Assembly: GCA_013359135.1 (NCBI GenBank)
Contig: JABWCN010000018.1
Span: 1 to 64,000 of the forward strand
Length of the DNA stretch: 64,000 bases
Direction of reading: 5' to 3'
DNA from: Pseudobdellovibrionaceae bacterium
Lineage (GTDB): Bacteria > Bdellovibrionota > Bdellovibrionia > Bdellovibrionales > Bdellovibrionaceae
This document shows positions 1 through 64,000 of the stretch, piece after piece. Position numbers and translations under genes: made by a program. Positions within the stretch are counted from its first letter, which is position 1, and the number at the start of each line of letters is the position of its first letter. A model generated the notes under the pieces. That model saw nothing but the letters and a program-made list of their open reading frames with translations. It made no database searches and was not told the DNA's origin.

Positions 1-477
1 TTCAGGCTAATGAACGAGTTTTCGCTTTCACATCAACAGATAGCCGAGAAGGTTGGTAAAGAAAGATCTTCTGTGACAAACGCTATAAGACTACTTTCTT
101 TGCCGCACGAGATCAGAAAATATCTTGAAAATTCAGATATTTCAGTTGGACACGCTAAAATTTTGTTGGGAGTAGAAGATAAAGAACGACAAACTAAGCT
201 AGCTCAGTTGTGTAAAGATGAGAAAATTAGCGTAAGAAAACTAGAAAAAATGGCCCTTCAAAAAGAAGATGATAAGAAGCTGGAAAAGGACGAGTTGCTG
301 GCATCGTCGCTTTCGGATAGGCTAATAAGTGGTTTAGGTGAAGAAGTACAAAAGCTATTGGGAACCAGGGTAAATATTGATTATAATGGATCAAAAGGAA
401 AACTGAGTATTTATTTTTACTCGGACGAAGAGTTAACAAATATCATAGAGAAGTTGAGAGCTGGATGTCAGAACTGA
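1..477 (+). CDS. parB: ParB chromosome partitioning protein, 3' part only
   Basis: ParB binds parS sites near the replication origin, loads there as a CTP-dependent clamp and works with ParA to segregate the chromosome. The frame is open from base 1, and the first codons (F-R-L) run straight into the first methionine at base 10, so the gene starts outside the window. What is visible is the helix-turn-helix region (SHQQIAEKVGKERSSVTNAI), the following helices (VGHAKILLG) and the C-terminal dimerisation part, which ends in an IEKL-type helix. The N-terminal CTP-binding part is missing because the window cuts it off. The stop overlaps the next gene by 13 bases, which suggests translational coupling. 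A ParB followed by a bactofilin and ATP synthase genes is a familiar deltaproteobacterial arrangement and suggests the origin is near. Confidence 0.93.
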   Translation, partial: FRLMNEFSLSHQQIAEKVGKERSSVTNAIRLLSLPHEIRKYLENSDISVGHAKILLGVEDKERQTKLAQLCKDEKISVRKLEKMALQKEDDKKLEKDELLASSLSDRLISGLGEEVQKLLGTRVNIDYNGSKGKLSIYFYSDEELTNIIEKLRAGCQN

Positions 478-812
478 AGGAAATTAACCTATCGCAAGTA
501 ACTGCAATATTGGACAAAGGTACGTCTTTCGAGGGAAAGCTTTCCTTTGAGGGAACAGTCCAAATAGGTGGAGTGTTAAAGGGAGAAATTTTTACTAATG
601 ACACCCTTGTTGTGAACGAGGGGGCAGAGGTAATTGCTCAAATTGAAGCTGACACGGTCATTATTAAGGGACGAGTTGAGGGAAATTTGTTCGCGCGAAA
701 AAAAGTAATGATGCATCCACCAGCTGTTTTTAGGGGCACTGTAACTTCCCCAAGCCTAAGAATTGATGAGGGGGTTGTCTTTGAAGGTGCCTCTTATATG
801 CCCACCACATAA
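465..812 (+). CDS. Bactofilin family cytoskeletal protein
   Basis: Bactofilins polymerise without nucleotide into filaments that scaffold cell-shape, stalk or chromosome-segregation machinery. This 115-residue protein has a short N-terminal tail followed by the DUF583 right-handed beta-helix core. The signature is the regular spacing of short beta strands with conserved glycines (FEGTVQIGGVLKGEI, VIIKGRVEGNL, FRGTVTSPSLRIDEGVVFEG). The length fits a minimal bactofilin. Its start codon lies inside the end of parB, and in Myxococcus a bactofilin scaffolds the ParABS system, so a partitioning role is plausible here (inference). The DNA after it is AT-rich and shows no clear terminator, so read-through into the ATP synthase genes is possible. 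Confidence 0.9.
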   Translation: MSELKEINLSQVTAILDKGTSFEGKLSFEGTVQIGGVLKGEIFTNDTLVVNEGAEVIAQIEADTVIIKGRVEGNLFARKKVMMHPPAVFRGTVTSPSLRIDEGVVFEGASYMPTT

Positions 813-850
813 TTCTATTAAATTTTTTTTTGCAAAATAAAATTAAAAAT

Positions 851-897
851 GATATCCCACCATTGCTAATGACTTAATTAAGCTAAAATGGGATGTC
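851..897 (+). repeat. Inverted repeat spanning the start of the first ATP synthase gene
   Basis: A 9-base arm at 851-859 pairs with 889-897, with eight Watson-Crick pairs and one G-U wobble in the RNA, around a 29-base loop. The right arm covers the start codon at 888. This could mask initiation of the b' subunit. The long loop and low GC make it a weak candidate. Confidence 0.25.
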
Positions 898-1328
898 GCA
901 TGCTTCAACAATTGGGAATTAATTCCTCTACACTAATTCAATTTATTATTTTTGTTTTAACTTTTATCATTCTTGTTAAGTTTATATATGAACCCTTTGC
1001 TAAAACCATGCTAGAGCGTCAAAAAAGAACCGTTGGAAGTGGTGAAGTGGCCGATGAAATTAATAAAAAAGCGAGCGAGCTGCAAAGTGAGTATACCCTA
1101 AAGGCAAGAGATATACATACTCATATCTCAGAAATTTACAAATCTATCAAGATAGAGACCTCTGGAGAGTATGATAAAATTGTGTCTCTTTCAAAAGAAG
1201 AGGCGAAAAACCTTATAGAATCAAATAGAAAACAAATTGAAGCACAAGCGCAATTGATAAATAAAGAATTAACAGCTCAAACTCCGGTTTTAGCCTTAGC
1301 AATAACAAATAAATTGTTGGGAAAATAG
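888..1328 (+). CDS. atpF: F1Fo ATP synthase subunit b' (first b-type subunit)
   Basis: This is a peripheral-stalk subunit that ties the membrane a subunit to F1 through delta. Its 146 residues show one N-terminal membrane helix (LIQFIIFVLTFIILVKFIYEPF) followed by a long charged coiled-coil, the standard b-subunit layout. A second b gene follows directly, so the stalk is probably a b/b' heterodimer, as in several deltaproteobacteria and phototrophs. The first ATG is at 888 and an in-frame ATG lies at 900; neither has a strong Shine-Dalgarno sequence, so the start is uncertain by four codons. Which of the two b genes should be called b' is inferred from order only. Confidence 0.85.
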   Translation: MGCRMLQQLGINSSTLIQFIIFVLTFIILVKFIYEPFAKTMLERQKRTVGSGEVADEINKKASELQSEYTLKARDIHTHISEIYKSIKIETSGEYDKIVSLSKEEAKNLIESNRKQIEAQAQLINKELTAQTPVLALAITNKLLGK

Positions 1329-1335
1329 AGAATAT

Positions 1336-1890
1336 ATGATCAGATTTATATTATTTTGTTTGTTTTTGGGATCAGCTTCTATGGCCTCCTCTGGGGGGCA
1401 TGATAATACAATACCGTCGGTGATTGTTTGGCAGGTTATTAATCTTGTTATCCTGTTCTTTATAATTTTTAAGTTTGCGAAACAGCCAGTCATTGATTTT
1501 TTTTCCACTAGGCAAAAGGATTATTTGAATCAGGCTGAAAAATATAAAGCTCTTTTTAAGGCGGCCGAGGGGCAATATGCTGATATAAAGGCGAGACTAG
1601 AGACCCTTGAGCAAACAAGAAATGAAAGCATTGAGCGAGCAATGCGTGAGGCTAAGGAGATGCAAAATCAGATGATTAAGGAGGCTAATGAGGTCGCCTT
1701 AAGGGTTAAAGAAGAGGCGGCTCAAACGGCAAAGCTTGAGGTTCAGAAATTATTTCAGCGACTACACAATCAATTGGTAACAGATGCTGTGCTTGCCGCA
1801 AAACATGTTTTGTCTACAGACATTGGAAGTCAAGACCACGGAAAACTTCAAACAGAATTTAACAAGAATATTGAGGCGGTAAATCCATGA
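1336..1890 (+). CDS. atpF: F1Fo ATP synthase subunit b (second b-type subunit)
   Basis: This is the second peripheral-stalk subunit, 184 residues. The first 20 or so residues look like a cleavable signal peptide (MIRFILFCLFLGSASMASSG). A membrane helix follows at about 28-47 (VIVWQVINLVILFFIIFKFA) and then a long heptad-rich coiled-coil to the C-terminus. A signal-peptide-like extension on subunit b is common in deltaproteobacterial homologues. The gene overlaps atpH by four bases (ATGA), so the two are translationally coupled. Confidence 0.9.
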   Translation: MIRFILFCLFLGSASMASSGGHDNTIPSVIVWQVINLVILFFIIFKFAKQPVIDFFSTRQKDYLNQAEKYKALFKAAEGQYADIKARLETLEQTRNESIERAMREAKEMQNQMIKEANEVALRVKEEAAQTAKLEVQKLFQRLHNQLVTDAVLAAKHVLSTDIGSQDHGKLQTEFNKNIEAVNP

Positions 1891-2426
1891 GCAAATTAGA
1901 TCTTTCTAAGAGATATGCTAGAGCTTTGTTTGCAGTTAGTAAGGAAAGTGGGTCACAGGCTAAAATTTATAGTCAACTTAAGCAGGTTGCTGTTTTGACC
2001 GAGCAGCCCGAAACGAAGGCCTTTATCAATAATCCAAGCGTTTCTTTAGCTACAAAGAAAGAGGTCTTTCAAAAAGCTTTTCACAACTCGCAATTGGCGA
2101 GTGAGCTTGTGAGTTTTTTAGAGCTTTTGTTAGAGAAAAAAAGAATCTCTGCTATTTCTGAAATCGTAAAAACTTTTGAAGAAATAGTTGATCAAGATAA
2201 TGGGCTTACTAGAGGTTTTGTTTATTCAGCAAAGCCATTGGGGCCAGAGGTATTGCAGTCCCTCGAAAGCAAAATATCTAATATTTTAAAGAAGAAAATT
2301 GTATTAACTTCAAAAGAAGATCCGTCACTTATAGCTGGGGCTGTGGCAAAAGTTGGGGGTTGGACTTTTGATGACAGCTTGCAAACACACTTAAAAAATT
2401 TAAACGAAGAATTATTAAATCACTAA
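1887..2426 (+). CDS. atpH: F1Fo ATP synthase subunit delta
   Basis: Delta joins the peripheral stalk to the top of the alpha3beta3 hexamer. The 179-residue length is typical. The N-terminal helical domain carries the family pattern KRYARALFAVSKE, and the C-terminal part has the conserved LIAGAVAKVGGWTFDDSLQ-type motif (family G-G-x-x-x-x-D-x-S). It starts inside the last codons of atpF and is followed by an AGGAG ribosome binding site for atpA. Confidence 0.96.
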   Translation: MSKLDLSKRYARALFAVSKESGSQAKIYSQLKQVAVLTEQPETKAFINNPSVSLATKKEVFQKAFHNSQLASELVSFLELLLEKKRISAISEIVKTFEEIVDQDNGLTRGFVYSAKPLGPEVLQSLESKISNILKKKIVLTSKEDPSLIAGAVAKVGGWTFDDSLQTHLKNLNEELLNH

Positions 2427-2443
2427 TTTAGGAGCAAACAATA

Positions 2444-3973
2444 ATGGACATGAATCAAATTAGAGCCGATGAAATTAGCCGAGTTCTGAAGGAACAAATA
2501 AATCAATACTCTAAAAAAATTGAAGTTAGCGAAGCTGGAAGTGTTCTTTCGGTGGGAGATGGTGTTGCCAGAGTATATGGATTAGAAAATGTCCAAGCTG
2601 GTGAAATGGTCGAGTTTAGCAGTGGCGTTCAGGGCATGGTTTTGAATCTTGAAGAGGGTTACGTTGGTGTCGTTATCTTTGGAGAAGATAGATCAATCAA
2701 AGAGGGTGACACAGTTAAAAGAACAAAAAAGATCGTTGAAGTTCCTGTTGGTGAAGCTCTTTTGGGAAGAGTTGTTGATGCTCTTGGAAAGCCAATCGAT
2801 GGCAGAGGGCCAATTGCCACTCCACACTCAAGGGTTGTTGAGTTAAAGGCGCCTGGTATTGTTTATAGACAGCCTGTTCATGAACCACTACAGACGGGAA
2901 TTAAAGCTATTGATTCAATGATTCCAATTGGAAGAGGTCAGCGTGAGTTAATTATTGGTGACAGACAAACTGGTAAAACAGCTATCGCGATCGATACTAT
3001 TATTAATCAAAAAGGATTGAATGTTCAGTGTTTTTACGTAGCAATTGGTCAAAAACAGTCGACAGTTGCTTTGGTTGTTGAAAAGTTGAGAGCCGCAGGA
3101 GCGCTTGAGTATACTACGATAATTTCAGCAGGTGCTTCTGATCCCGCTCCTCTTCAGTTTTTAGCTGCTTATTCTGGAACGGCAATGGCTGAATACTTCA
3201 GAGATACAGGCAGACACGCTTTAATTATTTATGACGATTTAACGAAACAAGCTCAAGCTTATAGACAATTATCTCTATTGTTGAGACGTCCCCCGGGAAG
3301 GGAAGCTTATCCTGGAGATGTTTTTTATCTTCACTCAAGACTTTTAGAGAGAGCCGCCAAGTTGTCTGATGATAAGGGTGCTGGTTCTTTAACAGCTCTT
3401 CCAATTATTGAAACACAAGCTGGTGACATCTCTGCGTATATTCCTACCAATGTTATTTCTATTACCGACGGGCAAATTTTCTTAGAGACGGATCTTTTCT
3501 ATAAAGGCGTTCGTCCAGCAATTTCTGTTGGTAAGTCCGTATCGCGTGTTGGTGGAGCCGCGCAAATAAAAGCAATGAAAAAAATCGCTGGTACTATTAA
3601 GCTAGAGTTAGCCCAATACCGAGCGCTTGAGGCTTTCGCTGCATTTGCTTCAGATCTGGATAAAGCTTCTCAAAAGCAACTTGCTCGCGGAAGAAGACTG
3701 GTTGAACTATTAAAACAGGGTCAATACCAACCGCTTAGAGTTGAGGATCAGGTCATTTCTATTTATGCTGCAACTAATGGATATGTTGATGATTACGCTG
3801 AGACAGAAGTTAGTAGATATGAAAAAGAGATGTTAGAGTTCATTAAACATAAACACTCTGCAATTATCAAAAATGTTGCTGAGAAAAAAGAAATTACAAA
3901 AGATACAGAAAAGCAACTTCAGGATGCGCTTATAGAGTTTAAATCCATTTTTCAACCAACTCAAAAGAACTAA
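2444..3973 (+). CDS. atpA: F1Fo ATP synthase subunit alpha
   Basis: Alpha is the non-catalytic nucleotide-binding subunit of the F1 hexamer. The 509-residue length is standard. Visible signatures are the N-terminal beta-barrel, the Walker A loop [11 protein letters not shown] at about residues 170-180, the ATPase alpha/beta signature near [14 protein letters not shown], and the C-terminal helical bundle. A good ribosome binding site (AGGAG) precedes the ATG. The gene ends three bases before atpG, consistent with one operon. Confidence 0.99.
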
Positions 3974-3976
3974 TTT

Positions 3977-6278
<2,302 letters not shown>

Positions 6279-6320
6279 TCTAAGTGTAAATGCTTTAGAT
6301 TTTAAAGGTTAAGGTTAAAG

Positions 6321-6734
6321 ATGTTTAAATTAACATTAGTGACTCCAGAAAAAAAGCTTGTAATGGAACAAGATGTGGAATCTGTTATCGTTCCTGCTTT
6401 TAAGGGTGAGCTTAATATTCTTAGCGGACATACTCCACTTATCACAACTCTTGAAACGGGAGTTGTGAAGTGGAAAGAAAAAGGAAAAGAAAACTATAAC
6501 TATGCTGTGGTTTCATGGGGTTATTGTGAGATTTTTCCGGGTGGAGTTGATATTTTGGCTGATGTGGCTGACTTACCTGCCGATGTTGATGCTGAAGAAT
6601 GCAAAAGATTTATTTCTGCGAGTGAAAAGCGTCTAAATACAGAAGTTCTTGATGATGATACATTTACCGATATTTCTAGGGAAATTGTACGCAAAAGAGC
6701 GGATATTGAAATTTCTAAGTACAAGCTAAATTAA
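6321..6734 (+). CDS. atpC: F1Fo ATP synthase subunit epsilon
   Basis: Epsilon sits on gamma in the rotor and can inhibit ATP hydrolysis. The 137-residue length is typical. The N-terminal beta-sandwich has the signatures LTLVTPEKKLV and VPAFKGELNILSGHTPL, and a C-terminal helical hairpin follows. It is the last gene of the cluster; a strong stem-loop with a T-rich tail lies 40 bases past the stop. The membrane genes atpB (a) and atpE (c) are not in this window. Confidence 0.97.
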   Translation: MFKLTLVTPEKKLVMEQDVESVIVPAFKGELNILSGHTPLITTLETGVVKWKEKGKENYNYAVVSWGYCEIFPGGVDILADVADLPADVDAEECKRFISASEKRLNTEVLDDDTFTDISREIVRKRADIEISKYKLN

Positions 6735-6773
6735 ATATAGTTTGATTTATTTTTATTTGATTTAAAGTTTTAT

Positions 6774-6802
6774 AAAGCTCAGAGTTTCTGAGCTTTTGTT
6801 TT
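6774..6802. terminator. Bidirectional terminator between atpC and the NagZ-like gene
   Basis: A perfect 10-bp stem (6774-6783 with 6787-6796, arm AAAGCTCAGA) closes a 3-base loop and is followed by TGTTTT. An A-rich stretch precedes it, so it can also act on the minus strand. It lies between two convergent genes and includes the stop codon of the minus-strand gene. Confidence 0.85.
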
Positions 6803-8485
6803 ATCTGGATAGTTTTGAGTGTAGTTATCTGGTTTGTGAAATAGCTCTTTAAAGCGTGAGCTGAGAGGCTTAAGGCCTGTCGTCTTGAGGCCATAAAAAT
6901 CTAAGACAGAATAATATTTTTTTCTATCTATTAATGATGATGGAATTGTATGATTAATAACAACAACGTTTTTACCATTAAATGATTTCAATGAATTGAA
7001 CAGATAAACCTCGTCTAATGTTTCCAAAGTTACTAGAATGGTCTCACATGTGTTGTTAGAGAAAAAATTTTTTACTACGCTAAGATTAATTCCTTTGGGA
7101 AGATTGTAACTCTTAAAGCCCTTAATTTTAGTTTTAGAAAAATCACTGATAAGAAAATTATTGTTTGATATTAGGCACAGCTTTGATCTTGAAAGTAGAT
7201 CTTTGTCTGCAAATAGGCCATTTAGTTTTTTCTCAAAAATAAATTGTTGAATAAAACTGAGTTCTTTTGATGATTCATCTGTGAAGTGAAGCTGTGAGTT
7301 ATCTGATGAGGCAAGACTTCGCTTCTGAGAAGAGTTAAATTTGTCAGCCAAAAAATGTTTAAGTGATAAGATTCTCAACACTTTCTCATCAAGTTGTTCC
7401 TTAGATAAAATACCCAATTCAACTGAGTTTTTAACTTTCTCAAATGCTTTTCGTTGCTCTGACATCGACCAAGAAAGCATAACCATGTCTGCGCCAGCCT
7501 GAAGAGCCTTGAGTGAGGCTTCTGGAGCCGTAGAAATGCTAGATGAAGATTTCATCTGTAAATCATCAGTTAAAATAACACCTTTAAAACCTATTTTTTC
7601 CCTTAGCAAATTTTGCACAATGTATTTCGAGAAAGATGCGGGTAAACGCGAATTATCCACCTTAGGATAAATTATGTGTGATAGCATTACCATTGAGTTT
7701 GGACCCAGCTTGGTAAACTCAACAAAAGGTTTTAAATCGAGCTTCTCAAGATCTGTAAGGTTAATATCGCTCGAAACAGTCTTAAGATGTGGATCAGAGT
7801 CTAAACTTCCAAGACCAGGAAAATGTTTAGCTGTGGGTATAACTCCATAATTCAATAATCCTTTTGAATAGAAATAACCCAATGACGAAACTTTAGCTGG
7901 ATCACTACCAAAGGAACGTAATGAAATGAATGAATCCACTTTTGAGTCAGCAAGATCTAAAACAGGAGCTAAATTTAGATTGAATCCATAATGGCTCAAA
8001 AGTTTTCCGGTAATTTCGCCAAGACTCAAATTTAAGTTAGAGTCATTTACATCGCCAAAGTGAAAAAAATGAGGAATGGTAGGCTTAGTCTCAATTCTTG
8101 CAACATTACCACCCTCTTGATCTACAGCTAGAAGAGGCATTATTCCCGTTGTCTTTATACTAAGTTGATTTAAATCGGAATTAAACTTCTTAATATCCAA
8201 TGGTCCCTTGAAATTTCTTTTAAAAAAGATAAATGAACCAAATTTATATTTTCTAATATGTTCTTGTAACGAAGGGTCTAGCGATGATTGAGAAAAGCCA
8301 ATAATAAATAATTGTCCAATTTTTTCTTCAAGAGTCATTTTTGAAAGTTGATCTTGAGGTGAAAAATTAGTTTGCTTTCTTTGTAAGATTAACTTTGAGT
8401 TAGCTAGAGTAAAGTTTGGAAAAAGAATAGTTTGTAAGAAAAAGAATAAAATATTCAAATAAATTGAGATATTGTTTATATACAT
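6779..8485 (-). CDS. Exported beta-N-acetylglucosaminidase, GH3 family (NagZ-like)
   Basis: NagZ enzymes remove N-acetylglucosamine from peptidoglycan fragments. The GH3 barrel occupies about residues 40-385. It has KHFPGLGSLDSDPH near residue 220, whose final Asp/His fit the NagZ acid-base loop, and LTDDLQM with the nucleophile Asp near 306. About 180 further residues form a C-terminal domain, as in two-domain Bacillus-type NagZ. I start at 8485 because this gives a clean signal peptide (MYINNISIYLNILFFFLQTI, then LFPNFTLANS); an in-frame start exists at 8548 but would overlap the divergent gene. Proteobacterial NagZ is usually cytoplasmic and single-domain, so export and the extra domain are notable. 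A role in own or prey wall turnover is inference. Confidence 0.85.
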   Translation of the reverse strand: MYINNISIYLNILFFFLQTILFPNFTLANSKLILQRKQTNFSPQDQLSKMTLEEKIGQLFIIGFSQSSLDPSLQEHIRKYKFGSFIFFKRNFKGPLDIKKFNSDLNQLSIKTTGIMPLLAVDQEGGNVARIETKPTIPHFFHFGDVNDSNLNLSLGEITGKLLSHYGFNLNLAPVLDLADSKVDSFISLRSFGSDPAKVSSLGYFYSKGLLNYGVIPTAKHFPGLGSLDSDPHLKTVSSDINLTDLEKLDLKPFVEFTKLGPNSMVMLSHIIYPKVDNSRLPASFSKYIVQNLLREKIGFKGVILTDDLQMKSSSSISTAPEASLKALQAGADMVMLSWSMSEQRKAFEKVKNSVELGILSKEQLDEKVLRILSLKHFLADKFNSSQKRSLASSDNSQLHFTDESSKELSFIQQFIFEKKLNGLFADKDLLSRSKLCLISNNNFLISDFSKTKIKGFKSYNLPKGINLSVVKNFFSNNTCETILVTLETLDEVYLFNSLKSFNGKNVVVINHTIPSSLIDRKKYYSVLDFYGLKTTGLKPLSSRFKELFHKPDNYTQNYPDKTKAQKL

Positions 8486-8507
8486 ACAGACATTGTCTCG
8501 GAATAAA

Positions 8508-9554
8508 ATGAAAAAAAATAAAGAATTCTCAAAAAAAAATAAAATCAAGGACTATTGGCGAAGGACTTTTGTCTGCAGTTTTTATCTTATCTGTGCTTTG
8601 ATTTTGTGGCATCACGGAGAATTAAAAGCGGAAGAAAAAAAACAGAAAGAAGTAAATTTAAATCAAGAAGAGAGTTATGATAAAGAATTTTTAGATTCCG
8701 AAGAGAAATTTAACGAGACAAAAGTTGAGTCAGATTTTCATTCATTAGAAACCAATGAAGGAGCAAAGCCACCGACAGAAACTGTTCCAGTATCGTCGGA
8801 ATTAGAAAGTGAAAATTTAAAATTAGGACCCGAAACAGCTGAAGCACAAATGCAAGAAGATACAGCGCACAGCTCAGCTGAAGATTCTTCCGTTGAAGTA
8901 ATTCCAAGAAATCAAGATGTAATAGTTTTAAATCAAAAAAAGTATTTAAGTTATAAAGAAAGAAGAACAAATCATGGATTCTTATTTCAAATAGAAAGTG
9001 AGAATCTCTATTTTCATGATTACCTCTCAAAGTATGATCAAAAAACCTACGAAGAATTGTGGGGACAGGAAGATGTAAATCTTGCAGGTGTTAGCTTAGC
9101 GTATAAGTTTAATTTTATGTTAGGAAGCCTTTCTTTGGGTGCAAGCTACGGCTATGGAGAAATTAAAGATGATAGAACTGGCCTTGAGCGCGATATTATT
9201 GTTGATAAAACAATGGGTTCAATAAATTTTTACTTAGATAACATGATGAGCGAACCCTATATTGTTCCTTATTTAGGGCTGTCATTATTTAGAATTAACA
9301 GCAAAGAAAAGATAGTTCCCTTAGAACAAACTTTTGAAAGTAGTTCTGATCTTGGAAACGCTCTAACCATAGGGATATTGGTCCAGTTAAACTGGATTGA
9401 ACCCGAAAGCGCAAAAGAAATTTATCTAAATAACGGAGTAGAGAATACATATTTAAATATCTTTTTTTCAAAATATGAAAATCCGAACAACGAAAACGAA
9501 CCAAGCGTTCAAAGTGATTTCAATTGGGGAGCTGGACTAAGAGTTGAGTTTTAA
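8508..9554 (+). CDS. Putative outer-membrane beta-barrel protein with acidic linker
   Basis: I do not recognise a family. From the ATG at 8508 it is 348 residues. It has a basic N-terminus and hydrophobic segment (TFVCSFYLICALILW) ending near LKA, which reads as a signal peptide or anchor. A Glu/Ser-rich, low-complexity linker follows at about 40-140, then alternating-polarity strands (VSLAYKFNFMLGSLSLGASYGYG and others), ending in GAGLRVEF. A terminal phenylalanine after a beta strand is typical of outer-membrane barrels. The start is only 22 bases from that of the divergent NagZ-like gene. An alternative start at 8472 would overlap that gene. It probably shares a transcript with the next two exported proteins. 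Confidence 0.6.
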   Translation: MKKNKEFSKKNKIKDYWRRTFVCSFYLICALILWHHGELKAEEKKQKEVNLNQEESYDKEFLDSEEKFNETKVESDFHSLETNEGAKPPTETVPVSSELESENLKLGPETAEAQMQEDTAHSSAEDSSVEVIPRNQDVIVLNQKKYLSYKERRTNHGFLFQIESENLYFHDYLSKYDQKTYEELWGQEDVNLAGVSLAYKFNFMLGSLSLGASYGYGEIKDDRTGLERDIIVDKTMGSINFYLDNMMSEPYIVPYLGLSLFRINSKEKIVPLEQTFESSSDLGNALTIGILVQLNWIEPESAKEIYLNNGVENTYLNIFFSKYENPNNENEPSVQSDFNWGAGLRVEF

Positions 9555-9647
9555 ATTTCCGTCGTTAATTCGTTTCAAATATTAAGAATAAAAGTTAAAA
9601 TGAAGACAGCAATGTCAATTTTTATTTTTAAAGGAATGAGATTAGGG

Positions 9648-10190
9648 ATGAGTAAAATAAAGTTTTCTAACAAAAAAAAATACCTTCTTATTGCCCTGTT
9701 TTTAGTTTCTGGATTGGGTTATGCAGCTAGAGATAGCCACTATCAATTTTCTCCCCCCAAAAAATTTATAAAAGAGAAAAATATTTTTCCAAAACTAATA
9801 CCAACACAATATTTCTCACCAGAGGGAAAAAAAATTTCCATCATGATTCCTCCAAGCTATAAGCTATCAGGAGGGGTTCCGATGACCAAAGAGGGAAAGC
9901 TTGCGCCAGAGTTTATTGCTGGTAAAAAAAGCTTCAACTCTGCATTTGGTATTAGTGAGTGGCATTTGGCAAATTACAGTTTCACAAATACGGCTAATGG
10001 AAAAAAACTAGAGCTAGTGGGGAGCTACAGAAGCAACTCGGGTAAGTTAAGTACATTTATAGAGAGACACTTCTTCAATAAAGAAAAAAAAGTTGAGTCA
10101 ATTCATTTAATTTATGATGAAGATGCAAAAGAAGAATCGATTCAGGAAGCAAAGTCAAGTCTAGAGACTTATCAACCAAGTTTTCAATAG
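9648..10190 (+). CDS. Exported hypothetical protein
   Basis: No family is recognised. I choose the ATG at 9648, preceded by TTAGGG, because it gives a textbook signal peptide (MSKIKFSNKKKYLLIALFLV, then SGLGYA) with cleavage before ARDS. An upstream ATG at 9600 would put 16 extra residues in front. The 180-residue product has a mature region of about 155 residues, basic and beta-rich, with no cysteine seen. It lies 93 bases after the barrel-like gene and nine bases before the next gene, consistent with an operon of three exported proteins. Confidence 0.6.
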   Translation: MSKIKFSNKKKYLLIALFLVSGLGYAARDSHYQFSPPKKFIKEKNIFPKLIPTQYFSPEGKKISIMIPPSYKLSGGVPMTKEGKLAPEFIAGKKSFNSAFGISEWHLANYSFTNTANGKKLELVGSYRSNSGKLSTFIERHFFNKEKKVESIHLIYDEDAKEESIQEAKSSLETYQPSFQ

Positions 10191-10199
10191 GATGTTGAA

Positions 10200-12869
10200 A
10201 TGATAATTAAGAAAATCAAAGGTTATTTTCTTTTAATAGTTTTATCGCTCGCTACGCAAACAACAGCCAAAGGAATCTACGATGATTTTTTGAAATCAGA
10301 GTGTTTTGGTTTTGATGCAACCAAGGGTAAAGATGATATAAAAAAAGGAATCAATCCAGAGAAACTTAAGTTTTTTGAAAAGTATATTCTTGATCAAGAA
10401 ATTGTAGATGAACAGGGAAATAAAATTAAAACTTCTAAGGGTAGTTTTTTTGGAAAGGCAGAAGAAAGTGGTGAAGGACTTGGAGAGCGTGTATTTGATT
10501 TTGATAAAATGATTCAAGATTTTTCAAAAGCCTCGGATCAGCTTGAAGAGGCTTGTCTTGCTGGGTTGATTTCTATAGCCAACGAAGAGTGGAATCAACA
10601 TTTAAATCAAGTATCTACAGAGTATGGCTGTGGGGTAGAGTTGAAATCTCAGCCGGTCTCTTGCTCTATTCGTGAAGCAAAAGAACTTAAAGATTGTCGT
10701 AAGGTAACTGGTGAAAATGAATTGAAACCAAGTCAAGAAAGATTTCCCTATGAAGCCTATGAATTAAATAAAGATGATGCAAAGGTATCTGATAAATGCG
10801 CAAAAGCTCAAACAAAAACGGGCGAGTCATTAAGGGATTTTTTGACCTCAAGAATGTCAATACTAGAAAATTTAGACAAAAAAATGTTCAGTGCCTATAT
10901 CGGAAAAATAAAAACACAGATAGCTGCAATGGCCACCGCGGCAGAGGCAAACGCTAAAAAAGAGGGTCAAAAGGCAGGTACAGAAGGAAAACCAGCTTGT
11001 TTAGACCCAAGAGGTTGCGCTGAAAAAAGTGATACTCAAGAGTTAGTTCAAGCAGGAAAGGAAACGACCGAAAAGGCCAAAGAACAAGATTGCTGTAACT
11101 ATCTTTCAGACAATTGGACGACCTTGGGGCTTTCAACAGTTAGAGGTTCAACTCCTAATGCTAGAATTTGTAAAGAAATGATGGATCCAAGTTCTGAAAA
11201 ATCAGTTTTTTCAGCAGAGTTTGCTGAGCAATGTACAAAAAACTTTGCCGCAGCTCTTACTAAATCTGCTGTAAATTCATTTGTTGATTTTTTCTCTTTT
11301 GGATGGCTAACAAACATTCCAATGCTGATTAAAGAGTTAACTACGAATTTTTCAGAAACCATTGCTAAGATAGGAAAAGAAATAATTGGCCTTGATGAAA
11401 AAGTATACTCCTGTGTGAATGAGCCAACTAGAAATGAAATGATTTGTTCTATGGTTGGTAATTTTTTTGGAAACAATGTAGGCTTTGGAGCAGCTATGGG
11501 AGGTGTGATTGGTGGTTCTGCTGCTCTTCTGGGAAAATCTGCAAAGTTAGGTAATATTGGTTTAAAAAAGTTTGCAGGAAAAGAATCAAAAATCCTCACT
11601 CAAATGTCTAAGAGCCAGCTTGCCTCTAAGGGTCTATTTAGATCAACTTCTGCTGGAGTGTGGTCAGGTGCTAAGAATGGGTTTCTTCTGCCAATTCATG
11701 CAGGGAAAGCTACATTTGGAGTCCTTGGGTATGCCTATAAAGGTGTTCGATCTGGAGTTAAGCTTGCAACAGTTCCATTAACAGCTGGAGCGGCATTTGG
11801 AATTAGAAAGTTTATAAAATCAGCCGATAATGTTGAGTCTTTAGCGGGTAAGACAGTAGAAAGTCTAGGAAAATATAATAACAAAACCTTACAAACATAT
11901 AGAAATCTCTTTGAAAAAGACTTCTATAAAACTAAAAGTGGTTTTGTAACTGAGTATCGAAAAGTAGGGAAAGAAAAAAAAGGATTAGATGATTCTATTA
12001 AAAAAGAACAAGAGCAAATGGATAAAAGAAATTCCGATTTGCAAATCAGCAAAGATAAAGCGGAAGCTGTGATTAAAGATACAAATGAGGCTAAGAATTT
12101 TTATAATGCCGATGGAACCCAAATGAAGTTTCAGCCTAATGGTAAAATAAAATACAAAAAAGAATTTGAAAGGCAAAAAAGAGAAGAAATATCTCAACAA
12201 GAAAGTAAAGTTATTAGTGAAAACCAAGCAGCACAAGAACAAATCGAATTATTACAAAATAGGGCGAGAGAACTTGATGGAAAAATGGCTAATATTAAAG
12301 AAAGATATTTTAATAAGTATGCCGAAGAAAAAACTAGAGCTGAACTAATTACTAGCAAAAAAGAAATCAAAAGACTCAGAGATGAAAACTCTAAATTAAC
12401 TAATGATACAGAAAATGGAGTGACAACTTTACAAAGAAATTTAGCAGAGATAGAAAATCTTGAACAAAAAACAAAAGCTTTAACACAACAATTAGAAGAA
12501 ATTGGAAAACTAAAAAATCCACCTGAACTTAAAAGCAACAAGTTGTTAAACACAAGTACTAAAATTGCTGTACCAATGGGGGCTGGCGCAAAAGAGATGG
12601 AGAAGTTTAATGAACCAGAACAAACTCCAGAAACTAGAAAATTTCAAGAGGGTAATGACTACGTGACTCCGCCGTCGCTGATTGCGCCAGAAACAAAGGA
12701 AGTAACTCCAGAAAACAAACAAATGGTTCCACCCCAAAAGGCTGCTGAAAAACCTAAGGTAGAGGTTGTTAAAACAGAGCCACCCAAGCAGCCCTCTGGA
12801 CCTCAAAAACCACAACCAGTGAAAGAAAGCACAGAGAAAATCCCTAAGCCGCCACCAATGGATAGATAA
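10200..12869 (+). CDS. Large exported coiled-coil protein of unknown function
   Basis: This 889-residue protein begins with a signal peptide (MIIKKIKGYFLLIVLSLATQ, then TTAK). Residues about 25-400 are acidic and contain many cysteines, including one CC pair, suggesting disulfide bonds in the periplasm or outside. Residues about 425-550 are Gly/Ala-rich and hydrophobic (FGAAMGGVIGGSAALLG and further segments) and could insert in a membrane. Residues about 590-780 are a long Lys/Glu-rich coiled coil. The last 90 residues are Pro/Lys-rich and end in KIPKPPPMDR. This layout resembles large secreted or envelope-spanning proteins but matches no family I know. It ends 28 bases before the convergent mfd stop. 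Confidence 0.65.
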   Translation: MIIKKIKGYFLLIVLSLATQTTAKGIYDDFLKSECFGFDATKGKDDIKKGINPEKLKFFEKYILDQEIVDEQGNKIKTSKGSFFGKAEESGEGLGERVFDFDKMIQDFSKASDQLEEACLAGLISIANEEWNQHLNQVSTEYGCGVELKSQPVSCSIREAKELKDCRKVTGENELKPSQERFPYEAYELNKDDAKVSDKCAKAQTKTGESLRDFLTSRMSILENLDKKMFSAYIGKIKTQIAAMATAAEANAKKEGQKAGTEGKPACLDPRGCAEKSDTQELVQAGKETTEKAKEQDCCNYLSDNWTTLGLSTVRGSTPNARICKEMMDPSSEKSVFSAEFAEQCTKNFAAALTKSAVNSFVDFFSFGWLTNIPMLIKELTTNFSETIAKIGKEIIGLDEKVYSCVNEPTRNEMICSMVGNFFGNNVGFGAAMGGVIGGSAALLGKSAKLGNIGLKKFAGKESKILTQMSKSQLASKGLFRSTSAGVWSGAKNGFLLPIHAGKATFGVLGYAYKGVRSGVKLATVPLTAGAAFGIRKFIKSADNVESLAGKTVESLGKYNNKTLQTYRNLFEKDFYKTKSGFVTEYRKVGKEKKGLDDSIKKEQEQMDKRNSDLQISKDKAEAVIKDTNEAKNFYNADGTQMKFQPNGKIKYKKEFERQKREEISQQESKVISENQAAQEQIELLQNRARELDGKMANIKERYFNKYAEEKTRAELITSKKEIKRLRDENSKLTNDTENGVTTLQRNLAEIENLEQKTKALTQQLEEIGKLKNPPELKSNKLLNTSTKIAVPMGAGAKEMEKFNEPEQTPETRKFQEGNDYVTPPSLIAPETKEVTPENKQMVPPQKAAEKPKVEVVKTEPPKQPSGPQKPQPVKESTEKIPKPPPMDR

Positions 12870-12892
12870 ATGCTATAAAGACTTCAACGTGA

Positions 12893-12910
12893 GGGGATTA
12901 GAAAATCCCC
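12893..12910. terminator. Short hairpin between convergent genes
   Basis: A 7-bp stem (12893-12899 with 12904-12910, arm GGGGATT) with a 4-base loop lies at the 3' ends of the coiled-coil gene and mfd and includes the mfd stop codon. No T-tract follows on either strand, so intrinsic termination is doubtful. Confidence 0.3.
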
Positions 12911-15900
12911 ATTCTTCTGATTAGCTTTTTTTCAGAGCTTGGTTTTGGATCTTTAGGATCATTTCCATCTGCAACGTTCAAAAGATATTTCAGCTCTTCA
13001 AAAACCTGTGACCAGCCAATGATCTCCATTCGGATATTTAAACGATTATCAGGAGTGAGTGAATATTTTTTTGATTCTCTCATCGCAATTTTGATAGCTT
13101 GCTCAGGGGATAATTTAGATTTTTCAGTAAATATCAATGAAACTGTTTTTACTCCAGCGCTAACGTCTCTGACACCAAGATCTTTGCACAACTTACGAAC
13201 AAGCATTACGCCAATCAAATTCACAACGGGTTCTGGTAAGGGACCGAACTGATCTTGAAGCTCATTTTCAATTTGTTCTACATCAGATTCTAGTTTTATC
13301 TCAGCTAAAGCTTTATAATAACTTAAGCGTAAGCGGATATCTGGAATGTACTTATCCGGAATCATAGCTGGAATTCTGAGATTGATTTCTGGGTCAAGCT
13401 CTGAATCATCAACATCCTCTCCCTTAGCTCGAGCAATGGCGTCGTTAAGTAAATCCATATACAATTCATACCCAACCGAATTAACGTGACCTGATTGTTC
13501 ATCGCCAAGAATATTTCCTGCTCCTCGTAACTCAAGATCGTATTGAGCAATACGAATTCCACTTCCTAGTTGAGTATTTTCCTGAATAATTTTTAGTCGC
13601 TCTTGAGCTTCTTTATCTAACTGCCTACTTCTTGGAAGTAGTAAGTAACAATAAGCACGCTGCTTTGCTCTGCCAACTCGACCACGGAGTTGGTACAATT
13701 GAGAAAGGCCAAACATGTGGGCTTGATCAATGAACATCGTGTTAGCTCTAGACACATCCATTCCTGACTCAACTATGGCAGTGCTGACGAGGACATCTAT
13801 TTCGTGATTGAAAAAAGCTAACATTGTTTTTTCTAAATCCTCTTCATCCATTTGTCCATGAGCTACACGAATTCTGGCTGAAGGCACAATTTGTCGTATT
13901 TCGTCGGCAATGCCATAGATAGACTGTACGCGGTTATGAATGAAATATATTTGTCCTCCCCGGTGAATTTCTGACTCTATGGCCTTTCTGATGGTTTCTG
14001 TCTCCCATTTACAGATAAAAGTGCGAGTCGGAAGACGATCCACTGGCGCTGTGTTTATTAAACTTAAATCTCTGATACCAACAAGGCTTAAGTTTAAAGT
14101 TCTTGGTATTGGAGTGGCCGATAAAGTTAGAGTGTCTACAGAAGTCTTAAGTTTTTTTATTTTTTCTTTATGAGTGACTCCAAATTTTTGCTCTTCATCA
14201 ACTATGAGCAAGCCAAGATCTTTAAAAAGAACATCTTTAGAAAGCAAGCGATGGGTGCCAATTAATATATCCACCTTACCTTCTTTTAGTTCTTGTAGGG
14301 TTTTTTTCGCGTCAGCATTGGACACAAAGCGGTTAAGTTCACGAATTTCTATAGGCCAACCATGGAATCTTTTTTTAAAATTTTCGAAATGTTGAAAACT
14401 TAAAATAGTCGTTGGCGCAAGTACAGCCACTTGCTTTTTACTTTCAACAGCAAAAAAAGCAGCGCGCATTGCAACTTCAGTTTTACCAAAGCCAACATCA
14501 CCACAAATCAAGCGATCCATTGGTTTTGAAGAGCCCATGTCTTTTGCGATATCGTTGATAGAGCGCATTTGATCGTCAGTTTCTTCAAAAGGAAATCCCT
14601 TTTCAAATTCAATAATTTCTTTTTCATTGAGAGCAAAACTAGGACGATGCATTTCAGCTCTTTTTGCATAAAGTGCAAGAAGCTCACTCGCAATATCCTT
14701 GAGATGGTTTTTAACCTTGATTTTGGTTTTTTCCCAGGATGTACCGCCCAGCTTATCAAGGAGGGCTTCACTCATCCCGCTAGAATATTTTTGTAGTTGA
14801 TTGACTCGATATACAGGAAGATAAAGTTTATCTTTTTCTTTATAAGAGAGCTGGATAAACTCAGAATCAATGCCATTTATATTCATGACTTTGAGTCCTT
14901 CGTACTGGCCTATACCATGCTTGATATGGACGACGAGGTCACCGGGTTTAAGGTCTCCAAAGTTAAGTCGTTTTGCTTGCTTTTGAAAATCTTCTGCTCC
15001 CTGTTGGGAGCGAACACGTTCTTTTCTTCCAAAAAAATCTTCCTCGCGAAGAAGAATCACTTTTTCCTCTTCCAGGCGCAGACTTTCTCCAAGATAACGG
15101 GGTATCATGTGAATTAAATGAGGATTGTTCTCTTGTTCGTGAGACCAGGTGTCCCACCGGTAGTCATCGTTATCAACCTTACCAAATTGAAAATGAATTT
15201 GATCTAAAAAATGTTTGAGCCTTTCAGCCTGGGCTAAATTTCTGATAGCTACAAAAATTTTATAGTGATCATTTTTCCATTGTTTGAGTTTATTAGAAAT
15301 GGCAATATTCCAAGCCTCAGTCCCAGGAGTCGCGGCAAGTGACAAATTAGAAAACTCTTGAGTTGTGAAAGAACGATAATCAATTCTTTCCACGTTATCC
15401 ATGGAGTTTTCCACAGCCTTATTACTAAAATCGATGTTAGAAAAATAAATTTTTCTATTTACTAAATTCTCATGAAAACCCAAAAAGGCTTCATTGGATT
15501 CGGTAGTTGATTGAATCCATGAAGGATTAAAATAGGATTCTGGCTCTGGTCGAATTAAAGAGCTGCTTGAGTTTTTATATTCTTCTTTTAAATCAGACAG
15601 TTGTGAGTCACTAGTGGTTTGAATTTGTATAGGGTCAAGGATCCAAAGTTTAAAAGGGACCCCAAAGTGATCTAATGGAAGTGAAGGGCTTTGATAAAAG
15701 CACGGTAATAAAAACTCAATGCCTGGAAAGTAATTTTTTTGAACCAAAGAACGACAAATATCTTCGACTTCTTCTTGTGGCAGCGGACGATCTTTGGTTG
15801 TACTTTTAAATCGACTTATTAGATTCTCATATTCTGATTCTAAAAATAGAATTTCTTTAGCTGGAGATAAAATAAAGGAATCTATTTCAGACTGACTTTT

Positions 15901-16563
15901 TAATGTGCTTGGAGAAAAAAAACGCAGGGATTCAATCTGTTCTCCAAAGAGCTCAATACGAACGGGCCACTTTTCTGCTGGCGAAAAAATGTCGACGATA
16001 CCTCCACGAATGGCAAATTGACCAACATCCTCGACCATGGGTGCTGATTCATAACCAAGCTCAATCAAGTACTTTGATAGGTCTTCGGGTAAAAAATCTC
16101 CTTTTTTTAACCATTTGTTGGTTTCAATTAAAACATCAACCGGAAGAGTCTTTTGTTGCATGCCTAAATAAGACGCAATAAATATTTCGCCCTTCTTTGG
16201 GTTTTGGGCGCGACTTAAAAAGAACAATCGTTCACGAATAAGTTTAGGCGAAGGATAAACTCCTGAGTAGGGGGAAACATCAAATTCAGGAAGGATATAA
16301 CAAGAGCGATGTGGATCAAAAAACTCAATGTAGTTGGCTAATTTATTAGCAGAAGAAGCATCACTTACAATAACGACATGGGGGTGTGAGTGAGTCTTAT
16401 CACCGTGACTATGGCTTATAAAAAAGGCAAAAGATAAAAGTGAAGAGGTGCCAATAACATAAGCTTCAGGAGCTGTTAAAGCCTCTTTTTTTGTCGATGA
16501 GGGGGTATCAAAAAATCGTTCAAGCTGAGATTCTAAGCGTGGATTGAGTGGTTCAAACTTCAT
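12898..16563 (-). CDS. mfd: Transcription-repair coupling factor Mfd
   Basis: Mfd is a DNA translocase that pushes stalled RNA polymerase off damage and recruits UvrA. The 1221-residue length is slightly above the usual 1150. Domains in order: the UvrB-like N-terminal modules; the CarD-like RNA polymerase interaction domain near residue 535 (LKPGDLVVHIKHGIGQYEG); the RecG-like motor with Walker A GDVGFGKTEVA near 688, the DEEQ box near 788 and LSATPIPRTL; and the C-terminal D7 autoinhibitory domain. It is transcribed alone, divergently from nuoA. The ATG has no obvious Shine-Dalgarno sequence. Confidence 0.98.
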   Translation of the reverse strand: MKFEPLNPRLESQLERFFDTPSSTKKEALTAPEAYVIGTSSLLSFAFFISHSHGDKTHSHPHVVIVSDASSANKLANYIEFFDPHRSCYILPEFDVSPYSGVYPSPKLIRERLFFLSRAQNPKKGEIFIASYLGMQQKTLPVDVLIETNKWLKKGDFLPEDLSKYLIELGYESAPMVEDVGQFAIRGGIVDIFSPAEKWPVRIELFGEQIESLRFFSPSTLKSQSEIDSFILSPAKEILFLESEYENLISRFKSTTKDRPLPQEEVEDICRSLVQKNYFPGIEFLLPCFYQSPSLPLDHFGVPFKLWILDPIQIQTTSDSQLSDLKEEYKNSSSSLIRPEPESYFNPSWIQSTTESNEAFLGFHENLVNRKIYFSNIDFSNKAVENSMDNVERIDYRSFTTQEFSNLSLAATPGTEAWNIAISNKLKQWKNDHYKIFVAIRNLAQAERLKHFLDQIHFQFGKVDNDDYRWDTWSHEQENNPHLIHMIPRYLGESLRLEEEKVILLREEDFFGRKERVRSQQGAEDFQKQAKRLNFGDLKPGDLVVHIKHGIGQYEGLKVMNINGIDSEFIQLSYKEKDKLYLPVYRVNQLQKYSSGMSEALLDKLGGTSWEKTKIKVKNHLKDIASELLALYAKRAEMHRPSFALNEKEIIEFEKGFPFEETDDQMRSINDIAKDMGSSKPMDRLICGDVGFGKTEVAMRAAFFAVESKKQVAVLAPTTILSFQHFENFKKRFHGWPIEIRELNRFVSNADAKKTLQELKEGKVDILIGTHRLLSKDVLFKDLGLLIVDEEQKFGVTHKEKIKKLKTSVDTLTLSATPIPRTLNLSLVGIRDLSLINTAPVDRLPTRTFICKWETETIRKAIESEIHRGGQIYFIHNRVQSIYGIADEIRQIVPSARIRVAHGQMDEEDLEKTMLAFFNHEIDVLVSTAIVESGMDVSRANTMFIDQAHMFGLSQLYQLRGRVGRAKQRAYCYLLLPRSRQLDKEAQERLKIIQENTQLGSGIRIAQYDLELRGAGNILGDEQSGHVNSVGYELYMDLLNDAIARAKGEDVDDSELDPEINLRIPAMIPDKYIPDIRLRLSYYKALAEIKLESDVEQIENELQDQFGPLPEPVVNLIGVMLVRKLCKDLGVRDVSAGVKTVSLIFTEKSKLSPEQAIKIAMRESKKYSLTPDNRLNIRMEIIGWSQVFEELKYLLNVADGNDPKDPKPSSEKKLIRRMGIF

Positions 16564-16657
16564 AGAAAGGGTCTAGCAATTAAGCGCAGCTTTGAAAAGC
16601 AGAGTCCTAATTATTTTTGCTGCGCCGCCACTGTATTTTTTGATTGGAACATAGCGC

Positions 16658-16686
16658 TTGGAAATATAACTAATGGAAAGTATAAA
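16658..16686 (+). promoter_or_regulatory. Candidate sigma-70-type promoter of the nuo operon
   Basis: TTGGAA at 16658-16663 and TATAAA at 16681-16686 are separated by 17 bases. Transcription would begin near 16693, giving a leader of about 55 bases before the nuoA start. It lies in the 185-base gap between divergent mfd and nuoA. Confidence 0.5.
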
Positions 16687-16748
16687 TGAAAATTGCAGAG
16701 ATTCGACTAAATTAAATTTTTTTAGAAAATTTTAAGGATGGAGGAATT

Positions 16749-17141
16749 GTGAATACAGTTGCCGCAGGAATGCCGTTGGGTGGAGTCATTTTTATGACCA
16801 TCTTTATTGCTATTTTTGGATATATTTTGATCATCTTAGCTCGTCTTATTGGCGGCAGAAGAACCAATAACTCGCAAGTTAAAAGAGACATTTATGAGTG
16901 TGGTATCCCTGTTCAAGAAAAAAGAGAGACAAAAGTTTCTGTAAAATTTTATCTCACTGCAATTCTATTCATTCTTTTCGATATCGAGATTATCTTTATG
17001 TATCCATGGGCTATTACTTTTAAAGATTTTATTGGTTCTGGCCAGGGTGCCTTTGTTTTCGTTTCAATGTTGGTGTTTATTGCTGTTTTTATTTATGGAT
17101 TGTTTTGGGAAATCAAATCAAAAGCCCTCGAGTGGGATTAA
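16749..17141 (+). CDS. nuoA: NADH-quinone oxidoreductase subunit A
   Basis: NuoA is a small membrane subunit near the quinone site of respiratory complex I. The 130-residue protein has three membrane helices and the family signatures YECGIPVQ, with the conserved cysteine of the loop, and FDIEIIFMYPWA. Translation starts at a GTG with a strong GGATGGAGG ribosome binding site. It leads an operon that skips directly to nuoH; the hydrophilic-arm genes nuoB to nuoG and nuoI are absent here. Confidence 0.96.
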   Translation: MNTVAAGMPLGGVIFMTIFIAIFGYILIILARLIGGRRTNNSQVKRDIYECGIPVQEKRETKVSVKFYLTAILFILFDIEIIFMYPWAITFKDFIGSGQGAFVFVSMLVFIAVFIYGLFWEIKSKALEWD

Positions 17142-17190
17142 ATTAAATAACAAGAGATGTCGTTAGCGAAGAAAACGAGGAGATGAGTTA

Positions 17191-18318
17191 ATGGGAAATG
17201 ATGCTTTTGAAATAACAATAAATTTAATTAAGTTAGTAGCTGTGTTTTTGTTAATTGTTCAAGCTGTGCCAATACTTGTGTGGGTTGAAAGACGTGGGTC
17301 TGCATTCATTCAAAATCGCTTTGGTCCAAATCGCGTAGGCCCGTTGGGTTTATTACAGCTTTTGGCTGATGCGGTAAAGTTTTTAACGAAGGAAGATTTT
17401 GCACCCGATAAGGCCATTAAGCCTTTGTTTTACGCAGCTCCAGTGTTTGCATTAATTCCAGCAGCTTTAGCTTTTGCGGCAATTCCACTTTCAGTCCCCC
17501 TTGAGATTGGCGGATATGTTTTCAGAATACAAGGTTATGAAATGAATGTGGGGATTGTTTTTATTCTGGGTGTTTCGGGCTTGGCGGCTTATACCATTTT
17601 GATGGCGGGATGGGGCTCTGGTAGTAAGTTTTCACTTCTTGGTGCGTTGAGGGCTAGTGCGCAGGTTATAAGTTATGAGTTGGCCCTGGGTTTGTCTATC
17701 GTTGGCGTTATCATGATGTATGGAACGTTTAATTTGACTGAAATGATCACGGCACAGCAGGGAGCTATGAAGTTTCATGCTTTTGGCTATGAAATCACAT
17801 CAAGATTTTTGCCTAATTGGGGAATTTTCTATCAACCATTAGCTGCCATATTGTTTTTTGCTGCTTCATTTGCGGAATCAAACCGGCTACCTTTCGACTT
17901 GGCCGAGGGTGAGGCTGAGATTGTAGCTGGATTTCACACAGAGTATGGTGGATTTAAAATGTTGATGTTCTTTATCGGTGAGTATGGCCATATGATTTTA
18001 GGGTCTTCTCTTATGATCGTATTTTTCTTTGGTGGTTATGGCTTGCCGGGAATTACGGTTGATGAGGTGAGATCGTGGGCTGCTGGTGTTACTGATGGCG
18101 CCGCGGGAGCCAGCGTGTTGACGACTTTGATCCATTTTTTGAGTTTTACTGTTAAGTTGGTTTTGTTTTTATGGATTTTTATATGGGTTAGATGGACTCT
18201 TCCACGTTTTAGATATGATCAATTGATGGATCTGGGGTGGAGAACTATGTTGCCATGGGCCCTTGGAAATACAATTTTGACGGCCTTGGTGATTTATTTC
18301 ACTTCGGTTTTGATATAG
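17191..18318 (+). CDS. nuoH: NADH-quinone oxidoreductase subunit H
   Basis: NuoH (ND1 homologue) forms much of the quinone-binding chamber where the membrane and peripheral arms meet. The 375-residue product has eight or so membrane helices. It carries the signatures VERRGSAFIQNRFGPNRVGP, LADAVKF and AESNRLPFDLAEGEAE, followed by GFHTEYGGFKM. The acidic loop needed for coupling is intact. This subunit is specific to complex I, which argues against the cluster being an Mrp-type antiporter. Confidence 0.98.
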   Translation: MGNDAFEITINLIKLVAVFLLIVQAVPILVWVERRGSAFIQNRFGPNRVGPLGLLQLLADAVKFLTKEDFAPDKAIKPLFYAAPVFALIPAALAFAAIPLSVPLEIGGYVFRIQGYEMNVGIVFILGVSGLAAYTILMAGWGSGSKFSLLGALRASAQVISYELALGLSIVGVIMMYGTFNLTEMITAQQGAMKFHAFGYEITSRFLPNWGIFYQPLAAILFFAASFAESNRLPFDLAEGEAEIVAGFHTEYGGFKMLMFFIGEYGHMILGSSLMIVFFFGGYGLPGITVDEVRSWAAGVTDGAAGASVLTTLIHFLSFTVKLVLFLWIFIWVRWTLPRFRYDQLMDLGWRTMLPWALGNTILTALVIYFTSVLI

Positions 18319-18339
18319 GAAATGACTGGAGAGGGTAAA

Positions 18340-18930
18340 ATGATAACAGATGTATTAATGTTTTGGTTTCTTGCTTTGGTGGTTTTGGGGAGCGGTCTTG
18401 CCGTTATTTTGTTTACAAACCCCGTTTACTCTGCCTTGTCTTTGGTTATGGCGATGGTGGGTGTTGCTGCCGTGTTTGTAACTCTTGGCGCATACTTCAT
18501 AGCTGGCGTGCAGTTAATTGTATATGCTGGGGCCGTAATGGTTTTGTTTGTGATGGTCTTGATGCTTTTTGATTTAAAGAGAGAAACGCATTCATTTGCT
18601 GCTGGTAAAATTTCAGGGGCTCTAAAACTGATTTCTGTTGGATTGTTTGCTGGGCTAGTGGTTGGTGGCATTGTGATGAGCCAGGGGTACTTTGTTAAAG
18701 AAAATGAAAAGAGCTTAGGGGCTGCTAGTGCAACTCAATCTGTAAACACGGTTGCAGGTTCTCAAACAAATTTAAATGTTGTGAATACAGACAACACCAA
18801 GGTTCTTGGAACTGTTTTATTTTCAAAACATGTTTTTGGATTTGAGGCTTTGGGTGTCTTATTAACTGTTATTGCTGTTGGAACAGTAGCACTTGCAAGA
18901 AGTAAAGGTGGAACGCATGCAAAGCACTAA
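18340..18930 (+). CDS. nuoJ: NADH-quinone oxidoreductase subunit J
   Basis: NuoJ (ND6 homologue) is a membrane subunit holding the pi-bulge helix of the proton path. I start at 18340 because GGAGAGGG sits just upstream; an in-frame ATG at 18322 lacks such a site. The 196-residue product shows the conserved [15 protein letters not shown] helix and NPVYSALSL. An Asn/Thr-rich loop of about 50 residues precedes the last helix. Its end overlaps nuoK by 14 bases. No nuoI gene lies between nuoH and nuoJ, where it is usually found. Confidence 0.94.
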
Positions 18931-19243
18931 TTTTTTAACTGAGGTTGGACTTAATCATTATCTAATTTTATCTGCACTTTTGTTTGTAACGGGAATGACG
19001 GGCGTTTTGTTGAAAAGAAATATCATAGTTATGTTGATGTCGATTGAGCTTATGTTAAACGCTGTTAATATTTCATTTGTCGCTTTTAGTAAGTATTTAA
19101 ACAACGTTGATGGTCAAATCATGGTGTTTTTTGTGATGACCATTGCTGCTGCCGAGGCGGCAGTGGGGTTAGCTATAGCTGTAACTATTTTCAAGAGATT
19201 CAAAGAAATTAATATTAAATTTTTTGAACATTTACGCGGATAA
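18917..19243 (+). CDS. nuoK: NADH-quinone oxidoreductase subunit K
   Basis: NuoK (ND4L homologue) is a three-helix membrane subunit carrying glutamates needed for proton pumping. I place the start at 18917, after AAGGTGG, giving 108 residues. Signatures are [29 protein letters not shown] and [16 protein letters not shown], which contain the two conserved glutamates. It overlaps the end of nuoJ. Confidence 0.96.
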
Positions 19244-19257
19244 GGTTGAGGTTTTAG

Positions 19258-21189
19258 ATGGATCATTCATTATTGATGGCAATTTTACTTTTAAGTCCCT
19301 TGGTAGGTTTTTTAATCAATGGGATTAGATATAAAAATCCTACAGCCAATCTTTCGGGTGGTATTGCTACGGCGGCTGTAGCGATATCTTTTATTAGTTC
19401 TCTTATTTTGGTTGCTGATCTTATTGGCATGCCAGCTGAGGCTAGAAAAATTCATGTTAGCTTCTTCCAATGGATGGCTGTAGATAGCTTTAAAATTAAC
19501 GCTGCTTTTTACATAGATCAAATCAGCGCTATCATGATTTTGGTGATTACTGGGGTTGGCTCTTTGATTCATTTGTTCTCAATTGGATATATGCATCACG
19601 ATAAAGGGGTAACAAAGTACTTTGCTTACCTTAATTTGTTTGTATTCAATATGTTAATTTTGGTTCTTGGAGATAGCCTACTAACTATGTTTGTTGGTTG
19701 GGAGGGCGTTGGTCTTTGCAGTTACTTGCTGATCGGCTTTTGGTTTTCAGACAAAGAAAAAGCGGCTGCTGGGATGAAGGCTTTTATTACTAATAGAGTG
19801 GGGGATGCTGCATTTTTGCTGGGGATGTTTGTCTTATTTGCAACTTTTGGAACATTAAACATCCAAGAGATGAATGCTTTGGCTCCAACGACGGCGGAGG
19901 CTTCGTGGTTAGGCGCTATAACTCTTGGAACATTATTTTTGTTTATTGGAGCTACTGGAAAGTCTGCTCAGATACCTCTTTATGTTTGGTTGCCTGATGC
20001 TATGGCGGGTCCAACTCCTGTTTCAGCGCTGATCCATGCTGCAACGATGGTAACGGCTGGCGTTTACATGATTGTAAGATTGAATCCTTTATTTATTGTG
20101 GCTCCAAACACAATGATGGTGATAGCTATTATTGGGGCTTTAACTGCTGTTTTTGCGGCAAGTATTGGTATTACTCAATGGGATATTAAAAAGGTTTTAG
20201 CTTATTCAACGGTTTCACAACTAGGTTACATGTTTTTGGCAGTAGGCGTGGGTGCTTTTGGTGCTGGGATGTTTCACCTAATGACTCATGCATTCTTTAA
20301 AGCTTTAATGTTTTTGGGCTCTGGGAGCGTGATTCATGCGATGCACGAAGAGCAAGACATTAGAAAAATGGGGGGATTAAAAAAATATATGCCAATCACC
20401 CACATGACTTTCTTTTTTGGTTGGGTAGCTATTATTGGAATTCCTCCTTTTGCCGGTTTCTTTTCTAAGGATGAGATTTTATGGATGAGCTTTCATTCTC
20501 CATTAGGATCTCCAGCTCTTTGGGTTTTGGGAGCCATAGGTGCTGCGATGACGGCTTTTTATATGACTCGCCTGATGTGTTTAACTTTTTGGGGTAAGTC
20601 TAGAGTTCCCAAAAGTGTACATCCTCATGAGTCACCGACGCTAATGACAATTCCCCTGATAGTGCTAGGGATTTTGAGTGTTGTTGGTGGATGGGTTGGA
20701 ATTCCAGAGGTAATCGGTCATTCACTTGGTGATATCCCCAATCTGCTTGAACATTGGCTGCATCCTGTAATAAAGCCTATTCCTAATTTGACAGAGGCAG
20801 AACATAGCATGGAGTGGATGTTGATGGGAGTTTCTGTGAGTTTGGCAACAATATCTGCTTTTATTGCGTATCATTTTTATGTAAAGTCTCCTGAAACTCC
20901 AGAGAAAATAGCAAATTCTATAAAACCACTTTACAACCTTATTTCTAAAAAATATTTGGTTGATGAATTGTATTTTGGCACTATCATCAATCCACTAATT
21001 AATGGTTCAAAAAGGCTATGGATGTTTATTGATGTTAACTTCATCGATAAAATCACTTATGTTATCAGTGATTTAGTCAGAGGTGGTGGCGGAGTTGTTA
21101 GAGCCTTACAAACTGGAAACTTGCAGCAATATGCGATGCTTATTGGAATCGGAATCGTCATTGCACTTTCAATTATTATAATGAGATAG
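19258..21189 (+). CDS. nuoL: NADH-quinone oxidoreductase subunit L
   Basis: NuoL is the distal antiporter-like proton channel with the long lateral helix. The 643-residue length fits. The antiporter core shows MFVGWEGVGLCSYLLIGFW, PLYVWLPDAMAGPTPVSALI and AYSTVSQLGYM. The C-terminal extension, with the lateral helix and a final membrane helix, is present. It follows nuoK by 14 bases with an AAGGTTGAGG ribosome binding site. Confidence 0.98.
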   Translation: MDHSLLMAILLLSPLVGFLINGIRYKNPTANLSGGIATAAVAISFISSLILVADLIGMPAEARKIHVSFFQWMAVDSFKINAAFYIDQISAIMILVITGVGSLIHLFSIGYMHHDKGVTKYFAYLNLFVFNMLILVLGDSLLTMFVGWEGVGLCSYLLIGFWFSDKEKAAAGMKAFITNRVGDAAFLLGMFVLFATFGTLNIQEMNALAPTTAEASWLGAITLGTLFLFIGATGKSAQIPLYVWLPDAMAGPTPVSALIHAATMVTAGVYMIVRLNPLFIVAPNTMMVIAIIGALTAVFAASIGITQWDIKKVLAYSTVSQLGYMFLAVGVGAFGAGMFHLMTHAFFKALMFLGSGSVIHAMHEEQDIRKMGGLKKYMPITHMTFFFGWVAIIGIPPFAGFFSKDEILWMSFHSPLGSPALWVLGAIGAAMTAFYMTRLMCLTFWGKSRVPKSVHPHESPTLMTIPLIVLGILSVVGGWVGIPEVIGHSLGDIPNLLEHWLHPVIKPIPNLTEAEHSMEWMLMGVSVSLATISAFIAYHFYVKSPETPEKIANSIKPLYNLISKKYLVDELYFGTIINPLINGSKRLWMFIDVNFIDKITYVISDLVRGGGGVVRALQTGNLQQYAMLIGIGIVIALSIIIMR

Positions 21190-21198
21190 GGGAACGTG

Positions 21199-22713
21199 AT
21201 GTTACTTTCTACAATTCTTTTTTTACCTTTGATTTTTGCCTTGATCGTTTTGATCTGGCCCCAAGATAAAACGATTCGCCATGTTGCTTTTGGTCTGAGC
21301 ATTGTTGAATTTATTATTAGCTTGATTGTTTTGAAAGATTTTGATGCAAGCTCAGCTCAACTTCAAATGATTGAAAAACATATGTGGATTGAACGATTTG
21401 GAATTCAATATTTTTTAGGTGTTGACGGCATTTCGTTGTGGTTAGTTTTACTAACAACTTTTTTAACCCCAATTATTATTCTTGCAAGCTGGAATTCAAT
21501 AGATACTAAAATTAAAGGATTTCATGCGGCTATGTTTGTTTTGCAAACCGCAATGCTTGGAACTTTCTTGGCAATAGATGCTATTTTCTTTTATGTATTT
21601 TGGGAGCTTTCACTTATTCCTATGTATTTCATTGTCGGAATTTGGGGAGGGGCGAGAAGAATTTATGCAACAATCAAGTTTTTTATTTTTACCATGATTG
21701 GTTCTGTGTTGATGTTAGTTGCTATTATTTACTTGATGTACTTAACTCAGCAGGCCTCAGGTCATATGAGTGCAAGTTTACTTGAGTTTTATAAGGTTAA
21801 AATTCCATTCGTTGGTGGTTCAATTCTTAATTTGCAATCGTTGTTATTTTTTGCTTTTTCTCTGGCTTTTGCAATTAAGGTTCCTGTGTGGCCAGTTCAT
21901 ACTTGGCTGCCAGATGCTCACGTTGAAGCCCCAACACCTGGTTCAGTGATTCTTGCAGGTGTGATGTTAAAAATGGGAACTTATTGTTTTTTAAGATGGG
22001 TTATTCCTTTATTTCCAGATGCGGCAGAGTACTGGGCTTGGTTATTTTTAAGCTTGGGTGTTATAGGAATTATTTATGGCGCCCTAGTTGCTATGATACA
22101 ACCAGATATTAAGAAATTAGTTGCATACTCTTCAGTATCTCACATGGGTTATATTATTGTTGGTATGTTTGTGTTTAATCACTTCGGCATTACCGGCAGC
22201 TTATATCAGATGCTAAATCACGGGGTTTCAACTGGAGCTTTATTCCTTTTAATAGGGATGATTTATGAGAGAACACACTCAAGAGAAATTTCTAAATATG
22301 GTGGACTTGCAGGGGTATTACCAATCTTCACAATATTCTTTTTTATTATTACGCTCTCCTCTATAGCTGTTCCAATGACAAATGGTTTTATAGGTGAGTT
22401 TTTAATTCTATTGGGCTTGCATAAAGCTCAGCCTGTTTATGTTTATTTTGCTGTGACAGGTGTGGTTCTTGGAGCTGCATATATGTTGTGGATGTTTAAA
22501 AGAGTTTTCTTTGGAGAAAAGGGAGAGCTTGTAAAAGACGAGAAACATCCACTTAAAGATCTTAGCGTTAGAGAAATAGCAGTTTTGGTGCCGTTGGTTG
22601 TTTTGGTTTTTTGGATGGGATTGTTTCCCAATCACTTTTTGGATTTAACAAAATCAAGTGTGAATCATCTAGTTACAAATAAAAACAAATACTATTTGGA
22701 AATTAAGGAATAG
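21199..22713 (+). CDS. nuoM: NADH-quinone oxidoreductase subunit M
   Basis: NuoM is the middle antiporter-like proton-pumping subunit. The ATG at 21199 follows AGGGGAACG; a GTG immediately upstream is an alternative. The 504-residue product has about 14 membrane helices. Signatures include FYVFWELSLIPMYFIVG, with the key Glu, then KVPVWPVHTWLPDAHVEAPT and KLVAYSSVSHMGYI. It ends two bases before nuoN. Confidence 0.98.
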   Translation: MLLSTILFLPLIFALIVLIWPQDKTIRHVAFGLSIVEFIISLIVLKDFDASSAQLQMIEKHMWIERFGIQYFLGVDGISLWLVLLTTFLTPIIILASWNSIDTKIKGFHAAMFVLQTAMLGTFLAIDAIFFYVFWELSLIPMYFIVGIWGGARRIYATIKFFIFTMIGSVLMLVAIIYLMYLTQQASGHMSASLLEFYKVKIPFVGGSILNLQSLLFFAFSLAFAIKVPVWPVHTWLPDAHVEAPTPGSVILAGVMLKMGTYCFLRWVIPLFPDAAEYWAWLFLSLGVIGIIYGALVAMIQPDIKKLVAYSSVSHMGYIIVGMFVFNHFGITGSLYQMLNHGVSTGALFLLIGMIYERTHSREISKYGGLAGVLPIFTIFFFIITLSSIAVPMTNGFIGEFLILLGLHKAQPVYVYFAVTGVVLGAAYMLWMFKRVFFGEKGELVKDEKHPLKDLSVREIAVLVPLVVLVFWMGLFPNHFLDLTKSSVNHLVTNKNKYYLEIKE

Positions 22714-22715
22714 TT

Positions 22716-24179
22716 ATGAAAATAGATATTGGATTGGCCGACTTAATACGTATATCACCAATGATTGCCATATTTTTGGCAAGCTTGATTCCATTAACCT
22801 CTAAGCTTTTTAACAGCAACAAAGAACCATCAAATTTGATTACATTGATTCAAGGTTTAGGTGGTTTGATTATTGGTCTGGTTTTGCTAACGGTTGTTGG
22901 GGGCAGTGGAGAGACAGCTTTTAACAAAGCCTTAATATTTGATTCTTTGACTTTATGGATGGGAATCATAGCGATTGTTTCTGCAGGTGCTGCTCTTATC
23001 ATGATGTACGAAAATTTTTCTACGAATGGGAATCAGTTTTCTGAATTAGTATTCTTAGCACTGAACTCTGTGGTGGGAATGTTGATTTTAGTTTCTGCGC
23101 TTGATTTATTGACTGTATTTATCGGTCTTGAGCTAATGTCCTTATCACTATATTTAATGATTGGAATGAGTCATGAAGAGAAGCTTTCTAAAGAGGCTGC
23201 TTTTAAATACTTTGTGTTAGGAAGTTTTGCTTCGGCTATTTTTCTTTATGGAACATCATTTATTTATGGAACAACTGGCTCTACGAACCTTGTAACATTT
23301 ATGCAAGAGGCAGTTGGTTTAGTTCAAACGAATAGATTATTTTTGTTTGGAATTTCTTTTGTGATTTTAGGCTTTTGCTTTAAAGTTTCTATCGCTCCAT
23401 TTCATGCTTGGACTCCAGATGTTTATCAAGGGGCCCCAACTCCACATACAGCTTTTATGGCAACGGCAGTTAAAGTAGTTTCATTTGCTGCTCTATTGAG
23501 GGTTATTGCTACAAAAGCTTTGGTTGGTTCTGATGGATTATTCGTGGTGCTTCAATGGCTTGCTGTTATTACAATGTTAGTTGGTAATTTAGGAGCTATA
23601 GTTCAGGTAAATTTAAAAAGAATGCTAGCCTATTCCAGCATAGCTCATTCAGGTTATATTTTAGTCGGGGTGATTACAGCTGGAATTAGTGATAAAGGTT
23701 TTTTTGGGGCGTCATCGGTTATTTTCTATCTTTTTAGTTATTGTGTTATGACGATTGGAACCTTTGCTATAGTGTCTATTTTGGAAAAATCTGAAGATCA
23801 CTTGGTAACTCTTGATAGTTTAAAAGGGCTAGCCAGTAAAAAACCACTTCATGCTTTTTGTTTTTCTTTGTTTTTAATTTCATTAGCAGGATTACCACCA
23901 GCACTTGGTTTTTTTGGTAAGTTTTATTTATTTAATGCTGCCGTTGGAGAGGGTTTAATATGGTTAGCTGTTTGGGGTGTGATAAATTCTGTTATCAGTG
24001 TTTATTACTATTTAAAGCCCATGGTATTAATGTATATGACTGAGGGAGAAGCTGAAATTGCTGGACACAGTCTAAATGCAACCACAGTAACTGTACTTGC
24101 ATCAGCTGTTTTCATCGCTATACTCGGGGTGTTATCTGGACCAATTTTTACCGCGGTCGAGAAAAGTTTTATAAATTAA
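22716..24179 (+). CDS. nuoN: NADH-quinone oxidoreductase subunit N
   Basis: NuoN is the third antiporter-like subunit, next to NuoK. The 487-residue product shows FIGLELMSLSLYLMIGM, FKVSIAPFHAWTPDVYQGAP and RMLAYSSIAHSGYILVG, all standard for the family. It is the last gene of the operon and converges on the patatin gene, with only a weak hairpin between them. Confidence 0.98.
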   Translation: MKIDIGLADLIRISPMIAIFLASLIPLTSKLFNSNKEPSNLITLIQGLGGLIIGLVLLTVVGGSGETAFNKALIFDSLTLWMGIIAIVSAGAALIMMYENFSTNGNQFSELVFLALNSVVGMLILVSALDLLTVFIGLELMSLSLYLMIGMSHEEKLSKEAAFKYFVLGSFASAIFLYGTSFIYGTTGSTNLVTFMQEAVGLVQTNRLFLFGISFVILGFCFKVSIAPFHAWTPDVYQGAPTPHTAFMATAVKVVSFAALLRVIATKALVGSDGLFVVLQWLAVITMLVGNLGAIVQVNLKRMLAYSSIAHSGYILVGVITAGISDKGFFGASSVIFYLFSYCVMTIGTFAIVSILEKSEDHLVTLDSLKGLASKKPLHAFCFSLFLISLAGLPPALGFFGKFYLFNAAVGEGLIWLAVWGVINSVISVYYYLKPMVLMYMTEGEAEIAGHSLNATTVTVLASAVFIAILGVLSGPIFTAVEKSFIN

Positions 24180-24187
24180 TTGAAACC

Positions 24188-24215
24188 AAAAATTGAGAGA
24201 GTCTCTAGTTTTTCA
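24188..24215 (+). terminator. Weak terminator-like hairpin after nuoN
   Basis: An imperfect stem (AAAAA, mismatches, GAGA, paired with TCTC, mismatches, TTTTT) with a GAG loop ends in a short T-run nine bases past the nuoN stop. The pairing is broken by an internal loop, so this is only a possible terminator. Confidence 0.3.
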
Positions 24216-24247
24216 AAAAATTCAGTTTGCTTAGAAGGCCAGAAACT

Positions 24248-25462
24248 TTAAACAGAATATTTTCTTAAAGTATTTATGGCCGATTTGAATCCAATTTTTA
24301 CGATTCGCTCTAGAATCTTAGGGTTTAAACTAAAGTGGTCTACCATAAACATCTCATAGTTTTGTGGTCTAGGAGTGATATTTATATATTCAACATTTGG
24401 ATTAAATTTGAAACGAGTTTTATAGATGTCTAAAATTTTCTCTCGATGTTCTTCGGGAAGTTGATTCTGTTTAAAATAACCATCAATAGTTTTGTAAATA
24501 TGTTTTAAAGTGTTTTGCCATTCGATGTGTTTGTGAGTTTTTTGTTCCAATACTTGATAAAGAGCCTGATTCAAAATTACTGGAATTCCATAGTTATGTA
24601 AACTTCCTATCTCTGGCGTGTAGTGATATGGCTGCATTGAAAATGAAGAAATCACTAGATCACACCCCATGTCAGCGGCGATATGCGCTGATAAGGTTTC
24701 CCGAATTTCACCATCATAAAAATACCTCTCTTGACCATCTTGGTTGGGTAAATTGTAAGGAGAGAAAATAGGGGGTAAAGCTGTACTACAGGCAACGGCT
24801 TCACTGATAGTAGCATAGTTGATGTATTTAGTTGATGGAGTTTTAAGATTCTCTTTAAAATTCCCAAAGATAGCTTTCCGAGAGTTATTAAGTTGAGTAG
24901 AGACAATGTAGAGCTCTGAGGCCAGACTAGAAAAATCATTTTCAATCAGAACATATTTCCGAAGATAATTCTCTACTCCTGCAGTAGAGAATAGTCCATT
25001 CAATTTGAAACCATTTTTTATCAAAGACTCAAAACCGCCACTAACCAAGGACTTTTGGAGCCAACTAGTTGGCAGGATACTCATAAGTCCCTTTTTATTC
25101 ATATTGAATAGTCTTCCATAGGTCAAAGGTTTGAGTAATCTGTAATTACTATTAGAGTATTCAGGACTAACACCTAGTCCAATTTGAAACGCAGTGATCA
25201 ATGACTCAACTGGATAGCCAGCAGCTAAAATTGTACTCACGAAGGACCCAGCCGAAGAGCCAACATAGAGTTGAATAGTCATTGGTTTATGAGTTTGGCT
25301 ACCAGGATGTTCAGCACGAATAAGGTTTTTAGAGCCTCCATAGAACCTAAAGCCCTTCTCTTTTAAGGCAAGACAGACACCAATATGAAAAGCAGCTGCC
25401 TTAATCCCGCCACCGCTTAAGACTAAACCTATCTTTTTTTTGTCTGAAAGTTTAATGCCCAT
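24248..25462 (-). CDS. Patatin-like phospholipase
   Basis: Patatin-family enzymes are Ser-Asp dyad acyl hydrolases, often phospholipase A. The 404-residue protein has the oxyanion-hole loop SGGGIKAAAFHIG at about residues 16-28, the nucleophile elbow GSSAG with Ser70, and the DGE motif with Asp250 (DG[AG] in most relatives, so Glu is a mild variant). No signal peptide is evident, so a cytoplasmic or type-V-independent secreted enzyme are both possible. A 30-residue insert separates the oxyanion loop from the elbow. It stands alone, convergent with nuoN. Whether it acts on own or foreign lipid cannot be told. Confidence 0.9.
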   Translation of the reverse strand: MGIKLSDKKKIGLVLSGGGIKAAAFHIGVCLALKEKGFRFYGGSKNLIRAEHPGSQTHKPMTIQLYVGSSAGSFVSTILAAGYPVESLITAFQIGLGVSPEYSNSNYRLLKPLTYGRLFNMNKKGLMSILPTSWLQKSLVSGGFESLIKNGFKLNGLFSTAGVENYLRKYVLIENDFSSLASELYIVSTQLNNSRKAIFGNFKENLKTPSTKYINYATISEAVACSTALPPIFSPYNLPNQDGQERYFYDGEIRETLSAHIAADMGCDLVISSFSMQPYHYTPEIGSLHNYGIPVILNQALYQVLEQKTHKHIEWQNTLKHIYKTIDGYFKQNQLPEEHREKILDIYKTRFKFNPNVEYINITPRPQNYEMFMVDHFSLNPKILERIVKIGFKSAINTLRKYSV

Positions 25463-25854
25463 TAGATACTCAATTCTTAGCTACTAGAATAACCATCTAT
25501 TTATAGGATAATCAGATCACCAAACCAGAGGAAAGTCTAGATATTCAGGCCCTTAGTTTAGATTTACTGAAAAATGATCAAGAATACTCACAGAAAATTT
25601 GACAGTGGATACCCCCTAGAATAAGTTGGAATCAAGAATAGTCATAGCCACCACAATAATGGCTATTTGAGACCGCTAACTTGTTGGAGACCTCTCCCGC
25701 AAAAAAATAAGCAAACAAAACAAGAAATAATTTCGACTTTTGTTTGCTTATTTTAGAAAACAAAAGGCAACACCACCAAACCCGCTTTTTGGAAGTCTCT
25801 CCGACCAAGTTAATAGTTGTTAATAATTTAGATGGTTCAAGTTTAGAGGATTTA
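25463..25854. other. Longest non-coding stretch of the window
   Basis: These 392 bases separate the divergent patatin and helix-turn-helix genes. I see no convincing small gene. The stretch holds a small hairpin (25644-25650 with 25660-25666, arm ATAGCCA), a perfect 17-bp inverted repeat (25704-25754), and two similar 14-base segments (near 25684 and 25788) that both resemble TTGGAGACCTCTCC. A TATAAA at about 25500 on the minus strand could serve the patatin gene, but no good -35 accompanies it. Confidence 0.6.
25704..25754. repeat. Perfect 17-bp inverted repeat
   Basis: Arm AAAATAAGCAAACAAAA (25704-25720) is exactly complementary to 25738-25754 around a 17-base loop. The right arm ends in a T-run. 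It could be a terminator for a small upstream RNA, an operator for a dimeric regulator, or a leader structure for the gene starting at 25855. There is no neighbouring transposase and no other copy was noticed. Confidence 0.8.
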
Positions 25855-26628
25855 ATGGATCAATGGTTACCACTTACAGATTATGCTACAAAGTATAAAG
25901 TAAGCGTTAGCACGTTGAGAAGACGAATTAAGGCCGATGATATTAAGTTTCAATTTCAGGATGGTAAGTACTTTATAAGTGACCAGCCAATTTCTACGCT
26001 TTCAAAGAATAGCCCCTCCCTTGGTTTTTCTGTTCATGAAAAAGTAGAAAGAGCAGATTCTGAAGTTGAGTTTGACGAAATACGTATTGGCCAAACGCCC
26101 TCTCCCTCTAATGATTTTCTTGAGAATGTTAGAAAGACCTCTAGTACAAAACTTCCACAAATTAAGAATGAAATGGGAATGTTAAACCGTAACAAAGCTA
26201 ACAGCAATGGTTCTGGAGAGCTAACCTTAGCAAAACCCGTTAATATAGAAGATGAGTATTATTTCAGGAGCCAAGGTGCGACTAGAAGTAATGGCATAAC
26301 ATCCGAATTTGATTTGGTTTCTAATAATGATATTCATCAGGAACAAGCGCCCAGGAGTAAATCCTCTCAATTATCATCTTCTCAGCAAGAGTATCAAAAT
26401 CCAGGACTTAAAGAGTTTTCAGAGAAGGTTTCCAAAATAGGTAATAATGAGCCTATTTTAACTGCAGCAAATAAACTTCTTGCTGAGCTTAAGAAGGCCT
26501 ATACTCAGATCCTTCAAGAAAAAGAAGAGCAAATTATGACTCTTAAGGAAGAGGTTTCTGACTTGAAAACGCTTGTGAAGGTCTTGGAGAGTGAAAACAG
26601 CAGGCTTAAAAATCTAAATAATTTTTAA
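25855..26628 (+). CDS. Helix-turn-helix protein with C-terminal coiled coil
   Basis: The function is unknown. From the ATG at 25855 (AGAGG upstream) it is 257 residues; an in-frame TTG at 25744 exists but lies inside the inverted repeat and lacks a ribosome binding site. Residues about 5-45 resemble a MerR/excisionase-type winged helix (LTDYATKYKVSVSTLRRRIK, then a beta wing DGKYFISD). Residues about 50-180 are polar, Ser/Asn-rich and probably disordered. Residues about 195-257 are a strong coiled coil (EEQIMTLKEEVSDLKTLVKV). The layout suggests a DNA-binding protein that oligomerises through its tail. It may bind the inverted repeat just upstream (inference). Confidence 0.6.
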   Translation: MDQWLPLTDYATKYKVSVSTLRRRIKADDIKFQFQDGKYFISDQPISTLSKNSPSLGFSVHEKVERADSEVEFDEIRIGQTPSPSNDFLENVRKTSSTKLPQIKNEMGMLNRNKANSNGSGELTLAKPVNIEDEYYFRSQGATRSNGITSEFDLVSNNDIHQEQAPRSKSSQLSSSQQEYQNPGLKEFSEKVSKIGNNEPILTAANKLLAELKKAYTQILQEKEEQIMTLKEEVSDLKTLVKVLESENSRLKNLNNF

Positions 26629-26742
26629 CAGAGCCTTTCTTGGTGCTTTTATTTACATAGTATCAGATCCCTGAAACAAGTAGGGGTGGTTGCGAGAGAG
26701 TATCTGCCAAAAAGTGGCAATGTGTTTGCAAAACTAATTTTC

Positions 26743-27792
26743 ATGATGAAAGATGTACGTTTTAAAGCTTATATTTTAATTCTAGTCTTAACTTTTGCAA
26801 ACATTTCAAGGGGTGAGTACAATATTGACGAAGCCTCTTGTACAACGAAAGACATGACTTCAGTGTTTGGACCTATTCGCTTTCAGGGAAACATTGGCTG
26901 GTGTTATGCTAATGTAGCAGCAGATCTTATCACATATAAATATAAAAATTATCTTCATGGAGAGCGTGCATCTGCAGCTTATGTGGCTTTGGCATATAAT
27001 CAATTTATGGGAAATAAACCTAATGATGATGCTGGAGATGTGATTCCAGCTATTCTGGCGTCAGAGTATTTTGGTGTATGTCCTGATATTTTTGAGCAAT
27101 TGTTTTTACAAACCGGCCCGTTCACCACACTCAGAGAAAAAATAAATAAGCTTGTGGAATTAAAAGAACTCCATGACATAAAAGACAAGTCTTTGGAGTC
27201 ATCGTGGGCATATCTGAATTTGGTTAATAATTATTATACTTCAAATAGTTTGTTATCTGTTGTTGATTATAAAAAGCTAGAAAAGATTTTAATAAACTCT
27301 ACGAAAAGAAATTTCCCAAGAAAGCTTGCTGATCTATTTTGTAATCCTATAAAAGTGAAAATACCTTTAGAGGTTAATTTTAGATTTAGAAATTCATTTA
27401 TAGAAGGTTTAGGAAGCTTTGGATCTTTTAAAAAAGAAGACATATCAAATCGAGGCAGGGATAAAATAATTGAAATTTTAAATCAAGAAATTAGTAAAAA
27501 TAAACCCGTAGCCGTAGCTTTTAATTCCAGAATTTTTTATAAAAAAGACTCTGACAATTACAAGGGTGGAGGGTCTCATGTTGTAGTGATTGCTGGAAGG
27601 AAATGGAATAAAAAAGAAAAATCATGTGAGTTCATTCTGCGCAACTCACACGGAAAACGTTGTGATATATACTCAAATCCAGAGCTTGAAGGAAAATGCG
27701 ATCTTGAAACGGGTTACTTAATGATGCCAGCAGGAGTTCTTAATAGAACAATAAGTGAAGCGGTTTATTTTTGGGGAAAAGGGATTGAATAA
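26743..27792 (+). CDS. Exported papain-like (C1-type) cysteine protease
   Basis: The 349-residue product (start at 26743) begins with a signal peptide (MMKDVRFKAYILILVLTFAN, then ISRG). The catalytic set is readable: Cys54 in QGNIGWCYANVAADL, where papain has QGxCGSCWA; His279 in GGGSHVVVIAGR; and Asn301 in ILRNSHGKRC. The first oxyanion Gln is in the FQGNIG segment. Spacing and order fit peptidase family C1, but the middle 200 residues do not resemble papain closely. A GTG at 26686 gives a 19-residue longer form; I prefer the ATG because it yields a normal signal peptide. A secreted or periplasmic protease is inferred. The stop codon lies inside the downstream terminator. Confidence 0.75.
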   Translation: MMKDVRFKAYILILVLTFANISRGEYNIDEASCTTKDMTSVFGPIRFQGNIGWCYANVAADLITYKYKNYLHGERASAAYVALAYNQFMGNKPNDDAGDVIPAILASEYFGVCPDIFEQLFLQTGPFTTLREKINKLVELKELHDIKDKSLESSWAYLNLVNNYYTSNSLLSVVDYKKLEKILINSTKRNFPRKLADLFCNPIKVKIPLEVNFRFRNSFIEGLGSFGSFKKEDISNRGRDKIIEILNQEISKNKPVAVAFNSRIFYKKDSDNYKGGGSHVVVIAGRKWNKKEKSCEFILRNSHGKRCDIYSNPELEGKCDLETGYLMMPAGVLNRTISEAVYFWGKGIE

Positions 27793-27828
27793 TAATAAAG
27801 GGACTAGTTAACTAATCCCTTTATTATT
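27791..27828. terminator. Bidirectional terminator between the C1 protease and lon
   Basis: A perfect 13-bp stem (27791-27803 with 27816-27828, arm AATAATAAAGGGA) encloses an almost self-complementary 12-base core, so the full stem may reach about 18 pairs. It lies between convergent genes and has A/T-rich flanks on both sides. Confidence 0.85.
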
Positions 27829-27867
27829 GTGTATTTCAAATTTGTCCTCTTGATGCTTTATTGAAAA

Positions 27868-30300
27868 CTATGCAGCAGCAGAAGAGGTTTTATTTTTCTT
27901 ATCTTTCTTTTGATCACTTTTCTTTGGTTTTCCTTTTGCTGTTTTATCTAAAGCTACCGTGAAAACTTCATCTAAATTTTCTGCAAGAATAAAGTTCATT
28001 TTGTCTTTAAATAACTTAGGAATATCAGAAAGATCCTTTTGGTTTGCTAGAGGAATAATAACGTTAGTAATTCCTTGATTCAAAGCTGCCAAACATTTTT
28101 CTCTGATACCTCCAACAGGAAGTACTTTTCCTTGCAGGGTCACTTCGCCAGTCATCGCAATATCGTGACGTACTGGCGTGTCTGTCATCAAACTCACAAG
28201 AGCTGTGGTTAGAGTGATACCAGCAGATGGGCCATCTTTAGGAATTGCGCCAGCAGGTAAGTGAACGTGGATATCATATTTTTCAAAAAAGTCTTCAGCG
28301 ATACCAAGCTCTTCCATGTGGGCTTTACAATAAGACATGGCAGCATGTGCAGATTCTTTCATAACATCACCTAGTTGACCAGTAAGGGCAAGGTGACCCT
28401 TTCCTTTCATTTTCAGAGCCTCAACCTGAAGAACTTCTCCACCAGCTTGTGTCCAAGCTAAACCTTGTACAATACCAATTTGTGAATCTTCAAGTTTATC
28501 TTCTCTTAAAAACTTTGGAGGACCAAGTAATTCTGGAACTGTATTAGCATTAACCTCAAAAGTAGTTACTTCACCAAGAACAACCATTTTGGCTATTTTT
28601 CTACAAACAGAACCGATTTCTCGTTCTAGATTTCTTAAACCAGCCTCTCTCGTATAACCTGCAATGATGTATTTAATCCCATCGTCAGTGAAAGTAGCAT
28701 TTTCTGCACTAATACCATTGTTTTCAAGCTGTCTACGAATCAAATGTTTTTTTGTAATAATGAGCTTATCATTTTCTGTATAGCCAGGAATTTGAATAAT
28801 CTCCATACGATCTCTAAGAGCAGCAGGAATATTTTCAAGAACATTGGCTGTTGCAATGAAGAGAGCATTACTTAAATCAAAATCCACATTTAAATAGTTA
28901 TCTCTGAAGGTTGAATTTTGCTCTGGATCTAACACTTCTAACATTGCTGCCGATGGATCACCTCTGAAGTCACTTCCGAGCTTATCGATTTCATCAAGAA
29001 CAAGGACAGGATTATTTGTTTTAACTTGTCTGAGTGCTTGAACAATTTTTCCTGGCATAGCGCCAACGTAAGTTCTTCTATGACCACGAATTTCAGCTTC
29101 GTCTTTAACTCCACCAAGAGCGATTCTGAAATATTCTCTGCCCATCGCCCTAGCAATTGATTTTCCAAGAGATGTTTTTCCAACACCTGGAGGTCCGGCA
29201 AAACAAATAATTGGACCTTTCATACTATTTTTTAGCTTTTTTACAGCTAAGAATTCTAAAATACGATCTTTAGCTTTTTGTAGTTCATGGTGATCATCAT
29301 CAAGAACTTCTTTTGCAAATTTTAAATCAATCGAGTCATCTGATTTTTTATTCCACGGAAGGTCTACCATCCAATCAAGGTAAGTTCTCACCATGGTAGC
29401 CTCAGATGCATCTGGGTGCATACGCTCTAAACGGTGTAACTGTTTGAGAGCTTCAGCAAGGACTGACTTGGGCATTCCCGACGTGTTAATTTTTTCCTTA
29501 AGTTCTTCGATTTCTTCAGATTTAGAATCGTTTTCTCCAAGTTCGTTTTTTATAGCTTTCATTTGGTCTTTAAAAAACTGTTCTCTGTTATTACGATTGT
29601 CATCTTTTCCAACTTTATTTTTCTGTTGGATTTGAAGTGCTTCAATTTCAGAGTTTAAGTAGTCTAAAACTAGACCCATTCTCTCTTTAGAATCAGAGGT
29701 CTCTAAAACTTTTTGAGCTTCGTTGACTTTTATTCCTAAATTAGCGGCAATAAGATCTGCACCTTTTCCTGGATCTTGTAAATCGTCTAGTACTAATAAG
29801 ATATCAGGTAACAAGGTTTTACCAAGAGAAATAATTTTTTCAATTTTCTCTTTAGATTTTTGCATAAGAACTTCGTTCTCTGCGGGAGTAGAGGACCTAA
29901 TATCTTCTATCTTTTCAACGGCAACTTCAAAGTTTGGAGTTGTTTTTGAATAGTTTTTAATTCTCCCTTTTGCAACTCCTTGAATCAAAATTCTAATTTG
30001 ACCATCAGGAACTTTTTTCATTCGCATGATCATTGCGATAGTTCCCACTGTATAAATAGAATCAGGGTGTGGATTCTCTTCGTTTAAATCTTTTTGGGAA
30101 ACTAAAAATATCAATCTATTCTTTGAAATAGCTTCTTCAACAGATCTAATTGAAGATTCTCTGCCGACAACTAATGGAATGATCATGTAGGGAAAAACAA
30201 CAAAATCCCTCACAGGAAGCATTGGTAGTGTCGATGGAACTTCTATCGTTTTATCATCCTTGTAGTTTCCACCATTTCCGCTTCTGTCATCAAAACTCAT
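27868..30300 (-). CDS. lon: ATP-dependent protease Lon
   Basis: Lon is a cytoplasmic AAA+ serine protease that degrades misfolded and regulatory proteins. The 810-residue length is typical of LonA. It has the N-terminal substrate domain (LPMLPVRDFVVFPYM), a coiled-coil middle, Walker A GPPGVGKTS near residue 370, Walker B VLDEIDKLG, and the protease dyad: Ser in KDGPSAGIT near 692 and Lys in GGIREKCLAA near 733. The C-terminus is a Lys-rich tail ending in SSAAA, longer than usual. The ribosome binding site is AAAGGGTGG. Confidence 0.99.
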   Translation of the reverse strand: MSFDDRSGNGGNYKDDKTIEVPSTLPMLPVRDFVVFPYMIIPLVVGRESSIRSVEEAISKNRLIFLVSQKDLNEENPHPDSIYTVGTIAMIMRMKKVPDGQIRILIQGVAKGRIKNYSKTTPNFEVAVEKIEDIRSSTPAENEVLMQKSKEKIEKIISLGKTLLPDILLVLDDLQDPGKGADLIAANLGIKVNEAQKVLETSDSKERMGLVLDYLNSEIEALQIQQKNKVGKDDNRNNREQFFKDQMKAIKNELGENDSKSEEIEELKEKINTSGMPKSVLAEALKQLHRLERMHPDASEATMVRTYLDWMVDLPWNKKSDDSIDLKFAKEVLDDDHHELQKAKDRILEFLAVKKLKNSMKGPIICFAGPPGVGKTSLGKSIARAMGREYFRIALGGVKDEAEIRGHRRTYVGAMPGKIVQALRQVKTNNPVLVLDEIDKLGSDFRGDPSAAMLEVLDPEQNSTFRDNYLNVDFDLSNALFIATANVLENIPAALRDRMEIIQIPGYTENDKLIITKKHLIRRQLENNGISAENATFTDDGIKYIIAGYTREAGLRNLEREIGSVCRKIAKMVVLGEVTTFEVNANTVPELLGPPKFLREDKLEDSQIGIVQGLAWTQAGGEVLQVEALKMKGKGHLALTGQLGDVMKESAHAAMSYCKAHMEELGIAEDFFEKYDIHVHLPAGAIPKDGPSAGITLTTALVSLMTDTPVRHDIAMTGEVTLQGKVLPVGGIREKCLAALNQGITNVIIPLANQKDLSDIPKLFKDKMNFILAENLDEVFTVALDKTAKGKPKKSDQKKDKKNKTSSAAA

Positions 30301-30534
30301 ATACCACCCTTTTCTTTAACAAACCTTTTTCAAAATTTCTTGTTAAATTTCTCGGATAGATATTTCCATAGCTTTAAAGAAATTTTGCTATCAAAGGACC
30401 TGATTTTGTTCTGTCAGAAGAGGTTTAGCTAAAGATTGGTCTAGTTAATGCTAAATAATTTATCAATCAGAGCCTTGTCATTGCTGCCTTTGTCGAGTTT
30501 AATGAAAGGAAATTTTATCATGTTGAGGAAAAAA

Positions 30535-32265
30535 ATGAAGTTTTTAAAAATAGTAAAATTATCTATTCTGGCAGTTTTAGGTTTTAATTTTTCAGTAGCT
30601 GAGCCTTTTGGAAGTGAAGAAAAGGTGTTTAATGATAAAAATATGACTTTAAGTCTTTCGATAAATAATGAGTATGACACTCTTCATCCGCTATTAACTC
30701 ATATGGTTCTATCACATTTTGTTATTAATTTTTTATTTCATCAGTTGATTTATCTGGATACCACTGGCAAGTATCAAGCACTTATAATAGAGGAAATTCC
30801 AACTTTCAAAAATAGATTATTAAAAACTGTTAAGAACAAAAAAGAATATGAGCTAGAAGCTATTTTCATTTTGAAAAAAAATTTAAAATGGGGAGATGGA
30901 ACACAAATTTCTTGTGAAGATATGAAGTTCTCGTTTGAGGTTTCCCAAAATCCACATATTTCTACACCAACTAAAGAAGCCTTCTCGAACATATATGAAG
31001 TTAGTTTTGATGAAATTGATAAAAATCGCTGTATTGTAAAATACAAAAAAAATAAATGGGATTTTTTTATAGATACACCACCACCCATGCCAGCTCACTT
31101 AGAAAGAAAGATTTATGAAAGATATAAAAATATAGATCAAGGATATGAAAAAAACTCTTTATACACTGTTGACCCTTCTAATCCAGGACTATGGAATGGT
31201 GCATATGTACTGCTAGAGTCGAAATTAGGATCATATTTGATACTAAAAAGAAATGAAAATTTTTACAGAGAAAAATCTAAAATAAAGAGAATAATTTTAA
31301 ACATCATAAAAGACTCAGCAACATTAGAAGCAAATTTAGCTTCTAAAAATATTGATATGATTTCGCGTTTTGGAATGAGCACAGATCAAGCTGTTGGCTT
31401 CTCTGAAAAAATTGCTAAACAAAAAGATCAAAAATACAGAGTTGTTTTTAGTCAAAGCAATACTTTTCAACATCTTGGTCTAAATTTGGAAAATGAGTTA
31501 TTAAAAGATGTAAAAATCAGAAGAGCCATTAGTTATGCGATAAATAAAAAAGATCTAATAGGTCAACTCCTGCATGGTAGAGCTAAGCCTGCAGAGGATT
31601 TCAAGTTAAATACTTTTTTACAAAAACAAGAAAAAGCAAATATCAGATTAGCTTATGGGAAGAAAAAATCTCGGGAAATCCTAGAATCCATAGGGTGGAA
31701 GTTGAATAGTGAAAATTTAAATTCTGATTTTTATCGATATAAAAATGGAAAAAAACTGTCCTTTGAATTGGTTGCAAGTAGTGGCAATAAGTTAAATGAG
31801 ATGATTTGTGCATATATTCAAGAGCAATTAAAAGACGTGGGAATAGAAATAAGAATAAAGCTGGAAACTTTGAAATATTTATTTTCTGAAAAATTACCAA
31901 AGGGTAATTATGATTTAGCCTTTTACTCTTTTACATTTTTGCCAGAGTATTCTTGGTTTGAGGTGTTTCATTCCAACGCGATTCCTTCAGAAAAAAACCT
32001 ATGGGCAGGATATAACTTCTCAAGATTAAGAGATACAGCAATAGATTCTATATTAAATAAATTAGAAAAAGAAAAGAGGGTAGCAAAAAGAAATCAACTA
32101 ATGAAAGATCTAATCAATGCCTACAAAGACACTTTACCTACAATTCCATTATACTTCAGAGAAGAAAACAGTGTTATTCCTCTAAATCTTAAGAATTATC
32201 AACTAAATCCGTTTACGCCATTTGAATCACTATGGTCAAGCGAATGGGAAATAGTAGACAACTGA
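30535..32265 (+). CDS. Periplasmic oligopeptide-binding protein (solute-binding family 5)
   Basis: Family 5 proteins capture peptides, nickel or related solutes for an ABC importer. The 576-residue product starts at 30535 after GAGG, with signal peptide MKFLKIVKLSILAVLGFNFS, then VA; longer in-frame starts at 30448 and 30520 are less convincing. The core shows the family pattern: KKNLKWGDGTQISCEDMKFSFE near the N-terminus and KDVKIRRAISYAINKKDL in the second lobe, then a C-terminal lobe-1 return. No permease or ATPase gene is adjacent, so it is an orphan receptor here. Peptide specificity is the likeliest guess. Confidence 0.88.
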   Translation: MKFLKIVKLSILAVLGFNFSVAEPFGSEEKVFNDKNMTLSLSINNEYDTLHPLLTHMVLSHFVINFLFHQLIYLDTTGKYQALIIEEIPTFKNRLLKTVKNKKEYELEAIFILKKNLKWGDGTQISCEDMKFSFEVSQNPHISTPTKEAFSNIYEVSFDEIDKNRCIVKYKKNKWDFFIDTPPPMPAHLERKIYERYKNIDQGYEKNSLYTVDPSNPGLWNGAYVLLESKLGSYLILKRNENFYREKSKIKRIILNIIKDSATLEANLASKNIDMISRFGMSTDQAVGFSEKIAKQKDQKYRVVFSQSNTFQHLGLNLENELLKDVKIRRAISYAINKKDLIGQLLHGRAKPAEDFKLNTFLQKQEKANIRLAYGKKKSREILESIGWKLNSENLNSDFYRYKNGKKLSFELVASSGNKLNEMICAYIQEQLKDVGIEIRIKLETLKYLFSEKLPKGNYDLAFYSFTFLPEYSWFEVFHSNAIPSEKNLWAGYNFSRLRDTAIDSILNKLEKEKRVAKRNQLMKDLINAYKDTLPTIPLYFREENSVIPLNLKNYQLNPFTPFESLWSSEWEIVDN

Positions 32266-32307
32266 CATCCATGTCATTGATCTTTTTGTCCATAAAAAGA
32301 TTTAATA

Positions 32308-32826
32308 TTATTGATGTAGTCTTTTGTTTTCTTCTTCAAGATCTTCCATGCAAGCAATACAAAGTGTTGCAAGAGGTCTTGCTTGTAGTCTTTTGGGTTG
32401 AATATGATCACCGCAACTTTCACACTCACCATAAGTACCATTAGCCATTTTACTTAAAGCTTTTTCAATTTGGATTAAAGAACTTAAATTTCTTTCTTGT
32501 AAATGGATAGATAAGTTTTGAGATAAATCGTTGGAGGCCATTTCGGCTTCGTCTGAAATTTGTAAGTTTTCAGATTGAAGTTTTTTAAATTCATTAGATT
32601 TATTCAAAATTGAACTTTTTTGAAAGATTAAAGCTTCTTTTAGTTTAGGAACTAAAGCCTCGAGAGATAATTCTTCCATGGCCATTATCTCTGAGGTAGA
32701 TTTAGATTCTATTTTTTCATTTCGAGGAGCGTCTGATTTAGCAACTAATTTCTTTGTACCTTTAGAAACCTTTGCTATCGACGTTTTAACTGCTGATGTT
32801 TTTTCTGCTGACGTAACTGATTTCAT
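32308..32826 (-). CDS. DksA/TraR family protein with intact zinc finger
   Basis: DksA-family proteins enter the secondary channel of RNA polymerase and tune initiation with ppGpp. The 172-residue protein has a Lys/Ala/Thr-rich N-terminal tail of about 45 residues, a coiled coil, and a C-terminal zinc finger with CESCGD and LCIACMED (C-x2-C, x17, C-x2-C). The coil tip reads DEAEMA, where E. coli DksA has DPVDRA. The basic tail is unlike E. coli DksA and might touch nucleic acid (inference). A strong GGGAGGG ribosome binding site and a good promoter lie upstream. Confidence 0.88.
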   Translation of the reverse strand: MKSVTSAEKTSAVKTSIAKVSKGTKKLVAKSDAPRNEKIESKSTSEIMAMEELSLEALVPKLKEALIFQKSSILNKSNEFKKLQSENLQISDEAEMASNDLSQNLSIHLQERNLSSLIQIEKALSKMANGTYGECESCGDHIQPKRLQARPLATLCIACMEDLEEENKRLHQ

Positions 32827-32869
32827 TGCACCCTCCCTATCTTAAATTTATTTTCAAAAATATGGCTGA

Positions 32870-32897
32870 ATAATACGTACAACAAAGATCATGTCAC
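32870..32897 (-). promoter_or_regulatory. Candidate promoter of the zinc-finger DksA-like gene
   Basis: Read on the minus strand, GTGACA (32897-32892) and TATTAT (32875-32870) are separated by 16 bases. Each box matches the sigma-70 consensus in five of six positions. Transcription would start near 32863, leaving a leader of about 37 bases. Confidence 0.45.
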
Positions 32898-32996
32898 TAA
32901 AAAAATGTAGTTGTTTATTTATTCACCACACATTTAACGCGTTGGAATTAAAGCAAGACAGAGCAGTTAAGATCGTTTCAGAAAAAATAATTTTTC

Positions 32997-33368
32997 TTAT
33001 AGCTGAGCATAATGTTTCTTATATCTCTCTCTGAGTTCAGCACCTTCAATACTTAATCGCGTCCAAGGAATTGTTAATAATCTTTGAACTTCAATTGGCT
33101 CTTGCGTCTCTTCACAAATTCCAAACTCACCTTTTTCAATTCTTGACAGAGCAAATTCGACCTCTAGCAACTGAGTTCTAATTCTTTCTTGATTGATGAG
33201 AATGTTATATTCTTCTAATTGTGCAACTGATTGATCAATTTCATCACCAATGTTTTTATTATTCTCTTTAAAGCGTGTGGCAGATATTCTCATTCGCGTA
33301 AGTAACTCTTGTTTAACAAGTAATAATTTTTTTCTGCACTCGCCAATGATTTCTTGATTTAGTCTCAT
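32997..33368 (-). CDS. DksA/TraR-like protein lacking the zinc-finger cysteines
   Basis: This 123-residue protein has the DksA plan: coiled coil with tip DEIDQS, helix RIRTQLLEVEFALSRIEKGE, then the region FGICEETQEPIEVQRLLTIP that aligns with the zinc finger. Only the first cysteine is left; positions two to four are Glu/Thr, Leu and Gly-type residues. Some pseudomonad and alphaproteobacterial DksA paralogues also lack cysteines and work without zinc, so this may be a redox- or zinc-independent form. It has an AGGAGGG ribosome binding site and is followed by the zinc-bearing paralogue 170 bases downstream. Confidence 0.8.
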   Translation of the reverse strand: MRLNQEIIGECRKKLLLVKQELLTRMRISATRFKENNKNIGDEIDQSVAQLEEYNILINQERIRTQLLEVEFALSRIEKGEFGICEETQEPIEVQRLLTIPWTRLSIEGAELRERYKKHYAQL

Positions 33369-33387
33369 GTTACCCTCCTGGGATACC

Positions 33388-33408
33388 CTGAGCCCTTTAT
33401 GGACCCAG
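33388..33408 (-). promoter_or_regulatory. Leader hairpin before the zinc-less DksA-like gene
   Basis: In the minus-strand RNA the 8-base arms at 33408-33401 and 33395-33388 pair fully, counting two G-U wobbles, around a 5-base loop. It ends shortly before the ribosome binding site. There is no T-tract, so control of translation or a stabilised 3' end of the upstream gene is likelier than termination. This rests on pairing by eye. Confidence 0.3.
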
Positions 33409-33457
33409 TCTTTGGTACATAGGATTCAAGAGCTCACCCAAAAGGTTAAAAGAAATC

Positions 33458-35215
33458 TTAATTTTTATATGTATTGATTTCACCCTTGTCGAAAGTCAGG
33501 GTGAGTAAAGGTCTTAGTATTTCTTTGAAAGTAGTTGCATTTAAAGGACCATAGCTACCAGAGAAGTTTTTTAGCTGAATAAGAGCATTTCCAACCTCTT
33601 CTCTAGACTCAGCACCCTTTAGTAATATTTGTCTTAAGATCAATCCAGAATCATAAGCAGCTATTTCAAATTGAGTAGGTCTTTCATTAAAAACAGTCAT
33701 GTAAGTGTTTGCAAATTCAGTACTAAACTGATGTGGTCCATCTGAAATAAAGCTGTCTACAAAATAGATAGGGAAATTAATACCAGCTAATTTCTTGTTA
33801 CTTCCAGGTGTGTTCATCAAATTAGTTGTTAGGAGGGATGTTTCTTTAACCCCTGCATAGGATAGAAATGCTGAAATTTGTGCGATTGTTTTTGCCTGAT
33901 CAGGAATAAAAATAGCATCAAAATCTTGAATAGGAGGAAGAATGTCATCAGCGTTGATGTTTTCTCTTGAGCTTTTGTTTTTTAAGCTTTGCTTAAATAA
34001 CTTAAGTTTTTGAGTAAACTCCTCTTTTCGTGCTTCTATATAAAAGGTCCCAACAAGACGTTGTACCATAGGCCTGAAGTCAGTTGCCTTTGGATCATAG
34101 GACTGTACCCCAACGATACGGCCGCCTTGAGCTAAAACCTCGTCCCAAAAAGCATTAGCGTATTCAACTCCGTAGGCATCATTGGGATATAAAATAGCAA
34201 AGTCTTTGAGGTCTTTTTCTACCATCATATTTCTTACAAGTTGCCTAACCTGCATTTCAGCTGTGAGAGCATTTCTTAAAGCTTGACTGTGGAGCTCACC
34301 AAGTCCTTGCTTTTGAGAAAGATAAATAAAAGGAACTTTGTATTCATTTGCAGTAATCAACTCAGTAGAGACAGTTTTAGCTAACACACCCCCGATGATA
34401 GCAATGACATTATCTTCTTTAATTAGGCGCTCAATGCCTTTCCTTGCTATATCAGTTCGACCTTCACTATCAATAACTGCGATTTTAAATTTAGAAAATG
34501 CTTGATTTGTACCAAGTCCTAGTTGAACCCCTCGCAGGACTTTTTGGCCAAGCGAAGCGCTTTTACCAGTTAAGGGAACAACAAGACCTATTGTCTGTGG
34601 AGACACTCGTTTTGCCGCAGCCATGTCCTCAAGCAAGGATTTAGATCGGTTGGCCAGATCACCCTCTGGTGCAATTTCTATCACAGAAGTAAAAAATCTT
34701 TTACTTTCGTCAGGTTCAGCAGCTAAATAAGAAGTTCCAAGCTTGAAAAGTGCATGAGCTCGTAAATATCCAAAGTCAGAACTTCTTGAAACTTGATGGA
34801 GCTCTTCTAAAGTTAACTTGTCAGTGACGATAGCAATGGATTTTTGTTTATAAAACTCCATTTTTACGGGATCAGTATAGTTTACAGATAAATTGCTGCT
34901 AATTTTAAGAGCTTCAAAAAACTGTGAATTTTTTTCGAGTTGAAGAAATTTAGACTCCTCCAATAAAAGCGGAGAAAGTGCTTGCTGTGACTGCGCAGGC
35001 AAATCATCATTGCGTGCAGTTAATTTTGCTCCTGAAATATTAGATTTTGCTGAATTTGATTTTGAATCAAAACCTTTTTTATCAGAGCCACTTTTAACAA
35101 AATGACCATTATTTTTTTTATTATCTAATTCAGGTCTTTGGATTTTTACTGAATTGGATGTACAGCTTACTAAAAATAAAAAAGCCACAAAAAATAAATT
35201 TAACTGTGTTTTCAT
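33458..35215 (-). CDS. LpoA-like periplasmic-binding-fold lipoprotein
   Basis: The 585-residue product starts with a lipoprotein signal (MKTQLNLFFVAFLFLVSCTS, lipobox LVSC, acylated Cys18). A polar linker and a helical repeat-like region lead to a type I periplasmic-binding fold from about residue 200 (IGLVVPLTGKSASLGQKVLRG, VIAIIGGVLAKTVSTELI). This combination is found in LpoA, an outer-membrane activator of penicillin-binding protein 1A, and in amino-acid receptors of the LivK type. The lipid anchor and N-terminal helical part favour LpoA; no transporter genes adjoin. It lies downstream of grpE and dnaJ. Confidence 0.75.
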   Translation of the reverse strand: MKTQLNLFFVAFLFLVSCTSNSVKIQRPELDNKKNNGHFVKSGSDKKGFDSKSNSAKSNISGAKLTARNDDLPAQSQQALSPLLLEESKFLQLEKNSQFFEALKISSNLSVNYTDPVKMEFYKQKSIAIVTDKLTLEELHQVSRSSDFGYLRAHALFKLGTSYLAAEPDESKRFFTSVIEIAPEGDLANRSKSLLEDMAAAKRVSPQTIGLVVPLTGKSASLGQKVLRGVQLGLGTNQAFSKFKIAVIDSEGRTDIARKGIERLIKEDNVIAIIGGVLAKTVSTELITANEYKVPFIYLSQKQGLGELHSQALRNALTAEMQVRQLVRNMMVEKDLKDFAILYPNDAYGVEYANAFWDEVLAQGGRIVGVQSYDPKATDFRPMVQRLVGTFYIEARKEEFTQKLKLFKQSLKNKSSRENINADDILPPIQDFDAIFIPDQAKTIAQISAFLSYAGVKETSLLTTNLMNTPGSNKKLAGINFPIYFVDSFISDGPHQFSTEFANTYMTVFNERPTQFEIAAYDSGLILRQILLKGAESREEVGNALIQLKNFSGSYGPLNATTFKEILRPLLTLTFDKGEINTYKN

Positions 35216-35298
35216 GAGTTAATAAATTCCTTTTTATTGAGGGCACCTATAAACCTTAGATATTTACATGCCCTTGAACTACATTTACAATTAAAACT

Positions 35299-36297
35299 TT
35301 ACTTAAAACGTCCTAGTTTAGCTACCTTTTCTTTGTATTCTTTAACCAAAGGAGTATCTTGAACATTTTTTGATAGTTGATTAAAAAGCTCTTTATCTCC
35401 TGAAGAGATTTCGTTGGGAATATCAATTAAAATTCTGACAAGCATATCACCACCGCCAAAGCCACCTATCTTTGGTAAGCCTTTGCCTTTAATGCGTAAA
35501 ATTTGACCTGTATGTGTGCCTGCTGGAATTTTAATTTGGACCTTTCCTGTCAAGGTTGGGATTTCTGCTGTCGTCCCCATAATAGCATCAATAAAATTCA
35601 CAGGAAGATCCAAAATAATATCATTTTCTTCTTTTCTGAAAATTGAGTGCTCTTGTATTTGAATAATTACATAAAGATCACCACTAGCGCCACTTATTGA
35701 GGAATCACCTTCACCGGTAAGTTTCAATTTTTGATTGTCTCTAACTCCTGCAGGCACAGTGACAGCAAGCTTAGTGTTCTCTTCACTGTTGCCACGATTT
35801 CTAACAAAGGAGATTACTTTTTCACAACCAAGAGCAGCTTCCTCAAGAGTAATAGTTAAAGTGTATCTTAGATCAGCCCCACGTTGAGGCTTTCTTTTTG
35901 TTTGAGATTGAAAACCTCCACCGCCACGGGAGGCACCAAAAATTTCTCCAAAAACATCACCAAAGATATCTTGAAATGGATCACCACCCCCAGCGCCACC
36001 AGCATTACTTTGGCCGCTACCACGGGCAAAAGGGTTGCCCTCTCCAAAGGGATTTCCACCACCGAAGGGATTGCCTCCTTGAGTATGACCAAAGCGATCA
36101 TACATTTCTCTTTTCTTTGCATCGCTCAAAGTTTCATAGGCTTCAGTGATTTCTTTAAATTTATCCTCCGACTTTTTGTCGCCGGGATTTCTGTCTGGAT
36201 GGTATTGAATGGCAAGTTTACGATAGGCCTTTTTGATTTCCTCATCATTAGCCGTTCGTGAAACACCTAAAAGGTTGTAAAAATCTTGCTTAGACAC
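35299..36297 (-). CDS. DnaJ-type co-chaperone without zinc fingers (class B Hsp40)
   Basis: J proteins stimulate the ATPase of DnaK and deliver clients. This 332-residue protein has an N-terminal J domain with HPD at residues 33-35, a Gly/Phe-rich linker at about 70-130 (repeated NPFGGG-like units), and the two beta-rich C-terminal client domains. The four CxxCxGxG repeats of canonical DnaJ are absent, so it belongs to the CbpA-like class. It is encoded 28 bases after grpE; dnaK is not in the window. The Gly/Phe linker is long and repetitive at the DNA level. Confidence 0.93.
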
Positions 36298-36325
36298 GGG
36301 ATTTTTCCTTTTTAAAATGATTTAA

Positions 36326-36865
36326 CTAGTTAGCTTCTGGTTTTTTTGCCACAACCACCTGGCCAGTTCTTAAAATTTTATCATGAAATTTGTATGGCTT
36401 TTGAAAAACTCTTAAGACATGACCTGGAGGAATAGACTCAGATGGTTCTGCACTCAAGGCCTCATGAACATTGGGGTCAAAAGCTAAGCCTTCACTTGGA
36501 ACCTCTGTAACAGAGTGTTTATTTAATAAAGTCTTTAGTTCAGATGCGGTCATTTCAACCCCTTTAACAAAAGAAAGGTAGTTATCTGGGGTTACCTTCA
36601 TTAAAAGGCCACGCTCAAAATTATCTAACACACCAAGAAGGTCTCTGATAAAACGCTCAGCTCCAAACTTTAATAGATCTGCACGTTCCTTAATAGCATG
36701 GCGCTTATAGTTTTCAAACTCCGCTTTAAGATACAGATATTCGTTTTTAAATTTTTCTGCTTCTTCTGCGAGCTTTTGATTTTCAGCAGAAATAGAAACA
36801 ACAGTTTCTTCACCAGCAGCGTTAGTTTGATTTTGATTGCTATTTGCGTTTTCGTTTGAGTTCAC
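36326..36865 (-). CDS. grpE: GrpE nucleotide exchange factor
   Basis: GrpE releases ADP from DnaK. The 179-residue protein has a disordered Asn/Gln-rich start, a long coiled-coil helix (AEEAEKFKNEYLYLKAEFEN) and the C-terminal beta domain with the family motif PGHVLRVFQKPYKFHDKILR. Translation begins at a GTG with an AAGGAG ribosome binding site. A good promoter lies 44-80 bases upstream, and dnaJ follows directly. Confidence 0.95.
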   Translation of the reverse strand: MNSNENANSNQNQTNAAGEETVVSISAENQKLAEEAEKFKNEYLYLKAEFENYKRHAIKERADLLKFGAERFIRDLLGVLDNFERGLLMKVTPDNYLSFVKGVEMTASELKTLLNKHSVTEVPSEGLAFDPNVHEALSAEPSESIPPGHVLRVFQKPYKFHDKILRTGQVVVAKKPEAN

Positions 36866-36915
36866 TCTGATCTCCTTACAACATAAAGTGGTTTCAAAAT
36901 GGATACTACATTTTT

Positions 36916-36944
36916 ATTAGACCCAATCTACAATTACAACTCAA
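36916..36944 (-). promoter_or_regulatory. Candidate promoter of grpE-dnaJ
   Basis: On the minus strand TTGAGT (36944-36939) and TCTAAT (36921-36916) are separated by 17 bases. The start point would be near 36909. It resembles a vegetative sigma-70 promoter; no CIRCE element or heat-shock sigma motif was recognised. Confidence 0.45.
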
Positions 36945-36960
36945 AACATGTGAATGCGAC

Positions 36961-38181
36961 TTAAAAAGTCAATCTCTGAAATACGAAATTACTGATCATT
37001 TTACCACGAGCTGTGAGGGTAAAACCCTTACTAGTTTTAGCAAGTAAGCCTTCGCCATGGAGTTTTTCAAGTTGAGTGGTGGCTAAATTAAAACTTACTT
37101 CAGAAAACTTATTACGAAGTTGCTCTAGATCCAACCCCTGAGCTAAGCGCAAAAAGATGTGGCAGAAGTCAGTTAAGGCTTGGTTTTCTTCCAAAATTTC
37201 ATAATATTTTGATTCTAATTGCCAAGGATAGATGAACTGAAATTCTGGATTTTGAGTTTGTGTCTGGATTTCTTGAGTGTAGATTTTGATATTGTTAGGA
37301 TTCCAAAATCGACTTCCCCAGGGAATTTTGTTGTTTTGATTTAAAGGTTCTGAGGGAAATTCAGTAGCCATTTTTTTAACATAAGAATGGCTGGAAAGTC
37401 CAAACCCCGCGTATTCTTGATCTGTCCAATACAAATGATTATGTTTGGACTCAAACCCCGGCTTAGAGTAGTTGGAAATTTCATACCGATGAAAACCAGA
37501 TAAAGAGAGTTCTTTTTCGATAATTTCAAACATTTCAATTTGAGCATCTTCTGGAGGCCTATTTTTAGAAAGAGGATGACCTTCGGGAACTGTTAAGTAG
37601 TAGGGGCTTATATGTGTGGAGCCAAGACTTACGGCTTGATTTACATCGTATATGAGTTCCTCTATAGTTTGATGAGGTAAGCCAAACAACAAGTCAAAGT
37701 TGAAATTCAGATTGTACTTTTTGAAAAGAGCTAAAGTATCCAGTGTCTGATCGATAGAGTGCTCACGATGAACGCGCTTCAGATGGGCTGAGTTAAATGT
37801 CTGGGCTCCAATGCTGAATCGATTAAAACCTAACCTGAGGTAGTCATTTAATTTTTCCTCACTCACGGTGCCAGGATTGATTTCCATTGTCATTTCTGTC
37901 TCTGGACCATAGAGGAATCCTTCTCTTGATAAGGTATTTAATAGGAGTACAATGTTTTCAATGGAGAAAAGACTGGGCGTTCCTCCTCCGAAATAGATGG
38001 TATCAACTTTTCTAGATTTGGAGTTTCCCAGAAAAATTTTTCGTTTAAGAAAAATTTCCTTCATTACCAGTTGCGTATAGCTATCTGGAGGCAAAAGTTG
38101 AGTTTGCTCATAGGTAGCAAAATCACAATAGGTGCATCTTTGAATGCAATAAGGAATATGAAAATAAACACCAAATGACAT
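36961..38181 (-). CDS. hemW: HemW-like radical SAM heme chaperone
   Basis: HemW binds heme and helps insert it into respiratory proteins; it was long misannotated as oxygen-independent coproporphyrinogen oxidase. The 406-residue protein has the radical SAM motif YCIQRCTYCDF (Cys12, Cys16, Cys19), where the residue after the third cysteine pair is not the extra cysteine of HemN. FGGGTPSLF, the GAQTFN segment and the C-terminal HemN_C-like domain fit. The ATG lacks a Shine-Dalgarno sequence and lies 16 bases from the divergent M16 start. Confidence 0.92.
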   Translation of the reverse strand: MSFGVYFHIPYCIQRCTYCDFATYEQTQLLPPDSYTQLVMKEIFLKRKIFLGNSKSRKVDTIYFGGGTPSLFSIENIVLLLNTLSREGFLYGPETEMTMEINPGTVSEEKLNDYLRLGFNRFSIGAQTFNSAHLKRVHREHSIDQTLDTLALFKKYNLNFNFDLLFGLPHQTIEELIYDVNQAVSLGSTHISPYYLTVPEGHPLSKNRPPEDAQIEMFEIIEKELSLSGFHRYEISNYSKPGFESKHNHLYWTDQEYAGFGLSSHSYVKKMATEFPSEPLNQNNKIPWGSRFWNPNNIKIYTQEIQTQTQNPEFQFIYPWQLESKYYEILEENQALTDFCHIFLRLAQGLDLEQLRNKFSEVSFNLATTQLEKLHGEGLLAKTSKGFTLTARGKMISNFVFQRLTF

Positions 38182-38197
38182 AGGGAGAAAATAAAGT

Positions 38198-40816
38198 ATG
38201 GCAAAAAAAATTCAACTAAAAAATGGCCTTAAGGTATTACTTGTTGAAAGCCATAAATCGCCTGTAGTCTCAATTCAAATGTGGGTCAGAACGGGAAGTG
38301 CAGACGAGGGAAAGAAAGAGGAAGGAATTTCACACTTCATTGAACATTTAGTTTTTAAGGGAACTGATAAGTACAAGGTGGGTGAAATTGCATCTATTGT
38401 TGAAGGTTCTGGAGGCGAACTCAACGCGTACACTTCTTTTGATCAAACAGTATTTTATGTAACTATTTCCAAGCAATTTTCTGATGTGGGGCTAGATGTG
38501 ATAAGTCAAATGATGGGCTTTCCAACTTTTGATAAAGCAGAAATTGATAATGAAAGGGAGGTCGTTATTGAAGAAATTAAAAGAGGCGAAGACTCTCCGC
38601 AGAGGCAAATTTCACAGATGTTGTTTTCTAGCGCTTATTTGAAACATCCTTATAGCGTTCCAGTGATTGGTTATGCAAAGAATATTAAAACTGTTTCTGC
38701 TAAAAAAATTCAAGATTATTTTCACAGTCGATACGCTCCTCGCAATATGTTTTTAGTTGTAGCTGGTGATTTTAAAGCTAATGAAATGAAAGAAAAAGTA
38801 AAAAAATATTTCGAAATATTTAAGGATTACAAAGTTAAAAAAGTAAAGCGGACCAAAGAACCCATTCAAACCAAAACTAGAATAAAAGTTAAGGAAACTG
38901 TCTTTCAGGAAGCGCTCAGTTATCTTGCTTTTAAAGGTCCAAATGTAAAACATAAGGATGTTACGGGGCTTGACGTGTTGACGCTAATTTTTGGTCAAGG
39001 AGATAGTTCTAGATTGGTTAAAGCTCTGAGGATAGAGTCGCCGACGGTGAATTCAACAGGGGCTTTTGCGTATACGCCTCAAGATGAGGGTTTAGTTGCG
39101 GTTTCTTCGTCCTTAGCGCCTGAAAACATCAAAGAGTATTTTGATAAGTTGAAAATAGAAATTCTAAAAATGATTAAAGAAGCACCAACCAATGAAGAAT
39201 TACAAAAAGCTATTTCTAACATTGCTTCAGAGCAAGTTTATTCGTTGGAGTCTGTTGACGGGTTAGCGCGCAAAGCGGGATCTCTTGAATTCTATCTTGG
39301 TGATCCTGACTACTATAAAAAATATCTAAAGGAGCTCTATGCATTAAAGCCAGAAGATATTCAAAAATTAGCACTTAAATATTTTGACCCTAAAAAAATG
39401 ACTTTGGTTTTAATGACAAAAGAAAATGTAGTTTCTGCAAAAAAAATCATGCAAGAGTTTGCAACAAGTCTAGCCAAAGAGATTAAAAAACTTAAAGCAG
39501 CAACAAATAAGCGTAAAACCAAGGTTAAGAAGTTCAATCCTCATAAACTAAAATTCACTTTTAATCTAAGTGGTGGAAGTGCAAAAACAGAAGAAATTCT
39601 TCTAAAAAATGGTGTCAAACTTTTTTATCGCGAACAAAAAGAAACGCCAACTTGCTCATTGAAAATGGCTTTTTTAGGGGGAATTCGAATTGAACCTGAC
39701 AATAAGGCAGGTTTAACAGAGTTGTTCTCTAGGGTGTGGCCAACAGGATCAAAAAAATTTAGTGAGTATGAAATTAATGAAAAAGTCGATGCATTAGCAG
39801 CTGGAATTTCCACCTTCTCAGGAAGAAATACTGTTGGAATGAGCGTGAGTGGCTTAGCACATACTCAAGAAGAGTTACTTGAAATTGCTGGAGATTTGCT
39901 AATATATCCGACTTGGGAAAATGAAATTATCGAAAGAGAAAAACAAATTCAAAAAAATCAAATTTTATCGCAATTAGACAATCCAGCGCAAGTTTGCATG
40001 AAGCAGTATATGGCAGAAATTTTTAGAGATCATCCTTATGCAAAAGAGTTACTGGGAAGTAAAGAATCACTAGAGGGGATAGGCCCAGATGATTTTAAGA
40101 ATTATCATAAAGAAATTTTAAAATCAGAAAATTTGGTCATAACTGCGGTGGGTGATTTTGATAAGAAAAAGTTGGTCGAAAAATTAAATCAAATTGTGAG
40201 CATGATTCCTGTCGGCAAAAGAATAGCTCAAAAATTCAACGTCAAATCTTTGAATAAAGAAGTTCTTTCATATACGGAGCTAAAAAAAGAGCAATCACAC
40301 ATTGTTGTAGGTTATAGGGGGTTACCTCTAGGGGATAAAGATCGATATGCTTTAGACGTAATCCAGTCGATCCTGTCTGGTCAAGGGGGACGGCTTTTCA
40401 TTGAGTTAAGAGATAAAAATTCACTCGCTTACTCGGTTTCACCGATTCGTATGGAAGGAATTGAAACGGGATATTTCGGTGGTTACATTGGTTGCTCACC
40501 TGAGAAGGTCGATAAGTCTATAGAGATGTTAAAGACTGAGTTTAAGAAATTAACAGAGATATATGTAGCAGATGAGGAGCTGTTGAGGGCTCAACGATAT
40601 TTAGCTGGAAGAAATGACATCGAGTTGCAAAAGAAAAGCTCTATTTGTAATGGAATATTGTTTGATGTGGTTTATGGAATGGAGGCGGATGAAATATTTA
40701 AAGCTTCTGAAAAATATTTTAAAGTAACGAAGGAAGATGTAAAAAAAGTGAGTCAAAGAATTTTTAATTCACCAGCAGTTATTTCCATCGTAGGAGCACA
40801 AGCCCCCAAGATATAA
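38198..40816 (+). CDS. M16 family zinc metallopeptidase, two-domain
   Basis: M16 peptidases form a clamshell of two homologous halves and cleave peptides or small proteins. The 872-residue protein contains both halves. The N-terminal half has the inverted zinc motif HFIEH at residues 46-50 and the third ligand Glu in EREVVIEEIKRGE near 126. The C-terminal half (from about 460) has no such motif and is the inactive partner. No signal peptide is seen, unlike most periplasmic PqqL/YmxG relatives, so a cytoplasmic location is likely. Ribosome binding site AGGGAG. Confidence 0.92.
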   Translation: MAKKIQLKNGLKVLLVESHKSPVVSIQMWVRTGSADEGKKEEGISHFIEHLVFKGTDKYKVGEIASIVEGSGGELNAYTSFDQTVFYVTISKQFSDVGLDVISQMMGFPTFDKAEIDNEREVVIEEIKRGEDSPQRQISQMLFSSAYLKHPYSVPVIGYAKNIKTVSAKKIQDYFHSRYAPRNMFLVVAGDFKANEMKEKVKKYFEIFKDYKVKKVKRTKEPIQTKTRIKVKETVFQEALSYLAFKGPNVKHKDVTGLDVLTLIFGQGDSSRLVKALRIESPTVNSTGAFAYTPQDEGLVAVSSSLAPENIKEYFDKLKIEILKMIKEAPTNEELQKAISNIASEQVYSLESVDGLARKAGSLEFYLGDPDYYKKYLKELYALKPEDIQKLALKYFDPKKMTLVLMTKENVVSAKKIMQEFATSLAKEIKKLKAATNKRKTKVKKFNPHKLKFTFNLSGGSAKTEEILLKNGVKLFYREQKETPTCSLKMAFLGGIRIEPDNKAGLTELFSRVWPTGSKKFSEYEINEKVDALAAGISTFSGRNTVGMSVSGLAHTQEELLEIAGDLLIYPTWENEIIEREKQIQKNQILSQLDNPAQVCMKQYMAEIFRDHPYAKELLGSKESLEGIGPDDFKNYHKEILKSENLVITAVGDFDKKKLVEKLNQIVSMIPVGKRIAQKFNVKSLNKEVLSYTELKKEQSHIVVGYRGLPLGDKDRYALDVIQSILSGQGGRLFIELRDKNSLAYSVSPIRMEGIETGYFGGYIGCSPEKVDKSIEMLKTEFKKLTEIYVADEELLRAQRYLAGRNDIELQKKSSICNGILFDVVYGMEADEIFKASEKYFKVTKEDVKKVSQRIFNSPAVISIVGAQAPKI

Positions 40817-40844
40817 GTTTTTTTGTTATTTAAGATAATATTTT

Positions 40845-40895
40845 TTTAGCAGAGTGTTTCAAAATAAGAAATAATCATTTTGAACTTCTGCTAAA
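40845..40895 (+). repeat. Imperfect hairpin after the M16 gene
   Basis: A 9-bp outer stem (40845-40853 with 40887-40895) and an 8-bp inner stem (40858-40865 with 40877-40884) are joined by a small internal loop around an 11-base loop. No T-tract follows, so a processing or stability element is as likely as a terminator. Confidence 0.45.
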
Positions 40896-40997
40896 TCCAT
40901 AAAAACCTCTATTAAGGGGGATTTAAAGTCTAGTGTCAGTTATTCTTTGCTTTTAGAAACCGAAATTAATTTATATAATTGTGAGTGGAAGCAAAGT

Positions 40998-41648
40998 ATG
41001 AATTCAGTAAGTAAGAATAAAAAAAATGAAAGTTTAAGCTTATTACTCAGCCCTAAGGATTATTTTGTTGATATGGTTGAAGATGGTTTACATCATAGAA
41101 AGATCAAATCTGATCATTTGGTTAAGCAGTATTTAGTCGATTTACTTCTGTTTTATCTTTCTGCAGAAAACCTCTTTGAAAAAGAAAAGCTGGATGAGTC
41201 AGGTAAAAAAAGACCACAGACGCTTGCCGAGTTGTACTTGATTGCTATTAACTCTGATGTCGTTGCACGTATTGACTTGTTAAAAAAACTTGCGGATAAA
41301 GCGCTCTATGTAAGTGGTTTTTTTGGAGATTCTTTTGCAAGAAAAATCATTGATGTGGATTACTATGTGAGTATGGGAGAAAATGCCTATGGTGAGTTGT
41401 CATATGCCATTGAAAAGCAAGACCCAAGAAGAAAAGTATATTCCATTTTCTCTAAAAACTTTAGTGAGTATGTTGATTTGTTAAGCTATATTAGTCATAA
41501 ATCTATGATTTCTAATAACCAAAGTTTGTTAAGGCTTTATGATAATTACCTGAAAACTGGTTCAGAGGTGGCAAAAGAAAAATTGCTTGAGATGGGTATT
41601 GTTACCCTTCCTAATTTAAGTCTTAAAAAAGGGATAACTCAAAATTAA
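40998..41648 (+). CDS. Helical cytoplasmic protein of unknown function
   Basis: The function is unknown. I start at the ATG at 40998 (GTGGAAG upstream), giving 216 residues; a TTG-type start at 40947 would add 17. The sequence is almost entirely alpha-helical, with no signal peptide, membrane segment or recognisable motif. Notable stretches are DGLHHRKIKSDHLVKQYLVD and YVDLLSYISHKSMI. It lies between the M16 peptidase and tatB on the same strand and could be co-transcribed with tatBC. Confidence 0.6.
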   Translation: MNSVSKNKKNESLSLLLSPKDYFVDMVEDGLHHRKIKSDHLVKQYLVDLLLFYLSAENLFEKEKLDESGKKRPQTLAELYLIAINSDVVARIDLLKKLADKALYVSGFFGDSFARKIIDVDYYVSMGENAYGELSYAIEKQDPRRKVYSIFSKNFSEYVDLLSYISHKSMISNNQSLLRLYDNYLKTGSEVAKEKLLEMGIVTLPNLSLKKGITQN

Positions 41649-41765
41649 AGTTAAATGAGCGTTTGTACTATCGGTTGGCTTGTTTTAACTCGTACTTTAA
41701 AGTCTAATTGATTGATTAAATTTCCTGGTCCGAGTACATTACCTCTATTACGAGGAAGATAAGTT

Positions 41766-42248
41766 ATGTTTGGACTTGGAATGGGTGAAATATTGGTACT
41801 TGCCATCTTGGGTCTTATTCTAATTGGGCCAGACCAATTACCTGAGTTAGCACGAACTATTGGCAGATTTATTAATGACCTTAAGCGGTCAACAGATGGT
41901 TTTACAGAAGATTTAAAGAAACAGGCTAAAGCTGATTTTGATTTGGATTTTTTGAAAGATGCGGTAAATCCGAATAAACCAAATACTCAAAAAGAAGAAT
42001 ATCATAATTTAATTAAACCACCTTCTGAAAATACTTTATCAATAAATTCCAGCAGCATACATCCAGGAAAAAAAATGACTCATAATGAGCATGGTGAGTT
42101 AATCGAACAACCTGAGCTGGTGGCACAGAATGAGTCTGAATCCAGCTCTTCTGAAGAAGTACAACTTGAGCTTTTTAGTTCTGATAGTGCAACTACTGCT
42201 GAAGAAAAATCTAGTGAAACCTCTTTGGGTCCCAAAAAATCGGAATAA
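41766..42248 (+). CDS. tatB: Twin-arginine translocase subunit TatB
   Basis: TatB and TatC form the receptor for folded proteins bearing twin-arginine signal peptides. The 160-residue protein has an N-terminal membrane helix (EILVLAILGLILIGPDQLPE), the GPDQLPELAR hinge and an amphipathic helix. A long polar, Ser/Glu-rich tail follows. The length and the extended tail favour TatB over TatA, but only comparison could settle that. It has a GAGGA ribosome binding site and is six bases from tatC. Confidence 0.88.
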   Translation: MFGLGMGEILVLAILGLILIGPDQLPELARTIGRFINDLKRSTDGFTEDLKKQAKADFDLDFLKDAVNPNKPNTQKEEYHNLIKPPSENTLSINSSSIHPGKKMTHNEHGELIEQPELVAQNESESSSSEEVQLELFSSDSATTAEEKSSETSLGPKKSE

Positions 42249-42254
42249 TTTTTT

Positions 42255-43025
42255 ATGAGTGAAAATCAAAAAGAACACCTCGAACATCATATGACTCTTA
42301 CAGAACACTTACGTGAGTTAAGAAAAAGATTAATTAACAGCATTTGGTCTTTGTTAGTTTTTACGGGACTCGCGTATAACTACAGCAATGAAGTTTTTAG
42401 TTTTTTTAGGAAACCAATTGAAAAATATTTACAAGGTGGAGGGCTTATCTATACTAATCCGTTAGATAAATTCATTGCTCATTTTAAACTTTCAATTGTC
42501 GCAGGAATTATTTTATCATGTCCTTTTTGGCTTTATCAGTTGTGGTTATTTGTAGCTCCAGGTCTTTATAAGAAAGAGCGACGATATGTTATGGGTTTCA
42601 TAGCTCTTGGCACTTCATTGTTTGTTTCGGGTTTTTTCTTTTCCTATTACGTTGCATTGCCTATGGCTTTTGAGTTTTTATTTTCTTTTGGTGGAGATCA
42701 GGACAAGCCAATGATTACCATTGATCATTATCTTGATTTTTTTACTCAATTTAGCTTGATGTTTGGTGTTTCGTTTGAGCTTCCATTAATTTTGGCTATT
42801 TTAGCAATGCTGGGAGTTGTATCTCAAAAATTTCTTATAGAAAAAGGAAGATATGCAGTTATGATTTTAGCGGTAGTTGCTGCCATTATAACTCCACCAG
42901 ATGTGATGAGTATGACAATTATGCTGATTCCCTTGATAGCACTTTATTATATAGGAGTTTTTCTTGTGGGATTCGTTCAAAAAAAACCTGTAACATCAGC
43001 TTTTGCTCCTAGCGAGAAAGAGTAA
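42255..43025 (+). CDS. tatC: Twin-arginine translocase subunit TatC
   Basis: TatC is the six-helix core that binds twin-arginine signal peptides. The 256-residue protein shows the N-terminal signature LTEHLRELRKRLI, with the conserved first-loop Glu and Arg residues. The segment CPFWLYQLWLFVAPGLYKKE contains the family FxxP-type loop. Six hydrophobic segments are visible. No tatA lies next to it. A terminator follows 30 bases after the stop. Confidence 0.98.
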   Translation: MSENQKEHLEHHMTLTEHLRELRKRLINSIWSLLVFTGLAYNYSNEVFSFFRKPIEKYLQGGGLIYTNPLDKFIAHFKLSIVAGIILSCPFWLYQLWLFVAPGLYKKERRYVMGFIALGTSLFVSGFFFSYYVALPMAFEFLFSFGGDQDKPMITIDHYLDFFTQFSLMFGVSFELPLILAILAMLGVVSQKFLIEKGRYAVMILAVVAAIITPPDVMSMTIMLIPLIALYYIGVFLVGFVQKKPVTSAFAPSEKE

Positions 43026-43055
43026 AATGACAAGAAAGCAAATTGAACTTTAACT

Positions 43056-43089
43056 AGCCAGAGTAATTAAAATTACATCTGGCTGTTTT
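43056..43089 (+). terminator. Terminator after tatC
   Basis: Arms 43056-43068 and 43071-43084 pair over 13 bases with one bulged A and are followed by GTTTTC. It separates tatBC from the convergent carboxylase operon. Confidence 0.7.
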
Positions 43090-43150
43090 CTAACATTCCA
43101 AAATATATTTGATGAAGTTGGAATTCATTTTTTAGATTGTGTTGAAGATA

Positions 43151-43681
43151 TTATTTAATGTCTTCAAATTTGATCAGAACTGCGCCAGACTCGACGCTGT
43201 CACCTTGTTTGATACAAATTTCTTTAATTTTAACATCTTTATTAGCGCGCATTTCGTTTTCCATTTTCATGGCTTCCATGATCACAAGAGGCTTGTTGGC
43301 TTTCACAACGTCGCCTACTTTTACGAAAATCTCGATAACTTTCCCAGGCATTCCTGAACGAAGTTCATTAGCTCCGCCCACAGAGCCACCTTTTTTTAAA
43401 GATTCGTGCAGTAACATTTCATCATTGAAGATTTTAATATTTCTAAAAGAATTTCTGGTAAAGACAGTATATTCTGTATCTTTACCAATAACATCAACCA
43501 AGTAGGATTGGCTTTGAAATAAAAAGCTAATATACTCTTCAGCTTGTTTGAAATCATTCTTAGAGATTTCATAATGTTGCCAATCTCCATTTTCTGGTTG
43601 AAGAGAAACTTTCCAAGTATGGCGATTTTCAGTAACATCAACTTTATATTTACGACCTTTTAAATCGGCTTCAAAATACAT
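43151..43681 (-). CDS. Biotin carboxyl carrier protein of an acyl-CoA carboxylase
   Basis: This protein carries biotin between the biotin carboxylase and carboxyltransferase sites. The 176-residue product has an N-terminal domain of about 95 residues of unassigned fold and a C-terminal biotinyl domain with MEAMKMENEM, biotin on Lys139, and the paired MPGKVIEI hairpin. It is the third gene of the carboxylase operon (24 bases after the biotin carboxylase gene). A separate carrier, rather than one fused to the carboxylase, gives a three-subunit enzyme. Confidence 0.93.
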   Translation of the reverse strand: MYFEADLKGRKYKVDVTENRHTWKVSLQPENGDWQHYEISKNDFKQAEEYISFLFQSQSYLVDVIGKDTEYTVFTRNSFRNIKIFNDEMLLHESLKKGGSVGGANELRSGMPGKVIEIFVKVGDVVKANKPLVIMEAMKMENEMRANKDVKIKEICIKQGDSVESGAVLIKFEDIK

Positions 43682-43705
43682 ATTATCCTCTTTCTTTCAA
43701 GTCGC

Positions 43706-45214
43706 CTAAGCTAATCTCATCGACATTTTCCTGCCGATTCGTTTCCAGTTGGAAGTGATATTTAGATGTCTTACATCCTTTGATTTTCTATCATTGTAGG
43801 CGGTTATGGCGGCAGCAATTAAAAATACAGGATCTTCAATTTGCTTAAACATTTGTGGTTCAATAACCTCAAAATTCTTTTCAATAAATTGAGTAGTGTA
43901 ACTTCCATCTATAAATTTAGGATGATCCAGAATAGTTCTGTGTAGAACGATATTGGTTTTAATACCAGTTAACACAAACTCACTTAAAGCCCTTTGCATA
44001 CGACGAATAGCTGCCTCTCGACTGTCTCCCCAAGTGATAAGTTTAGCTATCATGGGGTCATAATAAATAGGAACTTCGTAGCCTGGATAAGCATAAGAAT
44101 CCACTCGCATAAAAGGACCTTGTGGATGTCGACAAGCGCGAATCATTCCTGGTGATGGCTTGTAAGTAATCGGATCTTCTGCGCAGATACGTGTCTCTAT
44201 GGCATGCCCTTTTATTTTCACATCTTCCTGTTTGAAGCTTAAAGGGCGTCCTGCGGCCACGTATATTTGCTCTTTTACTAGATCAATGCCAGTAATAGCT
44301 TCCGTAATCGGATGTTCTACTTGAAGGCGAGTGTTCATCTCCATGAAGTAAAATTCTTTGGTGGAATTATCGAAAATAAATTCAATTGTTCCAGCCCCTT
44401 CGTAGTTTATTTGCTTAGCAGCTCTAACAGCTGATTCTCCCATTTTTATTCTAACGTCCGGAGGTACTGACGGAGAAGGAGCCTCTTCAATGATTTTTTG
44501 GTGACGGCGTTGAACAGAACATTCGCGTTCAAATAAGTGGCAAACATTTCCGTGCTTATCACCAAATACCTGGATCTCAATGTGTTTAGGATCATTAATA
44601 AATTTTTCGATATATACAGTAGGATCTGCAAAGTAATTTTGTCCCTCAGATCGACAAGCTCGGAAAGCGCTCTCAAGTTCGTTTTCGTGACGAACGACAC
44701 GCATACCTTTACCACCCCCTCCAGCAGATGCTTTGATGATAATAGGAAAACCAATTTTAGCAGCAATTTCTGTTGCGGCCTCAAGGGTTTCTACACCACC
44801 ATCACTACCTGGAACAGTTGGCACCTTGGCTTTTTTCATCAAAGCCTTGGCGGAAAGTTTATCTCCCATAGAATCAATGTTTGCAGATGTTGGTCCAATA
44901 AATGTGATACCCGCATCCTTACAAGCTTTTGCAAAATGAGTATTTTCAGAAAGAAAGCCATAGCCCGGATGAATCGCATCAACTTTGGCTTCTTTAGCCA
45001 CGGCCATGATTTTTTCAATGTTCAAATAAGATTCCTTAGAAGGTGCTGGACCAATATTGTATGCCTGATCAGCAAGGAAAACATGTAAACTATCTCTGTC
45101 AGCATCACTGAAGACAGCAATGGACGCAATTCCTAATTCGCGGCAAGCACGGGTAATTCGAATAGCGATTTCACCTCTATTAGCAATGAGAATTCTTTTA
45201 AATGGTAATTGCAT
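43706..45214 (-). CDS. Biotin carboxylase subunit of an acyl-CoA carboxylase
   Basis: This ATP-grasp enzyme carboxylates biotin using bicarbonate and ATP. At 502 residues it is a stand-alone biotin carboxylase with about 50 residues beyond the usual AccC. Signatures are ILIANRGEIAIRI at the N-terminus, KASAGGGGKGMRVV (ATP-grasp glycine loop) and FYFMEMNTRLQVEHPITE (catalytic and metal-binding residues). It sits between the carboxyltransferase and carrier genes, with a 19-base gap to the upstream one. The housekeeping AccC is presumably elsewhere. Confidence 0.96.
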   Translation of the reverse strand: MQLPFKRILIANRGEIAIRITRACRELGIASIAVFSDADRDSLHVFLADQAYNIGPAPSKESYLNIEKIMAVAKEAKVDAIHPGYGFLSENTHFAKACKDAGITFIGPTSANIDSMGDKLSAKALMKKAKVPTVPGSDGGVETLEAATEIAAKIGFPIIIKASAGGGGKGMRVVRHENELESAFRACRSEGQNYFADPTVYIEKFINDPKHIEIQVFGDKHGNVCHLFERECSVQRRHQKIIEEAPSPSVPPDVRIKMGESAVRAAKQINYEGAGTIEFIFDNSTKEFYFMEMNTRLQVEHPITEAITGIDLVKEQIYVAAGRPLSFKQEDVKIKGHAIETRICAEDPITYKPSPGMIRACRHPQGPFMRVDSYAYPGYEVPIYYDPMIAKLITWGDSREAAIRRMQRALSEFVLTGIKTNIVLHRTILDHPKFIDGSYTTQFIEKNFEVIEPQMFKQIEDPVFLIAAAITAYNDRKSKDVRHLNITSNWKRIGRKMSMRLA

Positions 45215-45233
45215 ATTTCATCCTTATTTTTGC

Positions 45234-46796
45234 TTAGAGTGGGATGTTTCCATGCTTTTTAGCAGGATTAACATCTTTTTTATTTTTCAACATTTCTAAA
45301 GAATCAATAATTCTTTTTCTTGTTAAAGCGGGCTCAATAATTTCATCAGTATAACCAAGCTCAGCGCTGACATAAGGGTTAGAAAATTTCTTTTCGTACT
45401 CAGCAATGAGGCGAGCTTTCTCGGCCACGGGGTCTTTGGCTTTTTCAATTTCTGATCTTGAAATAATACTAACAGCACCCTCAGCACCCATCACGGCAAT
45501 TTCAGCAGAAGGGAAGGCTAAGTTAACATCAGAACGAAGAAGTTTAGAACCCATAACGATATAGGCCCCACCGTAGGCTTTTCTAGTAATCACTGTGATT
45601 TTAGGAACTGTGGCTTCTGCATAAGCGTATAACAATTTTGCACCGTGGGTAATAATTCCATTCCATTCTTGATCTCTGCCGGGCAAAAATCCAGGAACGT
45701 CAACGAAGCTAACAAGAGGGATATTGAAGGCATCACAAAAACGAATAAAGCGAGCCGCTTTTCTAGAGGCTTCAATATTTAAACAACCAGCAAGAACTTG
45801 AGGTTGATTGCCGATCACCCCAACAGGGCGACCATTAAATCTAGCAAAACCAACAACAACATTTTGAGCATAGTTTTTATGAACTTCTAAAAAATAACCC
45901 TCATCCACACATTCTGTAATAACTTGAATCATGTCATATGGTTTTTTGGGATTGTCAGGAATTAAATTATTCAAATTATCAACAATTCTGTCAGGGCGAT
46001 CAGCTGTTGGTAAAATCGGAGCATCATCTAGATTGTTTGCAGGTAGGAAATTCAAAAGCTCTCGAATCATTAACAAACAAGTTTTATCGTCTTCAGTCGC
46101 AAAATGTGCAACTCCAGATTTTTGTGAGTGAGTTGCTGCTCCCCCAAGATCTTCTTTAGTTACATCTTCGTGAGTAACTGTTTTAATGACGTCAGGACCT
46201 GTTACGAACATATAGCTTGAGTTTTTTACCATAAAAACAAAATCAGTAATACTTGGAGAGTAAACCGCCCCCCCAGCACATGGACCCATAATAGCTGTAA
46301 TTTGTGGTATCACACCGCTGCTGGTAACATTACGAGTGAAAATATCAGCATATCCTCCAAGAGATTCAATCCCTTCTTGAATTCTAGCGCCACCCGAGTC
46401 GTTGATAGAAATAAAAGGAGCTCCATTTTTTGAAGCTAGATCCATAACCTTACAAATTTTATTAGATTGGGTTCGAGACATAGATCCACCAATAACAGTG
46501 AAATCTTGGCTAGAGACATAAACTAATTTCCCATTAACTCGACCATAGCCAGTGATTACTCCATCACCAGGAACTATATTTTTTTCCATTCCAAAATTAG
46601 TACAACGATGGGTAACAAAACGATCAGTTTCTACAAAGCTACCAGGGTCAAGCAATACATCAAGTCGCTCTCGAGCGGTTAATCTACCGCCTTGCTTGTG
46701 CTTAGCAAGGCGAGCCTCGCCACCGCCACGCATAGCTTCTTCATTGCGCTTTTCTAGCTCTTGCAGTTTTAAAAGATTTAAATTTTCTGTTTCCAT
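45234..46796 (-). CDS. Carboxyltransferase subunit of an acyl-CoA carboxylase (PccB family)
   Basis: This subunit transfers CO2 from carboxybiotin to an acyl-CoA. The 520-residue product (ATG at 46796 after AGGAG; a GTG at 46805 is less well placed) has both crotonase-like halves, including [20 protein letters not shown] and the oxyanion glycines [11 protein letters not shown]. At residue 413 the substrate loop reads GGAYIVM, with Ile where propionyl-specific enzymes have Asp. Ile there goes with a broader acetyl/propionyl/butyryl range in Streptomyces AccB as I recall. It is the first gene of the operon. Confidence 0.95.
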
Positions 46797-46896
46797 TGTT
46801 TTCACTCCTAATTAGTTTTTATTTGAGAAGCAGTAGAGATTTGAATTCTACGTACATGCCCAAAAGAAGAACTAAATATTTGGGGTTTAAAATTTC

Positions 46897-46908
46897 TTAA
46901 GTACTTAA
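46897..46908. promoter_or_regulatory. 12-bp palindrome upstream of the carboxylase operon
   Basis: TTAAGTACTTAA is a perfect palindrome about 100 bases before the carboxyltransferase start, in a 233-base gap with no gene. It could be a dimeric-repressor site, but in AT-rich DNA a 12-base palindrome can arise by chance. Confidence 0.25.
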
Positions 46909-47029
46909 TAAAGCAAAATTTTTTGGTAAAATCAGAATAAGTTACTCTATTAAATTTTTAAGGCAAATTTTTAGCTTTTTTATGTGATTTGGCTAGATAA
47001 AAAATGGAATGGGAAGCTGTGGCATATTT

Positions 47030-47629
47030 TTAGTCGTCTTTAAAAACCCTTAATTTTGGTTTTTTAAATTCTTTGTCTTTATAGGTAGTTAAATGATTTT
47101 TATCATTAGGTTTGTTTTTTTCATTAGAAAGCTTAACTTGAGGTGTTGGATTAGCTTTGAATTTTTGGTTTAAACCTTTTAAAAAATAGCGCAAAACTTG
47201 ATCACCACACTCGCGGTAGTTTCTGTGGTCAGGGCTTCTAAAAAGTGCATTAAGTTCGGCTTTTGAAAGTGAAAAGCCTGGCTGTTGAATGAGTTCAAGG
47301 ACATCTTCCTCTTTAAGTTCAAAAGCCACACGTATTTTTTTTAAAATTTGATTATTGCTTAATTTCCATCGAGTGTTAGTTGTTGGACTAGCTGGGGTTG
47401 TTTTGGGTCCTCTTTTGTATATGATCAAACCATCAAGAAAACTCTCTAAAAAAGAGTCTGGACAAAAAACAAAACCAGGCTCATCCTCTTTCTTCAAATA
47501 GGCAACGATTTGTTCAAGGTTTGCGCTAGTTTTTTCTTTAGGAGTAGTTATTTCTGAGATTTCAAGTACTTTTTGATCTCTAATATCAAGTAAATTTCTT
47601 AAACTTCTTAGGACGTCATTCGTAAGCAA
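47030..47629 (-). CDS. YehS-like protein (DUF1456)
   Basis: The biochemical role of the family is unknown. I choose the TTG at 47629 because GAGG lies five bases upstream and the product then begins with the family start LTNDVLRSLRN; a GTG at 47665 would add 12 residues. The 199-residue product holds two copies of the YehS repeat: LRSLRNLLDIRDQKVLEI... and ILKKIRVAFELKEEDVLELI..., each followed by an LxxFLxGLIIxKRG- or YRECxDQxLRxFLKGL-type segment. A basic, low-complexity tail of about 45 residues is extra. It follows the subtilase gene by about 65 bases. Confidence 0.88.
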   Translation of the reverse strand: MLTNDVLRSLRNLLDIRDQKVLEISEITTPKEKTSANLEQIVAYLKKEDEPGFVFCPDSFLESFLDGLIIYKRGPKTTPASPTTNTRWKLSNNQILKKIRVAFELKEEDVLELIQQPGFSLSKAELNALFRSPDHRNYRECGDQVLRYFLKGLNQKFKANPTPQVKLSNEKNKPNDKNHLTTYKDKEFKKPKLRVFKDD

Positions 47630-47694
47630 CTTAGCCTCAATTCTTATTTGAAATAGGGTTGTCACATCTATACTTGATTTGAGGCAAATGTAAA

Positions 47695-48948
47695 TTATTT
47701 GTTTAAATAATCATAAGCTTTTGAAAGATTTAACCGCCCTCGACTATAGACTCTGAATTCGTGGCTGGGGGTTATGTCTACGGAGTTCACAATAGCTTCT
47801 TTGATTTTAGCAACTGTTGCGCTAGGAAAAGCGCTCCATAAAACAGCTGCTGCTCCAGTTACAAAAGGCGTAGCCATGCTAGTTCCTTTTAAATAGTCGT
47901 ATTTTTCAGATGGAGTGGTGCTGAAAATGGCATCTCCAGGAGCAGCCAAATGAACTAAACTAAAACTGCTATTTGAAAAGTAGGCCATGAAATCATTTTC
48001 ATTGGAAGCTCCAACAGTAATTTGTCCTGGTAAATTAAAAGCGGCTGGGTATGTTGGAGAAACAGTTAGATCTCTTCCATCATTACCTGCGGCAACAACG
48101 ATCAGAACTCCTTTGTCAGAAATAGCTTGAAAAGCTTCTTTAAGGCTTGAAACACAGACGCTTCCACCCCAGCTGGCATTGATAACTTTTGCTCCATGAT
48201 CAGTTACATAGTTCATAGCTTTGATTGCATCTCCTAGAGAACCAGAGCCATCATTAGAGATGAACGGAGCCGGAATAAGTGTCGCTTTGGGGGCAATCCC
48301 CTTCATCAAGCCCTGATGATTTGAAGCAATGATGCCGCTAACGTGAGTTCCATGAACATTGCTGATCGTATAATTAGAAACTCCAGTAAAATTCATACCA
48401 TGATAATCATCTATAAAACCATTGTTATCATCATCAATGCCATTGTCAGGAATTTCGTTTGTATTTGTATAAATTTGATCCTTAAGTTGTGAGTGTGAGA
48501 TGTCCACATAGGAGTCCACAACTCCAACAATAACCCCTTGACCATAAAAGTTTTTTTTCCAAACATCTTCAGCAGCAATCATCCTTTGTCCCCAAAGTTG
48601 CTCTGCATTTTCAGAAGCTGAACTTTGAATTTCAGAATTTAAACTCACTGAATTCGTTTCTGATTCGCTAAAGAACTTTATTTTTCGGTCATAGTAAACT
48701 TTTTTAATTTGCTGTAAATTTTTTTCAACAAACTCTTTTTTGAAAGATTCCTCATCGCGACCTTCTTCGTATGTGAAAGAACCATCCTCCCACAGAACAA
48801 CATATTTATTTTCTAACATTTGTGACTGGCAACTTGAGGCATCAACTTTGGATTCTAAGACTGTATCTGAAGTTTTTTTTACGTCATTTGAGCATGAGAC
48901 AATAAGAAAAGAAATGCCCAAGACACCGATGATTTTTTTTACTTCCAT
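47695..48948 (-). CDS. Subtilisin-like (S8) serine protease lipoprotein
   Basis: The 417-residue product starts at 48948 after GGAG; an in-frame ATG at 48987 is likely not used. It begins with a lipoprotein signal (MEVKKIIGVLGISFLIVSCS, lipobox IVSC). An inhibitor-like propeptide of about 100 residues precedes the catalytic domain. The triad is readable: Asp near 145 in VGVVDSYVD, His near 200 in VHGTHVSG, and Ser near 356 in KGTSMATPF. Asn in NASWGGS is the oxyanion residue region. It is probably anchored to the outer membrane and may be activated by self-cleavage. Confidence 0.93.
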   Translation of the reverse strand: MEVKKIIGVLGISFLIVSCSNDVKKTSDTVLESKVDASSCQSQMLENKYVVLWEDGSFTYEEGRDEESFKKEFVEKNLQQIKKVYYDRKIKFFSESETNSVSLNSEIQSSASENAEQLWGQRMIAAEDVWKKNFYGQGVIVGVVDSYVDISHSQLKDQIYTNTNEIPDNGIDDDNNGFIDDYHGMNFTGVSNYTISNVHGTHVSGIIASNHQGLMKGIAPKATLIPAPFISNDGSGSLGDAIKAMNYVTDHGAKVINASWGGSVCVSSLKEAFQAISDKGVLIVVAAGNDGRDLTVSPTYPAAFNLPGQITVGASNENDFMAYFSNSSFSLVHLAAPGDAIFSTTPSEKYDYLKGTSMATPFVTGAAAVLWSAFPSATVAKIKEAIVNSVDITPSHEFRVYSRGRLNLSKAYDYLNK

Positions 48949-49117
48949 GTAATCTCCATATTTGGTGGCCTCTCTGTTGTGACTCAATGAAAGACCTAAT
49001 TGGTGAACTGCTCGGAAATAAAATTTATTAAAAAGAGTCTAAGTTTTTAAAACTAGCAGAAGGTTTAGCTTATGAATTTTTTTCCCCGTGGACAAAGGTC
49101 TTGGCCTGGTTAATTTT

Positions 49118-49145
49118 TTGTATAGATTGGTTTCTAGACTATATT
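49118..49145 (+). promoter_or_regulatory. Possible promoter of the Cys-rich lipoprotein gene
   Basis: TTGTAT (49118-49123) and TATATT (49140-49145) are 16 bases apart, about 60 bases before the start codon. The -10 box is good, the -35 box poor. Confidence 0.3.
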
Positions 49146-49206
49146 GCAAAGGCAAAAGGCCGAATTAATCTTATCTCTTCTATAAAAATAGAAACTTGGA
49201 GGATTG

Positions 49207-50454
49207 ATGTTAAACGAGATTCTACAGACAAAATTTATGAAGAACATAGTTATCTTTTTGGTTTTAATTCTAACAAGTTGTTCTGCAGATAAAAAAACAA
49301 CGACAATAGACAATGCCTCTTCTTCTTTGGGAAATCCAGCAGAAGGAGTCACTCAAGAAGAATCATTTTATGTTAGAATTTTTGATGAGGGAAAATATCC
49401 CTACTATATGAGTATAAAAAATGATTTTAGCAGTTCTTGTGAAATTAAAAATGGTGCTGATCCTAAAAACATTGAGTGTGTAGCAGATATTAATGAGTTA
49501 GATTTATACTATCATGGAGTTAAACTTCAATATAATGTTCCTAGTGAAATGTGTGATTATGTTCAGATGGGAACATATTGGTATCACAACTACGAAATTG
49601 GTTATGGACCGTCTTCTGTGGTTATTAACGTGAGTAAGGATACTAATGGAAATATTTTAAGTACTTCTTGTACGATGGATGGTGTTGCTGGCTGTAATAA
49701 CACAGAAGCTTTTTATGATTCTGCAAATGATAAATTAAGTTGTGTATATGATCATTCAGATGGTGAGGGGCCAAACTGTTGTTTAGGTTCTTATACCAAG
49801 CAAATAGTGACAACAGTGACGGGTGGTTCTGCGACTTCTTCATTTGTGAAAACTTCATGGGGAGGCTCAGCTAAAGAATGTATTGGTGGAGCAGGTAAAA
49901 CTAATTGGGAGCACTACTCAAAAGATTTCTTTCCTATTTCCTATGTGGCATATACCAAGGGAGAAGGAAAAAATAAGGTTTATGAGGTAACCGCACCTAT
50001 CAAAACATCTAACGTTGGAACTAATTTTCCTGTTGCTAATTATTTTACCAGTGGAAGCCATACACATACGGGCTATGTGAGCACTCGATCTTCTGTTTAT
50101 CCATTTTTTATTGACCCTATTGATGACAGAGGAGGAACTGTGTTTTCTTCTTATCAAATTGGATCACCTTACTATTATTGGAAGTGTCTAGATAAGGATC
50201 ATGAAATAAAATATCAAATTCGTGTTAGCATCAGAGAGTGGAATACTTATGCTGAGTTTCTTAAGTATGGCACTTCTAGTGGTGCTAGCGGAGATCCTGA
50301 CGTTGTAGGAGCCGAGGGGTCATGTGACTATAGTTCGGCTAATTCTAGCTATAGTTGTAATGACTACAGAGATCTTGATGATATCTATACTGGCTATGGT
50401 GGATCTTATAATTCTACATATAAGTCACAATATTTTCCAAGCGAAGAGTACTAA
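49207..50454 (+). CDS. Cysteine-rich lipoprotein of unknown function
   Basis: No family is recognised. The ATG at 49207 has a perfect GGAGG five bases upstream; a later ATG at 49237 would trim the basic leader. The 415-residue product has a lipoprotein signal (MKNIVIFLVLILTSC, lipobox LTSC). The mature part is Tyr/Ser/Gly-rich with many cysteines (for example SCTMDGVAGCN and GPNCCLGSY), suggesting disulfides and surface exposure. The C-terminal 50 residues are Asp/Tyr/Ser-rich and end EEY. It diverges from the subtilase lipoprotein gene across about 260 bases. Confidence 0.65.
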   Translation: MLNEILQTKFMKNIVIFLVLILTSCSADKKTTTIDNASSSLGNPAEGVTQEESFYVRIFDEGKYPYYMSIKNDFSSSCEIKNGADPKNIECVADINELDLYYHGVKLQYNVPSEMCDYVQMGTYWYHNYEIGYGPSSVVINVSKDTNGNILSTSCTMDGVAGCNNTEAFYDSANDKLSCVYDHSDGEGPNCCLGSYTKQIVTTVTGGSATSSFVKTSWGGSAKECIGGAGKTNWEHYSKDFFPISYVAYTKGEGKNKVYEVTAPIKTSNVGTNFPVANYFTSGSHTHTGYVSTRSSVYPFFIDPIDDRGGTVFSSYQIGSPYYYWKCLDKDHEIKYQIRVSIREWNTYAEFLKYGTSSGASGDPDVVGAEGSCDYSSANSSYSCNDYRDLDDIYTGYGGSYNSTYKSQYFPSEEY

Positions 50455-50478
50455 TTATCTATTTTGGGCATCAATATT

Positions 50479-50517
50479 GCTTTAAATTCTATCAGTTAAT
50501 ATGGGTAGATTTAAAGC
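50479..50517. repeat. Inverted repeat between two exported-protein genes
   Basis: Arms GCTTTAAAT (50479-50487) and ATTTAAAGC (50509-50517) are perfectly complementary around a 21-base loop. It lies 25 bases past the lipoprotein stop without a following T-run. It may be a weak terminator or regulator site. Confidence 0.4.
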
Positions 50518-50621
50518 GATTTGAAGAGGGAAATTCATAGCTTTAGAGAAAAAAATTCATGGATGTGCCCCCAATTGACAGGGTGAGAGTTTTTAATTTC
50601 AAAAGCTCTCAGGGGAACACA

Positions 50622-51113
50622 ATGATAAGTACATTATTTCTAAAAAAGTTGTTTTATTTTTTCACCACAGGAACATTGCTTTTTTATATCGTTTCCGTAG
50701 AAACGGCGGTCAATGCTAGTTCGGAAGAAATGGCCAAAGAGGAATTGGTTCAGTGTCAGCAATCAGTAAGGAAATTAAACTCAGGAAAACCCTTTACTTT
50801 GAAGGAAAAATATCAAGTTTCCTATAAAAATATTCTCAGGCTAACTATAGCTGAACAAAAAGCAATTAACTTTTATCTTAAAGAAATGAAGACTTCATTA
50901 GTTCAAAAAGGTCAGTCTAATCCAATGCGTGTTTCAGCTTATAAATTTGAAAATAAAACAAATTCTGTTTTAGGTTATAAAGTAGTGGTACAGTCGTGGG
51001 ATTTATCAACTGAAGAAGGCACGGTTTTTTTAGATAAAGATGCCAACGTGTTATTTGCTCACGTTGACTCTTTAGTGCCACTTAAATCGTGGGTTTGTGA
51101 GAAAGACAATTAG
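50622..51113 (+). CDS. Exported hypothetical protein
   Basis: The function is unknown. The ATG at 50622 follows AGGGGAA and gives 163 residues; an upstream in-frame ATG at 50559 is less likely. It begins with a signal peptide (LFLKKLFYFFTTGTLLFYIV) with cleavage likely after VNA. The mature part is about 130 residues, mixed alpha/beta, with two cysteines (one near each end). It ends 27 bases before the convergent punA stop. Confidence 0.6.
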   Translation: MISTLFLKKLFYFFTTGTLLFYIVSVETAVNASSEEMAKEELVQCQQSVRKLNSGKPFTLKEKYQVSYKNILRLTIAEQKAINFYLKEMKTSLVQKGQSNPMRVSAYKFENKTNSVLGYKVVVQSWDLSTEEGTVFLDKDANVLFAHVDSLVPLKSWVCEKDN

Positions 51114-51140
51114 ATTTCTTATAATGAACTTATTTGGTGT

Positions 51141-51980
51141 CTAAGAAAGTGTTTCGATAAATTCCTTCATAAAAGAAGAAAATTTTTGTTCAACTCTTTT
51201 AGCTGTGTCGGTAACTTCTTCATGGGAAAGTTTTTGCCTAGAGATTCCTGATGCTAAATTGGTAATACAACTCAGTGCTGCGACTCTAAGGCCAAGGTGG
51301 TTGGCTGCAATCACTTCTGGAACTGTAGACATGCCAACTGCTTTACCTCCGATGAGCTTTAGATATCTTACTTCTGCTGGAGTTTCATAGGTAGGTCCAC
51401 TTACTGCACAGTAGATACCTTTATGATATTGGGTTGAGTGTTTTTTGAAAATCAGTTCCATCTGCTCAATTAATCTTTTATCGTATGCTTCAGTCATATC
51501 AGGAAATCTAGGACCTAGTTCTTTGATATTTGGCCCCATTAATGGATTTGTTCCCATAAGATTAATATGATCCTCTAGAATCATGAAATCTCCGGGTTGC
51601 ATAGTATCTCCAAAGCCACCAGCAGAGTTAGTTAATATCAGACTTTCAATTCCAAGAAGCGCAAGAGTTCTTGTCGGAAAAACTACAGTTTCCATCGAGT
51701 GACCTTCATAATAGTGATTACGTCCTTGAAGGATAGCTACAGGATTAACTCCTACATGTCCTAGAATTAAATTTCCTTGGTGCCCATCAACCGTAGGGGG
51801 TAAGAAGTGGGGTATGTCTTTGTAAGGCAAAACAGTACTTACTTGAACTTGATCAACAAAGGCACCAAGACCAGATCCAAGAATTAAACCAATTTTTGGT
51901 TTAATAATTGATTTGCTGCGAATAAAACTGACAGTTTCTGTTAATTTTTCTAGTACTGAAGACGCCAAATAAAACTCCAT
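51141..51980 (-). CDS. punA: Purine nucleoside phosphorylase
   Basis: PNP splits purine (deoxy)nucleosides into base and (deoxy)ribose-1-phosphate. The 279-residue protein has the trimeric-PNP signatures LILGSGLGAF (phosphate loop), GRNHYYEGHS, LTNSAGG, GPTYETPAE and CITNLASG. Asn in the last motif points to 6-oxopurines (inosine, guanosine). It is the third gene after deoC and deoA, with a 22-base gap. The operon is completed by no deoB, so the phosphopentomutase must be elsewhere. Confidence 0.95.
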   Translation of the reverse strand: MEFYLASSVLEKLTETVSFIRSKSIIKPKIGLILGSGLGAFVDQVQVSTVLPYKDIPHFLPPTVDGHQGNLILGHVGVNPVAILQGRNHYYEGHSMETVVFPTRTLALLGIESLILTNSAGGFGDTMQPGDFMILEDHINLMGTNPLMGPNIKELGPRFPDMTEAYDKRLIEQMELIFKKHSTQYHKGIYCAVSGPTYETPAEVRYLKLIGGKAVGMSTVPEVIAANHLGLRVAALSCITNLASGISRQKLSHEEVTDTAKRVEQKFSSFMKEFIETLS

Positions 51981-52002
51981 TTTAAAATCTAGATTTTTTT
52001 AT

Positions 52003-53322
52003 CTAGTAAATAATTTTACTGATCAAAACTTCTTTTGTGACTTTAGGCAAGGAAATTTTAAAAGAGTTAAGCAGTAGCTCTTCAGCAGCTGCTATTAATT
52101 TTTTGTCTTCACAATAAATGGTGTAAATAGGTTCTTCCTGTTGAATTTGGTCTCCAATTTTCACATGAAACTCAATGCCAGAGCTCAAATCTAAAATATC
52201 CTCTTTTGTTCTTCTTCCAGCTTTTAGAAGAATCAAGGCCACACCAATTTTTTCCGTATCAAAACTAGAAATATATCCTGAACTTTGAGCTTTGATTTGC
52301 AGAGCTGGGGACTTAATTGAAAATTTTTCTAGCGATGCAAAGTGGATCCGGCAGAGTTCAGAAAATTTTTTATAAGCGACACCTGAGTTTAAAATTTCTT
52401 TAGCTATATCATACGCTTGAGAATAATCCTTGTACTTTCCTGTTAACAGTAACATATGAGCTGAAAGGGCTAAGCTTAGCTCTCTAGTGTCAGCATATAA
52501 ATCCTCACCGTTTTTCCCAATAAAAGTTTTTCCCTGCAAAATCTCAAGACACTCAAAAACCTCAAGAGAGTTGCCAGCAAAGCGTCCTAGGGGTTGATTC
52601 ATATTTGTAAGTAAGGCGGTTACTTTTTTACCATAACCCTGGGCAATAGCCATCAAACTACGAGCCAGCTCTTCCGCTTTAGCAAGGTCTTTCATAAAAG
52701 CGCCAGATCCAAATTTCACATCTAAGACTAATCCATCGATACCCTCGGCTAATTTTTTTGACATTATACTAGCGCAAATTAGAGGAATGCTTTCAACAGT
52801 AGAAGTAACATCTCTTAATGCGTATATTTTTTTATCTGCGGGGCAAATTTCTTTTGTTTGGCCTATGAAGCAAATTTTATGATCTTGAATATTTTTAATG
52901 AATTGTTCTAATGATAACTGTGTATTGAAGCCAGGAATAGATTCTAATTTATCTAATGTGCCACCAGTGTGACCAAGGCCTCGTCCCGAAATCATAGGAA
53001 CTGGAACCCCAGCAGCCGCGACAATAGGTCCAAGAATTAAGCTTGTTTTATCACCAACACCGCCAGTAGAGTGTTTATCGACTTTGAACTCGGGAACCAG
53101 GTCAAAGTTAACCATAACACCAGAGTGAATCATGGATTTAGTCAGAAAAAGAGTTTCTTGTTTGTTAAGGCCCTGAAAATAGACAGCCATAAGCCAGGCT
53201 GCCATTTGATAATCAGGTAAACTATTTTGCGTATAAGACTGAATCATAAAATCGATTTCAGCTTCTGAAAGTTCGTGACCATTACGTTTTCTTTTAATGA
53301 TTTCTGTAGGTAAAAATTCCAC
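52003..53322 (-). CDS. deoA: Thymidine/pyrimidine-nucleoside phosphorylase
   Basis: This enzyme phosphorolyses thymidine, deoxyuridine and perhaps uridine. The 439-residue protein has the family signature KHSTGGVGDKTSLILGP, SGRGLGHTGGTLDKLESIPG and DVKFGSGAFM, and the C-terminal barrel-sandwich domain. The sequence does not tell DeoA from the broader Pdp type, so the symbol is a best guess. It follows deoC by 24 bases. Confidence 0.93.
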   Translation of the reverse strand: MEFLPTEIIKRKRNGHELSEAEIDFMIQSYTQNSLPDYQMAAWLMAVYFQGLNKQETLFLTKSMIHSGVMVNFDLVPEFKVDKHSTGGVGDKTSLILGPIVAAAGVPVPMISGRGLGHTGGTLDKLESIPGFNTQLSLEQFIKNIQDHKICFIGQTKEICPADKKIYALRDVTSTVESIPLICASIMSKKLAEGIDGLVLDVKFGSGAFMKDLAKAEELARSLMAIAQGYGKKVTALLTNMNQPLGRFAGNSLEVFECLEILQGKTFIGKNGEDLYADTRELSLALSAHMLLLTGKYKDYSQAYDIAKEILNSGVAYKKFSELCRIHFASLEKFSIKSPALQIKAQSSGYISSFDTEKIGVALILLKAGRRTKEDILDLSSGIEFHVKIGDQIQQEEPIYTIYCEDKKLIAAAEELLLNSFKISLPKVTKEVLISKIIY

Positions 53323-53346
53323 TTTGAATAGCTCCAGAGAAAAAAA

Positions 53347-54027
53347 TTAGTAGTTTGAATTTGCAGTTAAGCCGTTAAGAATTTCAATGCCAGAGCTTGT
53401 ACCAAGTCGACTAACACCAGCATCAATATAGGCCTGAGCTTGAGATAGATTTTTTATCCCACCACTTGCTTTAAGTTTCATTTGATGACCAACGGTTTCT
53501 CTCATGAGTTTAATGTCTTCAAGGTTAGCTCCACTTGTGGAAAACCCTGTGGAAGTTTTTACGAAATGAGCGCCGGCGGATAAAGATATTTTACAAGCAT
53601 TAATTTTCTCTTCGTTATTTAGCAAGCAAGTTTCCAGGATGACTTTGACTGTTTTTCCCTGGGCTGCATTGACCACCATCTTGATATCTTGTTCAGCTAA
53701 AATCAGCTCTTTGCTTTTAATAAGACCAATATTTAGAACCATATCAATTTCATCAGCGCCTGCATCAATACAATATGAGGTTTCAAAAGATTTGGCTTCT
53801 GTTGACATTGCCCCCAGAGGAAAGCCAATAACGCTACAAATTTTAACCTGAGAGTTAGAAAGAATTTTTCGACATAAAGAAACCCAATATGAATTTACAC
53901 AAACGGCAAAGAAATGATTCTCTATAGCTTCTTGGCAAAGTTTTTCTATTTGAATTTGTGAAGCTTCTGGTTTTAGCAAGGTGTGATCAATATAGCTTGA
54001 AATATTTAAATTTTTAGAAGTATTCAT
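53347..54027 (-). CDS. deoC: Deoxyribose-phosphate aldolase
   Basis: DeoC cleaves 2-deoxyribose-5-phosphate into acetaldehyde and glyceraldehyde-3-phosphate. The 226-residue length is standard. The Schiff-base lysine lies in HFVKTSTGF, and VKVILETCLL and SGGIKN carry the other catalytic residues. It is the first gene of the deoC-deoA-punA operon; a TTGACA box lies upstream on the minus strand but I found no convincing -10. Confidence 0.97.
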   Translation of the reverse strand: MNTSKNLNISSYIDHTLLKPEASQIQIEKLCQEAIENHFFAVCVNSYWVSLCRKILSNSQVKICSVIGFPLGAMSTEAKSFETSYCIDAGADEIDMVLNIGLIKSKELILAEQDIKMVVNAAQGKTVKVILETCLLNNEEKINACKISLSAGAHFVKTSTGFSTSGANLEDIKLMRETVGHQMKLKASGGIKNLSQAQAYIDAGVSRLGTSSGIEILNGLTANSNY

Positions 54028-54114
54028 ATTATCCTCTGACGTTTATCTTGGCGACGCTATCAGTTAGTTAACGGGCCTATTGTCAACTATAAAACTTAAT
54101 AATAGTTTATAGCA

Positions 54115-54480
54115 ATGAACAAATTGATAATTCTAATATTTACATTTTTTTTAACAATAACAAATTTGGCGAATGCACAAACACCAATGACATCATCTTC
54201 AATTAAAAGAAATACAGCAACGATTCTTTTTGCAAGTATTGGTGGTGGAATTTTAGGGTTAAGTACATTGAGTTTTTATGGAAAGCCCCAAGAACACACT
54301 GATAACATCACCGTGGGGGTTGTACTAGGTTTGGCCGCTGGGATTGGCTATCTAGCTTATCAGTCGAATCAGCCAACCTCCAATCAATTTAGTGCCCAGA
54401 TTGATTGTGATAGAGCTATTCGAAAATGCCAAAAGCAACAAATGAGCTTTAACTTACTAACTTATTCTTATGCTTGGTAA
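54115..54480 (+). CDS. Small exported hypothetical protein
   Basis: The function is unknown. This 121-residue protein has an N-terminal signal peptide (IILIFTFFLTITNLANAQ) and two Gly-rich hydrophobic stretches in the mature part (FASIGGGILGLSTL and GVVLGLAAGIGYLAY) that could be membrane helices or glycine-zipper elements. Two cysteines sit near the C-terminus. It stands alone between deoC and the convergent SGNH gene, and the short ORF could also be spurious, although the signal peptide argues for a real gene. Confidence 0.5.
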   Translation: MNKLIILIFTFFLTITNLANAQTPMTSSSIKRNTATILFASIGGGILGLSTLSFYGKPQEHTDNITVGVVLGLAAGIGYLAYQSNQPTSNQFSAQIDCDRAIRKCQKQQMSFNLLTYSYAW

Positions 54481-54509
54481 AAATTTATTTAGAGTCCATC
54501 AATAAATTT

Positions 54510-55652
54510 TCATAGCGAAGGTTTACTTTTTGGGAAATCAGCTTGTATTTGTTGGCTAAGTATTTCACTAGCAACAGCTATTCCATCTTCGTTCCAGTGG
54601 GTATCATCAGAGTAGTAAACTATCTCATTATTAAATAAAAATTTTTCAGAGAAGGGCCTTTCAAGCTTCACGAAGCTAATATGATTTTTTTCTAACAAAG
54701 TGTACACCACTCCAAGGTTATAAGACTTTCTTGAGGAAGGAATTAGGTTGGGATAAATTGTCTCTTTATTTGGAACGATAAGAACGTAAAGTTTGATTTT
54801 ATTTGACGCTAAAACCTCCCTATAAGACACATAGGTTTTTTCAATCTGTCTTAAGGTCTCAGCCGAAAAAGGTTCCAATGCGGATTCGCCATTATAGAAG
54901 ATCATTTTTTGTGGCAAGTTGAGATTTTCATTTTTTAAAGAAGCCTCAGATGGACTTGTTAACATTCTTTTGAAACTAGAAATGATTCCATGTTTGGATT
55001 TAAAGTTTTGAAAACCATTATAAAGAACACGCTCAATAAAAATGGATAGATTTGAAAAAAAAATTCTAAGATTCTCATTTTCAAAATAAAATCTTTCAAG
55101 CTTTTTTGAGCGTTGAGAGAAACTCTTTTCGTTATAAGGATTTAAAATCGATAAATAACGTTCTACGTTGCCAATAACAATAGATCTTGGCTTTAGAGAA
55201 TACTTTTTAATGAAATACCAGGCTTTTTCAAAGTCAGCGCCCCCAAAAGAGTAAACACACCGGCCTAATTTTTTTTCAACCAATACTGGCAAGGTTTTAT
55301 CTTGAGTGATTCCAGAGCCAACGACCATAGAGTCACCTATAAAAATAATATCAGGATCACTGCATCTATGCTTTCTGTTTCTGAAGCCGAATTCGTCTAT
55401 TTCAACTTCGACATGTCTTATAACAGCATCGTTTGTATAAGGAGCCAGATCACCAACTTCGTTGCGAGATAGTTTTGTATTAGGGTAAAACGCACCAGGC
55501 AGAAAAGAGGATTCATTTTTTACAGATAAAGTATCCCAGAAGCGAAAAGCAAATTGATCAATTGGCTGAGATAATAAAAATATATAAAAACTAATAATAG
55601 GAAAAAATAAGGCTAATAGGGTAAAGACAAATTTAGTTTTATTGTATTTCAT
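54510..55652 (-). CDS. SGNH-fold membrane-anchored acyl esterase/transferase
   Basis: The 380-residue protein has one N-terminal membrane anchor and an SGNH hydrolase-like domain. Block I is IIFIGDSMVVGSG (catalytic Ser in GDS) and block V is DDTHWNEDGIA (Asp and His). Together with the MBOAT protein encoded eight bases upstream, it resembles the AlgI/AlgJ-AlgX pair that acetylates alginate or similar polymers. The substrate is unknown here. A GAGGG ribosome binding site precedes the ATG. Confidence 0.85.
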   Translation of the reverse strand: MKYNKTKFVFTLLALFFPIISFYIFLLSQPIDQFAFRFWDTLSVKNESSFLPGAFYPNTKLSRNEVGDLAPYTNDAVIRHVEVEIDEFGFRNRKHRCSDPDIIFIGDSMVVGSGITQDKTLPVLVEKKLGRCVYSFGGADFEKAWYFIKKYSLKPRSIVIGNVERYLSILNPYNEKSFSQRSKKLERFYFENENLRIFFSNLSIFIERVLYNGFQNFKSKHGIISSFKRMLTSPSEASLKNENLNLPQKMIFYNGESALEPFSAETLRQIEKTYVSYREVLASNKIKLYVLIVPNKETIYPNLIPSSRKSYNLGVVYTLLEKNHISFVKLERPFSEKFLFNNEIVYYSDDTHWNEDGIAVASEILSQQIQADFPKSKPSL

Positions 55653-55660
55653 AGTACCCT

Positions 55661-57067
55661 CTAAAATTGAAAATAAATGAAATGGTTGTGGTTAAACTGT
55701 CCAAAAATAATAAAGAAAAGAGAAATCAAAGAATAAATTGAAAGTCTTAATGAAAAGGGAAATGAGTTAATTCTTTGCCATAAGTTTTGTTTGTTGTCGA
55801 TAAGTTGAAATATCAAAAGTAAAAGGATCAAAACAAAACCTTCAATTACCATACTTTGATTCAGTAATTCCCAGCCTTTTAATGGATTTTTAAAGAGCCT
55901 TGATAGGATAAGAAAGGCATCATTAACGTGATTTGCTCTGAAAAAGATCCAAGTAAAAAAAACTAAAATAAAAGTAAATAAAATATTAAAAAATCTAGTA
56001 AAAAAATTAGGTGAACTATTTGGAAAAAGATTTTTTAAATAATTCTCGATAACTAAATAAAACCCATGGAGGAGACCCCAAATGACATAGGTCCAATTAG
56101 CTCCATGCCACAAGCCACTGACTAAAAAGACTAAAAGCAGATTGAAGGATTTCCTCCTTTGACCTACCTGATTTCCTCCTAGTGGAATATATAAATAATC
56201 TCTAAACCAAGTAGAAAGAGAGATGTGCCAACGCCGCCAAAACTCAGAGATAGAGGCAGAAAAATAAGGTTTGTCAAAGTTGACCATCAGATCCACTCCC
56301 ATAAGCTTAGAGCATCCTCTAGCGATATCTGAATAGCCGGAAAAATCACAAAATATTTGAAAAGTAAAAAATAAAGTCGCGATCCATAGACTATATCCAG
56401 AGTATAGCTGAGGTTGAGAAAAAACTTGATCAACAGTAATTGTCAGATTGTCAGCGATAACACACTTTTTTAAGAAACCTGTAATCATTAATTGTAAGCC
56501 AGATTTAAGCTGAGGCCTACTTTGTGCTAAGTTTTTAAATTGCTCGAGTAGATTTTGCGGTCGCTCAATGGGACCAGCAACCAATTGAGGAAAGTAGAGT
56601 ACGTAAAGCGCGTAGATGGATAAGTTTTTTTCAGCTTTTTCTCGTCCAAAGTAAACCTCCAGAGTGTAGCTCATAGACTGAAATACATGAAACGAAAGCC
56701 CAATGGGTAGAACAAAATTTAACAAAACTGGCGAGTAATTCCATCCTAAAAAGGCCATTAACTCATGAATATTGTTGGAAACAAAATTAAAGTATTTAAA
56801 AAAGAATAAGATGCCACAATTAACAACAAGACTTAAAATTAAATATTTCTTTTTTGTTCTGCCAATGCTTTTTTCTATCAGCAAACCAGCGCCGTAATCT
56901 ATTAAAATCACAGCAATAAGTATCAGCAAGTAGGCCGGTAAAAAGTAGGAATAAAAAATAGAACTTGCAATTAAAAGTAAATAAATCTTGGCATTTCTTT
57001 TAAAAGTAAAAAATAAGATTAAAACAATAGGTAAAAAAAACGCAAATTGAAATGAGTTAAAAAGCAT
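55661..57067 (-). CDS. MBOAT family O-acyltransferase (AlgI/DltB-like)
   Basis: MBOAT proteins move acyl groups across the membrane for O-acylation of an extracellular polymer. The 468-residue protein has about ten membrane helices, the FWRRWHISLSTWFRDY segment and the catalytic His in LWHGANWTYV. Order and spacing with the SGNH gene suggest the two act together. No other polysaccharide genes lie next to them, so the acceptor is unknown. Confidence 0.93.
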   Translation of the reverse strand: MLFNSFQFAFFLPIVLILFFTFKRNAKIYLLLIASSIFYSYFLPAYLLILIAVILIDYGAGLLIEKSIGRTKKKYLILSLVVNCGILFFFKYFNFVSNNIHELMAFLGWNYSPVLLNFVLPIGLSFHVFQSMSYTLEVYFGREKAEKNLSIYALYVLYFPQLVAGPIERPQNLLEQFKNLAQSRPQLKSGLQLMITGFLKKCVIADNLTITVDQVFSQPQLYSGYSLWIATLFFTFQIFCDFSGYSDIARGCSKLMGVDLMVNFDKPYFSASISEFWRRWHISLSTWFRDYLYIPLGGNQVGQRRKSFNLLLVFLVSGLWHGANWTYVIWGLLHGFYLVIENYLKNLFPNSSPNFFTRFFNILFTFILVFFTWIFFRANHVNDAFLILSRLFKNPLKGWELLNQSMVIEGFVLILLLLIFQLIDNKQNLWQRINSFPFSLRLSIYSLISLFFIIFGQFNHNHFIYFQF

Positions 57068-57130
57068 TACTAGCCTTCGTTAGAAATGAGGCTAACTTAT
57101 GGGTGAAGCCCAGCATTGTCAAAAATAAAA

Positions 57131-58210
57131 TTAAGCCGTTTTTTTGCCACCATTAGTTGAGAGTATTGAGCCTGGTTCAGTGTCTTTACCCAAAAAAGTT
57201 TTGGCATCAGTTGGGGATACTTTGCCTTTTTTAACCAAATCTTCGATGTACTTCTCAAATGTTATCATTCCTTGAGCGTGACCAGTTTGCAATGCTGAAG
57301 GAATTTGATGAATTTTGCCTTCGCGAATTAGATTAGCGATGGCCTTTGTGTTTTTTAAAATTTCATAAGCGGCTACGCGACCCTGGCCATCAGCTCGAGT
57401 AAATAAAGTCTGGGCCACTACACCACGCAAACTTTCTGATAGCATAGTTCGAATTTGCGATTGTTGGCTAGAAGGAAAAACGTCGATGATCCTGTCAATT
57501 GTTTTAGCTGCGTTGTTTGTGTGTAAAGTTCCAAAAACAATGTGCCCAGTTTCTGCGGCCGTAAGAGCTAGAGAAATAGTTTCTAAATCACGCAACTCGC
57601 CCACAAGCAAAATATCAGGATCTTCTCTTAGAGCTGCTTTTAGGGCATTTGCAAAAGATTTAGTGTGGGATCCAACTTCCCGTTGATTGACGATACATTT
57701 AATATTTTGATGAACAAACTCAATAGGATCTTCCACGGTGATGATATGCGACTCAGAGCTCATATTAATCTCGTGTATCATAGCTGCTAAAGTTGTGGAT
57801 TTCCCCGACCCGGTTGGGCCTGTGACTAGAATTAAACCACGATCGCAATCAATCAGGTCCATAATTCCTTGTGGGATATTCAGCTCTTGTGCTGATTTTA
57901 TTTTTTCTGGTATAATTCTAAATACAGCGGCCAAGCCTTTTCTCTGCATGAAAACATTACAACGAAATCTTGCAACACCTGGCAAAGTATAAGCGCAATC
58001 TAGTTCCCACTTTTCTATAAATGATTTTTTTTGTTTTTCAGTCAAAATTTCAAACAAAAGACCTTGGACTTCTTGGCTGGAAAGTTCTTTGTAGTTAAGT
58101 GCAGTCATTTTTCCATGTAGTCTAAGAAAAGGTGGAGCTCCACTTGTTATGTGCAAGTCTGATGCATTTTGTTCAACCATGATTTTAAATAAATCATCAA
58201 TTGCAGCCAC
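57131..58210 (-). CDS. pilT: Type IV pilus retraction ATPase PilT
   Basis: PilT depolymerises type IV pilin to retract the pilus. The 359-residue length and the motifs fit: Walker A GPTGSGKST, the Asp box DPIEFVHQ, Walker B (PDILLVGELRDLET) and the His box GHIVFGTLHTN. Translation starts at a GTG with TTAGGAG upstream. No other pilus genes adjoin. In predatory bdellovibrios type IV pili are needed for prey entry, so a role there is plausible (inference). Confidence 0.97.
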   Translation of the reverse strand: MAAIDDLFKIMVEQNASDLHITSGAPPFLRLHGKMTALNYKELSSQEVQGLLFEILTEKQKKSFIEKWELDCAYTLPGVARFRCNVFMQRKGLAAVFRIIPEKIKSAQELNIPQGIMDLIDCDRGLILVTGPTGSGKSTTLAAMIHEINMSSESHIITVEDPIEFVHQNIKCIVNQREVGSHTKSFANALKAALREDPDILLVGELRDLETISLALTAAETGHIVFGTLHTNNAAKTIDRIIDVFPSSQQSQIRTMLSESLRGVVAQTLFTRADGQGRVAAYEILKNTKAIANLIREGKIHQIPSALQTGHAQGMITFEKYIEDLVKKGKVSPTDAKTFLGKDTEPGSILSTNGGKKTA

Positions 58211-58359
58211 GTTTAACTCCTAAAATAAACCAAGTTTAAAAAAATTAATCTATCTAACATGGGACATATCGGTTGTTATTTTTGAAAATTAATCTTAAAA
58301 CGAAGCCTGAAAATAAATTTAATTTCAGTGTTCAAAATTTTCTAGACCAAGGAGCCTGT

Positions 58360-59892
58360 ATGTCAGCAGAGATATTGATTAATGTTAGACCCCATGAAAC
58401 CAGGGTCGCTTACGTTGATGCTGGGATACTTACAGATCTTAAGATTGAACGAAAAACCTCACCAACTTTGGTTGGTTCCATTCATCGTGGAACGGTGCTA
58501 AGGGTTTTACCAGGAATGCAGGCTGCTTTTGTAGACATAGGCCTAGAAAAAGCTGCTTTTTTGTATGTAGGTGATATAAGGGAAGACCTTGACTCAGACA
58601 GTTATCCACTCTCTGACTTGGACAGAGAAGAGCCTTTGGCTGAAACCAGCTATGATGATGAGGGAATTCCTCAAAAGCACGACAATAAAACTCCAATTCA
58701 GGAACTGCTAAAGGAGGGACAATCTATATTGGTGCAGGTAGCCAAAGATCCCTTGGGCACTAAAGGTGCAAGATTAACAACTCACATTTCGCTTCCAGGG
58801 AGGTTTATTGTATATTTGCCCACGATAAGACATCTTGGAATTTCTCGTCGTATTGAAAATGAGTCAGAGCGTGATCGTTTAAAGGAGCTTGTTCAAAAAA
58901 TCAATCCTCTTGGTGGCCTGATTGTAAGGACAGCTGGTGAGGGTGCCTCTGAGGAAAATTTAAAGTCAGATATTGAGTATCTAGATAGGCTTTCAAGGGA
59001 AATCCTTAAAAACTATGAAAAAAGGAAAACGCCGGGGCAAATTCACCAAGAGATTGATGTTGAACTTAGAGCTCTTCGGGATTTAATGAGTGAAGAGGTT
59101 TCAGCGGTTTGGGTTGATGACGCCGAAATTCATAAGAAAGTTTCTAAATTTGTAAGCCAATTGATGCCCAAATATAAGCAAAACATCATTCATTATGAGG
59201 GCGCCAAGCCATTGTTTGATTTGTATGATATTGAACTTGAAATTTCTCGTTCTCTTGATAGAAAAATATGGTTAAAATCAGGAGGTTACATAGTAATTGA
59301 TGAGGCCGAGGCCTTGGTGGTTATTGATGTTAATACGGGGCGTTTTGTAGGAAAAAAAGATCTAGAGGATACCATTCTAAAAACGAACCTTGAGGCAGTT
59401 AAAGAAATTGCCCATCAGCTTAGAATTAGAAACTGCGGTGGAATCATAATTATCGATTTTATCGATATGGAAAAAGAAAGTCATCGCGAGAAAATTATTG
59501 AAGCTCTTAATGAGGAAGTTCAAAAAGACCGAGCCAAGGTAAACGTGCTGTCGATGTCTTCACTTGGGCTGGTAGAGATGACCAGAAAGAGGATTCGCCC
59601 CAGTCTTATCAAAACTTTGTGTGAACCTTGTAGCTATTGTGATGGCCGTGGATATATTAAAAGAAAATCAACTGTTGCTAACGAGATTTTCAGAGAGCTT
59701 GAGCGTGAGATTGATATGATTGACAATCAAAAATCTAATTTCGTAGTTCATTGTCGCAGCGAAATCGTTGATTGGATTTATGAATTTGAGGGCGAAACCC
59801 TTGAACAATTAGAAAAAAAGCTAAAAAAGTCAGTCGCCTTCAAGATCGAACCATCCTATCATCTTGAGCAGTATGAGTTATTTATCATGTAG
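58360..59892 (+). CDS. rng: Ribonuclease G/E family endoribonuclease
   Basis: RNase G/E cleaves AU-rich single-stranded RNA in mRNA decay and rRNA processing. The 510-residue product starts at 58360, after AGGAG; an upstream in-frame ATG is not favoured. The S1 domain near residues 35-130 holds an acidic insert (EDLDSDSYPLSDLDREEP and on). The catalytic aspartates lie in VVIDVNTGRFVG and IIIDFIDMEKE. The zinc-link cysteines are in CEPCSYCDGRG. It lacks the long C-terminal RNase E scaffold, hence rng rather than rne. Confidence 0.95.
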   Translation: MSAEILINVRPHETRVAYVDAGILTDLKIERKTSPTLVGSIHRGTVLRVLPGMQAAFVDIGLEKAAFLYVGDIREDLDSDSYPLSDLDREEPLAETSYDDEGIPQKHDNKTPIQELLKEGQSILVQVAKDPLGTKGARLTTHISLPGRFIVYLPTIRHLGISRRIENESERDRLKELVQKINPLGGLIVRTAGEGASEENLKSDIEYLDRLSREILKNYEKRKTPGQIHQEIDVELRALRDLMSEEVSAVWVDDAEIHKKVSKFVSQLMPKYKQNIIHYEGAKPLFDLYDIELEISRSLDRKIWLKSGGYIVIDEAEALVVIDVNTGRFVGKKDLEDTILKTNLEAVKEIAHQLRIRNCGGIIIIDFIDMEKESHREKIIEALNEEVQKDRAKVNVLSMSSLGLVEMTRKRIRPSLIKTLCEPCSYCDGRGYIKRKSTVANEIFRELEREIDMIDNQKSNFVVHCRSEIVDWIYEFEGETLEQLEKKLKKSVAFKIEPSYHLEQYELFIM

Positions 59893-59997
59893 AGGTTGTC
59901 CTCACTGAGTAAAAAAAAGACACATCTTGAGGATAAAGCAAATATTTCTAATAAGTTATTGACCAAAAAAATTAAATGAAATAGTTTGATTAAATTA

Positions 59998-60026
59998 TTG
60001 ACATTTGAAGGGCCCGGTGGCATTAA
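59998..60026 (+). promoter_or_regulatory. Possible promoter of rplU-rpmA
   Basis: A perfect TTGACA (59998-60003) precedes a 17-base GC-rich spacer and CATTAA (60021-60026), a weak -10 box. The leader before rplU would be about 30 bases and holds GGAGG at 60049-60053. Confidence 0.3.
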
Positions 60027-60060
60027 CATCGAGCTTAATCCCGTTCTTGGAGGTACAAAA

Positions 60061-60651
60061 ATGTACGCAGTTATTCGTACTGGTGGTAAACAATATACAG
60101 TAAAACCCGGAGATGTTCTACAAGTTGAAAAATTAGAACAACAACTAGGATCTGAATTTAAAATTGATGAAGTTCTTCTTTTAGGTGGAGACGTTACTCA
60201 CGTTGGTCAACCTTTAGTTAAAAATGCAACTGTAACTGTTGTGGTAACTAAACAAGCTAGAAGTCCGAAAGTTATCGTTTTTAAAAAGAAAAGAAGACAT
60301 TCTTTTAGAAAATTCAAGCATCACAAACAACCTTTTACAGAATTATTCGTGAAAGCGATCACTTCTCCAGAAGGAAAAACTGAAACTACAGAATTACAAC
60401 CTAAAGTAGTAGATGTGGCTCAAACTAGGCAGCAAAGAGTACAAGACAAAGTAGCTACTAGAAAAGCTAAAGTTGAAGCTAGAATTAAAGGTGGTTCTGC
60501 TGCTGAGGAAGAATCAAAAAAAGCAGTAAGTAAGAAAAAAACTACAGCTAAGAAAGTTACAAAGAAAGCGGTTACTAAAAAAGCCGTTACAAAAAAAACA
60601 GTAACTAAAAAAGCTGGAGCAAAAAAAGTAACTAAAAAAGCAACTAAGTAA
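60061..60651 (+). CDS. rplU: 50S ribosomal protein L21 with Lys-rich histone-like tail
   Basis: L21 binds 23S rRNA in the large subunit. From the ATG at 60061 (GGAGG upstream) the product is 196 residues, about twice the usual 103. Residues 1-101 are normal L21 (MYAVIRTGGKQYTVKPGD to FTELFVKAI). Residues about 102-150 are a charged linker. Residues 153-196 are Lys/Ala/Thr/Val repeats of five (TKKAV, TKKTV, TKKAG) like histone H1. An in-frame start at 59986 exists but is weaker. It is followed 35 bases later by rpmA, the standard partner. Confidence 0.93.
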   Translation: MYAVIRTGGKQYTVKPGDVLQVEKLEQQLGSEFKIDEVLLLGGDVTHVGQPLVKNATVTVVVTKQARSPKVIVFKKKRRHSFRKFKHHKQPFTELFVKAITSPEGKTETTELQPKVVDVAQTRQQRVQDKVATRKAKVEARIKGGSAAEEESKKAVSKKKTTAKKVTKKAVTKKAVTKKTVTKKAGAKKVTKKATK

Positions 60652-60686
60652 TTTGGTGAGATAGATAAATTATTAAGGAGTAGAAA

Positions 60687-60947
60687 ATGGCATCGAAGAA
60701 GGCTGGCGGTAGTACAAAGAACGGTCGTGATTCACAGAGTAAAAGATTAGGCGTTAAAAGATTTGGTGGCGAGACAGTTCAAGCTGGAACTATTATCGTT
60801 AGACAAAGAGGAACTAAATTTAATCCTGGTAACAATGTAAAAGTTGGAAGAGATTGGACAATTTATTCTGCAATTGAAGGCGTTGTAAAATTTGAAAGAG
60901 CTACTAAAGATAAAATGAAAATCTCTGTTTATCCAAAAACAGCGTAA
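60687..60947 (+). CDS. rpmA: 50S ribosomal protein L27
   Basis: L27 reaches the peptidyl transferase centre. The 86-residue protein has the signatures [20 protein letters not shown], then GVKRFGG, and [16 protein letters not shown]. The N-terminus shows no cleaved extension of the firmicute type. A terminator follows about 60 bases later. Confidence 0.98.
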
Positions 60948-61007
60948 TTATCTTTGGAAATAGAAAGCTTAATATAAGTTAAAAGGCTATAAAATTTATA
61001 TTTTCAA

Positions 61008-61037
61008 AAAAAGGGAGTTTCTAACTCCCTTTTTCTT
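61008..61037 (+). terminator. Terminator after rpmA
   Basis: A perfect 12-bp stem (61008-61019 with 61023-61034, arm AAAAAGGGAGTT) with a 3-base loop ends in a T-rich tail. It closes the rplU-rpmA unit before obgE. Confidence 0.88.
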
Positions 61038-61091
61038 TGTAAAAGGGGTTTATCTAAAAAACTCTTTTATGTTTTATAGTTGGTGGAATAT

Positions 61092-62135
61092 ATGAAATTT
61101 ATTGATGAAGTTAAAATTCTTGTTGGTTCTGGTCATGGTGGTCCTGGAAGTGTTAGCTTCAGAAGAGAGGCCATGACGCCTCGGGGTGGACCTGATGGTG
61201 GTGATGGTGGTAAAGGTGGGAGTTTGGTTTTAAGAGTAACTCCTCACTTAAACTCTTTAGTAGATTTTAAATCTAATAAAAAGTATATCGCTAGAAATGG
61301 CGAACAGGGGCAAGGAGCTCGTTGTTCGGGAGCCAATGGTGAGGATATGGTATTGATGGTTCCTAGAGGAACATTGGTTCGTTCGCTTGAGGGTGAAGTT
61401 TTAGTTGATATGGCAGAGCATGATGAGTTTGTTCTCTTTGAGGGTGGACGAGGTGGTAAAGGTAATCATTTTTTCAAGACCTCAGTTAATCAAGCGCCAG
61501 AGCATGCTCAACCTGGAGAGCCAGGAATAGAGCAAGAAGTTATTCTTGAACTAAAACTTATCGCTGATGTGGGTATTATTGGTTTCCCTAATGCTGGCAA
61601 ATCAACTTTAATCTCAAGAATTTCTGCAGCAAAACCTAAAATTGCTGATTATCCATTTACAACGTTAGCTCCCAATTTAGGAGTGGTAAAGGCTGCTGAT
61701 TTTAAAACTTTTGTTGTAGCAGATATTCCTGGGTTGGTAAAAGGCGCACATCAGGGTGTAGGTCTTGGGATTCAGTTTTTGAAGCATATAGAAAGAACTA
61801 AATTTTTTATTCATCTAGTGGATGCGTCTGGCTTGTCTGGTCGAGATCCAATTCAAGACTATTTAGATATAAATCATGAGCTTGAGATGTATGATCAGCA
61901 AAATAAAGAAAAACCAGATTTTTTTCCATTAACTGAACGTACTCAGTTTGTAGTTTTGAATAAAATAGATACTTTAAGTGAGGCAGATTTGTCTCAATTG
62001 AAAAACACTTTTCACAAAAAATGTGGAGTAAGTGTAATTGCTGTTTCTGCTTTTACAGGTAAAAACATTAAAGATTTGTTACAATTTTTGACGGATAAAC
62101 TGTTTAATGAAATTCAGGATGTGACGCAAAAATAG
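61092..62135 (+). CDS. obgE: Obg GTPase
   Basis: Obg is an essential GTPase linked to ribosome assembly and stress response. The start at 61092 follows GGTGGAA; an earlier TTG is less likely. The 347-residue protein has the Gly-rich Obg fold (GSGHGGPGSVSFRREAMTPR and on) at residues 1-157, followed by a G domain with GFPNAGKSTL (G1), DIPGLVKGAHQG (G3) and NKID (G4). The C-terminal OCT domain of longer Obg proteins is absent. Confidence 0.98.
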   Translation: MKFIDEVKILVGSGHGGPGSVSFRREAMTPRGGPDGGDGGKGGSLVLRVTPHLNSLVDFKSNKKYIARNGEQGQGARCSGANGEDMVLMVPRGTLVRSLEGEVLVDMAEHDEFVLFEGGRGGKGNHFFKTSVNQAPEHAQPGEPGIEQEVILELKLIADVGIIGFPNAGKSTLISRISAAKPKIADYPFTTLAPNLGVVKAADFKTFVVADIPGLVKGAHQGVGLGIQFLKHIERTKFFIHLVDASGLSGRDPIQDYLDINHELEMYDQQNKEKPDFFPLTERTQFVVLNKIDTLSEADLSQLKNTFHKKCGVSVIAVSAFTGKNIKDLLQFLTDKLFNEIQDVTQK

Positions 62136-62191
62136 TATGTATTACAATACTGGTTGTTAGTTAAATAGAAGTGATAAATAAAAAAAGAATT

Positions 62192-62242
62192 GTAGAGTAG
62201 ATAATTACACAATTGGATTAATTATGTATAAATTAACTCTAC
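62192..62242 (+). repeat. Nested inverted repeats before nadD-rsfS
   Basis: Outer arms GTAGAGT (62192-62198) and ACTCTAC (62236-62242) enclose inner arms TAATTA (62202-62207 and 62219-62224). The structure ends about 20 bases before the start codon and could form a leader hairpin. All AT-rich, so chance is possible. Confidence 0.4.
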
Positions 62243-62261
62243 TAATAAATAGGAATGATTT

Positions 62262-63263
62262 ATGAAAATTGGAATTTTTGGAGGTTCATTTAACCCCCCT
62301 CATCTTGGTCATATTAATGCGCTTGAAACAGTAAGACGTAAAATTGGTTTAGATAAAGTTTTTATTGTCCCCAACGCACAGAATCCACTCAAAAAGGTTA
62401 TTGATGGACCAACTTCAGAGCAAAGAGTTCAGATGGTTGGTAAAGCTATCGAAGGATATGAAAAGTTTTATGAAGTGGATAACCAAGAAGTCACGCGTGG
62501 TGGACTAAGTTATACAATTGATACAATCAAGAATTATCGACAAAAATATAAAGCCGAAGAGTTATTTTTAATAATCGGAGCAGATCATCTTGAAGCTTTA
62601 GACAAGTGGAAGGATTATAAAAATTTACTTACTGAAACAAACATTGTTGTAACGACTCGTCCTGGATATGAGTTTCCTCATGAGTTTGATGAGTTACCGA
62701 CCTACTTAAAAGACTTAACCAATGAGATTGAATTCAACTTTTTGGACTTAAAATCTGGACGAAGTATTCAGTTTGTGACTTTAAATGATGTTGAAGTTTC
62801 TTCTACAGAATTAAGAAAAAAATTAAGAACGGGCAGGCCTGTTTCTAAATACTTACCGCTTTCAGTTGAAAACTATATTAGTGAACTTAAGCTATATAGA
62901 GAAAGTGGTTTAAAAGTTAAAGATTACGCTCAGTTTGCAAAGTTCTGTGCTCAGTTTTTAAATGATAAAAAAGCTATTAATGTAATGGGATATGATTTAA
63001 CAAAAATGTCTGCGCCATCTGAATATACATTGATTGCGTCTGGAACCTCCACAAGACACGCTATCTCTTTGGCTGAGGGGTTAACTCAAGTGGTAAAAGA
63101 AGAGTTTAATTTACTTCCTCAGAGTGTAGAGGGAACACACGAAGGTCGCTGGGTTGTTGTTGATTACGGGGCATTGATTGTACATATTTTTTATGATTTT
63201 GTTAGACAAGAATATTCTCTTGAAAAGCTTTGGAAAGATTCTCAAGTATTGAATTTAAACTAG
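62262..63263 (+). CDS. Fused nicotinate-nucleotide adenylyltransferase and ribosome silencing factor
   Basis: One open frame of 333 residues joins two proteins that are usually separate neighbours. Residues about 1-215 are NadD (NAD synthesis): GIFGGSFNPPHLGHINALE with the HxGH-type nucleotidyl motif, IIGADHLEALDKWKD, and VEVSSTELRKKL matching ISSTxIR. Residues about 222-333 are RsfS (docks on L14 of the 50S subunit and blocks subunit joining): FCAQFLNDKKAINVMGYDL, ASGTSTRHAISLAEG and EGTHEGRWVVVDYGALIVHIF. No internal stop or start with a ribosome binding site is evident at the junction. It is followed by rlmH, as in many bacteria. Confidence 0.9.
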   Translation: MKIGIFGGSFNPPHLGHINALETVRRKIGLDKVFIVPNAQNPLKKVIDGPTSEQRVQMVGKAIEGYEKFYEVDNQEVTRGGLSYTIDTIKNYRQKYKAEELFLIIGADHLEALDKWKDYKNLLTETNIVVTTRPGYEFPHEFDELPTYLKDLTNEIEFNFLDLKSGRSIQFVTLNDVEVSSTELRKKLRTGRPVSKYLPLSVENYISELKLYRESGLKVKDYAQFAKFCAQFLNDKKAINVMGYDLTKMSAPSEYTLIASGTSTRHAISLAEGLTQVVKEEFNLLPQSVEGTHEGRWVVVDYGALIVHIFYDFVRQEYSLEKLWKDSQVLNLN

Positions 63264-63270
63264 AAATTCG

Positions 63271-63741
63271 ATGAAAATTATTCTTTTAAATTTAAACTCA
63301 GCTTCAGAAGACTGGTCGCAAAAGGCGGTGGCTTTTTATGAAAAAAAACTGAGTCACTTTATTGATTTTTCTGTCATTTCTCTGAAAAGTGAGAATTTAA
63401 ATCGTCAACAGAAAGAACTTCGTTTAAAAAAAGAAGAGGAAAAAATTTTTAATTATCTGAAAGCAGATGATTATTTAGTTTTATTTGATGAAAAAGGTAA
63501 AAACTTAACTTCTTTACAGCTTTCAAAAGAGTTGAATCAAATTCTTATTTCCGGAAAAAAAAGGATCGTATTTTTGATTGGTGGCGCTTTTGGTGTTTCG
63601 GATGAAGTAAAGAAGAAAGCGGCCTTTAAAATTTCCTTATCTAATTTAACCTTTAATCATTTAATAGCTGAAATTGTGGCTCTAGAACAAATTTACAGAG
63701 GTTTTGCTATTTTAAAAAATCTTCCATATCATAACGAATAA
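63271..63741 (+). CDS. rlmH: 23S rRNA pseudouridine-1915 N3-methyltransferase RlmH
   Basis: RlmH is a SPOUT-fold methyltransferase that acts on the assembled ribosome. The 156-residue length is right. The SAM-binding knot shows FLIGGAFGVSDEVK, and the C-terminus has EQIYRGFAILKNLPYHNE, typical of the family (EQLYRA...PYH). It lies seven bases after nadD-rsfS, consistent with co-transcription. Confidence 0.96.
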   Translation: MKIILLNLNSASEDWSQKAVAFYEKKLSHFIDFSVISLKSENLNRQQKELRLKKEEEKIFNYLKADDYLVLFDEKGKNLTSLQLSKELNQILISGKKRIVFLIGGAFGVSDEVKKKAAFKISLSNLTFNHLIAEIVALEQIYRGFAILKNLPYHNE

Positions 63742-63821
63742 TTCAGCTTTCGAAAGTAGAGAGTCTTTTAATAACAAAAATTTTATTTAACATGGCTTGA
63801 AAAATTGCATGATCTATAGAA

Positions 63822-64000
63822 ATGCAGTTTCTTGAAAAAAACACAATTAAAGAAAAAATATGTGATTGGCTCATGATAGGAATGAGATCGTGCATTCACT
63901 GTGAGTCTTTTTTAGTAAGAAAATCCTTGTTGTGTTATTTCTGTGAAAGCAAGTTGTTCAGCTTATCTTGCTCTGAGGGGCTTTATCATCATTTTGAGCA
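63822..64000 (+). CDS. ComF-like protein, 5' end only
   Basis: The frame is open from the ATG at 63822 to the window end, giving 59 codons plus. It reads MQFLEKNTIKEKICDWL, then CIHCESF, then LLCYFCES. Two C-x2-C pairs spaced like this fit the N-terminal double zinc ribbon of ComF-family phosphoribosyltransferase-like proteins, which assist DNA uptake or single-strand DNA handling. The diagnostic phosphoribosyltransferase motif would lie outside the window, so the call is tentative. Confidence 0.65.
   Translation, partial: MQFLEKNTIKEKICDWLMIGMRSCIHCESFLVRKSLLCYFCESKLFSLSCSEGLYHHFE

Follow-up and report, generated by a model that had tools for sequence, protein, structure and literature searches.

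Lysine-rich extensions on ribosomal and other proteins

Ordinary bacterial bL21 proteins share with the protein described here a core of 100 residues and the gene order rplU-rpmA-obgE, but the solved chains are mostly only 94–115 aa in length and are without such a tail. Longer forms occur in the Bacteroidota. In a solved ribosome structure (PDB 7jil, chain R, 147 aa), which we take to be that of Flavobacterium johnsoniae, and in the bL21 of a Bacteroidetes MAG (L065, 163 aa), the L21 core is followed by a Lys/Ala-containing C-terminal extension, as it is here, and similar tails exist outside the order Bdellovibrionales. These extensions are shorter than the present tail, that of 7jil is richer in acidic residues, and since the phyla are distant, shared descent is not to be assumed. 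C-terminally extended L21 proteins are also represented by the models NF008916 and NF008915 (PRK12278). Matches to these reach residues 179 and 172 of the present protein, but at 85.1 and 81.2 bits they fall well short of the respective cut-offs of 193 and 281, so that it belongs to neither family.

Outside bL21, the mosquito ribosomal proteins RpS6 and RpL23a are reported to carry lysine-rich, histone H1-like extensions that evolved independently (PMC11764897). They resemble the L21 tail in being lysine-rich, low-complexity additions to a ribosomal protein, and differ from it in that the organism is eukaryotic and other ribosomal proteins are involved. The Lys-rich H1-like domain of AlgP from Pseudomonas aeruginosa is reported to bind DNA and polyanions (PMC9239181). 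Like the L21 arm, this is a disordered Lys/Ala-rich repeat domain, but it consists of proline-rich KPAA repeats on a non-ribosomal protein, and its repeat number is a hot spot of change in clinical isolates, unlike that of the L21 arm (PMC9239181). No description of the L21 tail was found among the open-access papers listed for L21/bL21 extensions, lysine-rich tails and Bdellovibrio; one may exist outside them. Lysine-rich or H1-like extensions on ribosomal proteins are already known in kind (mosquito, Bacteroidota).

The rplU locus

The window, i.e. the whole stretch of 64,000 nucleotides analysed from a Pseudobdellovibrionaceae bacterium, carries rplU on the forward strand (nt 60061–60651) as one unbroken open frame, from the ATG at 60061 to a stop codon ending at 60651. 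Its translation is a bL21 of 196 aa, the single L21 match across the source genome, and a Shine-Dalgarno-like GGAGG (nt 60049–60053, forward strand) lies 7 bases before the ATG. PF00829 matches residues 1–100 with 116.5 bits (cut-off 27) and TIGR00061 residues 2–100 with 92.1 bits (cut-off 43.7). Because both matches stop at residue 100, the core (residues 1–101, nt 60061–60363) ends at about residue 100–101 and leaves a tail of 95–96 residues, in agreement with an earlier note on this DNA. That note had also described the frame as continuous and rpmA as following normally, and both statements hold: rpmA (ribosomal protein L27, by open reading frame and L27 profile search) occupies its usual position at nt 60687–60947 on the same strand, and the order rplU-rpmA-obgE is completed by a frame at 61080, the start of which is probably 61092. 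Profile searches placed L27 behind L21 in 96 of 98 loci of the family and order, the two misses being genome G011 (see below) and a contig end. No Rfam match was found between positions 58000 and 62500 at the gathering threshold.

Anatomy of the tail

As modelled, this bL21 is made of three parts, namely the usual core, a linker with a single helix, and an arm of some 45 disordered residues, nearly half of them lysine. The AlphaFold2 model (mean pLDDT 70.7, pTM 0.55), for which the alignment was shallow at five sequences, shows the L21 core, then a helix at residues 119–144, and no structure from residue 146 on. The linker (residues 102–150, nt 60364–60510, forward strand; predicted helix at nt 60415–60492) has block pLDDT values of 85, 88 and 89 over residues 111–140, and contains fixed points at which the commonest residue is found in nearly all of 63 family sequences (V116, 94%; D118, 98%; R123, 98%). 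In the arm (residues 151–196, nt 60511–60648, forward strand) and just before it, pLDDT is below 50 at residues 146–191 and 193–195.

The tail holds 26 Lys, 4 Arg and 9 Asp/Glu in 95 residues. Lysine makes up 44% of the last 45 residues, compared with 27% in the runner-up among 59 stop-to-stop frames of at least 120 aa in the window. The five-residue repeat units read earlier from the translation were recovered by Tandem Repeats Finder as a 15-base unit at nt 60556–60614 (score 69), together with a 30-base, or ten-residue, unit at nt 60556–60641 (score 95). Within the last 50 residues there are 14 Lys-Lys pairs at a distance of 5 (z 4.4 relative to shuffled versions of this segment) and a weaker excess at a distance of 4 (z 2.3); spacings of 4 and 5 are likewise over-represented in the last 50 residues at genus, family and order level. 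The repeats are AAA-rich, as had been remarked, AAG accounting for just 15% of the lysine codons in the window's tail.

The description of the tail as histone H1-like stands for its composition and not for family membership. From pLDDT it is predicted to be disordered in nearly all of residues 146–195, and by composition it is lysine-rich and strongly positive, as an H1-like tail should be. The tail alone scores 13.6 bits with HC2 (PF07382, cut-off 40) and 14.5 bits with the H1-like DNA-binding protein model NF038053 (cut-off 80), below the cut-off in both models matched, and the HC2 profile found no match across the whole source genome at E values up to 1.

The longest homopolymer in the tail is a run of eight A (nt 60591–60598, forward strand). 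A programmed frameshift at this run was considered and rejected: both alternative frames meet stop codons inside the tail, so no long frameshift product would result.

Distribution and length among relatives

Of 66 family genomes, two gave no L21 match; the L21 loci of the other 64 were all read. In 63 of the 64 the tail is 72–108 aa long (median 88) with a net charge of +16 to +26, and in 6/6 genomes of the genus it is 95–96 aa, which goes against the earlier suggestion that the repeats are prone to change in length between strains. The family genome G008, for example, has an L21 of 187 aa (L080) with the tail present. The remaining locus, in G011, lies in a visibly misassembled stretch. Here (about C1:103229-104030 of a one-contig genome) the L21 tail leads directly into the latter half of L27; a natural L21-L27 fusion (L081, L188) was rejected, as the adjoining obgE carries a mosaic-end word, which is presumably sequencing adapter, between duplicated flanks, and the join is a probable assembly error. 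G011 was left out of the family residue and charge statistics and the dN/dS pairs, which use 63 sequences.

Among 45 genomes sampled from the order outside the family, the tail is at least 50 aa long in 39 and 17–35 aa in six, and two further members of the class have tails of 68 and 74 aa. Residue, Lys-spacing, GC3 and pooled-pair statistics draw on the 34 higher-scoring genomes among these 45; the other 11 contribute to the length counts alone. Tail-less close relatives with a frameshift at codon 102 are unseen in the 111 genomes with L21 read (64 family, 45 order and 2 class), and the earlier reading of the tail as a real in-frame extension, as opposed to a frameshift artefact, is supported. 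The six short-tailed L21 genes (L112, L115, L121, L231, L236, L239) end at an ordinary stop codon, and five of them are from genomes of 1.2–2.1 Mb. Larger genomes in the order tend to have longer tails (Spearman 0.58, n=45, from rounded genome sizes). As six of 45 order members manage with 17–35 residues, ribosomes as such can function without the arm.

Further out, 42 sequences from the phylum, mostly the best-scoring among the matches listed and not a fair sample, comprise 30 of at least 130 aa and 12 that are shorter, several of which end at the core. Many of the longer ones have a different segment, KTLGSRK, before a short Lys/Ala-rich end (many of L035, L037, L039-L054, L057-L058 and L062; phylum families f16 and f20).

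Selection on the tail

Among 16 disjoint close pairs, the Lys arm had a dN/dS of 0.097 (bootstrap 0.061–0.138), the core one of 0.126 and the linker one of 0.256. When 210 overlapping pairs were pooled, the values in the same order were 0.078, 0.086 and 0.250. In low-complexity sequence such estimates depend on the alignment, and most of the close pairs are from two genera. Comparison of the window's L21 with five congeners gave pN values of 0.24–0.27 for the arm and 0.05–0.14 for the core, with a core pS of 0.56–0.61, i.e. with synonymous sites near saturation. The letters of the arm drift over longer times, and its lysine pattern is kept.

The lysine content is independent of GC3. In 94 of 97 sequences, which span GC3 values of 0.14–0.72, the Lys+Arg share over the final 50 positions shows no correlation with GC3 (rho -0.015), three short tails having been dropped. 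AAG use tracks GC3 (rho 0.49), and Thr+Val+Ser of the tail end falls as GC3 rises (rho -0.31).

Long runs of A are also rarer than expected. When synonymous codons were shuffled within each of 19 tails, one per genus, 16.8 runs of at least eight A were expected, and only one was observed, the window's own A8 at 60591; none of the 19 tails has a run of nine or more. Runs of at least seven are barely fewer than expected (39 observed, 46.5 expected). The L21 core has no run of at least eight where 7.6 were expected, whereas the avoidance is absent in 45 other window ORFs of at least 150 aa (23 observed, 18.9 expected). Slippage is likely to be costly in a highly expressed rplU, and this cost would include the tail. 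Because of the low dN/dS of the arm, the independence of lysine from GC3 and the avoidance of A-runs, the tail is very likely translated and under selection.

Possible roles of the arm

Comparative sequence data show a tail that is in frame throughout the family and in most of the sampled order, that is under purifying selection and that avoids long A-runs. For its function we give about even weight to the reading that the arm is a flexible polycation on the 50S subunit which binds nucleic acid, RNA being the likelier partner than DNA; this draws on the sequence, the structural model and analogy with AlgP. The L21 core would seat in the 50S subunit as usual, and the tail would be made in full and stay on the ribosome. 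Held there by the core, the arm could reach nucleic acid through its charge, probably RNA in the form of its own or neighbouring rRNA, or mRNA. The interpretation in the earlier note is partly supported: the extension is real, in frame and H1-like in composition, whereas its supposed contact with rRNA, mRNA or DNA and a second role for L21 are hypothetical.

A nucleoid tether, with the arm attached to DNA so that ribosomes are kept on the surface of a compact nucleoid, is possible though on balance unlikely. It is worth testing because a review places the ribosomes of B. bacteriovorus along the edge of its packed nucleoid (PMC10225642). The composition of the arm resembles that of H1-like DNA-binding domains, albeit with weak matches, and further Lys-rich proteins are encoded in the same genomes (see below). 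Against this, the main text of a paper on a B. bacteriovorus histone mentions neither 'ribosomal protein' nor 'L21' nor 'RplU' (PMC10627809), and compact nucleoids are not known from most of the order. A passage search of a paper on the B. exovorus life cycle found no information about where ribosomes lie in the predator (PMC11055950).

Removal of the tail after synthesis, leaving ribosomes with a normal short L21, is improbable. Disordered Lys-rich protein ends are easily proteolysed, which would allow it, but the purifying selection and the avoidance of A-runs through the arm would then need another reason.

More improbable again, and already disfavoured, is a neutral by-product, in which AAA-rich repeats expanded in AT-rich DNA and were tolerated at the end of the protein. 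The low complexity, the tandem repeats, the drift of the exact letters and some change in length between genera are what such an origin would give. It is opposed by the low dN/dS of the arm, by a lysine content independent of GC3, by the near-constant tail length (95–96 aa) among the six congeners, and by an avoidance of A-runs that is seen in the tail and L21 core and not in the other 45 ORFs of the window. Least to be expected is that the arm binds another polyanion such as polyphosphate and not nucleic acid: the Lys-rich domain of AlgP is needed for the spacing of polyphosphate granules (PMC9239181), but AlgP is a different protein and the present data hold no link between L21 and polyphosphate.

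Other lysine-rich proteins

A second GroES (Cpn10) is found in the family. Of 34 loci read, 33 have a Lys-rich extension at its N terminus, about 80–129 aa long and with a net charge of about +24 to +41, start residues being approximate (source genome, G000:C3:10740-11021 and the part upstream, L179; relatives, L242-L261 and L278-L290). A candidate ATG, GTG or TTG after an SD-like word opens the extension in 13/21 loci. A small sample of three disjoint close pairs gives the extension a dN/dS of 0.20 and the core one of 0.05. In a 2012 paper on GroES2 of strain HD100 (Bd3349), the repetitive stretch was set aside and an internal start preferred, giving 117 aa, and groES2 was reported to be expressed late in predation (PMC3464611). 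Since the extension is conserved, the longer form is favoured, and the published reannotation is probably too short.

The source genome also encodes a lysine/alanine protein of 24 residues, MAKKKAAKKATKKKATKKKAAKKR (G000:C18:12840-12911; L178, L191), behind a GGAGG site and with what appears by eye to be a hairpin and T-run downstream. It is present in 6/6 genomes of the genus, and four other genera each contribute a single genome with a form of 19–24 residues, so that 10 of 66 family genomes have it (relatives' loci, L190 and L192-L199). A further small protein (G000:C59:20500-23500, L181) begins with a signal-peptide-like stretch and ends in a very Lys-rich one, KKGKKKSKKSKH.

With the arm as query, a composition-corrected search of the source genome at E values up to 10 returned only the arm itself. 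A search for spaced pairs of Lys codons at the DNA level matched 77 places on the forward and 52 on the reverse strand. The reversed pattern matched 55 and 51, so that most of these places are due to chance. Ten stretches, picked by eye among the matches listed, were examined. It is conceivable, if distinctly unlikely, that the Bdellovibrionales share H1-like lysine arms as a tag on unrelated machines (bL21, the second GroES and the free 24-residue protein), with which these would dock on RNA or the compact nucleoid. Such a tag is suggested by composition and co-occurrence, as no sequence search ties the other proteins to the L21 arm. Were it real, the ribosome itself would be a nucleoid-surface complex.

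Implications for the ribosome of this group

A polycationic arm on the 50S subunit, conserved within close pairs to much the same degree as the L21 core, would mean that the ribosome surface is specialised in this group. As the group includes Bdellovibrio, whose ribosomes have been described as lying along the edge of the nucleoid, the arm may bear on how ribosomes are placed relative to the nucleoid.
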